A DNA stretch of 44,416 nt from an uncultured Porphyromonadaceae bacterium. GTDB lineage: Bacteria; Bacteroidota; Bacteroidia; Bacteroidales; Muribaculaceae. The DNA is taken from positions 1 to 44,416 of the forward strand of contig CAMWIH010000003.1 in NCBI GenBank assembly GCA_947174305.1, in the 5' to 3' direction. The notes under the pieces are model-generated. The model made no database searches and had not been told where the DNA came from. It saw nothing but the letters and a program-made list of their open reading frames with translations. Below are positions 1 through 44,416 of this stretch, piece by piece. How positions within the stretch are numbered: the first letter of the stretch is position 1; each line of letters begins with the position of its first letter. Position numbers and translations under genes: made by a program.

Positions 1-214
1 AACGCACCTATCAAAAAAATCTTAGTAATTTAGCAAAGCTCAGTATTATATTCTAATCAACAATATCTTTTGTTATTTATTTTATAGCTAACCCTCTCTT
101 TTAACGTCTTTTACCTATTTACCCCCCCCGATAGGCAATTTAATTCCTTGTTGTAAGGTATTTATACACTCAATAATTACCTTAATTCGTCCATTCACTA
201 CACCTTTAAGGTTT

Positions 215-1330
215 TTATTTGAAGTCAAGGATTTTTTTCAAAGAACGAATGTTGATACTATTTATATATCTGTCAGGCAGGATCCTGAAATTTAAAAACG
301 GTTCTTCTATCTTAAGTCTGATTGCATTAGCCAACTCTTCATCTGAATCTGCCACAACGCAATACTTCTCCAGACCGGTTCCCTCAACCATCTTACTGTT
401 GACAACGAGGTGCGCTCCCCGACAGAGAGCGTGAAGCAATTTGAGCTTAACACCTGTGGCCTGTTCCGTAAGAAGCAGATTTACACGAGCTTGATTAAGA
501 AGTTTGGAAAATTCCTCATTATCCGGATTTGCTATCAGTCTTACATTATAAGTCATCTTAGCCTTCTCCATCAGCTCCTCTGACGGATTCCTGCCGGCAA
601 TTACAAATTCAACATCGTGCAGGAGGGGAGCGATATGGTTGATGATCCTTTCCGCCGCACTTATATTTTCAGACACATCCAAGCTCCCTTGATAGAGCAC
701 ATATCCCTTACCTCCCGGAAGTTCTTCAGGGGAGGAATCGTCGTAAAAACCGGGGAGAAAGATAGTTTTGACTTCAGGATAAGCTCTCTCAAAATATTCC
801 TTCTCCTTCTCGCTTATGGCACAGATAAAGTCGGAGTGTCGGAGAACTTTCTCATATCTCTCCAATTTATACGCCTCGGTTTGAAAATATATTCTCTTCC
901 ATACTCTCTTTTCAGAGAGAGCCAATCCGCGATAGTAGTCATGTTCCACATTATGTGCCCTCACAATTTTCATGCGGTCGTGCAGGAGCGGATGTGAAAG
1001 AAGGTGGGTGGTGTGAAGCCCCTCGAATAGGATAGGGTCGTTGTCATAAGAAAGATTCTTAAGAAGGTCCGGGGCTCGCCTGCTGTTGACTATATATGGC
1101 AATGTGGAAAGAAGAGATAACGGAGATTCTTTACGCTCATAGTATATCACCTCATCCTCCTCTCGGAAAAAAGATGGTGCCGCGGCATCTCTCCCCCGAT
1201 AATTATAGGTGTGGAGAGTGATGCGGAAACCGGCTTCCTTCAAAGCCTTTAGCTTATAATATACATCGATCACACCACCATAATCAGGGGGAGCGGGATT
1301 CTGAAAGGATATGACGTGAATATGTGACAT
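215..1330 (-). CDS. Glycosyltransferase (GT4/GT1-like)
   Basis: 371 aa ORF; N-terminal 'PPDYGGVIDVYYKLKAL', 'RAHNVEHDYY', 'VLYQGSLDVSENISA', C-terminal 'EQATGVKLKLLHAL' typical of GT-B glycosyltransferases. Confidence 0.8.
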   Translation of the reverse strand: MSHIHVISFQNPAPPDYGGVIDVYYKLKALKEAGFRITLHTYNYRGRDAAAPSFFREEDEVIYYERKESPLSLLSTLPYIVNSRRAPDLLKNLSYDNDPILFEGLHTTHLLSHPLLHDRMKIVRAHNVEHDYYRGLALSEKRVWKRIYFQTEAYKLERYEKVLRHSDFICAISEKEKEYFERAYPEVKTIFLPGFYDDSSPEELPGGKGYVLYQGSLDVSENISAAERIINHIAPLLHDVEFVIAGRNPSEELMEKAKMTYNVRLIANPDNEEFSKLLNQARVNLLLTEQATGVKLKLLHALCRGAHLVVNSKMVEGTGLEKYCVVADSDEELANAIRLKIEEPFLNFRILPDRYINSINIRSLKKILDFK

Positions 1331-1344
1331 GACCTGTAATCACT

Positions 1345-1971
1345 TTAGAGTGCTCCTTGTTCAATAAGGCAGGCAATTCGCTCAATTATTGCATCTTCCC
1401 GGTTATCATCGGGATGAAAACCGGATTTCATGTTCATTCCGAAGAAACGACCAAAAGTTTGCCAGAACCCGGCCCGGAAACTACCCAAAAAGGCTTTGAC
1501 TATATTAAAGGAGGTCTGGTCGGTCTCACGGTTGATCAGCTTGAGCATTATCTTTCCTTGATTCTTGGTCATGTGTTTCACCACTGGCTTATATTGCTCG
1601 AAGATATCTTTCTCGAGGGTCTTCAGATGTTTTTCGCGAGCCTTCTTGTCAGGAATGGTCTGGATATATTCGTAAGTTTCACAAAGTGTGGCAAAGGCAA
1701 GCTTGGCGTAGGGAAGCGTCTTGCGCACATCCCTCACCGTGCGCCAATAAAATTCCTCCTCTTTCTTGTCCTTGAATTTCATGGGAGGGAAAACATAGAG
1801 ATCGCGGAGGAAGGTGTAGCGACATTTATCGCCATATTCATCTACAATATAGGAATATCCCCTCACATATTTCACCTGCAACGGCATATCGGGCACCTCT
1901 TCGGCACGGCTACGCACGGAGACCACCGATGTCAGTGCAAGTATGATTATTATCTTTATTATCCGTTCCAT
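1345..1971 (-). CDS. DUF4294-like secreted protein
   Basis: 208 aa, signal peptide, 'FYWRTVRDVRKTLPYAKLA', 'TSFNIVKAFLGSFRAGFWQTFGRFFG' as in DUF4294 proteins near lepB/wbqC in Bacteroidales. Confidence 0.75.
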   Translation of the reverse strand: MERIIKIIIILALTSVVSVRSRAEEVPDMPLQVKYVRGYSYIVDEYGDKCRYTFLRDLYVFPPMKFKDKKEEEFYWRTVRDVRKTLPYAKLAFATLCETYEYIQTIPDKKAREKHLKTLEKDIFEQYKPVVKHMTKNQGKIMLKLINRETDQTSFNIVKAFLGSFRAGFWQTFGRFFGMNMKSGFHPDDNREDAIIERIACLIEQGAL

Positions 1972-2023
1972 CTTATCTTCCCTAAATTTTCTTCCCTAAT
2001 TTATACCATCGCAAATAAGCAAT

Positions 2024-2596
2024 TTATAATATTGCAAATAAGCTCTCTCTTCCTAAACGGAACAACAAGCCGAATATTGAATGGTTCATATCAATATCTT
2101 TTCGCATCTCCTGTGCAAGCACTCCTAAAAGCTCTTTTTTTTCAGGAGACATTCCCCGGATCTCTTCAAGTAAACCCTCCTCATCTAGACCGAGCCAATG
2201 CAGGGCGAGATGATGCAAGGCAAGGTTGAAATCCTCAAGACTCCCGAGGCCGTGATCGCGATATATCACCTCTATCTCCGGGAAAAGATGAGCGAAATAG
2301 GGTGTCTTGCCATAGACCGCCTTTATGGCCCCTAAGTGAACATCCTGCCAACGACCATGATCGGAAATCATGACATCGCGCCCACATTCACGTTTAAGCC
2401 GGGCTCCTCCTCCAACCACAGGCACACTAAGCATTATGCCTCCGTCAATCATGGTTCGCGCCTGCTCCTTACCTCTGACTGAGGGGAAAGAGAGCGCCTC
2501 ATCCTTTACGGAGATATAAGAGGTCTCCGCATCCTTCATAAGAAGGACGCGGAGCCAGTCGGAATATCGTGCTGCTGATGAGGCGAAAGGGATCAT
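2024..2596 (-). CDS. WbqC-like family protein
   Basis: 190 aa, 'LSVPVVGG...ISDHGRWQDVHLGAIKAVYGKTPYFAHLFPEIE' WbqC-like signature; overlaps lepB by 4 nt. Confidence 0.75.
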   Translation of the reverse strand: MIPFASSAARYSDWLRVLLMKDAETSYISVKDEALSFPSVRGKEQARTMIDGGIMLSVPVVGGGARLKRECGRDVMISDHGRWQDVHLGAIKAVYGKTPYFAHLFPEIEVIYRDHGLGSLEDFNLALHHLALHWLGLDEEGLLEEIRGMSPEKKELLGVLAQEMRKDIDMNHSIFGLLFRLGRESLFAIL

Positions 2597-4038
2597 AGAT
2601 TGCCGTCGGGATTCGGTTTCTTGAAGATGCGATCCCAGCGAATCTTTCCGTCGAAGAGTGTGCGGTCACTATCGAGCGAGAGGATCACGAATACAGGTTC
2701 CCCAACCACATGGTCTTCCGGCACGAAGCCCCAATAACGGCTGTCGGCCGAACGGTCGCGGTTGTCGCCCTGCATCCAGTAGTAATCCATCTTGAAGGTG
2801 TAATACTCGGTTTCCTTGCCGTTGATGAATATCTTGCCGTCGGGAGTCATCTTCAGGTCGTTACCTTCATAAGTGCGTATGGCGCGTTCATAGATGGGAT
2901 AATTGTCGGGGGTGAGGTGCAAGGTGTCACCGCGCCGGGGAATCCAGAACTCACCCATATTGGTGCGCGTCCAACCATAATCATTGCCGAGGGGGAACAC
3001 ATTGCCGAGGTCATAGAACCCGCTTTCGCTTTCAGCGATGAGGGGACCAACAACTTCAGGCCATTTCTCTATCTCGGCTTTCATGGCCTTGGTGAGTGGG
3101 ATATTGTAGTAACGGAATCCGGCATTCTCATTATATTCGGGTGCATTCCCGACATCTTCGAGACGCACTCCAAGTTCTTTCCATTTCTCTTCCGATATAG
3201 TGCCCGAGACCGGAACTATATAGTTATACTGCACATTCTCCGGCTCCTTGATTGCCTTGCCGTTGATATATATCACGTCATCGACTATCTTTATACGCTC
3301 ACCCGGAAGGCCTATTGTGCGCTTCACATAATTCTCGCGACGATCCACGGGACGCACCACAACCTCACCGAACATCTGCGGATTGCTCTTTATATATGCC
3401 AGGGGATCTTCAACACCGTTCTTCTTCAATTCATAGCTTATCTGATAGTAGTCGGGGTTCGGAATCTTGACAGCCACGGTGTCGCCCTGAGGATAGTTGA
3501 ACACCACTATGTCGCCCCGTTCGATTGAACGCAAGCCGGGCAATCTGTGGTAGCTGAGCTGAGGATTCTCTATGTAGCTTTTCGTGTTGAAGATAGGCAT
3601 TGTGTGCTGAGCCAACGGGAAATGAAGCGGTGTCTGTGGCACGCGCGCACCGAATCTGGCCTTGTCAACCCAAAGGCGGTCGCCCACAAGGAGGGTCTTT
3701 TCAAGACTCGAAGAGGGTATCTCATATTGCTGCCCGATGAAAGCAAACACAAAATATATCAGCACCAAGGCATACACAATTGCGTCAACCCACGCCATGA
3801 CAGTACGTTGGAATCCTTTCCGGCGTTTCCACCATCCCCAGTCGCAAATGTCGGTGATATAGATATCAGCAATAATGAGCCACCCGAAGAGAAGCCACGG
3901 ATTCCCCATGAGGATAACCCAGAAGATATATACGGCCGAGACAACGCCGAAGCGTATCCAGCGGGTTGTCTTGACTTTTTTCATACGCTCCTTGAAGCCG
4001 AGACGTCTCAGAGGCTCCTCTTTTTTATTTGTTTCCAT
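2593..4038 (-). CDS. lepB: Signal peptidase I
   Basis: 481 aa; 'YEIPSSSLEKTLLVGDRLWVDK', 'RYVKRTIGLPGERI'-like 'ENYVKRTIGLPGERIKI', 'WMQGDNRDRSADSRYWGFVPEDHVVG'. Confidence 0.95.
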   Translation of the reverse strand: METNKKEEPLRRLGFKERMKKVKTTRWIRFGVVSAVYIFWVILMGNPWLLFGWLIIADIYITDICDWGWWKRRKGFQRTVMAWVDAIVYALVLIYFVFAFIGQQYEIPSSSLEKTLLVGDRLWVDKARFGARVPQTPLHFPLAQHTMPIFNTKSYIENPQLSYHRLPGLRSIERGDIVVFNYPQGDTVAVKIPNPDYYQISYELKKNGVEDPLAYIKSNPQMFGEVVVRPVDRRENYVKRTIGLPGERIKIVDDVIYINGKAIKEPENVQYNYIVPVSGTISEEKWKELGVRLEDVGNAPEYNENAGFRYYNIPLTKAMKAEIEKWPEVVGPLIAESESGFYDLGNVFPLGNDYGWTRTNMGEFWIPRRGDTLHLTPDNYPIYERAIRTYEGNDLKMTPDGKIFINGKETEYYTFKMDYYWMQGDNRDRSADSRYWGFVPEDHVVGEPVFVILSLDSDRTLFDGKIRWDRIFKKPNPDGNL

Positions 4039-4052
4039 CCGCTAATGAATTG

Positions 4053-4796
4053 TTATTTAGAATCATTTATAAGGTCGCCAAACATCTCATCGATAGTGCG
4101 GAATCCCTTTTTGCCGGCAAGCCATTCAGCGGCCAGCACCGCACCCATTGCAAAACCCTCACGAGTCTTTGCCGAATGGGTTATGGAGATGGTGTCCTGC
4201 GCGGAATCCCAGATGATGGTGTGTATGCCGGGCACTTCCCCGCTCCTTATATGATCAATCTCAAGCACATCTTCCGCAAGCACTTTCCCCTCTGCAGGTT
4301 CGTCCCAGGAATTGACGCGGTTGCTCTCCTCAATGAGTTCTTCAGCGAGTGTCACGGCAGTGCCCGACGGATGGTCGAGCTTATGGATATGGTGAGTCTC
4401 CACCATGTGAGGAGTGTATTGAGGGAAGGCATTCATCAGGCGAGTAAGGTAACGGTTCACGGCCTTGAAGATGTTCACGCCTACCGAGAAATTGGATGCC
4501 CATAGCAGGGTGCCCTTCCCTTCGTCGCATAGCTCCTTCATTGCCGGGAGGGCGGCGTTCCAGGCCGTGGTGCCGCTGACAACCGGCACTCCCGCTTCGA
4601 AACACCTCCTCACATTCCCTTCGGCACTCGTGGGTATTGTGAACTCTATGGCCACATCCGCCGACTTGAAATTTTCGGAGTCAAATTCCTCCGGATTGTG
4701 CATGTCTATGATGCTGACTATCTCGTGACCGCGAGATTTCGCTATATTTTCGATGATATGACCCATCTTGCCATATCCTATCAATGCTATTTTCAT
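4053..4796 (-). CDS. dapB: 4-hydroxy-tetrahydrodipicolinate reductase
   Basis: 'MKIALIGYGKMGHIIE', 'VETHHIHKLDHPSGTA', 'ITHSAKTREGFAMGA'. ORF track start (4826) reads through ATCATG repeats; AAGGAAAT before ATG at 4796 supports the shorter start. Confidence 0.92.
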   Translation of the reverse strand: MKIALIGYGKMGHIIENIAKSRGHEIVSIIDMHNPEEFDSENFKSADVAIEFTIPTSAEGNVRRCFEAGVPVVSGTTAWNAALPAMKELCDEGKGTLLWASNFSVGVNIFKAVNRYLTRLMNAFPQYTPHMVETHHIHKLDHPSGTAVTLAEELIEESNRVNSWDEPAEGKVLAEDVLEIDHIRSGEVPGIHTIIWDSAQDTISITHSAKTREGFAMGAVLAAEWLAGKKGFRTIDEMFGDLINDSK

Positions 4797-4806
4797 TTTA
4801 TTTCCT

Positions 4807-4887
4807 TTTAAATCATGATGCATCATGTTTCATCATGTTTTATCATGATGCCATTTCTTTTAAATCATATTTCATCATGATGTCATT
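4807..4887. repeat. Degenerate 10-bp-period ATCATG repeat
   Basis: aatcatgatg|catcatgttt|catcatgttt|tatcatgatg ... ttcatcatgatg, in the gap upstream of dapB. Confidence 0.75.
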
Positions 4888-4899
4888 ACCACCATCCTG

Positions 4900-5862
4900 C
4901 TAAAACCCGAAAGCCATGTTATCTATATATAGTGCCAACCCCTCTGTCCCGATGAATGGTTCGCCGCACGAGGAGCTTGCCATAACCAACACGTGTGTGG
5001 GAGTCTCGTCGGGTGATGCCCACCCCACTTCATGCACGGGAACCATCTTCCCCTTGGAATTGCGGGCATAATAGGCTTTGGCTCCGTCGAGCAGTCCCAT
5101 ATAGGATTTATATCCGGGCTTCTTGGTGATATCGCCATATTGTATCTTCAGCTGATGGCCTTTGGTCCATGGCACACTCTTGGAATAACGCTCACGGCCT
5201 GTACCCACACGGTGAGCATAGATATTCCCTTTCTCATCTTCCCAGCGTTTCTGGAGAAGCACATACACCTCCGCATTGTCGCGTCCCTGAAGGGTCTTCT
5301 TCCCGCCGAATCCTGTAGCCTTTATTCTCGTATTAGCGGCCGGCATATCCACCTTGTAGTCGAACACCAATGCCACCGGACGCTTGGTGTAAGGCATCCC
5401 CATCTCCATCTTGGAGAATGGGGTCTTGGTGGAAGTGATAGGCTCATGCATCTTACCCAAGAAGATTGTGCCGGCCACCATGACATCCATATTTAGCAGC
5501 CCAAGAACCTTAACCTCCTCCATCTTTGTTTCGAGCTTGGCCACTTTGTTTCCGTTGATGGTGGCCGGAGACACTGAATTTGATCCTTTCACAACGCCCG
5601 ACACCTTGGCATAGACATTGCTTGTGGCCCAAGGACAACCACCCTGATTTGAATAGGCCGTATTGCCGTTGATGGTCTTTGTCGGACCAATGGCATAGAC
5701 GGTCTTTGTCTTGCCCCCTATCACCTTCGACTCGTTGATATTACGTGTCACCCAATTTGAGAAATCCCCATATTTTATAGGTTCAAGACGCAAGGCCGCA
5801 GAGGGAAGAAAGGCTGAAACCATCAGCCCCAGGGTTAAAATATTTCTAAATAATCTTTTCAT
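4900..5862 (-). CDS. PCMD (putative carbohydrate metabolism domain)-like secreted protein
   Basis: 320 aa, signal peptide; 'PVALVFDYKVDMP...DNAEVYVLLQKRW...GLALYIDNMAFGF' resembles PCMD-domain proteins. Confidence 0.6.
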   Translation of the reverse strand: MKRLFRNILTLGLMVSAFLPSAALRLEPIKYGDFSNWVTRNINESKVIGGKTKTVYAIGPTKTINGNTAYSNQGGCPWATSNVYAKVSGVVKGSNSVSPATINGNKVAKLETKMEEVKVLGLLNMDVMVAGTIFLGKMHEPITSTKTPFSKMEMGMPYTKRPVALVFDYKVDMPAANTRIKATGFGGKKTLQGRDNAEVYVLLQKRWEDEKGNIYAHRVGTGRERYSKSVPWTKGHQLKIQYGDITKKPGYKSYMGLLDGAKAYYARNSKGKMVPVHEVGWASPDETPTHVLVMASSSCGEPFIGTEGLALYIDNMAFGF

Positions 5863-5987
5863 CGATACATTATAATTCAGCTTGTAAAATTAGAAAATCT
5901 TCTGCACATATCAGCAATTTTTAAGATTTATTTAGCCTTACCCACTTATTCTAAAGGCCACAATGACATTTTCTCACTATTTTTTCG

Positions 5988-5995
5988 TACTTTTG
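5988..5995 (+). promoter_or_regulatory. Bacteroidales -7 box (TACTTTTG) upstream of SGNH hydrolase
   Basis: Matches TAnnTTTG consensus, 76 nt before the ATG at 6072. Confidence 0.5.
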
Positions 5996-6071
5996 TACCT
6001 TTATTTGGATAACCTCTTCCCATAACAATAACTTCAACTTATAATAATCTTTTCTCCTTGAAGTATAATTT

Positions 6072-6803
6072 ATGAAGATATTAGCTTTCAAAACCCGGCA
6101 ACTCTGCTTCCTCATGACCTTTTTCTCCCTCCTTGCATCCATCATGCCGGCATCGCTGTTCGCCCAAAAGAATGACTGGGCCAATTTCGCCCGATATGCT
6201 GATGATAACAAGGCGCTGAAGGATTCCTCCTCCACAACCATAAAGGCCGTTTTCTTCGGAAACTCCATAACCGACAACTGGGCCTCTATGCGTCCAGAAT
6301 TCTTCAAGGAGAATGGCTTCATCGGCCGCGGAATCTCAGGCCAGACCACCTATCAGTTCCTCTCTCGCTTCCGCGAAGATGCCGTAAACCTGAAGCCGGC
6401 TATCGTGGTGCTGAACGGAGGAACCAACGATATTGCCGAAAACTCCCATCCCTATTCGGAGGAGAAAACACTGGGAAACATCCGCTCTATGGTGGAGATT
6501 GCCCGCGCTAATGGAATCGGCGTCATCCTTACATCGGTGTTGCCGGCCGCCGGATTCAGATGGAACCGCAACGTGACCGACGCTCCCGAGAAAATTGAAT
6601 CACTCAACCGACGCATCGCGGCACTGGCTGAGGAGTTTAACATCCCCTACGTTGACTATCATTCCCTCCTTCTTGCCCCCGACAAGCGGAGTCTGAAGCC
6701 GGAGTTGTCGCCCGATGGGGTGCATCCCAATGTGAAAGGATATGAAGTGATGGAGGGCATCGTTCTCCCGACGATAAAGAATTATAGCAAGGTGAAGGAG
6801 TGA
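6072..6803 (+). CDS. SGNH/GDSL hydrolase family protein
   Basis: 'VFFGNSITDNW', 'GRGISGQTTYQFLSRF', 'VVLNGGTNDIAEN', 'LSPDGVHPNVKGYEVM' (SGNH blocks). Confidence 0.9.
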   Translation: MKILAFKTRQLCFLMTFFSLLASIMPASLFAQKNDWANFARYADDNKALKDSSSTTIKAVFFGNSITDNWASMRPEFFKENGFIGRGISGQTTYQFLSRFREDAVNLKPAIVVLNGGTNDIAENSHPYSEEKTLGNIRSMVEIARANGIGVILTSVLPAAGFRWNRNVTDAPEKIESLNRRIAALAEEFNIPYVDYHSLLLAPDKRSLKPELSPDGVHPNVKGYEVMEGIVLPTIKNYSKVKE

Positions 6804-6806
6804 GTC

Positions 6807-7292
6807 TTGATTATGGAAACAGTTAACCGTATGGAAACATTGAATGAGGAGCAGAAGCCCGGGCGCCGACTCACCCTGCGTAAGCCCGAGAAGCTCCGAC
6901 ATAAAAATCTTGTAAACTCCCTTTTTGCGGAGGGGAAGAGCATCTATGATTTTCCAATAAGGCTTGTATGGAGAACCCTCTCTCCCCAAGAGCTGCAGAA
7001 AGCTTTCCGTGCAGAGATCCCCCAACAGACCGGAAAACTACAGATGCTGATAACGATCCCAAAGAAGAAACGGCGCCGGGCCGTGGATAGGGTGCTGCTT
7101 CGCAGGCGCATACGCGAGGCATACCGGCTGAACCGTACACACTTAGCCGATGTTATAGAGAGTAGGGACGACATTGGAATCGTAACAGTTGCCTTCATCT
7201 TCCTTGGAGATGAAAACACTCCTTACGCTTCCCTGGAGAAAAAGATGATTAATCTCCTCGAACGGCTGGAGAAGAAACTGAACCGGGAATGA
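6807..7292 (+). CDS. rnpA: Ribonuclease P protein component
   Basis: '[26 protein letters not shown]', '[27 protein letters not shown]'-type RNR motif; adjacent to yidD. Confidence 0.92.
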
Positions 7293-7498
7293 AAAAGCTG
7301 ATGATTCTCCTTATCCGGTTCTATCAGGGAGCCATTTCACCTCATTTCCCTGCCGCCTGCCGTTATCAGCCCACGTGCAGTCAATATGCCATAGAGGCCA
7401 TTACAAAGCATGGCCCGTTAAAGGGTCTATGGCTGGCCGTAAAGCGAATATGCCGGTGCCATCCCTGGGGTGGCTCAGGATACGACCCCGTCCCATAA
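7289..7498 (+). CDS. yidD: Membrane protein insertion efficiency factor YidD
   Basis: 69 aa '[62 protein letters not shown]'. Confidence 0.97.
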
Positions 7499-7501
7499 TA
7501 G

Positions 7502-7525
7502 CCCTATAACCCTATAACCCTATAA
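7502..7525. repeat. 3 x 8-bp tandem repeat CCCTATAA
   Basis: ccctataa ccctataa ccctataa between yidD stop and tatD start. Confidence 0.9.
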
Positions 7526-7539
7526 CCCCACTTAATACT

Positions 7540-8190
7540 ATGATTCTCGACATTCACACCCATTCCCTCACTCCCAACCTTCAGGCAGTGATCGACCTCT
7601 CTTCCCGCCTCCGCGAAACGGAAGAAGATTCTTTGATACCGCCCGGATACTCTTCCGAGCAACGGTTCTCGGTAGGCATTCATCCTTGGACTCTTACAGA
7701 AGAGGTGCCTGAAGGATTGATGGAAAGAGTAGAAGAAATTGCCGCCCATCCTCAGGTGGCTGTCATCGGCGAAACGGGGATAGACATTCCAAAGGGAGGG
7801 CCGCTGTTCAGGCAGATGCTGGTTTTCAAGCAGATGATTGAACTTTCGGAGAAAGTTGGCAAGCCTTTGCTAATTCACAATGTAAAGGCTCACGACATCA
7901 TAGTGGGCATTCACAAAGAGATTAAGCCAACCCAGCCATGGATAATCCACGGCTTCCGCAACAAGCCCTCTATTGCAGATATCTTCATAAAGGAGGGAAT
8001 TTATCTCTCTTTCGGACAGTATTTCAACCCGGCAACGGTGCATAACACACCCCACGAGCTGATCCTTGCAGAGACGGATGAGTCAAACCTCCCCATTACC
8101 GAAATAATTCATCTCCTCTCTGATGCCCGTGGCACCGACCTCACCCACTTCATTGCCGAGAACGGAGAAAGGATGGTGGCGCTTCACTAA
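7540..8190 (+). CDS. TatD family hydrolase
   Basis: 'ILDIHTHSLTP', 'SVGIHPW', 'VIGETGIDIPKGG', 'LLIHNVKAHD', 'LAETDESN'. Confidence 0.88.
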   Translation: MILDIHTHSLTPNLQAVIDLSSRLRETEEDSLIPPGYSSEQRFSVGIHPWTLTEEVPEGLMERVEEIAAHPQVAVIGETGIDIPKGGPLFRQMLVFKQMIELSEKVGKPLLIHNVKAHDIIVGIHKEIKPTQPWIIHGFRNKPSIADIFIKEGIYLSFGQYFNPATVHNTPHELILAETDESNLPITEIIHLLSDARGTDLTHFIAENGERMVALH

Positions 8191-8243
8191 TATTTTCCTT
8201 AATATTCCGTTATAACAACAGGAGTCTTTTCTCCGGAATATCT

Positions 8244-11201
8244 TTGAGAGCGAAATTATTCATTATCACATCCATCCTCCTTCTGCTTCTCATCCTTGCC
8301 GGATGCGGAACAAAGAAGAATACTGCCGGTTCGCGCAACTGGCAGGCTTTCACCACGCGCTATAATGTCTATTACAACGGCAAGGAGCATTATAACGAGC
8401 AGATTAAGGATATGGAGGGTAAATATGAGGATGACTATTCCCGGTTCGTGCTCACCCATCCTGCCGAGGCGCGTGCCGACCAGAAACAGCCCCAGCCTAC
8501 GGGAGACTTCAAACGCACCATCGAGAAGATGCAGAAGGCCATACAGCTTCATTCAATCAAGAAGAAGCCGGCAAAAAAAAATTCTTCTCCCAAGGATAAG
8601 GCTTTCCGTGCCCGCGATGAATTTAACCCGTTCCTGCATAAGGCCTGGATGCTTATGGGGGAGGGACAGTATCTTAACGGTGATTTCTTAGGTGCGGCCG
8701 CCACATTCTTCTATATCTCGAAGCATTTCACGTGGCTTCCCGACGTGGTAACCGAAGCGAGGATACGCAATGCCCTTGCCTATCTTGCCCTGGACTGGAA
8801 CTACGAGGCCGAAAACGCGCTCCATCTCGTAAAGCCCAAGGACCTCACAACACAGAAGCTTAAGGATCTCTATAACCGTGCCATGGGAGATTATTACGTG
8901 CGCACCGAAAAGTATTCGCAAGCCATTCCCTATCTTGCCCAGGCTGCCAAAAAGGCTTCCGGCACTCAGAAAAACCGTCTCTATTTCCTGTTGGGACAGG
9001 TATATGCCCACGAGGGTGAACGCCAGAAGGCCTATCAGGCTTTTAAGAAGGCCGGTGCGGGCAATTCTCTCCCCTATCGTGCCAAGTTCAATGCACGCAT
9101 AAAGCAGAGCGAGGTCTATGCCGGATCTAACGTCAAGAAAGAGGTTGGATCATTGCTTGCCATGACCCGTTATGCACGAAACAAGGAATTTCTCGACCAG
9201 ATATATTATGCTGTCGGTAACCTCTGGATGTCGCGCAACGATTCTGCCCAGGCCAAGAAATATTATGCGCTCGCGGTGGAGAAATCTACACGCAACGGCA
9301 TCGACAAGGCCCTCGCCCAGCTCGCTCTCGGAAATATATATTTCGACGAGGGTGAGTATGTCAAGGCCCAGCCCTGCTATTCGGAAGCCGTGCCTCAGCT
9401 CCCGGAAAGCTTTCCCGACTACAAGATGCTGAAACGTCGTTCGGATGTGCTCGACGAGCTGGCTGTATATGCCGGCAATGTGGAGCTTCAGGATTCTTTG
9501 CTCACCCTCTCCAAGATGACTCCCGAGGAGCGCGAGAAGGTGTGCCAAAAGATTGTTGACGACCTCATCGCCAAAGAGAAGAAGGAGGCGGAAGAGGCCA
9601 AGAAGGAGGCTTACCTTGCCGAACAGGAGGGAAACAAGAATATCAAGGATAACAATCCCGCTCCCGCCGTGGGAATGAATTCCGACAAGTCGTGGTATTT
9701 CTACAACACCATGACAAAGAATGCCGGAAAAACAGAGTTCCAGCGCAGATGGGGAGCCAGAAAACTGGAAGACGACTGGCGTCGCCGAAACAAAAGCTCC
9801 TTCTCTTTTGAAGAAGAGGAAACCGCCGATAATTCCGAAGATTCCGATAACTCCGATAATTCAGATAATTCCAATCCCTCCAATAAAGAGGAGAAAGAGA
9901 AAAAAGATGATGAGAACGATCCTCACAACGTGGCTTACTATCTCAAGCAGATTCCAACCACCGAAGAGGAGATTCAGAACGCCAACGACATAATTCAGGA
10001 GGGCCTGTACAACGAGGGTGTGATTCTCAAAGACAAACTGGAGGATTTCTCTGCCGCCAGAAAGGAGTTCCTGCGTCTCGAAAACCGCTATCCCGACAAT
10101 ATATATCGTCTTGACGTTTATTATAACATGTATCTTATGGCGGTGCGTCAGAATATGCCCGGAGAGGCGGAGAAATGGAGGGCCAAGATCATAGCCGACT
10201 TCCCCGATTCCCCTTACGGCAAGGCTATGCTCGACCCTGACTATTTCGATAATCTCCGCAAGATGAATTCCATCCAGGAGGGACGGTATGAGACGGCCTA
10301 TAACGCCTACCTGAACAATAACAATGCCACCGTGCATCGAATCACTTCGGATATGGAACGAGATTATCCGCTTTCCACCATACTCCCGAAATTTGTGTTC
10401 ATCGATGCCCTATCATATCTCACCGAAAATGATAATGAGCGGTTCAAGGAACGCTTAACGGAGCTTCTCCAAAAGTGGCCCGAAACCGATATGACCGATA
10501 TGGCAGGGGGCATCCTTTCGGGTCTGAAGGCAGGGCGTGTGCCCAACTCCGACGGCTCCAATTCAAGGGGCATGATATGGTCAATGCGTCTCTCCAACGA
10601 TTCCGTGCCGACAGGCGCCGATGGCCAACCCGCCAATTTTGAACGAGACCCGGAGAAACCGCAATATCTCGTGCTCGTTTTCCCACGCGATTCGGTGAAT
10701 GCCAATCAGCTGCTCTACGATGTGGCGCGCTTTAACTTCTCCTCTTTCGTGGTCCGCGACTTTGATCTCGAGCCCATGAGTTTCGGAAATGTCGGGTTGC
10801 TTATTATAAAGGGCTTCGACAATCTGAAACAGCTTGAGCATTATCGCTCGGTGATGGAGAAATCCCCTTTCCGCATCCCCGAAGGGGTTCGGCCCGTGAT
10901 GATAAGCAAAGCCAACTTTGAACTTCTCTTGCGCGAAGGACGTTCATTTGAAGAATACTTCCGCTTCGAGGAAGACGACAAATACGATGCCGTAGAAGAC
11001 TCGGTATTAAATAGCGAGGATGAGGGTTTGAATAGCGACAATGAGGGTTTGAATAGCGATGATGAAGTGGAATCAGCCAGTGAAGAAATGCCTACCTCGC
11101 CTATAACGCCTACTCCGCCTACCTCGCCTACAAATCCGGAGGAGCCTACCTCGCCCACAAATCCGAAGGCAGAAGAGAGCGAAGCAGAAGAAAATAATTA
11201 A
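8244..11201 (+). CDS. porW: TPR lipoprotein, T9SS component PorW/SprE-like
   Basis: TTG start, lipobox 'LLILAGCGTKKNTAGSRNWQAFTTRYNVYYNGKEHYNEQI', TPR repeats and C-terminal 'YDVARFNFSSFVVRDFDLE' as in SprE/PorW; directly upstream of porX. Confidence 0.82.
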   Translation: MRAKLFIITSILLLLLILAGCGTKKNTAGSRNWQAFTTRYNVYYNGKEHYNEQIKDMEGKYEDDYSRFVLTHPAEARADQKQPQPTGDFKRTIEKMQKAIQLHSIKKKPAKKNSSPKDKAFRARDEFNPFLHKAWMLMGEGQYLNGDFLGAAATFFYISKHFTWLPDVVTEARIRNALAYLALDWNYEAENALHLVKPKDLTTQKLKDLYNRAMGDYYVRTEKYSQAIPYLAQAAKKASGTQKNRLYFLLGQVYAHEGERQKAYQAFKKAGAGNSLPYRAKFNARIKQSEVYAGSNVKKEVGSLLAMTRYARNKEFLDQIYYAVGNLWMSRNDSAQAKKYYALAVEKSTRNGIDKALAQLALGNIYFDEGEYVKAQPCYSEAVPQLPESFPDYKMLKRRSDVLDELAVYAGNVELQDSLLTLSKMTPEEREKVCQKIVDDLIAKEKKEAEEAKKEAYLAEQEGNKNIKDNNPAPAVGMNSDKSWYFYNTMTKNAGKTEFQRRWGARKLEDDWRRRNKSSFSFEEEETADNSEDSDNSDNSDNSNPSNKEEKEKKDDENDPHNVAYYLKQIPTTEEEIQNANDIIQEGLYNEGVILKDKLEDFSAARKEFLRLENRYPDNIYRLDVYYNMYLMAVRQNMPGEAEKWRAKIIADFPDSPYGKAMLDPDYFDNLRKMNSIQEGRYETAYNAYLNNNNATVHRITSDMERDYPLSTILPKFVFIDALSYLTENDNERFKERLTELLQKWPETDMTDMAGGILSGLKAGRVPNSDGSNSRGMIWSMRLSNDSVPTGADGQPANFERDPEKPQYLVLVFPRDSVNANQLLYDVARFNFSSFVVRDFDLEPMSFGNVGLLIIKGFDNLKQLEHYRSVMEKSPFRIPEGVRPVMISKANFELLLREGRSFEEYFRFEEDDKYDAVEDSVLNSEDEGLNSDNEGLNSDDEVESASEEMPTSPITPTPPTSPTNPEEPTSPTNPKAEESEAEENN
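9823..9885 (+). repeat. In-frame 9-bp GATAAYTCC-type repeats coding (D/E)(N/D)S
   Basis: gataattccgaagattccgataactccgataattcagataattcc inside porW, encodes DNSEDSDNSDNSDNS. Confidence 0.85.
11010..11070 (+). repeat. In-frame ~21-bp repeat in porW
   Basis: aatagcgaggatgagggtttg / aatagcgacaatgagggtttg / aatagcgatgatgaa, encodes NSEDEGLNSDNEGLNSDDE. Confidence 0.9.
11090..11164 (+). repeat. 9-bp-period GCCTANNNN array inside porW coding sequence
   Basis: gcctacctc gcctataac gcctactcc gcctacctc gcctacaaa tccggagga gcctacctc gcccacaaa; same unit as intergenic arrays around recA. Confidence 0.9.
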
Positions 11202-11212
11202 AAAGAAAAGCC

Positions 11213-12748
11213 ATGGATAGAATCCTTTGGGCTGATGATGAGATTGATCTCCTGAAGCCGCATATATTGTTCCTTAAAGCAAAAGGGTATGACGTGACAA
11301 CGGTCTCCAACGGCCGCGACGCCCTCGATGCCCTCGAAAACGACAGCTTCTCCCTCATTCTCCTCGATGAGAATATGCCCGGTATTTCGGGGCTTGAGAC
11401 ATTGGCCGAGATCAACGCCACTCATCCAGAGATTCCGGTAATCATGATTACTAAATCGGAAGAGGAGAACATAATGGACCAGGCAATCGGAAACCAGATT
11501 GCCGATTACCTCATCAAACCGGTCAATCCCAACCAGATTCTCCTATCCATAAAAAAGAATCTTCACAGCCGCGAGATTGTGGCCGAGCAGGCCACATCCG
11601 ACTATCAGCAGGAGTTTCAGAAACTCGCTTCGCAAATCAATATGGCCTCCACCCTTCCCGACTGGATGGACGTTTACCGTCAGCTCGTGAGATGGGAACT
11701 GAAGCTTGCCGAAACTGACACCTCGATGGGAGAATTGCTTCTCATGCAGAAACGCGATGCCAATTCAAATTTCTGCAAGTTTGTGAAGCGCAGTTATGAG
11801 GACTGGATCAGGGAGGATGACCGCCCCCTGATGAGCCACGACATATTCAAGAAACGTGTCTTTCCCCTGCTCGATCAAGGGGATAAAGTATGCTTCTTCC
11901 TGGTAGATAATTTCCGTCTCGACCAATGGAAGGTGGTGCAACCCCTGCTTTCCGAATTTTTCAATGTATCCGAAGAGCTTTACACCACAATCCTCCCCAC
12001 ATCCACCCAATATGCACGCAATGCCATATTCGCCGGCCTCATGCCATACGACATCAAGAAGATGTTCCCGGCCCTGTGGGTTGAGGAAGATGAGGATGAA
12101 GGGCTCAACATCCACGAATCTAAATTAATCAAGACCCAACTCGATCGCTTCAGGCGTAAAGAGAAGTTCTCATATACGAAGCTCAATGACTCCTCGGCCG
12201 GTGAGAAATTTATCCGTTCGCTGGGAGCCACAAAGGATATAGACCTCAACGTGGTTGTGCTCAACTTCATCGATATGCTTTCCCACGCGCGTACGGAGTC
12301 TAAGATGATTCGCGAACTGGCAAATAACGATGCCGCCTACCGTTCGCTCACAGAGTCATGGTTCCGTCATTCCTCCACGATCGACATCTTCCGCCGTCTG
12401 GCAGAGTTGGGCTATAAGGTTATCCTCACCACCGACCACGGCACAATCCGCGTGGATAATCCCATAAAGGTGGTAGGCGACCGAAACACGAACACCAACC
12501 TGCGCTATAAGGTAGGAAAAAGCCTGTCGTATAATCCGAAACAGGTATATGAGATGCACGACCCCAAGAGGTTCGGCCTCCCGGCTCCAAACCTCTCGAG
12601 CACATTCATCTTTGCCTGCAACGAGGATTTCTTCTCCTACCCGAACAATTACAATTATTATGTGCAATACTACAACGGCACATTCCAGCACGGAGGTATA
12701 TCCCTTCAGGAAATGCTCGTGCCTCTGGTGACACTCTCACCAAAATAG
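11213..12748 (+). CDS. porX: PorX: response regulator receiver + PglZ (alkaline phosphatase superfamily) domain, T9SS regulator
   Basis: 'RILWADDEIDLLKPHILFLKAKGYDV...LLDENMPGISGLETL...YLIKPVNPNQI' receiver; 'VVVLNFIDMLSHARTESKMI...VILTTDHGTIRV' PglZ. Confidence 0.93.
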   Translation: MDRILWADDEIDLLKPHILFLKAKGYDVTTVSNGRDALDALENDSFSLILLDENMPGISGLETLAEINATHPEIPVIMITKSEEENIMDQAIGNQIADYLIKPVNPNQILLSIKKNLHSREIVAEQATSDYQQEFQKLASQINMASTLPDWMDVYRQLVRWELKLAETDTSMGELLLMQKRDANSNFCKFVKRSYEDWIREDDRPLMSHDIFKKRVFPLLDQGDKVCFFLVDNFRLDQWKVVQPLLSEFFNVSEELYTTILPTSTQYARNAIFAGLMPYDIKKMFPALWVEEDEDEGLNIHESKLIKTQLDRFRRKEKFSYTKLNDSSAGEKFIRSLGATKDIDLNVVVLNFIDMLSHARTESKMIRELANNDAAYRSLTESWFRHSSTIDIFRRLAELGYKVILTTDHGTIRVDNPIKVVGDRNTNTNLRYKVGKSLSYNPKQVYEMHDPKRFGLPAPNLSSTFIFACNEDFFSYPNNYNYYVQYYNGTFQHGGISLQEMLVPLVTLSPK

Positions 12749-12786
12749 AAAATGATGCAACCTTAGGTTGCATCATTTTCTATTTT
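12742..12786 (+). terminator. Rho-independent-type hairpin, 22-bp perfect stem
   Basis: aaaatagaaaatgatgcaacct-t-aggttgcatcattttctatttt; overlaps porX stop codon. Confidence 0.9.
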
Positions 12787-12790
12787 ATCA

Positions 12791-12890
12791 TGTCGCATCA
12801 TGATTTATCATGTTTCATCATGATTCGTCTTGTTTCATCATGATTCGTCTTGTTTCATCATGATTTATCATGTTTCATCATGATTATAAG
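12791..12890. repeat. 10-bp-period TGATNNATCA-type tandem array
   Basis: tgtcgcatca|tgatttatca|tgtttcatca|tgattcgtct|tgtttcatca|tgattcgtct|tgtttcatca|tgatttatca|tgtttcatca|tgattataag. Confidence 0.92.
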
Positions 12891-13231
12891 GTGAAGGGTA
12901 TATCCACCTCAGCCTGAGCCTCCCCTGCATCAGAAGGAGTCCACTTAGGCATCCCCTTCACCAGACGTATGGCCTCAGCCTCAAGATCGGGGTCAACCAT
13001 ACGCTTGATCTTGATATTGCCGATCGAGCCGTCAGCCTTGACCGTGAATATAACCGCCACTACACCCTCTATGCCGTTATCCTTTGCAGAGGAGGGATAT
13101 TGCAGGTTTTCCGTTATGTAGGTCTGAAGAGCAGCGTCGCCGCCTGGGAAAGACGGGGCTGTCGCTGCGCTTACACCTAAGTATGAGAATGCAATCATCA
13201 AAAGGGCTATAATCTTTTTCATAACTTTCAA
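12884..13231 (-). CDS. Secreted TonB C-terminal domain-like small protein
   Basis: 'PSFPGGDAALQTYITENLQYPSSAKDNGIEGVVAVIFTVKADGSIGNIKIKRMVDPDLEAEAIRLVKGMPKWTP'; start may be MKKII at 13222. Confidence 0.88.
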   Translation of the reverse strand: MKVMKKIIALLMIAFSYLGVSAATAPSFPGGDAALQTYITENLQYPSSAKDNGIEGVVAVIFTVKADGSIGNIKIKRMVDPDLEAEAIRLVKGMPKWTPSDAGEAQAEVDIPFTL

Positions 13232-13350
13232 GGTTTTATTAATAGTAATTCTCGTTAATTAATGAAGCGATGCCGATAGAGGCTCACGGATTCTCCCGTT
13301 TTCACCGCTCCGTTTAATTTTTTGACAAAATTAGTTTAAAAAAGATTAAT

Positions 13351-14373
13351 ATGAAAAAACTTCTTCTCATATTTTCGTTTTCCCTCTTCGCCTTTGCATC
13401 CGGGGCGCTGACACTTCGCGAACGCGTCACAGCACTTGAAAAGGAGGCCGGGGAAGGAAACGCAGAAGCCATGTATCACCTCTCCACCCTCTATGAACAC
13501 GGCTTCGATTCAATACCGTCTGATTCTCTCCTCTCTCGCAGCCTGCTGGAAAAGTCAGCATTAGCCGGATATGCCCCGGCACAGAATTATCTGGGGTTTA
13601 AATTATACCCGGCAGAGAAAGATTCCGCCATCTACTGGCTCACCAAGGCTGCCGATGCCGGCGAGATGAAAGCCGTCAGCAATTTGGCTTATATACTCCT
13701 GGAACCCGATTCAACCCTCTCACCCAAACTACGCAGCGCACGCGATTCTCAGGCAGTCACACTCCTCACCAAAGCCTCCGAGGCCGGCGTTCCGACAGCC
13801 ATGGCCTCGCTTGCCGACCTTTACCGTGAAGGACGCGGTGTGGAGAAAGACACCCTGCAGGCCGAACTCCTCTACCTCGATGCCGTGAGTGCCGGGCTCA
13901 GCGACGCAGAGATGAAACTTCTCTCAATGAGCCATTCCCGATATTCCACCCTATCACCCGAACAAGCGCTTGAAGAGGGTTTGCGGGCGGCCCGGTCAGA
14001 AGCGCACACCGTAGCTTTCAATCTGTACCGCAGGGCGGTTGAGGGTAACATCCCTCGTGCTCACACCCTCCTTGCCGATGCCTATTCCTCGGCCAAAGGC
14101 ACAGACTACAGTCACGACCTTGCCCTGCGTCACTACGCCATGGGGGCCATGGCAGGCGACCCCTCGGCACAATTCATTCTTGCCGAGCTTTTGGAGATTT
14201 TCCCCGATGCCCTCAACTCTCTCTCCGGCAATGACGAGATGCCGGCAGAAATCCTAAACCGGATTAACACCCATAATGATTATTCCTCCCCTCAATATTG
14301 GTATTCCCTCGCCTCCCAAAACGGAATAACCTCCGCCCGCGATGCCTTCCGCCGCCTCTTCGGAAATGAATGA
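13351..14373 (+). CDS. Sel1-like repeat (TPR) secreted protein
   Basis: Repeated 'AMYHLSTLYEHG', 'APAQNYLGFKLY', 'AMASLADLYREGRGVEKD' Sel1 motifs, signal peptide. Confidence 0.88.
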   Translation: MKKLLLIFSFSLFAFASGALTLRERVTALEKEAGEGNAEAMYHLSTLYEHGFDSIPSDSLLSRSLLEKSALAGYAPAQNYLGFKLYPAEKDSAIYWLTKAADAGEMKAVSNLAYILLEPDSTLSPKLRSARDSQAVTLLTKASEAGVPTAMASLADLYREGRGVEKDTLQAELLYLDAVSAGLSDAEMKLLSMSHSRYSTLSPEQALEEGLRAARSEAHTVAFNLYRRAVEGNIPRAHTLLADAYSSAKGTDYSHDLALRHYAMGAMAGDPSAQFILAELLEIFPDALNSLSGNDEMPAEILNRINTHNDYSSPQYWYSLASQNGITSARDAFRRLFGNE

Positions 14374-14394
14374 TAAATAATGAATGATTGAAAA

Positions 14395-14414
14395 GGACGC
14401 ACCATGGTGCGTCC
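14395..14414. repeat. Perfect 20-bp palindrome GGACGCACCATGGTGCGTCC
   Basis: Read directly; intergenic between convergent genes. Confidence 0.9.
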
Positions 14415-14491
14415 CTACGTATATTCATGAAGGCATAAACTCAAACGTTTATTGATTCGAGCATTTGGAATCAAGCAAACAATTTTATATC

Positions 14492-16942
14492 TTACAAAGC
14501 TATTTTGGCAACCCGTGATCCTCTCTTTACAATATATACTCCTGGAGTAGTGGGCATGGCTATCTTTGTGCCCTGAAGAGTGTAATATTCAGTAGGAGTG
14601 TTGTCCTGCTCAATGATTTCAAAAATGGCTGATGGATCATACTTGGACAAATCGAAGGTGTTTTTTGAGGTCCAGTCGCTCTCCAAGAAATCTTCGGTGC
14701 CACGTGGCACAGCCTTTATCCGGTATTCATACAAGCCTCCCTCCTTGAGATTGGATAGGGTATGGCTCATATCTTCAATCCCCTCTATCAGGATAACCTC
14801 ACCACCATCTCCGGTAATCCCTCCGTAGGCTTTGGTATCACCGTTATAGATATCAACCCTACTCAAATAGATCCTCTTCTTAGGGCCTTCAATACCGATC
14901 GACACGGAATTCATTTCATTCGCCCGGCCTTGCAATACAACCTCGTAATCCCGGCTTTCGGAAGTCAGAGGGACTGTAAGCTCTTCCAACGCTTCGCCTC
15001 CGCTCTTAACTGTCACAATGGCCACGCCTACATCGTTATTATAGCTTTTAGCATTGAACACCACACTCACCTTTCCGCTATCACCACATTCAAATTCAGG
15101 GGAGGTGGCACAGCCACCCTGACGTGAAGAACCGAGACGCAACCCATCCTCCTCAATCGCACCATAATCATCTATGGTCCAACCGTGTTCATTATTCTCG
15201 AATACGGTATGCGAAATAAGGTCAGGACAATTCCGGTCGCGTTCCTTGAGTTCGATTGTGAAAGTTGCGTCACACTCCAAATCGGCATCCCAATTAAGGG
15301 TGGCCGAAATCGGTGAACTTATCACAACATCCTTCACCTCCGGTGTAAATAGCTTTGCGGCCATCCCTTTCATCAACCAGAAAGAAAGGGTGCCATCATC
15401 GTTAAGCGAGATTTCGGTGACAGGTTTCCCAAGCTTCTCACCGGTGTTTACCCTCTGGGAAGGTGAGGAGGAATCAGTGAAGGCATCATTGCCGTTGTAT
15501 GGCCACAGATCTCCTTTGGCATCATTTGCATCAAAACTATATTCAGTCTGTTTAAGACGATTGTCTGCAGGCACGGGAGTCATGCGCTGCAGGCTGTAAT
15601 TATTCACGGTATTGACATCCCAGGCATTTTTGTCATACGTTACATGCGTAATCAGCATTCCGTCGGCCGGGATATATGCGTCCCATCCCTGCCTCTGTCG
15701 GTTTTCAAGGATGAAATACTCATTCTCATCAAGCGGATTCGTAAGCTTTATTGCTTTGTCGGTTTCCAGATTCTTCTGATTCAGCACCGGAAGGGTGTAT
15801 TCCCTGTTGGCTCTCCCCTCCTCGATCTCAATCCAGCCCATGAAAGCCTTCTCGTATGCGCTGTAACCGATAGGGGTGTAGGAATCATTGTTATAGGAAC
15901 CGCTGTCCATCAGCGACCACGGACCCATCCCGTAAAATACATATTTTGTATCATAGAAATCCGGCAAACCGAGGCAGTGGGAAAATTCGTGGCAGAAAGT
16001 TCCGATTCCGGCAATCTTGCCTAAGTCCTGGCCGTTAAGCTCATTGAAAACAGCAAATTTATTAACCTTTGTGTCGTCAAGGAGAAGAGCTTTCCCATGG
16101 TCGGATGCCGAGAGAGTCCATTGGGCAGGCCAGATTGCATTCTGCGCATCCGGATCTGTGGAAGAAGCCTCCCCGTCGCCGGCGTAGAGGACAATCAGCA
16201 CATCGCACTCCCCATCGCCATTATTGTCATAGAGGCTGTAGTCGATATCGCCATCAAGACCTACTGCACCCTCTGCAACCATATTTCCAAGATTCTTATC
16301 GCTGCCGAAGGCATTGTTTCCTCCGTAATATGCACGTTGCTCAGAGAGTGTGTAGGGGCCATAAAGGTCAAACTGTGGAGTAAATTTTCCATTTGACTGG
16401 TCGGCAAAATATTGAAACGCACTATTTTCACCCTCGGCAAAGAATTTCCTGAATGTTGCTATCGGGTCTGCATCCTTAAACCTCTTATCCTGATATTCAA
16501 CCAACAGAATGGGAACACGAGGGGAACCGTTGTTGGCCACCTCAGGTTCCGAGGTTGCACGTGTGGTGACGCTGTTTACCCTGCGCTTAGAAATCTGATC
16601 CCGGTTGCTGCTAACCAATTCTTCAAATGAAAGTGACTTGGCCTCCTTTTGAAGGAAATTCAATTCAGCTTCACTCCTTGACTCGGGATTATGAGCCTTG
16701 ACCCGGGGAGATGCATTTACCGGACGATAATAAAAATCTCCTTTCGCATCGCGAACCACCGCCAGACCGTCAGAGGTGAGATAAGTATGGAAATGCTCAT
16801 CGCCCACAAGCATAACGTTTATTTCCGTGCCATCGCTCTGTGCGTATGTGCGCAAGCCGCGCTTGGCCGGTATGGCCACTGCGCTCAGACACGTCGCAAC
16901 CGCCAGCCCTGTCAATAGTATTGTTTTAAGATTCATTGTCAT
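14492..16942 (-). CDS. M6-like secreted metalloprotease with T9SS C-terminal sorting signal
   Basis: Zinc motif 'CHEFSHCLGLPDFYD' (HExxHxxGxxD), signal peptide, C-terminus 'YYTLQGTKIAMPTTPGVYIVKRGSRVAKIAL'. Confidence 0.88.
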   Translation of the reverse strand: MTMNLKTILLTGLAVATCLSAVAIPAKRGLRTYAQSDGTEINVMLVGDEHFHTYLTSDGLAVVRDAKGDFYYRPVNASPRVKAHNPESRSEAELNFLQKEAKSLSFEELVSSNRDQISKRRVNSVTTRATSEPEVANNGSPRVPILLVEYQDKRFKDADPIATFRKFFAEGENSAFQYFADQSNGKFTPQFDLYGPYTLSEQRAYYGGNNAFGSDKNLGNMVAEGAVGLDGDIDYSLYDNNGDGECDVLIVLYAGDGEASSTDPDAQNAIWPAQWTLSASDHGKALLLDDTKVNKFAVFNELNGQDLGKIAGIGTFCHEFSHCLGLPDFYDTKYVFYGMGPWSLMDSGSYNNDSYTPIGYSAYEKAFMGWIEIEEGRANREYTLPVLNQKNLETDKAIKLTNPLDENEYFILENRQRQGWDAYIPADGMLITHVTYDKNAWDVNTVNNYSLQRMTPVPADNRLKQTEYSFDANDAKGDLWPYNGNDAFTDSSSPSQRVNTGEKLGKPVTEISLNDDGTLSFWLMKGMAAKLFTPEVKDVVISSPISATLNWDADLECDATFTIELKERDRNCPDLISHTVFENNEHGWTIDDYGAIEEDGLRLGSSRQGGCATSPEFECGDSGKVSVVFNAKSYNNDVGVAIVTVKSGGEALEELTVPLTSESRDYEVVLQGRANEMNSVSIGIEGPKKRIYLSRVDIYNGDTKAYGGITGDGGEVILIEGIEDMSHTLSNLKEGGLYEYRIKAVPRGTEDFLESDWTSKNTFDLSKYDPSAIFEIIEQDNTPTEYYTLQGTKIAMPTTPGVYIVKRGSRVAKIAL

Positions 16943-16965
16943 TTTAACGCATTGTTATTAGCAAG

Positions 16966-17000
16966 TCGCACTTCCGAAGAATCACTCTCCAGAAGTGCGA
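16966..17000 (-). terminator. Hairpin downstream of 17046 gene
   Basis: tcgcacttc ... gaagtgcga, 9-bp perfect arms; no strong U-tract. Confidence 0.45.
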
Positions 17001-17045
17001 TACTAACCAATTAATTACTACATTTATTATTTACATATATGACAT

Positions 17046-20000
17046 TTATCGATTTAGCACTTTCTTTCCATCACGGATGATGATGCCTTTGGTATCGGGA
17101 GCCACGCGGCGTCCCATAAGATCGAAGGAGATTCCTTCAAGCTTTTTCGGGCCATCATAAAATGCCTCATCCACTCCGGCTACCGCAGCCGCGTTCATAC
17201 GATATACGGGTGATGACTCACCTGTATCGTAAGTGGCGGAAACGCCATACCAATGCATGTCGGCATTGTTGAGGCCGTTGAAGCTATAAGCCTTGGCATC
17301 GGCACCCTTTGTGGCAACCACATCTCCATCAAGGTAGAGATTATATCCACTCAAGATATTGGGACGCGGAGTGTATGTGACGGCATCTATCATCATACCG
17401 AACACATCCTCAGAAGTGTGACGTATAGCGAAGTATTTAGTTCCTGCAGGGAGTTCAACTTCAAACTCTCTCCATCTGATTTCTGTGGCCTGACCACGTT
17501 TGAGCAACGTGAAATCACCAACATTGTCTCCGGTTGTCGAAACAAGCACCTCGAATGTCTCATCACCATACTGAGTATTGATTGCATTATACATGAAATT
17601 CAATACCTGCTCCTCACCTGAAAGTTCAGGAGATATGAGCCAGTTGTCGGCCGGTGAACCATCGTTCGGACACCACGCAATCATATATTGCTCGCCATCG
17701 AACGCCTTATACTCATTATAATCGTCAAGGAATGACTCGCTCACCTTACCGGGGTTGAACACCTGCCAAGCCGAAGGTTCACCGTTAGCAGGAAGAGATG
17801 CTGTCTGGAAGGAATAGGTGGTCATGGCGTCGCCGTCATATACTTTCCAGTTGCCGAATTCTCCTTTCTCCTTTACAAGATTTCCTAAACTGAATGCAGG
17901 GAAACGACCATCCTCAAAACTCTCCTCTATTTCCCCGGATGTGCCTTCAGGCTCCTTCCACGTGATATCTGCACCGCCCGCACTCTCACTCATGGTCAAT
18001 TCTGAAGGCTGAGGCAGATAATTCTTGCTTACTGTGGTATGAGCGAAACTTATATTGTTATCGCTGTTCTCATCTCCATCAAGGACAACCTCTGCCATCA
18101 CCTCTCGGTCACCCTCTGTGCCTGTGACAATGAAAGGAAGGGTCAGCTCATGGCTGTATGTGCCGAAAGACTCTATCTTTTGGTTTACAGTCTCCTCCCC
18201 TCTTGGTTCTCCTCTATAGAGGAAACGCACTGAGAAATTCTCTACAGGCTCGAGTCCCTCATTGCCAATGAGCAGGGTTGCAGGGGTCTTGTTAATACCA
18301 TAATCCGACACGGGAGGCAACTGAAGAATCAACGACAGGTCTTTATTCTTAATATCATAAAGCTTGATATTATCGAAAAGATATGCACCTACATTCTTGA
18401 AGTCGCAGCAAATTCGGAATTTGATATATCTTTCCTTAGCAAAATCTTTAAGGCTCACCGAATATTTCTGATAGCTGTTCCCCGGAGTGAACTCGGCTAC
18501 TTTCGCAGTTTCTCCATTTGGGCGTTCCACCTCAACATAGATACTGTTGGACGCACCCTGCACTGACTTGGAATCAAAAGTGAGGGTAGGATTAGTGGCA
18601 GTGGAAATATCAATCTTTCCGGCGGTGAGATATCCGGTGGCGTTGGCGGCCTCAGCATAGAATATCAAGGCAAGCTTATCACCGTCGGATGCATCCTCGC
18701 TTAGGCCAAGGATTGTGGTTTTGGGAGCTGAAACACCATAAGACCATGTTGAGTTCTGAAAGCCATTCTCTGCCACATGCTCCTCGAACGGAATAGAAAG
18801 AGGCTTGCCCACATAATGCGACGCCATTGTGTAGTCGCCTGTTCCGCCGGCAGTAACCGGAATCACTACGAAATATTTGCGCTGCTGAGTGCCTTCGTCA
18901 TTCTTGTATGGGAATGATCCTTTAGTTTCACCGGTCACAGTGGCAACCAACTCATCGATTGCCAAGCCACCGGCTTCAGTGGTGGTAGTGGTGAAAAGGA
19001 AATATTTAGTGGTGGCCGGATTAACCCTCTGACCATTCACTCCGACTGTTGCAACGGGATCCCACGACATTGTGATTGTGTTGGCATCAGGTTCGGAATA
19101 GGTTACGTTGGTCACAGCCTTTGGCACATCAACACCTACAAATACATCCAGTTCTGCAATCTCACCCTGTCCGTTTTCCGAATAGGTGAGAACCTGATAA
19201 TTGTTCGTTCCATTAGGGATGGATCCATCATCCGTATGACTTAACGCGGTGCCGGGAGCCACATCCTCATACGTCTTGATAACTTCGCCATTGCGACGAA
19301 GCTCAACTCTTTTCAGGTTTCCGCTAAGGGTCTGGCCACCTATTGTCTTGGAAGGAGCCGTGAAATCTACTTTCACTACCAGCATGCCGCTTTCGTCGGC
19401 CGTTGCAGTAAAAGGCGAAGCCTTTGCCGGAGCAGTAGCCTTGGGTATTACCTCCAGTCTTATCTGTTTCACATCGAGCTCGCCGCGATATGCATCACTC
19501 ACACAATGCACGCCAAGGTTGTAATCACCTGTCTTATCAACAGTGATACCCTCATTTGTGTAGTCATTGAATGTTCCGCCACGGACAGTCTTACGGTTCA
19601 TCACCCTCTTGCCGCTGTTCATGGCATCGACAGTGACACCTTGTCCGAGATACACCTCAAACTTCTCCTCATAGTCACCGTAATAAGTGCTCTTGAAGTT
19701 CTTGCAGTTAACTGTGAGCTTGTACTCATTGCCCTCCTCCAGATGGATTGCAGGAGAGATAAGCCAGTCATCGGCGTTGTTTTCACCGCTATATGAGTAA
19801 CGGGCGGTCTGCTTCTCGTCATTGTAATACCAGGTGCAGGGCTTTCCACTGCTCTTATTGTCGTTGTTGGCATTTATGACTGTAAACTCATCGAACATCT
19901 CCTGAGTAGGGAAGGTAGCCAGATATGGAATAACTTTCACCTCTGAGGAACGAGTGGAGTGTGCTTTAACATTATTTGAATGCAGACCCTTGGGTGAAGT

Positions 20001-20120
20001 TTCCAGAACCGGCTCCTCTGCCATAAATTTCGGTGCCGGCGATTCCTTCTGCATTCCTGCATAAAGCCCTGCCGACGTTAACGCCGCAAGACCTAATGCA
20101 CAAGCTAAAATCGTTTTCAT
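17046..20120 (-). CDS. Secreted cleaved-adhesin/choice-of-anchor-J + FnIII protein with T9SS sorting signal
   Basis: 'ADDWLISPAIHLEEG', 'PADNWLISPELSGEEQ' motifs; C-terminus 'DLMGRRVAPDTKGIIIRDGKKVLNR'. Confidence 0.85.
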   Translation of the reverse strand: MKTILACALGLAALTSAGLYAGMQKESPAPKFMAEEPVLETSPKGLHSNNVKAHSTRSSEVKVIPYLATFPTQEMFDEFTVINANNDNKSSGKPCTWYYNDEKQTARYSYSGENNADDWLISPAIHLEEGNEYKLTVNCKNFKSTYYGDYEEKFEVYLGQGVTVDAMNSGKRVMNRKTVRGGTFNDYTNEGITVDKTGDYNLGVHCVSDAYRGELDVKQIRLEVIPKATAPAKASPFTATADESGMLVVKVDFTAPSKTIGGQTLSGNLKRVELRRNGEVIKTYEDVAPGTALSHTDDGSIPNGTNNYQVLTYSENGQGEIAELDVFVGVDVPKAVTNVTYSEPDANTITMSWDPVATVGVNGQRVNPATTKYFLFTTTTTEAGGLAIDELVATVTGETKGSFPYKNDEGTQQRKYFVVIPVTAGGTGDYTMASHYVGKPLSIPFEEHVAENGFQNSTWSYGVSAPKTTILGLSEDASDGDKLALIFYAEAANATGYLTAGKIDISTATNPTLTFDSKSVQGASNSIYVEVERPNGETAKVAEFTPGNSYQKYSVSLKDFAKERYIKFRICCDFKNVGAYLFDNIKLYDIKNKDLSLILQLPPVSDYGINKTPATLLIGNEGLEPVENFSVRFLYRGEPRGEETVNQKIESFGTYSHELTLPFIVTGTEGDREVMAEVVLDGDENSDNNISFAHTTVSKNYLPQPSELTMSESAGGADITWKEPEGTSGEIEESFEDGRFPAFSLGNLVKEKGEFGNWKVYDGDAMTTYSFQTASLPANGEPSAWQVFNPGKVSESFLDDYNEYKAFDGEQYMIAWCPNDGSPADNWLISPELSGEEQVLNFMYNAINTQYGDETFEVLVSTTGDNVGDFTLLKRGQATEIRWREFEVELPAGTKYFAIRHTSEDVFGMMIDAVTYTPRPNILSGYNLYLDGDVVATKGADAKAYSFNGLNNADMHWYGVSATYDTGESSPVYRMNAAAVAGVDEAFYDGPKKLEGISFDLMGRRVAPDTKGIIIRDGKKVLNR

Positions 20121-20143
20121 TCTATTATTAAGTTATTAAGGTT

Positions 20144-21619
20144 TTATTTGAAAATTATTTTCTTTCCGTTCTGAATATAGATAGAGCCTTTCTGAGGAGT
20201 TGTCACGCGGTTACCCATAAGGTCATAGATAACTGTATTCTCTGCGTTTTCCTCAGCGAAAATTGAGTTCACGCCGGATGCCTGATCCACCTTCAGACCA
20301 TACATATAATACTCAATTGCTACAGTAGGATTATTGTTGCAATAAATGCCTATGTTATAGTTGCCCGGTTCCTGAATCCTAATTTCAAAATTCTTATCCT
20401 GCGGGCTGAATGTAGTGAGGTCATCGCGTGTCAAAACACCGATACGTGCCTCGCGCGAGTCGGGTGTATTGTCCTTCATAAGCCAGAACTCAAGATTGCC
20501 ATGATAGCCGTAACCTGTCCAAACCATAGGGTAAGTGCCGGCAACCGGGAAGTTCAAGGCCGGAGAGATCACCCAGTCATCCTCGACAGTATCATTTCTG
20601 CTGTTAGGATAATAGATGTAGTAAGTGCCGTAGCCACCTTCCCACTGTTTCCATGTCAAGCCGTCACCATTGGCGTCAACAAATGTCCAGAGATAATCCA
20701 CCGCCTCTGAGTTAGTGAAATCTGATTCGAAAGGAAGGGGAAGTGAAGAAAGCTTGCCTACATAATGAGTGGTAACGGTAGCCGGCGCCCCTTCTGCCTG
20801 TGCCACAGCAGCCACTGAATAGTCGTAATATCCGGGCTCTGTGATGGATTCATCAATGTAGCTCGTGGCATCTCCCGCAAGGGTGGCTATAAGTTCTTCA
20901 TTACGGTAAATCTTCACAGCCGTGAGGTCCGACGGTTTTAGTGCGCCCTCAGTATCATCTGTTGTAGGCAATACCCAGGTTAGGGTAACCTTCATCTCCT
21001 CGCCTTCGTTGGTGGCTGTGAGGTCGGTGATGATAGAGGGGGTGAGCTTATAATCAACAATCTCAAATCCTGTGAGGAAAAGACGGTAGCCTGTCACCGG
21101 CGAATAGACATGGAAACCGAAATTGAATTCCCCTGTCTTTTCAGAAGTGATCGCCACACTCTTCTTCTCAAAGTTGGTATAGTTCATATATTTGGAAACG
21201 CCGAAGAGTTGCTTTGCTTCTGGAGATTTCATGGCTTCAAGAGTGGCGCCCTCGCCCATGACCACTTCGTAAGATTCGCTGAAACCATCTGTCATGACAA
21301 GCCAGGATACCTTGTACATCTTTCCTTCCTCAAGATAGATTGCCGGCGAAACCAACCAGTCATCGGCTGGTATTGGTGATTCCAATGATCGTTCATATAA
21401 GGCACCCACACCAAATTCTGTTTTCTTGAAAGCATCACGGTCTGAATAAGACCATTTTTTACTGTCTTCATTTGCATTGATAACAGTCCATTCCTTATCA
21501 AGTCCTCTTGAGTCCTCATTACCGATTGCGGATACGTAAGGCACGAGATGTTGTGCCTGTCCCGAGATTGCGAAAGCTGCAAGAGCGAGCGCACTGATTA
21601 GAGTAGATTTAATTTTCAT
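20144..21619 (-). CDS. Secreted cleaved-adhesin/choice-of-anchor-J protein with T9SS sorting signal
   Basis: 'ADDWLVSPAIYLEEG', 'EDDWVISPALNFPVAG'; C-terminus 'YDLMGNRVTTPQKGSIYIQNGKKIIFK'. Confidence 0.85.
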   Translation of the reverse strand: MKIKSTLISALALAAFAISGQAQHLVPYVSAIGNEDSRGLDKEWTVINANEDSKKWSYSDRDAFKKTEFGVGALYERSLESPIPADDWLVSPAIYLEEGKMYKVSWLVMTDGFSESYEVVMGEGATLEAMKSPEAKQLFGVSKYMNYTNFEKKSVAITSEKTGEFNFGFHVYSPVTGYRLFLTGFEIVDYKLTPSIITDLTATNEGEEMKVTLTWVLPTTDDTEGALKPSDLTAVKIYRNEELIATLAGDATSYIDESITEPGYYDYSVAAVAQAEGAPATVTTHYVGKLSSLPLPFESDFTNSEAVDYLWTFVDANGDGLTWKQWEGGYGTYYIYYPNSRNDTVEDDWVISPALNFPVAGTYPMVWTGYGYHGNLEFWLMKDNTPDSREARIGVLTRDDLTTFSPQDKNFEIRIQEPGNYNIGIYCNNNPTVAIEYYMYGLKVDQASGVNSIFAEENAENTVIYDLMGNRVTTPQKGSIYIQNGKKIIFK

Positions 21620-21659
21620 GAGTGTTTAGTTTTTATTTTATTACACTTGTTACTTTTTC

Positions 21660-21688
21660 CCTCCCCGGGCCTCCGCGACCCGGGGAGG
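21660..21688. other. GC-rich 10-bp hairpin between cargo genes
   Basis: CCTCCCCGGG-cctccgcga-CCCGGGGAGG; no U-tract on minus strand. Confidence 0.7.
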
Positions 21689-21711
21689 AGAGTTTTGAAT
21701 GGTTGGTTTTC

Positions 21712-24138
21712 TTATTTAATCATTACTGCTTTTCCATTTATCACATAGATTCCGTGGCGCGGATAAGCAACCTTTCTTCCGTTCAGGTCATAAACAGCGT
21801 CGGGAATGATATCTTCTGTGATTATTTCAAAAATTGCGGATGTGTTTTCTTTCTCTTTGATGAAGGCACTCATTGAAGCGTAGGAAGGAAGATAAGCCGT
21901 GTTGTCGGGCATTGTTATCCCTTCGGTAAGCTTATAGAAACCCATACCTTCCGTGCCGTTCCGATATACGAAGGCTCCTGCCGTAACAGGCACTCCGGTA
22001 ATGGCAGACTTGAGTTGGTTGCCGGAAACTGTCTCTGCATCATCGCAATAAGCCACCTCATATTCACCGGCCTCTGCTTTGATAAGGATTCCGGTTGAGG
22101 CAGGAACTTTCTCAATTTCCTTGCATGAGTAAGTTCCCTCTTCCACCTTATCTATAATATAGGCGGTGATTCCCTCTGCCGATGAGAAATCAAGACCACG
22201 GTCAAGGCTGTAGGTCATCGAGCCGTTCTCTCCTACCGTGATGGTCTGGGTGGATTTTATCACAGGGCCTCCATCTGCTGATATGAAATTTACATTTCCT
22301 ATAGAGGAGCGGAGATAGCCCGATCCGGCAGGAAGCGTTGCAGCCTCTTCCGTTCTGTAGAAACCCATCCCCTTATCGCCATCACGATAGATGAAATCGC
22401 CGGCTGACAGATTCTGTCCGTTTATGGCACCCACTATCACGTTCCCTTCCAGAGCAGATGCTGTGGTGATATAAGGAATCCTGTATTCTCCGGCCTCGCC
22501 CTTCAGGATAACACCTGCCGATGCCGGAACCTGCGCCACTTCGTTGATGGTTAGGATATCATCCTCAACTGTGGCATAATATGCTTTAACCCCGGCAACA
22601 GCCGTGAAATCGAGAGCATCTTTGCTGCTGAATGCCATTGAGCCTTCTGCCGGTATAGTGATGGTCTGATAGATGTCATCTTCCGTAATCTCCGACACGC
22701 TGAAGGCATTGATGGTATAGGGGGATGCCGCACTGGGGCTATTATAGCATCTTATGCCTATGTAATAGTTACCAGCCTCTGCAACAGTGAAGTCCATCTT
22801 CTTCTCCACAGTGCTGTAACCCGTCAATTCCGCCTGCCCTATCTCAACAGCATCATCCGATGTCATGGCGGCAACGGTGTTGGCGTCGCCAAACGCGAAG
22901 AGCAGCTTTCCGTTGTAGCAACTTCCTTTCCATGTCAAACGATAGGTTCCGGCCTTCTCGAACGATAGTTCGGGACTGATCAGCCAGTCATCTTCGGTTA
23001 TGGCCGATGAATAGTTTTCAAATTTGAATGAGGAGCCGTCGAACTTCCACCCTGTTCCATCCTCATTATTATCTATGGTGGTCCAGAAAGCTTCGGTCAT
23101 CTTGGCATCGGAAAAGTCTGCGGTGTAGGGTATGGTGTAAGGCTTCATCTCCCCCACGAATGGAGTCTCGACAACAGCCGAGGCTCCCTCTCTTGTCCCG
23201 ACAGCGGCTACGGTATAGGTATAGAACCCTGATGCCGGCACATTATCTGTATAGCTTGTGGCGGCGCCCTCGGTGGTCTTGACAAGTTCCTCTCCTCTCC
23301 AGATCTTTACCGCGCTGATATCCTCAACGTTCAAGGGCTTGCCTGCCTCATCCTTCTCAGGGAGCTTCCACGAGAGGTCAACCTTAAGTTCGGTTCCGAC
23401 AGGGGTGGCCGTCAGGTCGGTGATTGCTCCGGGGATTACTATGCTTTCACTCCCCTCCACGATTTCAAATTTCGTAAGGAAAAGATTTCCTCCCTGGGCT
23501 TTGATACTGTTAAACCAGAAGCCGAAACGGTATTCGCCCGTTGCCTCCGGCTGGAAGCTATAGATTGATTGTTTGATTGTGTTCTTTTCAGTAGTCACTT
23601 CCCCGATAGTCTCACCCTCATCAAGCCGTGCATCGAGCACCTCCGGATAGGTGAGGTTTTCATTCTCCTCCTGCATCTTCAGGAAATCCTCTTCGCTTAC
23701 ATTAGGGGCTATCATTGTCTTATAGCTCATGGAATAACTCGATGAATAGCTATACCAGGAGATATTGTAGGTCTTACCCGCCTCGAGGGTTATGGGGGGT
23801 GAGATCAACCAGTCGTCGGTATTGTAATAAGCGAGCACGTTCAGCATGACACCACCACTTGCACCCACTCCGGTTATATTAGCATTGCGTGCATATTTCC
23901 ATTCGTTGGTATAAACTGTGACAACACCTTCGCTGCTTACCGATTTCCCTTTATCAGCATCCACTGCTGTCCACGCCGGGTCTATCTTTCCTACCGAACC
24001 TGCGGCACTCGTAGATGAAGATTCCGGTATGCCTAAATCAGATGAATAGGGCACAGTCACAGCTTTCTGCGTCTGCGAAAATGCTGCCATAGCCGTTGCA
24101 ACTGAAACAAAAGTCAAAAGTAATCTTTTTCTCATCAT
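21712..24138 (-). CDS. Secreted cleaved-adhesin + FnIII + duplicated uncharacterised module, T9SS sorting signal (paralog of 24720..27149)
   Basis: 'TDDWLISPPITLEAG', 'EDDWLISPELSFEKAG'; two ~120-aa repeats; C-terminus 'VYDLNGRKVAYPRHGIYVINGKAVMIK'. Confidence 0.85.
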   Translation of the reverse strand: MMRKRLLLTFVSVATAMAAFSQTQKAVTVPYSSDLGIPESSSTSAAGSVGKIDPAWTAVDADKGKSVSSEGVVTVYTNEWKYARNANITGVGASGGVMLNVLAYYNTDDWLISPPITLEAGKTYNISWYSYSSSYSMSYKTMIAPNVSEEDFLKMQEENENLTYPEVLDARLDEGETIGEVTTEKNTIKQSIYSFQPEATGEYRFGFWFNSIKAQGGNLFLTKFEIVEGSESIVIPGAITDLTATPVGTELKVDLSWKLPEKDEAGKPLNVEDISAVKIWRGEELVKTTEGAATSYTDNVPASGFYTYTVAAVGTREGASAVVETPFVGEMKPYTIPYTADFSDAKMTEAFWTTIDNNEDGTGWKFDGSSFKFENYSSAITEDDWLISPELSFEKAGTYRLTWKGSCYNGKLLFAFGDANTVAAMTSDDAVEIGQAELTGYSTVEKKMDFTVAEAGNYYIGIRCYNSPSAASPYTINAFSVSEITEDDIYQTITIPAEGSMAFSSKDALDFTAVAGVKAYYATVEDDILTINEVAQVPASAGVILKGEAGEYRIPYITTASALEGNVIVGAINGQNLSAGDFIYRDGDKGMGFYRTEEAATLPAGSGYLRSSIGNVNFISADGGPVIKSTQTITVGENGSMTYSLDRGLDFSSAEGITAYIIDKVEEGTYSCKEIEKVPASTGILIKAEAGEYEVAYCDDAETVSGNQLKSAITGVPVTAGAFVYRNGTEGMGFYKLTEGITMPDNTAYLPSYASMSAFIKEKENTSAIFEIITEDIIPDAVYDLNGRKVAYPRHGIYVINGKAVMIK

Positions 24139-24246
24139 ACATTAATATTAGGGTTGCAAATAATTTAATCTTAAAGGATTTTTCTCATATTTTCTAAAAT
24201 TCACTTACAATATGATTTCTCCAAAAATTAAATTTTTTCTTGCCAC

Positions 24247-24254
24247 AAATATAA
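24247..24254 (-). promoter_or_regulatory. Bacteroidales -7 box TATATTTG for 21712..24138
   Basis: Plus strand CAAATATA; ~110 nt upstream of start; flanking sequence conserved with 27227 promoter. Confidence 0.6.
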
Positions 24255-24632
24255 TCAACAATGAAGCTTTGCGTTAGTTTTTCATAACCAAAGTAAACTA
24301 CAATTATATGCCGACACACCATTTAATGAACTACATCGACATATCTAAATAGCTAATAATTAATGATTTATTTTTTAATATTGAACTACATATCGCTTCA
24401 TATCTGTCAGTTGACGAAAATATAGTCAGGGCCTTAGCAATAGTTTCTCCATCGTACATATCGATCGGGTAGAAACGGTTTTCAGATACAATGTTTAGCA
24501 GTGTTTATCAGTAGTAGGCTTCGCAAGCTATAAAATATTAACGCAATGACAGGCTGAGATATTATTCAATTTCGTTATTGCATTTATGAGCGATTTCTCA
24601 TCATATCGAATGCATACCCCATATAAAAAATA

Positions 24633-24662
24633 AACGGGGGTATGCCTAAACACACCCCCGTT
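24633..24662 (-). terminator. Terminator hairpin for 24720..27149
   Basis: aacgggggt-n12-acccccgtt; followed by ttattttttat on minus strand. Confidence 0.85.
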
Positions 24663-24719
24663 CTCAATTCCATACCAATCACCAGTGAGACAAATGGTTA
24701 ATATGGACTATCGAAATAT

Positions 24720-27149
24720 TTATTTAACTATGACTGTTCTACCATCTATAATATAGATTCCGCGTTCAGGGTAGGAAACCTTTCTTCCGCTAAGGTCATA
24801 GACAGCCTTCGGCAGCGAAGCCTCGGTGGATATTTCAGATACCACCGTAGTAATGTCGTTCGTTTCCTTGATGAACTCGCTCTCGGAAACTTCACCCGGC
24901 AGATACACACTGTTTTCAGGCAATGTCGTAGCTTCGGTGAGCTTATAAAAGCCCAAGCCGTCCTGGCCGTTCTGATAGACAAATGAGCCAGGTAAAACAC
25001 GCACACCTGGGGTGACAATTTCGAGCAAGTTATTGTCAACCTCCTCCGCATCATCACAATAAGCCACCTCATATTCACCTGCTTTTGCCTTGATAATGAT
25101 TCCTGTTGATGCCGGAACCTTCTCTATCTCCTTGACCGTATAGAAATCTCCATCAATCTTATCCACTATATATGCCTTGATTCCCTCTGCTGATGAGAAA
25201 TCGAGCCCACGGTTCAGGCCATAGGTCATCGAACCATCCTCTCCTACGGTAATGATTTGGGTGGTCTTCACCGTGCTTCCACCATCTTCTGAGATAAAGC
25301 TTACATCGCCGATAGTGTCAGGGAGATAACCTGAGCCAGCCGGTACTTCTGTTGCGTCATCTGTTTTATAGAAACCCATCCCCTCTTTACCGTTGCCATA
25401 AATATATGCTCCGGCTGAAACTTTCTGACCTTTTACTGCGGCCTTGATCACATTTCCTTCAATCGCTTCCGCATTAGAAATGTAGGGAACCTTATATTCA
25501 CCTGAGTCTCCCTTAAGTATTACACCTGTTGATGCAGGAACTGATTCAACTTCTTCAATTGAAAGCATATTGTCTTCAACTTTGGCAATGTAGGCAGAAA
25601 GACCGTCAACCTCACCGAATCCGAGAGCATCCTTGCTGCTGAATACAATCGAGCCCTCTTCGGGGATTGTGATTGTCTGGTAAAGGTCCTCTTCAGAAAG
25701 CTCAGTCACGCTGAAACCTTTCGTATAATAAGAGGCACCTCCTGAAGGATCCTTATCACATTTGATTCCTATATAATAAGTGCCGGGAACGGTAACCTGA
25801 AAATCAAATTTCTTCTCAACATCACTATAACCCGAGAGTTCAGCAACACCTATTTCCAGAGCATTTTCTCCGGTCATTCCGGCAACTGTGTTTGCATCAC
25901 CAAGCACAAACAGGAGGGAGCCATTAGCACATTGACCTTTCCAAGCCATTCTATAGATACCCTCATTTTCAAAAGCCAAGGCTGGAGTGATGAGCCAGTC
26001 ATCCTCGGTGATACTTGTAGAGTAGTTTTCAAACACAAAATATGTGTCTCCATACTGGTTGTAATATTTCCATCCCTTCCCATCTTCGTTACTATCAATA
26101 GTGGTCCAGAAGGCCTCCGTCATCTTGGCATCGGAGAAGTCTGCTGTATAAGGAATGGGATAAGGTTTCTTTTCACCTACATAAGAGGTGGTAACAGTTG
26201 CTGCTTCACCCTCCTCATCATCGCCAACGGCCGCCACTTTATAAGTGTAGAAACCTGCAGCCGGAACGTTGTCGGTATAGGAAGTGGCGGTGCCGTCGAG
26301 TGTTTCTATTAGTTCTTCGCCACGCCATAATTTCACTGCAGTTATCGCTGAAGGCTCAATAGCATTGCCTTTGGCATCAGTTTCCGGAAGCTTCCATGTG
26401 AGGTCAACCTTTAGCTCCTCTCCTACAGGAGTTGCGGTGAAATCGGTAATCGCTCCGGGCGTAACTTTCTCATCAGGAATCTCAGGGCTCTCTCCATCCT
26501 CGACAATCTGAAATTTAGTGATACAAAGCATGCCTGCTGCCGTCGGGTTTTTAGTGAAGGCCCAGAATCCAAAACGGTAATCTCCTGTCTTTTCCGGGCT
26601 ATAAGTAAATTCAGATAGCTGCATACTATTCTTTACAGTTGTAACTTCTCCGACCAATTTTCCTTCGTCGAGACGAGCATCAAGAGCCTGTGGATATGTA
26701 ATATCCGCATTTTCCTCCTGCATTGTTGCAAACTCGGCATCAGTGACATTTTCAGACATCATAGCCTTATAGCTACATGCAGCTGCTGTAGAATAGCTAT
26801 ACCAGGAAATTTTGTAGTTCTTACCCTCCTCAAGAGAGATTGCAGGCGAAATCAACCAGTCATCACCTTTAAAATAAGCAATAGTTTTAAGCGATACACC
26901 TCCTTGAGCATCAACACCGGTTATGTATGTATTTCTTGCATACGTCCATGCATTGGTGTTGGTTCCGCTTCCTGTATCCGCATCCACTGCCGTCCAAGCA
27001 GGATCGATGTTGCCCGTTGCTGTAGAACTTGCACTCGGAATACCCAAATCAGATGAATAAGGAACAGTCACCACCTCACCCGTCTGCGCGATTCCCGTCA
27101 TTGCCGTAGCAATGAAAACAATAGTCGAAAGTAGTCTTTTTCTCATCAT
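24720..27149 (-). CDS. Secreted cleaved-adhesin + FnIII + duplicated uncharacterised module, T9SS sorting signal (paralog of 21712..24138)
   Basis: 'GDDWLISPAISLEEG', 'EDDWLITPALAFENEG'; C-terminus 'VYDLSGRKVSYPERGIYIIDGRTVIVK'. Confidence 0.85.
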   Translation of the reverse strand: MMRKRLLSTIVFIATAMTGIAQTGEVVTVPYSSDLGIPSASSTATGNIDPAWTAVDADTGSGTNTNAWTYARNTYITGVDAQGGVSLKTIAYFKGDDWLISPAISLEEGKNYKISWYSYSTAAACSYKAMMSENVTDAEFATMQEENADITYPQALDARLDEGKLVGEVTTVKNSMQLSEFTYSPEKTGDYRFGFWAFTKNPTAAGMLCITKFQIVEDGESPEIPDEKVTPGAITDFTATPVGEELKVDLTWKLPETDAKGNAIEPSAITAVKLWRGEELIETLDGTATSYTDNVPAAGFYTYKVAAVGDDEEGEAATVTTSYVGEKKPYPIPYTADFSDAKMTEAFWTTIDSNEDGKGWKYYNQYGDTYFVFENYSTSITEDDWLITPALAFENEGIYRMAWKGQCANGSLLFVLGDANTVAGMTGENALEIGVAELSGYSDVEKKFDFQVTVPGTYYIGIKCDKDPSGGASYYTKGFSVTELSEEDLYQTITIPEEGSIVFSSKDALGFGEVDGLSAYIAKVEDNMLSIEEVESVPASTGVILKGDSGEYKVPYISNAEAIEGNVIKAAVKGQKVSAGAYIYGNGKEGMGFYKTDDATEVPAGSGYLPDTIGDVSFISEDGGSTVKTTQIITVGEDGSMTYGLNRGLDFSSAEGIKAYIVDKIDGDFYTVKEIEKVPASTGIIIKAKAGEYEVAYCDDAEEVDNNLLEIVTPGVRVLPGSFVYQNGQDGLGFYKLTEATTLPENSVYLPGEVSESEFIKETNDITTVVSEISTEASLPKAVYDLSGRKVSYPERGIYIIDGRTVIVK

Positions 27150-27226
27150 ATATTTTTGTGGTTATGGTTGTTAGCTCCATCAAGGATAAATAATCGAAAA
27201 ATAATATTCCGCCTTTTTTCCTGCCA

Positions 27227-27234
27227 CAAATATA
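27227..27234 (-). promoter_or_regulatory. Bacteroidales -7 box TATATTTG for 24720..27149
   Basis: Plus strand CAAATATA inside TGCCACAAATATAAT conserved with 24247 site. Confidence 0.6.
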
Positions 27235-27365
27235 ATTAATAATGATTCGGAGACCCTGATTCAACGAATTTATACAAACTACAATTCCCTATACTTCCCC
27301 TAATAATGAACTACTCACAATAATGCAGGTATTTATTAACCAATGGTTTAACATTTACACTTGAA

Positions 27366-29069
27366 CTACATCGCGGTCAACTCCGCATTCATCTCCGTAT
27401 CGCTTGCATAGCCTAAATCTTTCCTGAGACGGAATCTCGACACGCTCACCGTCTTCACCTGATTCCCGGTGATTCGGGCTATCTCCCGGGTAGAAAATCC
27501 GAGGTGGATATAGAGGGCAAGGCGTTTCTCGTTGTCGCTTAGGTTGGCGTTACGTTTCGCGAGGTTGTCAAAAAAATCCTTGTATTCGTTCCATACTTCA
27601 TCCATCATGCGGGCATCGTCGTCGTCCTGGCCTTGCGTTATCTTCGCACTTATCTTTTTCAGATGTCCCGGAAGATCGGCAGAACGCATCTTATATCCCT
27701 CACGCACCATCTCCTTGATTCGGTCGAGAAACTCATTGCGCGCGGTGAACATCACCTTCCACCTTGTGGAATCCATCAAAAACTGCCTTGAACGTTCGCT
27801 CTCACTCTGTAGCTCATTGTGAAGGGATACGTTCTCCTGGCTCACCCGGTCCTTATCCTGCTTAACATCCGTAAGGTCGTTGCTGAGCGCGTCAAGCTGA
27901 CGGGCGTAGGTCTTTATCTTCTTACCTGATAATTTCTTTTGCTTGATATGTCTTCGTCTGAAAACGATGAAGAGAACCACCGACCCGAGCGTGATGAGGC
28001 TCAGGATCCATATATAGATTCTCCTTATGTTGCGGTCGGCAATCCTTTCCGAGCGGTACTTGTCACTTAAGGCCACAAGGTCATGACCCAATTTCCAGTG
28101 TTCCTTATGAAGCTCCTTCTGATGTGAGTTACGTCGCTCCTTCTGATATAGATAGGCATTCATGGTGTCGTAGGCACGGCCATACTCACCAAGCCCGGCA
28201 TAGCAGTCACTGCGGACAAGAAGATAATCGCACATCGTCCCGGTAAGGTCCACCACACTGTCAGGGTCGAGATAATTCCGCGCAAACCGCTCGGCATTCT
28301 CTATCTCTATCAACGCTTTCTGATATTCGGTGTTGCGGTATTCCATTCTCGATTTCACCATCAGCAAGGAGTAAATGGCTGAACCGTTCTCGCTCTCCAT
28401 AGCCAACTTCAGGCCCTCATCATATAATGAATCGGTATTTTCTCCCTGGATGTTGAGATTGCAGATACGGCTTATCAGCTCTGCCGAAGTGCGTTTGTCG
28501 CCAAGGGCACTGGAAATGTCGAGAGCCTTCTTATAATTTGAATAAGCCCTTGCCTCTCTTCCGGTGTGCTGATAAATTTCGCCCAAGTAGGTCTGGATGG
28601 TACTAAGCAATAACTGTTGGGGCACATTTTTCTCCATTCTTGCCACCTTCCCTTCTATCTCATTGAGGGTCTTTTCCGACTCTTTATGGAATCCGTTATG
28701 AAAATCGGCGACCGCGCGCGTGGCCTCGGTGAAAACTTTCACCTTCTCCTCCTCATCGGTCAGAAAATAGGAGGAGCTGCGGAGAATGTCTGAACTTATA
28801 TCGTAAAACCCCAAAGCCTGAAGGTAAGTTCCATAGCGTGTCAACAGACGGGCAAGAACATCCGGGCGGTCATTTTCACGGCACCAGTCGTAAATCTCCA
28901 TAACTCTTTTACGCATCTCGGCGGGAGGGATGGGATGCTCAGCATTTATGGCCTGCAGTTTCTCCTGCATGGCACGAGGCACCTCCGCATGCAACTGCAG
29001 GGTGATGACCGCTAACATCACCATTAAAAGAATCCTGAATTTATTTAAACAAATCCTGAATTTATTCAT
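27366..29069 (-). CDS. TPR - transmembrane - coiled coil - C-terminal HTH regulator (possibly DUF6377 type)
   Basis: Signal peptide, TPRs, TM 'IYIWILSLITLGSVVLFIVF', C-terminal 'LSDNEKRLALYIHLGFSTREIARITGNQVKTVSVSRFRLRKDLG' LuxR-like HTH. Confidence 0.82.
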   Translation of the reverse strand: MNKFRICLNKFRILLMVMLAVITLQLHAEVPRAMQEKLQAINAEHPIPPAEMRKRVMEIYDWCRENDRPDVLARLLTRYGTYLQALGFYDISSDILRSSSYFLTDEEEKVKVFTEATRAVADFHNGFHKESEKTLNEIEGKVARMEKNVPQQLLLSTIQTYLGEIYQHTGREARAYSNYKKALDISSALGDKRTSAELISRICNLNIQGENTDSLYDEGLKLAMESENGSAIYSLLMVKSRMEYRNTEYQKALIEIENAERFARNYLDPDSVVDLTGTMCDYLLVRSDCYAGLGEYGRAYDTMNAYLYQKERRNSHQKELHKEHWKLGHDLVALSDKYRSERIADRNIRRIYIWILSLITLGSVVLFIVFRRRHIKQKKLSGKKIKTYARQLDALSNDLTDVKQDKDRVSQENVSLHNELQSESERSRQFLMDSTRWKVMFTARNEFLDRIKEMVREGYKMRSADLPGHLKKISAKITQGQDDDDARMMDEVWNEYKDFFDNLAKRNANLSDNEKRLALYIHLGFSTREIARITGNQVKTVSVSRFRLRKDLGYASDTEMNAELTAM

Positions 29070-29202
29070 ATCGAAGAAGAGGGTAATCCACGAAATATTC
29101 TGAAATATTATTTCCTGAAATATTATAAGTATATTCCTATCTATTAACGAGCTTGCACCATATTTTATTTTTGGCCAGACCCCTGTTTTCTATAAAAGAG
29201 AA

Positions 29203-29231
29203 GCCACAGCGGAATAAACTTCCACTGTGGC
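29203..29231 (-). terminator. Terminator hairpin for 29290..33879
   Basis: gccacagcgga-ataaact-tccactgtggc followed by ttctcttttat on minus strand. Confidence 0.8.
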
Positions 29232-29289
29232 CTCCCTACTTTTAAATTATTTGGTAGCTTATGATTTTTTCAATCATTCTCTGAAGAGG

Positions 29290-32200
29290 TTATTTCACTA
29301 TCACCTTGGCTGTGGCTTTGCCACCCTTAACCATATAGACACCGGGGGCTACCTCCACCTTGAGGGTCGAGACGGGAACTCCGTTATAGACCACGTGGCC
29401 GTCGATGCTGAAGATTGATACCTCCTCTCCTGCAACGTTTGCCACATAGATGGCTGAATCCTTGGTATAAACTTTCAATGCCTGAACGTTAACACCTCCT
29501 ATGCCGGAGAGGTCAACCTTGGCCACGTTTGATGCGCGTGATTCTCCCTTGTCGAACACGGCTGTCACACGGTAGCCCTCCTCTGCAGGCGTTGCGTTCT
29601 CAAGATATGTCAGGTCGGCAACCGGCTCTGCATTCACTTTCTCTTTGCCACGATATACGTTGTAACCGAGAAGTTTGGCAAGGTTGATCGGACCGTTCTT
29701 GGTGGTCATGGTCACGTCGTCAACGAAGAAGAGGAACTTGTTGACCGAAACGCAACGGATGGCGAAATATTTCGAACCGGCAGGAAGTTCGGCGGTGAAC
29801 TGAGTCCATGTCGTTGGCACATTCCTGTGGGTTGAGATGAGTTCGAAGTCGTTCACATCGGTTCCCTTGTCGGATACGAGCAGTTCGAATGTCTCAAGAG
29901 CCGTGGGGGAATAACTGCGGGCATAGAGGCTCACTGTCTGGGCCGCTCCCGTGAGTTCGGGCGAGATCATCCAGTCGTCCAGCGTGGTGCCGGTGTCGCC
30001 GTAAGGATAGACAGCCGTCATGAACTTATGGCCTGAATATGCCTCGAAGCCTTTCTCATAGCCCACGGGGATTGTCTCGGAGTCGCCATTGTCGAATACG
30101 AAGAACGAAACCGGTGTGTAACCGAACGGGAAGAAGAAGTTCTCGAACATGCCGGGCTTGTGGCCGTCGCCGTCGTAGAGTGTCCACTCGCCAACGCTCT
30201 CACGCTCCCAGGATGGATAACTTTCGAAGTTGTCGGTCGTGGCAACCGGAGTGACGTGAGTCTCGGCCACCTCTTCCCATCCAAGTTTAACGCCTTCGGC
30301 TGTCTTCTCTGCCTTGAGGTTAGCCGGAACGGGATAGTCGGGGAAGACAACGGTGCATACCAGTGTGGGGGTCTGGTCGTCAACTGAACTTTCATCCTTG
30401 TCATACTTCACGACTGCATAAAATTCCACTTCATCATTCTCGAGAACGGAGAAGCCCTGGTTGAAGCGAACCTTTGCGCTTTCACCCGGAAGGAGAGCCT
30501 TACCCTCGGCAGTGCCTGCAAGTTCACCGTCGCGGTAGAGTTCAACGGTGTAACCTTCCGCTTTCTGAGTGCCATAGTTCACCACGAGCACATTGAAGGC
30601 ATTGGTGCTTCCTGCATTCTGGAGGCTTCCGGCCTGGATTTCCTTGGCCATAAGGTTATTGTCGAGCACGTTATACACGCGGAAGTTGTCGAAGAACTCA
30701 CGCGACATGCCGTTGCAGACCACGTTGATCTCAAGACAGATCTCCTGACCTGCAAATTCATCGAGAGGAACAGTTATCTCTTCCCAATCGCCTACCTTGA
30801 GGATATCCTCGTAGCCGTAGAAAGTCTTGATTGTTTTCTCTTCACCGTCGGCGGTGACTGCAAGCACGTTGATTTCATTGGTGTCGTCCACGTGGGTCAC
30901 GTAATGCCAGAAGGAGAAGGTGGGGTGCTTACCATCGTTGATTGCGATGCGGCCTGTGCGGAAACCTGACTTGCCGTTCATGGCCTTAGCCTGATATCCC
31001 ACAAAACCGTTGTCGCCATCCTGAGAGCCCACGTAAGTCTGTGAATTTTCAAACGACTTGTCGTTATAATAGCCCCAGTAGCTGTATTCCTCTTCGTCAT
31101 ACTGTGTCATTCCGCACGCCGTGTGAGCAGGCGCATTGTTGGGGAAGGATTCCTCAAATGGCATCTCATAGGCTTTTCCCACCGCCACAAGGTTAGAAAC
31201 CGTTAGGCCCGTGCTGCCGGCTTCGGTGTAGGCAATCACAGCGAAGTTCATGATGCGCTGTTCCTCGTTGGCCGGAACGGCGGTATAAACATATTCCGTA
31301 TCGGCCACGTCGGTAGCCACCTCAATCTGGTTGCCTCGGCGGTCGGTGGTGAGGATGGTGTATTTCACTAATGCCTGATTGAGCTTGTTGCCATCATAAT
31401 CCACCTCCGACGGCACCCAGCTGATCACTACCTCACCCACATCTTCCGTGATTTCGGCTTTGACGCTTACTGGGGGAAGGGGAACGTTGGGACCCACGTG
31501 AACAGTTGTCTCGCTCGGGTTTCCTGCACCGTCGGCGCTGTAAGGAACAACCTTGTATGTGTGTTTCCCAATGGTGAGTTCGGGGTCTTCATCCAAATAA
31601 ACCACCGGGCGTCCGGGGATGATGTTGTCGGTAAGGGTGGCTATGACCTTGTCATCGCGGCTTATCTCTATCTTCTCGAGCTTGTCGATATAGGCACCCG
31701 ATGCGGCCTGTGAGGGCGCAGTGAAGGAAACCTTTGCGCTCAGTGCGCCGCCGAAGTCGGGGGTGACAGTGAGGTTGCCGACAGCCACAGGAGTGTCGGC
31801 GCTTCTCGGAGCGGAGACCTCGATGTCGTCAACAAAGAGATAGAATTTATACTTGTCGCTTATGGCGTGGATTCCGAAATAATAGACACCGCTCTCCTCC
31901 GGAACCACGTATGCGTTCAGCCTGCGCTTATCGGGATTCTGGTTCGTTATGTCGGTAGCCTCTATCAATTTGGTGGTCATACCCTCTACGGTGTTCTCTT
32001 TTCCGAAATAAGCTTCCACGCGTTCGGGGTCGCCATAGTTGCTGGCATTGAAGGAGAACTCATACTGCTTTCCTGCCTCCAGATAGATGGGAGGGGTAAT
32101 GATCCAGTCGTTCTTGGGATTCAGGGAGCTGTACATACAGCTCATCATGCCATCCTTATATCCTGCGGCCCAGAAATAATACCAGGTCTTGCTGTCCTCA

Positions 32201-33879
32201 TCGGCATCGATGATGTTGAAGGCACCCACATGGTCTTCAGTGTCATCCACCTTATTCTGCCCATAGTCGAAAGTTTCGAGATAGGGAGGGATGAAAGCTC
32301 CTGTCACCACCTTGTTTGATGATGTGGGGCTGGTGACTGTCTCCCCTACGGTGGCATATACGGTGTAGTAGTAGGGCACCACCTTATCCCCTTCTGGTAT
32401 ATCTTCGGTGAAGGAGGTCTCCTTGTAATTTTCTGCCACTTTCACCTCACCTGGGTAACGTGTCACGGTATATGTCAAGGCATCGGTGTCGATATAGCCG
32501 CCGTTAGATCCATGCTCGAGGGCATCCCAGGTTACGATGAACTTGCCGTCAGCCTCCTTGAGGAGTACATTCTTGACAGCCGCCGGAGTGTCGGCGCCCA
32601 CGAAACGTGTGAGCTTGGCTTTGGCACCGGTACCCTTGTCGTTGCTTGCCACTACGGTGAAGTCGTACATACCGGCTTTCTCGACTGCCACATCGGCAAC
32701 TGCCTCTGCACCGGCCTCGACATTTCCGCTGGCATAATCCACACCATTGATGCGCACCGTGTAGCCGAGCGTGCCGCTGATTGCAGTGCCGTCGAAAGCG
32801 GTGGTGGGGGCTGTGAATCTGATTTTACCGCTCAGCGACGGGCCGTCGAATTCGGCCGACATGTTTTCGGGAGCCGCGGGGGCCTCCATGCTCGACGTGA
32901 GCTGCGGAACCCACAATCCTGCCACCTGCTCGCCGCCGGGAAGATCGTAAACCAACGTTGCCTTCGCTGTCTGCGTGTCAATCTCATAGAGCGCGCTCTT
33001 GTCGATTCCGGGAGTATATACGTAATAGAGCTTCCCGGAATAAGGGTCAAAAGTGGCGGCCGAGAGATAGGCCGGTTTCAAGCCTGTCTCACCGACGAGA
33101 GTCATTTCGCCCGAGGTCTTGTCAACGGTATAGAGCTTGCCGCTCATCTCAATGGCATAAAGCACGCCCTGCGGCGAAACCGCGCAACCGCTCCATGCCG
33201 AATTGAGTTTCTTCACCACAGCGCTCTTCCCTGCCTTCGGGTCGAGGATACCGAAGTTCATCACGGTTCCCTGCAGGCTGTAGAAGCAGCCGTAGATGTT
33301 CTCGGTGTTGGGGTCGTAAGACATACAGGTTCCCTGTGAACTGAGGTCGCCGTCGGCCACCCCTTCCAGCTCCCAGGTCTCTGCATTGTAGATATATGTG
33401 GAGGGAAGCACCGTGGCTCCGTCATAGACAACGTAGCTGTTCACTATCAGTTTCCCGTCGGCATATACCGCTCCGCCGTTGGCATACATGCGAGAGTCGG
33501 TATGCTCGGCCTCCAACTTTGTGGGAACAGAATTTGTGGGTAGTGAATAGACTCCGATGTTTGCATTGTAGGAGGGCCATTGTTTTGAAGAGAGCACCAC
33601 CGCACTCAAAGGGATGCTTGTGGCCGAGGAGGCTTTTGCAGGTGCCTGCTTCGCGGTGGCCTTGCCCATGGTGTAAGTTGCGGCGCGGTCGGCCGGTGCC
33701 ACATCTCCTTCTTCTGTCTGGTGCATGACAGGGACGGGACGGAAATTCTTGGGAAGTTCATAGCCGGAGCGCGTGGCCTCCTTGCTTCGCTTCTCCACCA
33801 GTCCCTCTGCAAATAATACGCCTGTGGTGCCGGTGAGCACGAGGCCCATGGCAAGCGTTTTCAATGTAGTCTTTTGCAT
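29290..33879 (-). CDS. Large secreted protein: beta-propeller-like N-terminus, FnIII and several cleaved-adhesin domains, T9SS sorting signal
   Basis: 1529 aa; 'PKNDWIITPPIYLEAG', 'LDDWMISPELTGAAQ'; C-terminus 'VYNGVPVSTLKVEVAPGVYMVKGGKATAKVIVK'. Confidence 0.85.
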   Translation of the reverse strand: MQKTTLKTLAMGLVLTGTTGVLFAEGLVEKRSKEATRSGYELPKNFRPVPVMHQTEEGDVAPADRAATYTMGKATAKQAPAKASSATSIPLSAVVLSSKQWPSYNANIGVYSLPTNSVPTKLEAEHTDSRMYANGGAVYADGKLIVNSYVVYDGATVLPSTYIYNAETWELEGVADGDLSSQGTCMSYDPNTENIYGCFYSLQGTVMNFGILDPKAGKSAVVKKLNSAWSGCAVSPQGVLYAIEMSGKLYTVDKTSGEMTLVGETGLKPAYLSAATFDPYSGKLYYVYTPGIDKSALYEIDTQTAKATLVYDLPGGEQVAGLWVPQLTSSMEAPAAPENMSAEFDGPSLSGKIRFTAPTTAFDGTAISGTLGYTVRINGVDYASGNVEAGAEAVADVAVEKAGMYDFTVVASNDKGTGAKAKLTRFVGADTPAAVKNVLLKEADGKFIVTWDALEHGSNGGYIDTDALTYTVTRYPGEVKVAENYKETSFTEDIPEGDKVVPYYYTVYATVGETVTSPTSSNKVVTGAFIPPYLETFDYGQNKVDDTEDHVGAFNIIDADEDSKTWYYFWAAGYKDGMMSCMYSSLNPKNDWIITPPIYLEAGKQYEFSFNASNYGDPERVEAYFGKENTVEGMTTKLIEATDITNQNPDKRRLNAYVVPEESGVYYFGIHAISDKYKFYLFVDDIEVSAPRSADTPVAVGNLTVTPDFGGALSAKVSFTAPSQAASGAYIDKLEKIEISRDDKVIATLTDNIIPGRPVVYLDEDPELTIGKHTYKVVPYSADGAGNPSETTVHVGPNVPLPPVSVKAEITEDVGEVVISWVPSEVDYDGNKLNQALVKYTILTTDRRGNQIEVATDVADTEYVYTAVPANEEQRIMNFAVIAYTEAGSTGLTVSNLVAVGKAYEMPFEESFPNNAPAHTACGMTQYDEEEYSYWGYYNDKSFENSQTYVGSQDGDNGFVGYQAKAMNGKSGFRTGRIAINDGKHPTFSFWHYVTHVDDTNEINVLAVTADGEEKTIKTFYGYEDILKVGDWEEITVPLDEFAGQEICLEINVVCNGMSREFFDNFRVYNVLDNNLMAKEIQAGSLQNAGSTNAFNVLVVNYGTQKAEGYTVELYRDGELAGTAEGKALLPGESAKVRFNQGFSVLENDEVEFYAVVKYDKDESSVDDQTPTLVCTVVFPDYPVPANLKAEKTAEGVKLGWEEVAETHVTPVATTDNFESYPSWERESVGEWTLYDGDGHKPGMFENFFFPFGYTPVSFFVFDNGDSETIPVGYEKGFEAYSGHKFMTAVYPYGDTGTTLDDWMISPELTGAAQTVSLYARSYSPTALETFELLVSDKGTDVNDFELISTHRNVPTTWTQFTAELPAGSKYFAIRCVSVNKFLFFVDDVTMTTKNGPINLAKLLGYNVYRGKEKVNAEPVADLTYLENATPAEEGYRVTAVFDKGESRASNVAKVDLSGIGGVNVQALKVYTKDSAIYVANVAGEEVSIFSIDGHVVYNGVPVSTLKVEVAPGVYMVKGGKATAKVIVK

Positions 33880-33916
33880 GTTGGTTAGTATTTGAATGGA
33901 TATATTACATTTTTTA

Positions 33917-33924
33917 CAAATTTA
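33917..33924 (-). promoter_or_regulatory. -7 box TAAATTTG for 29290..33879
   Basis: Plus CAAATTTAT followed 25 nt later by CATAGTTTAAG (33950-33961); same arrangement at 38143. Confidence 0.65.
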
Positions 33925-34019
33925 TGCCATTTTCAATCATTTTTGCTTATCATAGTTTAAGATTTCGTGTGTTTTTTCTTTTTTGTGTGTTTTCCTCTTT
34001 ATAAATTAGCGTTTATAAA

Positions 34020-34610
34020 TTAGCGGGGACGTTTGAGGCTCTCCCTTTTAAGTTTGCTGAGATATTCGGGGGTGACTCCAAGATAGGAGGCGATGATTTT
34101 CTGCGGCACTTTCTCCAGAATTTCCGGACGGTCGGCATAGATGCTCCTGTAGCGCTCGGCAGCCGTGCCGTTGTGGATGGCCTTGTTCTTATGCTCTTGA
34201 TAGAAAAGCTCGCCGTATGCATAGTCGAGCATCCAGAGGGCAAGGTCTTTGCTCTCGTTGATGGCCTTGCGGAAGGCTTCGCGCTTTATCACCAGCACCT
34301 CGCTCTCACAACAAGCCTCCACCTGATAATAGGAGGGCAGATCCATCACGAAGGAATGTTTCGACATGAACACCGTGCCGGCAAGGGCGAACCCGAATGT
34401 GCGCTCGCGGTCGCCGTTCATGTCAACAAAACGTATAATCCCCGACTCGACGATAAACACATCAGGTACCATCTCTCCCACCCCGATCATCACATCGCCA
34501 CGGGAGTAGCTCACCTCCTGGCCGAAATCTATCAATAGGTCGATGGCATCATTGGCCGGCAGATAACCAAGCTCATTTTTTAGAAGCACTTTGAGTTTTT
34601 CCCTGTCCAT
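34020..34610 (-). CDS. Crp/Fnr-family transcriptional regulator
   Basis: 196 aa; cNMP-binding-like 'EVSYSRGDVMIGVGEMVPDVFIVESGIIRFVDMNGDRERTFGFALAGTVF', HTH 'VPQKIIASYLGVTPEYLSKLKRE'. Confidence 0.92.
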   Translation of the reverse strand: MDREKLKVLLKNELGYLPANDAIDLLIDFGQEVSYSRGDVMIGVGEMVPDVFIVESGIIRFVDMNGDRERTFGFALAGTVFMSKHSFVMDLPSYYQVEACCESEVLVIKREAFRKAINESKDLALWMLDYAYGELFYQEHKNKAIHNGTAAERYRSIYADRPEILEKVPQKIIASYLGVTPEYLSKLKRESLKRPR

Positions 34611-34706
34611 ATAGATTCCTTAATGTAACGATTTATACATTTTTGGTTAACGTCTCTCTCTTATTCAAAATTATATATTTCCACCCGAATATGCAACACC
34701 CAAAGG

Positions 34707-34751
34707 CATTTATTAAAGTAGTTTAAACTCCATTTATTAAAGTGGTTTAAA
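34707..34751. repeat. Two direct copies CATTTATTAAAGTRGTTTAAA, 24-bp period
   Basis: cATTTATTAAAGTAGTTTAAActcCATTTATTAAAGTGGTTTAAA. Confidence 0.85.
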
Positions 34752-34756
34752 TCAAA

Positions 34757-34785
34757 TGGCGTGCCGACATCACATCGGCACGCCA
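34757..34785 (-). terminator. Terminator hairpin for 34815..37901
   Basis: tggcgtgccga-catcaca-tcggcacgcca, then tttgattt on minus strand. Confidence 0.8.
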
Positions 34786-34814
34786 ACCTTATGAATCAAA
34801 ACTACTTCACTGTC

Positions 34815-37800
34815 TTATTTCACGGCCACCTTGCGGTTGTTGACAACATAAATGCCTGCCGGGAGGCTCACCATCTTTTCTCCTGCGAAGCCTTCGATAC
34901 GCAGTACGGTGCGACCCAAGAGGTCATATACCGTAACATCTGCGTCATTCTCTGCCGAGATCAGGATTCCACCGGCAACAACCTTAACGCGGAGCGCACC
35001 GGCCTGGATGGTTTCAACGCCTGTTGTGACGCCTGTCATGGTGAAATGGTGGGTTGCACTGAGGCCTGAGAGGTCGAGATATTCCTCGCTCTCATAGTCA
35101 TCGAGCTTATCCTTGGAGGCCTTCACCTTATACTGCTTGTCGGGCTGGAGCACATTCACTGTATATTCGCCGTTCTCATCTGTAACGGTCTTGTAAATCA
35201 CATTCTCCGGGCTTTCGAGAGTGATGGCCACATCCGCCAACGGCTCCTTCGAAGTAGCATGGGTAACAGTACCGCTGACTACAGCGACATCTACACCTGT
35301 AGTGAAACCGACAGTCATAAGGTAACTGTCCTTAGAACCACTTGCAGGTAAAGTTTCAAGCTTGGAACTACTCTTGTATTCAATCGCAGAGCCACTTCCA
35401 CCATACAGATTCCAGTAATTCAAGGTGGGATAATCTGTGGGAGGGTTGGGAATAAAGGATTGTGTCAGCACATTTATTCCCTCTCCTTCATAAACAAATG
35501 GTTCGTCAAATTCTATAGTGAATAAGACACCTCCATCCTGTTTACTGATATTTACATTACCATCATAAACTTTCTGCATAGACTCTACATCCGAGAAAGA
35601 GGTCCTTCCATTTATGGAAGATTCTGTTACATTCTGAATATACACCTTGAATTCAGCTTCAATAGGGGTCTCTCCCGTATATTTCCCGAAATATGATAAA
35701 GCTTTTATTTTGGTATTTGGGGTCAGACCTTCAGCATAAGAAGCAATTCTATCCTTTGAGTATGTCGTCTCTCTAACAATGTAACATCTATAAGAAGAAG
35801 CTCCTATGGGACCGTTTGAGGTTCCTGTATCTGGGCCGATAACATATTGTGACCCCTCAGCTGATTCCTCCCGTACTGTAACTTTAATAGAATCAGTTGT
35901 TGTTACCTTATCTCCCAATTTAACCTCAATATATGTTTCGTATTCTCCTGCTTCATGTAAAATGCCGGACATTTCGAATGATAGAGTGGCTCCGGGTGCC
36001 ATATCTTCACTCTTTGCTACACAGAATTCTTCATCATCCACAAACAAGGTTACCGTATAATCAGAAGCTTCAAGCGTATCACCCGCATTGGAAACATCTA
36101 CGCTAACAACAAAAGGATTATTAACCATTGCTGTTGCCGGAATGTTGGAAGAAGCAATTACTAATTCAGGTTCAACCGGCAGGATAGTGAAGCCATATAT
36201 GTCATCAATATTGAATCCTTTTGCAGATACTTTCACATACCACTCACCGGCAGGAATGTTCTCTACTGCAATAAAACTTCTCTGATATTTTCCTTCAACC
36301 CCGGTATCCTCTGATGGTCTGTATGCATAATCAACATCGTCTGAATTATACGCGATATTCCAGTTTGAACGGTCATTGGAATATTCGACTTTTACGTTAT
36401 AATACCTATCTTCAGCGTAGCCGCTAAGCATTAATATCTCTTCTGCTTCTACACTCATCTTTGATGTGGTTAAGCAAGATTCTTCTGAATCTGAGGTAAT
36501 AGCGGTCTTATGGCCATCTGTCGCATATTCTTCTGGCATCTCTGTAAATTTCCAGACCCCGCTTGCAATAAATCCGACTGGAACCGAAGAATCCTCAAAA
36601 CCAATCTCAGCAACACCCTCTGCGGGAACGGCAGCCGTTACGTTTGCATTTATATCGTCGATTCCTTTCGCAGTAATCGTCATTTTATTTACAAAAACTC
36701 CGGGATGTTCATTAACCAAGCTGATGACGACATCAAGGCTCTCTCCGGGTGCCAAAGTCTTTGACCCTGTGAAATCCACACTGAAATCCGTGCCATCAAG
36801 TGTTATATCTTCGATGGTTACAGGGGCAAGAGGAGCGGTATTCTTTATGGTGACAGTTTTTTTCTTCTGGCTTTCCTCGGTGACAACGCCCATTGTTAAT
36901 GTGGCAGTGTTTGAGTTCCACCCTGCTACCCAATATTCCTCCTCAGTACCAGTAATAAACAACCCTGCTTTCGGCTCATAAGGAATAAAGGTAAATTCTG
37001 CAAGTTTCACCTCTTTCTTATAATCCTTGCTCATATCGTCAATAACTGATATCTGTTTCCTTGAATAACTATCAGGTCGGGTAATTGCCGCTTTAATATT
37101 CATTGTTTTGGTTTCTCCTACTTCCAACGACTCGGGCAGATTAGTTGAACCCACAAATGTATAATCATCGTAGCTAAATGCGTATCCACCACTGGGATCA
37201 TAGCAATGATTAAGTGCATAGCCAGTTTCACCAGCGATTAAAGCAGCATCTCCCGTATTGGTGACATCAATATCGTATGTAATGTGGTAAACTCCATTTT
37301 CATCTGAATATGCGTTTTTATCAGCAACACGAGGATTACTTACAACAAAAGACTTTGCTAATTCAAGATTTACCTCAGCAGCTGAAAAGTCATCTATATA
37401 AACCTTGTCAAGACGTAAACCGATTCTTGCATTTTCCTGAGCAGGGATTTCAACTTTCACCCATTCTTCTGTGGAGAGAGCAGGGATATCTACTTCCATC
37501 TGGGTAAAGGAATACGCATTTTCAGAGTTCTTTTTTCCAATAGAGTAGATTAATATGCTCCCGGTGCTTTCTTTTTGTTTTACATAAACTGATGCCGTTC
37601 CGGTAACCGCAGGAGTGTAAAGAATATCATAATAATAAGATGCCGCTTGTTTTCCTTCGATACATCCACTTCCGTCTCGGCCTCCATCTGATATCCAAGT
37701 ATAGGATCCAAAAGAACTGGAACTTCCAGCAGTGCCGTATGAACCGGTTACACTATGAATCCATCCTGCCGGATGAAAGTATTTGTCACTTGTGTTGATT

Positions 37801-37901
37801 TCGTCATCAAAATTATACTCATAATTTTGAATCACCTCCGCATTGGCCGCAAGGCCAGCCAAGCAGAGCGCTGAAAATAAATGTAGTAATCGTTTTCTCA
37901 T
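34815..37901 (-). CDS. Large secreted protein with CARDB-like and carboxypeptidase-regulatory-like domains, T9SS sorting signal
   Basis: Start MRKRLLHLFSALCLAGLAANA at 37901; 'VSGTVTHATSKEPLADVAITLE...DENGEYTVNVL'; C-terminus 'VYDLLGRTVLRIEGFAGEKMVSLPAGIYVVNNRKVAVK'. Confidence 0.85.
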   Translation of the reverse strand: MRKRLLHLFSALCLAGLAANAEVIQNYEYNFDDEINTSDKYFHPAGWIHSVTGSYGTAGSSSSFGSYTWISDGGRDGSGCIEGKQAASYYYDILYTPAVTGTASVYVKQKESTGSILIYSIGKKNSENAYSFTQMEVDIPALSTEEWVKVEIPAQENARIGLRLDKVYIDDFSAAEVNLELAKSFVVSNPRVADKNAYSDENGVYHITYDIDVTNTGDAALIAGETGYALNHCYDPSGGYAFSYDDYTFVGSTNLPESLEVGETKTMNIKAAITRPDSYSRKQISVIDDMSKDYKKEVKLAEFTFIPYEPKAGLFITGTEEEYWVAGWNSNTATLTMGVVTEESQKKKTVTIKNTAPLAPVTIEDITLDGTDFSVDFTGSKTLAPGESLDVVISLVNEHPGVFVNKMTITAKGIDDINANVTAAVPAEGVAEIGFEDSSVPVGFIASGVWKFTEMPEEYATDGHKTAITSDSEESCLTTSKMSVEAEEILMLSGYAEDRYYNVKVEYSNDRSNWNIAYNSDDVDYAYRPSEDTGVEGKYQRSFIAVENIPAGEWYVKVSAKGFNIDDIYGFTILPVEPELVIASSNIPATAMVNNPFVVSVDVSNAGDTLEASDYTVTLFVDDEEFCVAKSEDMAPGATLSFEMSGILHEAGEYETYIEVKLGDKVTTTDSIKVTVREESAEGSQYVIGPDTGTSNGPIGASSYRCYIVRETTYSKDRIASYAEGLTPNTKIKALSYFGKYTGETPIEAEFKVYIQNVTESSINGRTSFSDVESMQKVYDGNVNISKQDGGVLFTIEFDEPFVYEGEGINVLTQSFIPNPPTDYPTLNYWNLYGGSGSAIEYKSSSKLETLPASGSKDSYLMTVGFTTGVDVAVVSGTVTHATSKEPLADVAITLESPENVIYKTVTDENGEYTVNVLQPDKQYKVKASKDKLDDYESEEYLDLSGLSATHHFTMTGVTTGVETIQAGALRVKVVAGGILISAENDADVTVYDLLGRTVLRIEGFAGEKMVSLPAGIYVVNNRKVAVK

Positions 37902-37993
37902 ATATGATTGGTTATTATAGGGGCATCCATGCGAATGCTCCCCTGTTGTTTCCTGTGTGAGAACTGTCAAGCATACTTGGCCCTTTCTCTCTC

Positions 37994-38029
37994 TGCGGAA
38001 GTTCAGAGGCTCCCGTCATGTGGCTCCGC
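37994..38029 (-). repeat. REP-like core copy B: GCGGAGCCAC-ATGA-CGGGAGC-CTCTGAAC-TTCCGCA
   Basis: Near-identical to 41221-41255 copy; ends are inverted GCGGA/TCCGC. Confidence 0.8.
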
Positions 38030-38038
38030 GCCAAAGGA

Positions 38039-38095
38039 GGCCTATCCGGTCTAAATCGCACATTCGGCCTAAACTGCCTAAAAGGTCGCCTGTCT
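38039..38095. repeat. 9-bp-period GCCTANNNN array (degenerate) in cargo-gene leader
   Basis: gcctatccg gtctaaatc gcacattcg gcctaaact gcctaaaag gtcgcctgt. Confidence 0.75.
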
Positions 38096-38142
38096 CTTTA
38101 CTGAACTTCCTAAAAGCTCGACCCGTCTCTATACTTTTGTAG

Positions 38143-38150
38143 CAAATTTA
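38143..38150 (-). promoter_or_regulatory. -7 box TAAATTTG for 34815..37901
   Basis: Plus CAAATTTAT followed 25 nt later by CATAGTTTAAG (38177-38187), as at 33917. Confidence 0.6.
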
Positions 38151-38405
38151 TCTATTATCTATGGAAAAATTCTTAACATAGTTTAAGTTCGGTGAATTAT
38201 AGCAATTATTTCTTCATACTTGGTGTTATTTTGCTTGCAAGCCCTTCAATTCTGTGTGTTTATCCGCTCTCTCTCTTTAACGATTCCCCACTCCCTTTAT
38301 TTCATACATCCCTCCTCTTCCCCTTCCTCTCGCGGAGCTGTACTGTTCAAAAGCTCAGCTTTTGCCTTCTACCCCCCTCCCTTTGCATAATCCCCGTTTT
38401 TTTAT

Positions 38406-38413
38406 TAATTTTG
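38406..38413 (+). promoter_or_regulatory. -7 box TAATTTTG with -33 TTTG (38382-38385) for lysS
   Basis: TTTG-N20-TAATTTTG, Bacteroidales consensus. Confidence 0.7.
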
Positions 38414-38442
38414 CGAAAAATCATGCAGTTAAGTTTTTACTT

Positions 38443-40035
38443 ATGGCAAATCAGGAATTGACAGAACAAGAGATTGTGAGGCGCAACAGTATGCAGGCCC
38501 TCCGCGACCGTGGAATCGAACCCTTCCCTGCCGCTGAATATAAAGTGACCGGCCACACGGCCGAAATCAAGGAGAATTTCTCCGACGACCTTACCCCTCC
38601 CCGCGAGGTGGCGGTGGCCGGACGTATAATGAGCCGCCGCATAATGGGCAAGGCCTCATTCCTGGAGCTTCAGGATGCCGACGGACGTATCCAGATCTAT
38701 GTTAGCCGCGACGACCTCTGCCCCGGAGAGGATAAGGACCTCTATAACGTGGTGTTCAAGAAACTCCTCGACATTGGCGACTTCATCGGCGTGAAGGGTT
38801 ATGTGTTCCGCACAAAGACGGGAGAGATCTCAATCCATGCCCAGGAGCTCACAGTGCTTGGCAAGAGCCTGCGTCCCCTTCCAATCGTGAAGATGAAGGA
38901 TGGCAAGGCTTATGATGCCTTCACCGACCCCGAGCAGCGTTACCGCCGCCGTTATGTCGATCTCGTGGTGAATCCCGGAGTGCGCGATATCTTTGTGAAA
39001 CGAACAAAGATGTTCAATTCCATGCGTGAATATTTCAACTCGTACGGCTATCTCGAGGTGGAGACACCCGTGCTCCAGTCGATTCCGGGAGGTGCCGCCG
39101 CGCGTCCTTTCATCACGCATCATAATGCCCTCGACATACCCCTCTACCTTCGCATCGCTAATGAACTCTACCTCAAGCGCCTCATCGTGGGCGGATTCGA
39201 CGGTGTGTATGAGTTCTCGCGCAATTTCCGCAACGAGGGGATGGACCGCACCCATAATCCGGAGTTCACCTGTATGGAGATCTACGTCCCTTACAAGGAT
39301 TACAACTGGATGATGGATTTCACCGAGAAGATGCTTGAGAAGATATGCCTCGACGTGAACGGATCAACCGAAGTGAAGGTGGGCGACAACGTGATAAGCT
39401 TCAAGGCACCCTTCCGCCGCATCACCATGACCGATGCCATACTCGAAAAGACCGGCTTCGACATCACCGGCAAGAGCGAGGAGGAGCTTCGCGCTTTCTG
39501 CAAGCAGAATAACATCGAGGTGGATGATTCGATGGGCAAGGGTAAGCTGATCGATGAAATCTTCGGCGAGACCTGCGAGGGCAGTTTCATTCAGCCCACG
39601 TTCGTGACCGATTATCCTATCGAGATGTCGCCCCTCACCAAGCGTCACCGCCACAATCCCGACCTCACCGAACGTTTCGAGCTGATGGTCAACGGCAAGG
39701 AGCTTGCCAACGCCTATTCGGAACTTAACGACCCGATCGACCAGTATGAGCGCTTTGTGGAGCAGATGCGCCTGGCCGACAAAGGGGACGACGAGGCCAT
39801 GATCATCGATGCCGATTTCATCCGTGCCCTCGAATATGGCATGCCACCCACTTCGGGCATGGGTATCGGAATGGACCGACTCGCAATGCTCCTCACCGGA
39901 CAGTCAACCATCCAGGAGGTGCTCCTTTTCCCGCAGATGCGTCCCGAGGTGAAGGCCAAGGCAGAAAATGCCGGGGAGGATGCCGAAACGGAGTCGGATA
40001 ATTCGAACAGCTCCAATAATTCCCATCAAGAATAA
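38443..40035 (+). CDS. lysS: Lysyl-tRNA synthetase (class II)
   Basis: Start [29 protein letters not shown]; '[20 protein letters not shown]', '[40 protein letters not shown]', '[18 protein letters not shown]'. Confidence 0.97.
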
Positions 40036-41036
40036 TGGAAGCCATAAAGAAAATAGCAGTGATTGGAGGCGGGAGCTGGGCAACAGCTCTCGCCAAACTG
40101 CTCTTGGCCAATTGCGACCGCATAGTGTGGTACATGCACCGTCAGGACCGCATCGACGATTTCATCAAGTCGGGGCATAATCCCGTTTATCTGAGCGATG
40201 TGAGTTTCGACACCTCACGCATAGATTTCACTGCCGACATTGACCGCGCCTGCAGCGAGGCCGACACCCTGCTCTTCGTGACCCCCTCCCCCTATTTCCG
40301 CGACACGGCCGATAAGATTACGGTCGATATCTCGGAGAAGAATGTGGTGTCGGCGGTGAAAGGTATCGTGCCTGAGCACAACATGATAATCACCGATTAT
40401 ATTGTTCAGCAATTCGGGTGCGACCCCGACAATATGCTTGTAATCGGAGGCCCTTGCCACGCTGAGGAAGTGGCGCTCGAACGCCTCAGCTATCTCACGA
40501 TCGGCTGCCACGACATTGCCAAGAGCCGCGAATTCGCCGCATTCCTGGCGGGAAAGAGGATGAAGACTATCATCTCAACCGACGTGGATGGCATTGAATA
40601 TGCCGCTGTGCTCAAGAATGTGTATGCCATAATGGCAGGCATTATCAACGGCATGAAGACAGGCGACAACTTTATGGCGATGATGGTCTGCAACGCCATT
40701 CGCGAGATGGACCGTTTCATTGATGCGATAGCCCCGATGCCTTCGCGTGACATAGACCGCTCGGCATATCTGGGCGACCTCCTCGTGACGGCCTACAGCC
40801 GCTTCTCGCGCAATCACAACTTCGGCTCGATGATCGGCAAGGGATATAGCGTGAAGGCCGCGATGATGGAGATGGCAATGGTGGCTGAGGGATACTACGG
40901 CACCAAGTGCATCCACGAGATCAACGCCTCGGGTCCCGACGTGGAGATGCCCATCCTCAACTGTGTCTATGAGATACTCTACGAAGGGAAGAACCCTCAC
41001 CGCGCCCTCAAGGGCATAACCGGCTCCTTCACCTAA
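40035..41036 (+). CDS. gpsA: NAD(P)H-dependent glycerol-3-phosphate dehydrogenase
   Basis: 'IAVIGGGSWATALAKLL', 'VVSAVKGIVPEHNMI', 'VLKNVYAIMAGIINGMKTGDNFMAM'; TAATG overlap with lysS. Confidence 0.95.
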   Translation: MEAIKKIAVIGGGSWATALAKLLLANCDRIVWYMHRQDRIDDFIKSGHNPVYLSDVSFDTSRIDFTADIDRACSEADTLLFVTPSPYFRDTADKITVDISEKNVVSAVKGIVPEHNMIITDYIVQQFGCDPDNMLVIGGPCHAEEVALERLSYLTIGCHDIAKSREFAAFLAGKRMKTIISTDVDGIEYAAVLKNVYAIMAGIINGMKTGDNFMAMMVCNAIREMDRFIDAIAPMPSRDIDRSAYLGDLLVTAYSRFSRNHNFGSMIGKGYSVKAAMMEMAMVAEGYYGTKCIHEINASGPDVEMPILNCVYEILYEGKNPHRALKGITGSFT

Positions 41037-41071
41037 ACCGCACGCCCACCCAAGACGTTATAACTATAAGC

Positions 41072-41360
41072 CGATAGGCTTTTATAGGCATTATAGGCTT
41101 TGTAGGCTTTGTAGGCATTGTAGGCATTATAGGCAATGTAGGCGTTGTAGGCAATGTAGGCAATGTAGGCATTATAGGCAATGTAGGCGTTGTAGGCAAT
41201 TATAGAGAGGCTTTCCGAATGCGGAGCCACGGGGCGGGAGCTTGCAGCTTCCGCAAAATCCGAGGGGCTCGATGCCCCGCAGGATTTTCCGCCTACCCAG
41301 CCTAATTCGCCTATCCCGCCTATCCCGCCTAATTAGCCTACCCCGCCTAATTAGCCTACC
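41072..41360. repeat. Composite element: RTAGGCNWT 9-mer array, REP-like core A and hairpin, then inverted GCCTANNNN 9-mer array
   Basis: About 14 left units of 9 bp, core 41221-41255, hairpin 41253-41291, about 8 right units (gcctaccca gcctaattc gcctatccc gcctatccc gcctaatta gcctacccc gcctaatta gcctacc). Confidence 0.92.
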
Positions 41361-41398
41361 AAAAAAAGAAAGCAATTACTAAAAAAATAAATAACCCT

Positions 41399-42703
41399 AT
41401 GAAAACAATTGATCTTAACATTCAGGATGCAGTCTATTTCGCAGAAAAGGAATATGAAGCCCTGAAAGATAAATCAGTAGAAGCAATCACAACCCTTGAA
41501 GAAGGCACCGGCGCAGGAAACGATTTCCTCGGCTGGCTTGACCTCCCTTCAAAAACTCCCGAAACCCTTGTTGACCGCATCAACGCCACAGCTGAACGTC
41601 TGCGCGAAAACTGCGACTACGTGGTGTGCGTTGGCATCGGCGGCTCATACCTCGGAGCCAAGGCCGTAAACTTCGCCCTCGCTGACTCATTCGCCGATTT
41701 CTATGCACCCAAACCGAAAGAGCCGAAAGTGCTTTACGCCGGCCAGAATATAGGTGAAGATTACCTCGCTGAGCTTCAGAAGCTCCTCGAAGGGAAGAAA
41801 TTCGGTATCGTGGTAATCTCCAAGTCCGGCACCACCACCGAGCCCGCCATCGCTTTCCGTCTCCTCAAGAACCAGCTCGAACAGCAGGCCGGCAAGGATG
41901 CAGCCAAAGACCTCATCGTGGCTATCACTGATGAAAAGAAAGGCGCACTCCGCACAATGGCAGATCAAGAGGGTTACGAAACATACATCATCCCCGACAA
42001 TGTTGGCGGCCGTTTCTCAGTGCTCACTCCCGTAGGCCTTCTCCCCATCGCTTGCGCCGGACACGACATTAAGAAACTCCTCGCTGGTGCACAGGATATG
42101 GAGCGCACCACTCTCCATCCTTCGCCCGAAAACCCCGCACAGGAGTATGCCCGCCTCCGCAACGCCCTTTACCAGAGCGGCAAGAAGATCGAGATTCTCG
42201 TTAACTTCGATCCCAAGCTCCACTATTTCTCTGAGTGGTGGAAACAGCTCTACGGCGAGAGCGAAGGTAAGGATGGCAAGGGTATCTTCCCGGCATCTGT
42301 TGACTTCACCACCGATCTCCACTCTATGGGTCAGTGGATCCAGGATGGCGAGCGCACCATCTTCGAGACTGTGATCTCAGTGAAGAAGCCTGCCCTCACC
42401 CACCGCATCCCCATGAATGCTTCCGACCTTGACGGAATCAACTACATTGCCGACAAGCGCATCGACGAAGTGAATAAGATGGCTGAGCTCGGCACAAAGA
42501 TGGCACACGTTGACGGAGGCGTTCCCAACATCAAGATAGAGATCCCTTCTCTCGATGAATATAGCCTCGGACAGCTCATCTATTTCTTCGAGAAAGCCTG
42601 CGGCATCTCCGGCTATATGCTCGGTGTGAACCCATTCAACCAGCCCGGTGTTGAGGCTTATAAAAAGAATATGTTCAAGCTCCTCAAAAAGCCCGGATAT
42701 TAA
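41399..42703 (+). CDS. pgi: Glucose-6-phosphate isomerase
   Basis: '[20 protein letters not shown]', '[20 protein letters not shown]', '[19 protein letters not shown]', '[16 protein letters not shown]'. Confidence 0.97.
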
Positions 42704-42870
42704 TAGGCTTTTTAGGCGAAATAGGCAGTATAGGCGAAATAGGCTTTTATAGGCATTATGGGCGGGATAGGCATTCCTATTCCGCCCATATCATTGCCTA
42801 CCTCGCCTACTCCGCCTATCCCGCCTATCTCGCCTACTCCGCCTATCCTGCCTACCTCGCCTACCCTGCA
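42703..42870. repeat. Composite 9-mer array: TAGGC units, central hairpin, inverted GCCTA units
   Basis: Hairpin ATGGGCGGGATAGG-CATT-CCTATTCCGCCCAT at 42758-42789; 8 right units of exactly 9 bp. Confidence 0.92.
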
Positions 42871-42882
42871 AAAATTTTGCAG
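42866..42882. promoter_or_regulatory. Perfect palindrome CTGCAAAA-A-TTTTGCAG upstream of recA
   Basis: 8-bp perfect arms, 62 nt before recA -7 box. Confidence 0.55.
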
Positions 42883-42944
42883 TAAATTTTGTTTTTTTAT
42901 AAAAATAAAAAAGGGAAAAATTTCTTTTCCGCTCTTTTTCATAT

Positions 42945-42952
42945 TATCTTTG
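42945..42952 (+). promoter_or_regulatory. -7 box TATCTTTG for recA
   Basis: TAnnTTTG consensus, 34 nt before ATG. Confidence 0.65.
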
Positions 42953-42986
42953 CATCAGAAAATTAATCAGCATAAGAAAAAGAATT

Positions 42987-44195
42987 ATGGCAAAGAAAAA
43001 ATCAGCAACGAAATCGCCCAGCGTCCGCATCACAGATGCGGAAGAGAAGCGCAAAGCGCTCGGCGTGACAATGCAGCACCTCGAGAAAGACTTCGGTGCC
43101 GGCACAGTGATGCGACTCGGCGATGAGGCTGTACAGGATATCGAGACTATTCCCACTGGCTCCATCGGCCTTGACTACGCCCTCGGAGTCGGAGGCATAC
43201 CACGTGGCCGAATCACAGAGATTTACGGCCCCGAATCTTCGGGTAAGACAACCCTCGCAATACATATAATTGCCGAGGCCCAGAAACAGGGTGGCATCTG
43301 CGCAATCATCGACGCCGAACATGCCTTCGACCGTTTCTACGCCGAAAAGCTCGGCGTGGATGTCAACAACCTATGGATTGCCCAGCCCGATAACGGTGAA
43401 CAGGCCCTCGATATCGCGGAACAGCTCATCAATTCCGGAGCAATCGACGTACTGGTCATCGACTCTGTGGCAGCCCTGACCCCGAAAGCCGAAATCGAAG
43501 GCGAAATGGGAGAAAAGAATGTCGGCCTCCACGCCCGACTCATGTCTCAGGCCATGCGTAAGCTCACGGGCACAATCGCACGCACCCGCACATGCTGCAT
43601 CTTCATCAACCAGATACGCGAGAAAATCGGCGTGATGTTTGGTAATCCCGAAACAACCACCGGAGGTAACGCGCTCAAGTTTTACGCCACTGTCCGCATC
43701 GACATACGCCCCTCTACCTTCATCAAAGATGGTGACACATCAATCGGCCGACTGATAAAGGTGAAGGTTGTAAAGAATAAGGTTGCGCCCCCCTTCATGC
43801 GTGCCGAATTCGACATAATGTTTGGCGAAGGGATATCCCGTTCAGGTGAGATCATCGACCTTGGCGTTGACTACGACGTGATCAAGAAATCGGGCGCCTG
43901 GTTCTCCTATAATGGCAAGAAACTCGGACAGGGACGCGATGCTGTGAAACGCGTAATCGAATCTCAGCCCGAACTTATGGAAGAGCTGGCTGCAAAAGTG
44001 ATGGAAGCCCTCAAATCGGGCAAGACATCAGCCAAAGCTAAGAAAGCGAAAAAGAATCCGGCTCTCCCCGACCGTGAAACCACACGCTCCGAAACCGATG
44101 ACGACGAACCGATCGACGACGGCTACGAGCCCGAAGAAGAAGCCCCCGCAGAAGACCTCTTCGGCGACGACTTCGAATTAGACGTAGAAGAATAA
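42987..44195 (+). CDS. recA: Recombinase RecA
   Basis: '[61 protein letters not shown]', '[20 protein letters not shown]', acidic C-tail. Confidence 0.99.
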
Positions 44196-44204
44196 AAGCC
44201 GGCA

Positions 44205-44364
44205 TTGTAGGCTTAATGGGCTGAATAGGCTTTGTAGGCTGAATAGGCGTATGATGGGCTGAATAGGCATTATGGGCGAGATAGGCATTCCTATCCCGCC
44301 CATTATTATTTGCCCACTTCGCCTATCCTGCCTATCACGCCTACCCCGCCTATCACGCCTAAAT
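44205..44364. repeat. Composite 9-mer array downstream of recA
   Basis: TAGGC units, hairpin ATGGGCGAGATAGG-CATT-CCTATCCCGCCCAT (44272-44303), then GCCTA units (gcctatcct gcctatcac gcctacccc gcctatcac gcctaaat). Confidence 0.92.
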
Positions 44365-44416
44365 AACAATATCCAGAAAACTCACACATAAACACAAAAG
44401 ACGCATACGCCGACTT

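Follow-up and report, generated by a model that had tools for sequence, protein, structure and literature searches.

Rickettsia palindromic elements (RPEs) are palindromes that lie in frame within protein genes (Ogata et al. 2000, 2002, reviewed in PMC10969869). They are about 150 bp long and fall into defined families, each with a conserved peptide, and nearly half of them are located in genes (PMC10969869). TAACTGA direct repeats occur in Beggiatoaceae, Cyanobacteria and some Bacteroidetes (MacGregor 2015, PMC4679880); the repeat is a perfect heptamer found mostly just 5' of start codons, it introduces stops into every frame when read in one orientation, and only one indirect repeat was described. 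REP sequences are palindromes of 20-40 bp with GTAG or CGTC tags, and roles of REP/BIME in termination and mRNA stability have been proposed (PMC3733652). In Porphyromonas gingivalis, a minisatellite is reported within a MITE (PMC4596501).

The DNA analyzed here (the window) is a stretch of 44,416 nucleotides from an uncultured Porphyromonadaceae bacterium of the family Muribaculaceae, whose genome we call G000. The window contains porW, the product of which matches the NCBIfam model NF052312 (PorW/SprE) over residues 14-755 with an E value of 1e-198 (662 bits against a cut-off of 250) and SprE in the PDB (8gl8_I) over residues 11-757. Its N-terminus, LRAKLFIITSILLLLLILAGCG, was judged by eye to be a lipoprotein signal, and porX (NF052313) follows the gene, a T9SS gene context. 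The features discussed below are listed in Table 1.

Table 1. Repeat arrays and the genes that carry them; positions without a locus prefix refer to the window
Feature	Position	Strand	Remarks
porW/sprE	8244..11201	+	Encodes a periplasmic T9SS lipoprotein and carries the coding array; NF052312, TPR domains; orthologs in 55/61 related genomes
Second period-9 in-frame repeat of porW	9826..9886	+	CCGATAATT units coding DNSDNSDNSN, internal acidic segment
21-bp in-frame tandem repeat of porW	11010..11065	+	Separate repeat in the same PorW tail (LNSDDEG); shorter in G066
Five perfect GCCTANNNN units in porW	11090..11134	+	In frame, coding PTSPITPTPPTSPTN
27-bp (three-unit) duplication inside the porW array	11117..11170	+	TRF period 27, 92% match; absent in sister species G066
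gpsA-pgi element	41085..41358	.	13 TAGGC units, ~90-bp core, 8 GCCTA units; one long hairpin, -133 kcal/mol
pgi-recA element	42704..42863	.	5 TAGGC units, 14-bp palindromic core, 8 GCCTA units; hairpin, -81 kcal/mol
Post-recA element	44208..44361	.	4 TAGGC + 5 GCCTA units flanking a pgi-recA-type palindromic core; hairpin, -80 kcal/mol
DNA polymerase I gene (polA) with array	L062:1-2036, G000 contig C1		16-unit in-frame double-arm array, linker between 5' nuclease and Klenow parts
AddB-like PD-(D/E)XK nuclease gene with array	L122:9281-9330 (G066)		In-frame TAGGC array in a variable loop

The letters of porW from position 11090 read gcctacctc gcctataac gcctactcc gcctacctc gcctacaaa tccggagga gcctacctc gcccacaaa tccgaaggc. 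The whole array, 11090-11170, keeps one 9-bp register, and the spacers of the perfect units (CCTC, TAAC, CTCC, CCTC and CAAA) fit the family pattern, in which GCCTA cores recur exactly every 9 bp and the spacers vary but contain little G. The reading frame runs G CCT ANN NNG (spaces marking codon boundaries) and the translation is MPTSPITPTPPTSPTNPEEPTSPTNP, with MPTSPITPTPPTSPTNPEEPTSPTNPK as a peptide stretch of the tail array. The five perfect units are followed by a degenerate one, and the duplication copies the last three units (11117-11143 and 11144-11170). Only the GCCTA arm is present in porW, without the inverted partner, and the porW fold was no better than that of shuffled sequences. 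The original prediction had placed in this tail an in-frame repeat identical in unit and period to the recA-region arrays, and this was confirmed: the arrays in the intergenic regions next to gpsA, pgi and recA share both unit and period with it. The predicted start at 11090 was also correct, but the array ends at 11170 rather than 11164, and it lies within the C-terminal tail without being the terminus itself, since KAEESEAEENN (about 10 residues) separates it from the stop at 11201. Stop-codon readthrough into a 3' array was considered and rejected: on visual reading, most orthologs terminate close upstream of porX, and the residues after the array are common to the sister species (G066). 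An assembly artefact is unlikely, as the array is located in mid-contig and is present too in the separate G066 assembly.

The usual form of the repeat was examined by surveying, by pattern and region, every array of at least four units in G000 and at least three units in G066. The three-unit pattern had 145 matches in G000 and 90 in G066, against none for a reversed control pattern in the whole G000 genome; two-unit matches in the window numbered 42, compared with 0.05 expected from dinucleotide shuffles. Among 111 genomes of the genus, mostly draft assemblies, the four-unit pattern was abundant in G000 (100) and G066 (48), and no comparable family was found in the approximately 109 others, one of which has a lone simple repeat. 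G is rare in the spacers, with counts of 0, 3, 11 and 6 at the four positions of 346 unit-to-unit spacers. TAGGC arms precede GCCTA arms in all 20 mixed-orientation elements; many intergenic elements were detected with a single arm, so the inverted partner is not constant in the family. Gene 3' ends are favored, because the flanking ORFs are tandem in 17 + 11 cases, convergent in 14 and divergent in 4. An Rfam search of the array region gave nothing above the gathering score and one sub-threshold match to a microRNA model (27 versus 96 bits). Many G000 contigs (C1, C3, C8, C28, C44, C119, C179 and C205) end close to an array. The assembly, which is 88% complete, seems to break at arrays, and the array numbers of G000 are therefore probably underestimates.

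The three window elements all gave hairpins of regular shape. Two of them folded better than spacer-shuffled controls (z -4.9 and -5.0), but the gpsA-pgi element did not (z -0.2). The pgi-recA element begins immediately past the pgi stop codon. At this site the left arm is common to G000 and G066 and the cores differ, a 14-bp palindrome in the former versus an element of about 85 bp in the latter; G015, a further related species, has the 14-bp palindrome together with a TAAGC-like array. The comparison suggests core swapping between element sites. The ~85-bp core (GGAGCCACGGGGCGGGAGCTTGCAGCTTCCGC) also occurs upstream of pgi in G000, besides its pgi-recA position in G066 (L096).

The PorW orthologs of the related genomes were then compared, with tail lengths taken from 51 complete tails. 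The conserved part of PorW stops near residue 908 (GRSFEEYFRF), and the tail beyond it is mostly acidic, low in complexity and hypervariable, with a median length of 68 residues (range 20-117). GCCTA units occur in the tails of G000 and G066 only. In G066, whose protein is 94% identical over the match, the tail carries four units, against 5 + 1 perfect units in G000. The G015 protein (91%) has eight TCCGAT units in the tail instead, and a further TCCGAT array in an internal acidic segment (L094:17167-17199, residue 530) that matches the site of the second period-9 repeat of G000. SES/SEN-type 9-bp repeats are present in the tails of G016, G062, G014 and G135, and in the 44-140 kb sampled per genome no intergenic arrays matching the tail repeat were found for G016, G062 and G135. 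Because all 55 tails are hypervariable and several carry unrelated 9-bp repeats, the PorW tail locus, and not GCCTANNNN itself, is the hotspot for in-frame period-9 repeats generally. A Pro/Thr tail written in other codons was seen in one distant ortholog, G129, but no conserved Pro/Thr tail, which would have argued against the original prediction, was found. The PorW of P. gingivalis contacts PorN through its C-terminal domain D6, which is not conserved across all PorW/SprE proteins (PMC8754138). The suggestion that the repeat remodels the end of a secretion-machine protein is supported in part; an effect on secretion itself would be hypothetical, and the array is one filling among many of a tail that tolerates insertions and deletions.

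The same repeat was found in other coding sequences. Contig C1 of G000 begins within polA, and between QPSLFDES and the Klenow part the encoded protein reads MGGVGEVGGIGTVGEMGDLGGIGEIGNAPTTPNMPTMPKSPTTPNMPTAPIPPIPTS, from seven TAGGC and nine GCCTA units in the orientation of the intergenic elements. The corresponding linker has two units in G066 (IGGMPTSPI), degenerate period-9 GCCYR units in G015 (PVPPVMPVAPI) and no units in G003 and G031. In the AddB-like nuclease, the loop of G066 (VGGVGEMGGVGKIGEVGEVGDVG) contains six units versus about one or two in G000; the loop is short in G000 and G015 and is replaced by an unrelated charged stretch in G109. In the rumen Bacteroidales genome RGIG3228, an unrelated MAG rich in GCCTA arrays, a FAD/iron-sulfur protein has PTSPTLPTSPTLPTSPTLPT in a linker right before its Fer2_BFD domain. 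The GCCTA arm is read in the same stop-free Pro-Thr frame in porW, polA and the RGIG3228 gene. Differing unit numbers in porW, polA and the AddB-like gene bear out the idea that the repeat occurs and varies within coding sequence, the comparison being between species. Such cases are rare: 4 of the 68 elements in G000 and G066 are truly intragenic (porW in both, polA and addB), all at tails, linkers or loops. Considering that ORFs make up about 90% of the sampled bases in the surveyed stretches, the exclusion of arrays from coding sequence is strong, tolerant sites apart. Several other arrays called within ORFs (L113, L132, L083 twice, L084 and L085) were rejected as ORF-call artefacts, 5' extensions before likely starts or spurious ORFs, as was an ORF at L065 (6383-7297), which lies opposite real-looking genes.

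We consider it probable that GCCTANNNN is a hairpin minisatellite specific to this lineage, growing in frame at places where the protein tolerates insertions and deletions. The family is built from an invariant 5-base core and a 4-base spacer nearly free of G. Its usual home is between genes, mostly at gene 3' ends and often as two inverted arms, TAGGC before and GCCTA after a core, able to form a long hairpin, with short seeds also present inside genes. Arrays in genes gain and lose units, for which replication slippage or unequal exchange is the probable mechanism, and purifying selection would retain units only at disordered tails, linkers and surface loops, and in stop-free frames. The open frames are CCT-ANN-NNG, which reads the GCCTA arm as Pro-Thr/Ile-x, and NTA-GGC-NNN, which reads the TAGGC arm as Val/Ile-Gly-x. 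Since 9 is divisible by 3, arrays stay in frame whatever their unit number, as the original prediction had argued; the period and the stop-free frames together explain how the frame survives. The PorW tail accepts nearly any low-complexity filling, and the resident family filled it in the G000/G066 pair, probably with little effect on PorW function. Beyond the observed presence, distribution, frames and sites of the arrays and their differences in unit number, growth from small seeds is suggested by the graded unit numbers at shared sites in three related species. The two family-rich genomes among the 111 are also the two with a porW array, which appears to support a link between the family and the tail; however, G000 and G066 are sister species, so this coincidence amounts to one phylogenetic event. 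Furthermore, the tail repeats of G016, G062 and G135, which lack a sampled intergenic counterpart, imply that local coding repeats can arise alone and that the link could be partly coincidental.

An unlikely alternative is that a Pro/Thr-rich disordered PorW tail was selected at the protein level, with the DNA repeat a by-product of codon slippage unrelated to the intergenic family. The disordered-looking tail in every genus ortholog examined, the SEN/SES/DNS tails made from unrelated 9-bp repeats and the other codons of the G129 tail would all agree with such convergence. However, the GCCTA core spans codon boundaries and is invariant while the x residues vary, as in the intergenic arrays, and ordinary codon choice would yield the PorW register with a P of about 1.6e-6, although units copied from one another are not independent. 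Moreover, no genome lacking the intergenic family had the motif in porW, and the motif also occurs in polA and addB, where no need for a Pro/Thr-rich tail is apparent. Insertion of mobile, RPE-like palindromic elements, complete or as single arms, into porW, polA and addB is unlikely, though a serious rival chiefly on account of the two polA arms: these arms, the unlike pgi-recA cores of the sister species with an ~85-bp core recurring at different sites, and the dispersal of arrays, frequently at contig ends, would fit it, but no target duplication, fixed element ends or linked transposase was noticed, and the small or degenerate polA versions in G066 and G015 and the short addB version in G000 fit growth from seeds better.

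A second family, TCCGATNNY, forms arrays in 12 of the 111 genus genomes, often as inverted pairs, and was absent from G000 and G066 at the stringency of the scan. Its unit is found in the PorW tails of G015 and G023, and on the opposite strand in that of G067, for which the scan gave no further copies. Genomes with TCCGATNNY and tails with it are weakly associated (Fisher P 0.02-0.05, without correction for the tree). A general rule that the PorW tail always carries the family of its own genome is only weakly supported, and G016, G062 and G135 tell against it. Each species of the genus might have its own period-9 hairpin family, with the core turning over between lineages (GCCTANNNN, TCCGATNNY and possibly others) and a common process spreading the family between genes and in frame into the PorW tail, the polymerase I linker and the AddB loop; we regard this wider scheme as improbable. 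If it were true, protein tails and linkers would track the resident repeat.

Several other repeats were observed. A period-8 ATAACCCT array lies at 7498-7528 of the window, shortly upstream of the ATG of a TatD-like gene, and similar arrays elsewhere in the genome are often within about 50 bases of an ATG. A period-10/20 CATCATGATT array is located past porX (12784-12885), and its period-10 word is repeated in G066 and G015 too. Loci L291 and L294 of G067 contain a further intergenic period-9 family, GACTAATTA. The rumen Prevotella genome RUG541 (ONQB01; L155, L161, L202, L219 and others) is very rich in GCCTACC.. arrays, which, unlike those of the window genome, form long tandem stretches with few inverted pairs.

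The preferred reading, a minisatellite growing in frame at tolerant sites, would provide a concrete route from non-coding repeat to protein sequence, in which a spacer repeat writes new stretches where they are tolerated. The core would fix one residue in three as Pro or Gly, and disordered sites alone would accept the array. Because one family is found in DNA polymerase I, a recombination-type nuclease and a secretion protein, unit counts among strains could distinguish a neutral clock from a tuned tail. Caution is also advisable, as Pro/Thr or Gly/Val stretches in PorW, Pol I and AddB-like proteins may reflect repeat DNA rather than protein function.

The open-access literature searched contained no account of the GCCTANNNN family. 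The family resembles the RPEs: both are dispersed repeats that form hairpins and are also found in frame within unrelated genes, which they leave unbroken. However, its arrays are not ~150-bp elements of a defined family with a conserved peptide: the unit is 9 bp, the length varies by the unit, the peptide varies, the ends are unfixed and about 6% of the elements are in genes. Like TAACTGA, it is an abundant short intergenic repeat with a patchy spread that sometimes enters ORFs, mostly at protein edges, but it has a period of 9, a variable spacer, common inverted hairpin pairs and two open frames. With REP/BIME it shares the hairpin-forming intergenic repeats, although the REP palindromes are not extendable 9-bp arrays. 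The minisatellite reported from P. gingivalis likewise combines tandem and inverted repeats in a Bacteroidales genome, whereas no MITE ends were found around the GCCTANNNN arrays.

Follow-up and report, generated by a model that had tools for sequence, protein, structure and literature searches.

The window analysed here, a stretch of 44,416 nt from an uncultured Muribaculaceae bacterium, contains repeats flanked by genes that Pfam confirms as a class II lysyl-type tRNA synthetase, glycerol-3-phosphate dehydrogenase (gpsA), phosphoglucose isomerase (pgi) and RecA. The gpsA-pgi gap (41075-41358) is occupied by two facing arrays with a 9-bp step, one of 14 TAGGC and the other of 8 GCCTA units; the first step of the 5′ arm is 10 bp long, and the following 12 are exactly 9 bp. 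Counts and positions match the original prediction of about 14 TAGGC and about 8 inverted units, and the contrast it drew between AT-rich spacers on the left and C-rich spacers on the right is as stated, C being absent from the spacers of the 5′ arm. Each unit joins a constant part of 5 bp to a variable part of 4 bp, a structure that excludes, as had been argued, both CRISPR, with its 20-40 bp repeats and unique spacers of similar length, and a VNTR of identical units. The features of the window are:

41075-41197, plus strand: 5′ arm of the gpsA-pgi element, 14 TAGGC units (direct reading, TRF, genome pattern search)
41233-41254, plus strand: REP-like palindrome GGCGGGAGC-TTGCA-GCTTCCGC in the gpsA-pgi element, 22 bp, about 30 genome copies
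41255-41288, strand undefined: terminator-like hairpin AAAATCC..GGATTTT adjoining the REP in the gpsA-pgi element (direct reading, folding)
41291-41358, minus strand: 3′ arm of the gpsA-pgi element, eight GCCTA units at exact 9-bp steps (direct reading, TRF, pattern search)
42704-42754, plus strand: 5′ arm of the second element, in the pgi-recA gap, beginning directly after the pgi stop codon
42758-42789, strand undefined: perfect hairpin ATGGGCGGGATAGG-CATT-CCTATTCCGCCCAT at the centre of the second (pgi-recA) element
42796-42863, minus strand: 3′ arm of the second (pgi-recA) element, eight GCCTA units (TRF, pattern search)
44208-44361, strand undefined: third element, after recA, with a TAGGC/TGGGC arm, a central hairpin (44272-44304) and a GCCYA arm
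11090-11157, minus strand: half-array with GCCTA on the plus strand, lying within the 3′-terminal part of coding region 8244-11201

The window thus holds three facing-arm elements (gpsA-pgi, pgi-recA and after recA) and one half-array. Read in frame, the half-array gives a tail rich in Pro and Thr, and it is conserved in the sister species. Two further word families of the same genome are also present. One, of period 10 (ATCATGNNNN; ATCATG), occupies 4 gaps in the sampled genome and is seen at 12784-12885, directly after the terminator ending the gene at 11213-12748, and at 4810-4883 in another gap. The other, of period 8 (ATAACCNN), is found in about 10 gaps of the sampled genome and at 7498-7528 of the window; some of its loci carry facing GGTTAT/ATAACC arms (L177, L211). 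Upstream of recA lies the palindrome CTGCAAAAATTTTGCAG (42866-42882), a possible SOS-type operator or terminator, and similar CTGCAA..TTGCAG palindromes stand ahead of recA in L041, L147, L163, L168 and L171.

Abundance in the Genome

The view of the element as a dispersed repeat is upheld by a genome-wide scan: the draft genome of the source bacterium (G000; 2.8 Mb, 225 contigs) contains 101 matches (53 + 48) to (TAGGCN4)3TAGGC, against 0 for the reversed control word in the same 2.8-Mb draft, far more than chance would give. Same-strand TAGGC distances in a 719-kb sample of this genome fall 187 times at 9 bp, 12 times at 10 bp and fewer than 3 times at 8 bp. Context statistics come from these 719 kb together with 400 kb of a sister species (G331), partly picked for array-bearing contigs, and distances at single loci are approximate since genes were called with our own simple codon-usage script. 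The samples yielded 42 loci, 16 of them two-armed and 26 (about 60%) single-armed. Contigs 1, 8, 28, 44, 78, 119 and 205 of G000 have TAGGC arrays no more than a few hundred bases from an end, and the arrays therefore probably break assemblies and are undercounted. An assembly artefact is excluded by the separate sister genome, which carries arrays at the same loci.

Rfam gave no match in the window at gathering score, and no description of these arrays was found in the open-access literature, where absence is weak evidence. So far as that search reaches, the proposal of an unnamed class of dispersed repeat stands for the arms, which are enriched and lie at gene 3′ ends, but not for the middle, which is made of a REP and a terminator-like hairpin.

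Unit Structure and Local Growth

Units have the core T[A/G]GGC, and the consensus reaches R-TAGGC-R. Between neighbouring units, core positions 1, 3, 4 and 5 differ in 0-2% and position 2 (A/G) in 11%, against 56-73% at the spacer positions. Spacers take almost any base except C on the TAGGC strand (16 C among 1252 spacer positions), and in the consensus C is excluded from all of them. A core this constant implies that it is under purifying selection or that copying resumes at it every time.

Identical spacers make up 17-19% of pairs two or three units apart, compared with 9% of direct neighbours and 3.5% of random pairs, a sign of duplication in blocks of 18-27 bp. The longest string common to different loci (24 nt) falls within the range of shuffle maxima (23-32 nt), which leaves copying of arrays between loci without support. 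Because the signal of block duplication comes with no excess of long inter-locus strings, the arrays appear to have grown in place.

Could mutation alone have produced them? They may be functionless minisatellites that grew by slippage where harm is least, the core being kept by template switching that re-anneals at the TAGGC microhomology while the spacers are shuffled. Block duplication and the lack of long strings common to loci agree with such an origin, as does strand asymmetry, which is usual in minisatellites. It sits less well with spacers near saturation beside cores that are almost fixed, and with a 9-bp step held over dozens of loci; we consider it possible, if somewhat unlikely.

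The unit would also suit an array of binding sites, in which RTAGGCR words recurring every 9 bp on the C-poor strand are recognised by a protein that binds DNA or RNA sequence-specifically, and the arms point to the centre as landing sites, for example for nucleoid or transcription-end proteins. The R-TAGGC-R consensus with C barred from every spacer position argues for this, and so does the equal conservation of the core in single arms: broken cores number 9 of 95 against 9 of 158 when single- and two-armed arrays are compared (p = 0.31). However, there is no candidate protein, 9 bp is not a DNA turn, and isolated TAGGC in coding sequence is not clearly enriched over relatives; binding sites seem an unlikely explanation.

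Placement and Facing Arms

The 42 loci examined in the two species lie mostly directly 3′ of stop codons. The 23 that fall between co-directional genes begin at a median of 15 nt past the upstream stop and end 58 nt before the next start (p = 0.027 for the mean distance under uniform placement), and divergent gaps, about 13% of gaps in the sample, hold one locus. Where an array starts within 20 nt of a stop codon, TAGGC is read on the sense strand in 15 of 19 cases (one array being entered twice, once from each side); four times the stop codon is itself the TAG of the array. A role as in-frame backup stop codons was set aside: of 20 first array TAGs, 10 are in the gene frame, and 4 of these 10 are the stop itself, which is suggestive at best. 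Some arrays fall within coding sequence, and single arms are found in both sense orientations. Some elements (L189, L190, L191, L212 and L215) come after an ordinary terminator, where transcription may be low.

At each of the 16 two-armed loci the TAGGC arm comes first and the GCCTA arm second, and the unit numbers of left and right arms are correlated (r = 0.74, p = 0.003). Fixed order and correlated lengths speak against growth by mutation alone, while the fact that single-armed loci are as frequent as two-armed ones speaks for it. RNA folding of the three window elements against dinucleotide shuffles gave z = -5.4, -8.7 and -6.8, the predicted fold being a ladder of core-core helices with spacer loops in which the cores are paired in register. 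The earlier statement that the gpsA-pgi element is not a simple cruciform holds for the spacers, which are mostly unpaired, but not for the cores of the two arms, which in the predicted fold pair in register in 8 of 8 right-arm units and so make a single long hairpin. A G-rich 5′ arm followed by a C-rich 3′ arm also prevails in terminator-like hairpins (64 against 23 in G000, G331 and the relative G015).

Core position 2 (A/G) agrees with its pairing partner at above-expected frequency (9 G-C pairs), in a register set by the fold. A-C mismatches (8) are as common there as G-U pairs (6), so there is no sign of RNA-specific pairing, and we place no weight on RNA-specific covariation. With single arms keeping their cores equally well and A-C as common as G-U, pairing alone does not account for the constant core.

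REP Sequences and Other Centres

The middle of the gpsA-pgi element had been described as the structured part of one composite element. Structured it is, but it consists of two separate hairpins of known types, the REP and the terminator-like hairpin, the T-run of the latter being too short for a strict terminator scan. An intrinsic terminator is a GC-rich hairpin with a T-run behind it; the scan made no call at element centres in the window, and centres at other loci do have T-runs. The hairpin at 41233-41254 is a palindrome of the REP kind, and REPs in G000 are tied to a Y1_Tnp gene, seven copies surrounding a 206-aa gene with this domain; the gpsA-pgi middle is ordinary REP/RAYT-like biology. 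The REP is present about 30 times in G000, 26 times in G015 and 14 times in G047, and its copies frequently form inverted pairs some 113 bp apart. The locus of the Y1-transposase gene and its seven REP copies (L269, contig 5 of G000, 1-2270) adjoins a HepT-like/nucleotidyltransferase-type toxin-antitoxin pair and looks like the REP source of this genome. Other TAGGC elements are centred on a GGGCGGGATAGG..CCTATTCCGCCC hairpin, a plain bidirectional terminator or a few bases, and most arrays have no REP nearby. One locus of the sister species (L265, 15930-16240) is a nested palindrome with REP copies and TAGGC units mirrored about a terminator hairpin, as if grown outwards.

A REP/RAYT or MITE-type mobile system might be thought to spread the arrays, given the REP in the gpsA-pgi middle, the REP copies around the Y1_Tnp gene of G000 and the presence of Y1_Tnp genes in both array-bearing sister species. 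Presence and absence across genomes nevertheless exclude the Y1 transposase as their driver, since the array-rich Prevotella genomes RUG541 and RUG101 are without a Y1_Tnp match and the array-free G015 has three. REPs are lacking near most arrays, loci do not have long strings in common, and the few orthologous sites compared include no clean filled/empty pair; at L194 the arms take the place of the flanks of a hairpin that is also present in G015. We disfavour mobility as very unlikely.

Relatives and Other Words

The recA gene of the sister species (G331, the genome of contig CAMWXH010000012) is 86.5% identical to that of G000. In that species each of the three window gaps has an array-bearing orthologue, and so does every further orthologous locus that was compared; unit numbers vary, and about 41 nt of the left arm of the pgi-recA element are identical, spacers included. 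Such retention at the same loci despite 13% recA divergence counts against a functionless minisatellite. No TAGGCx4 match was obtained in G015 (recA 82%), where the gpsA-pgi and pgi-recA gaps are instead occupied by 9-bp arrays of a different word, GCCCGAAAA, and plain hairpin terminators are found after recA and at the L194 locus. At a convergent gene pair, an array-free relative has a bidirectional hairpin where the array-bearing element has its centre. The gpsA-pgi gap of G056 is again of period 9, with the word ATTATCCCG, and de novo word scans of a sample of 12 genomes revealed period 10 in G007, periods 7 and 8 in G056 and facing TCGGA/TCCGA arms of period 9 in G087. The coexistence of several unrelated words of different periods in one genome, and the turnover of words between close species, favour a purely mutational process; a binding factor would have to change as fast as its word.

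A search of related Bacteroidales showed that the TAGGC repeat itself is not spread throughout the order, and other species carry their own 7-10 bp words. Among 297 genomes of the family, TAGGC arrays occur in number only in G000 and G331, two more having one match each, and an order-wide sample of 394 added eight other genomes with low counts of mostly uniform units. Variable-spacer TAGGC arrays are present in Prevotella RUG541 and RUG101, the cultured species Prevotellamassilia timonensis, UBA3724, RGIG3228 and RGIG2655, a recurrence that is partly ascertainment because TAGGC was the only word searched across the public collection. Low spacer C was not a selection criterion in that search, and the 0-10% C in the spacers of these other Bacteroidales, against 18% in an acidobacterial MAG and 22% in unrelated uniform repeats, lends some weight to a protein that reads the C-poor strand. 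There might even be a Bacteroidales-wide system, a sequence-specific factor or repeat-writing enzyme acting on short words at a fixed step of 7-10 bp on the C-poor strand with its own word in each lineage and the arrays as its landing sites or products, an idea we think improbable.

Viral carriers account for 57 stretches with the pattern, and in almost all of these the distinct spacers are few. Repeats of almost uniform (TAGGCACTT/ATTT)n units (L034, L046, L058, L071, L091, L096 and others), often at contig starts in Bacteroidota, anammox and other MAGs, look like a separate phenomenon.

Comparison with Known Repeats

DNA uptake sequences are short words that form inverted-pair terminators at gene ends and are over-represented singly throughout coding sequence. 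TAGGC shares the inverted pairs at gene ends, but the single word is not clearly over-represented, with an observed/expected ratio of 1.24 in G000 (arrays masked) against 0.98-1.31 in relatives, and this reading was rejected. Cyanobacterial STRRs are intergenic heptamer repeats, recognised by one word per genome that makes up numerous short intergenic arrays and by a patchy taxonomic spread, and TAGGC arrays show both. TAACTGA heptamer arrays are likewise intergenic, in Beggiatoaceae, Cyanobacteria and some Bacteroidetes (PMC4679880). All are lineage-specific short tandem words at many intergenic loci per genome, patchy across phyla and without known function. The heptamers, however, are 7-bp whole words without a fixed constant/variable split, in contrast to the 9-bp step with 5 constant and 4 variable positions seen here; in Beggiatoaceae they lie mostly upstream of start codons, with essentially no facing arms and one inverted case (PMC4679880).

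REP and REPIN elements with their RAYT transposases are dispersed, palindromic and located at gene 3′ sides (PMC3733652, PMC3116915). The TAGGC arrays resemble them in dispersal and position, and a REP copy forms the first half of the gpsA-pgi middle; a REP, however, is a palindrome of 20-40 bp that carries a short tag at its 5′ side, whereas the unit TAGGCNNNN is not palindromic, its spacers vary, and across genomes the arrays occur independently of a Y1 (RAYT) transposase. BrickBuilt of Porphyromonas gingivalis is also a minisatellite in a composite dispersed element of the Bacteroidales, but there it lies inside a MITE with terminal inverted repeats (PMC4596501) and lacks a 9-bp constant/variable unit and facing arms. 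Minisatellites borne by a MITE are recognised by terminal inverted repeats and target-site duplication; the two arms here are inverted, yet they consist of the array itself. Finally, archaeal Borg elements carry fast-evolving tandem repeats whose origins at many loci are independent and which also occur within coding sequence, much as here (PMC9879509); the Borgs are extrachromosomal archaeal elements, and the abstract mentions neither a constant/variable split nor facing arms. Each of these nearest systems differs in a defining feature, and the TAGGC arrays belong with the dispersed short repeats rather than in a category apart.

Origin and Possible Function

The best reading, which we hold tentatively, is that the arrays are a lineage-specific degenerate 9-bp minisatellite, or word array, grown locally in gene 3′ gaps and often flanking a 3′-end hairpin on both sides, whose two-armed forms extend that hairpin. 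Slipped-strand duplication, in blocks of 18-27 bp and close to 3′-end hairpins, would generate the arrays, and a second arm could come from hairpin-templated copying or be selected. In the transcript, core helices of 5-6 bp alternating with internal loops would give two-armed forms a ladder-like fold, which would lengthen the 3′-end hairpin and might aid termination or shield the mRNA 3′ end. Two-armed forms thus most plausibly work as extended 3′-end hairpins, a proposal made with modest confidence because single arms, beyond the reach of pairing, conserve the core equally. A binding array and a purely mutational origin are close rivals, both favoured by the single-armed loci.

Short dispersed bacterial repeats are usually arrays of near-identical units or hairpins borne by a transposase, and the TAGGC arrays are neither. 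What sets them apart is the combination of a conserved core, a fixed step and saturated spacers at dozens of loci with a fixed facing order and a word that is replaced between close species in the same gap. What retains a 5-base word but not the 4 bases that adjoin it? If the answer is a binding protein or a function at the 3′ end, the arrays would be an overlooked layer of Bacteroidales intergenic sequence; if it is mutation, they would reflect an unusual process of repeat growth.
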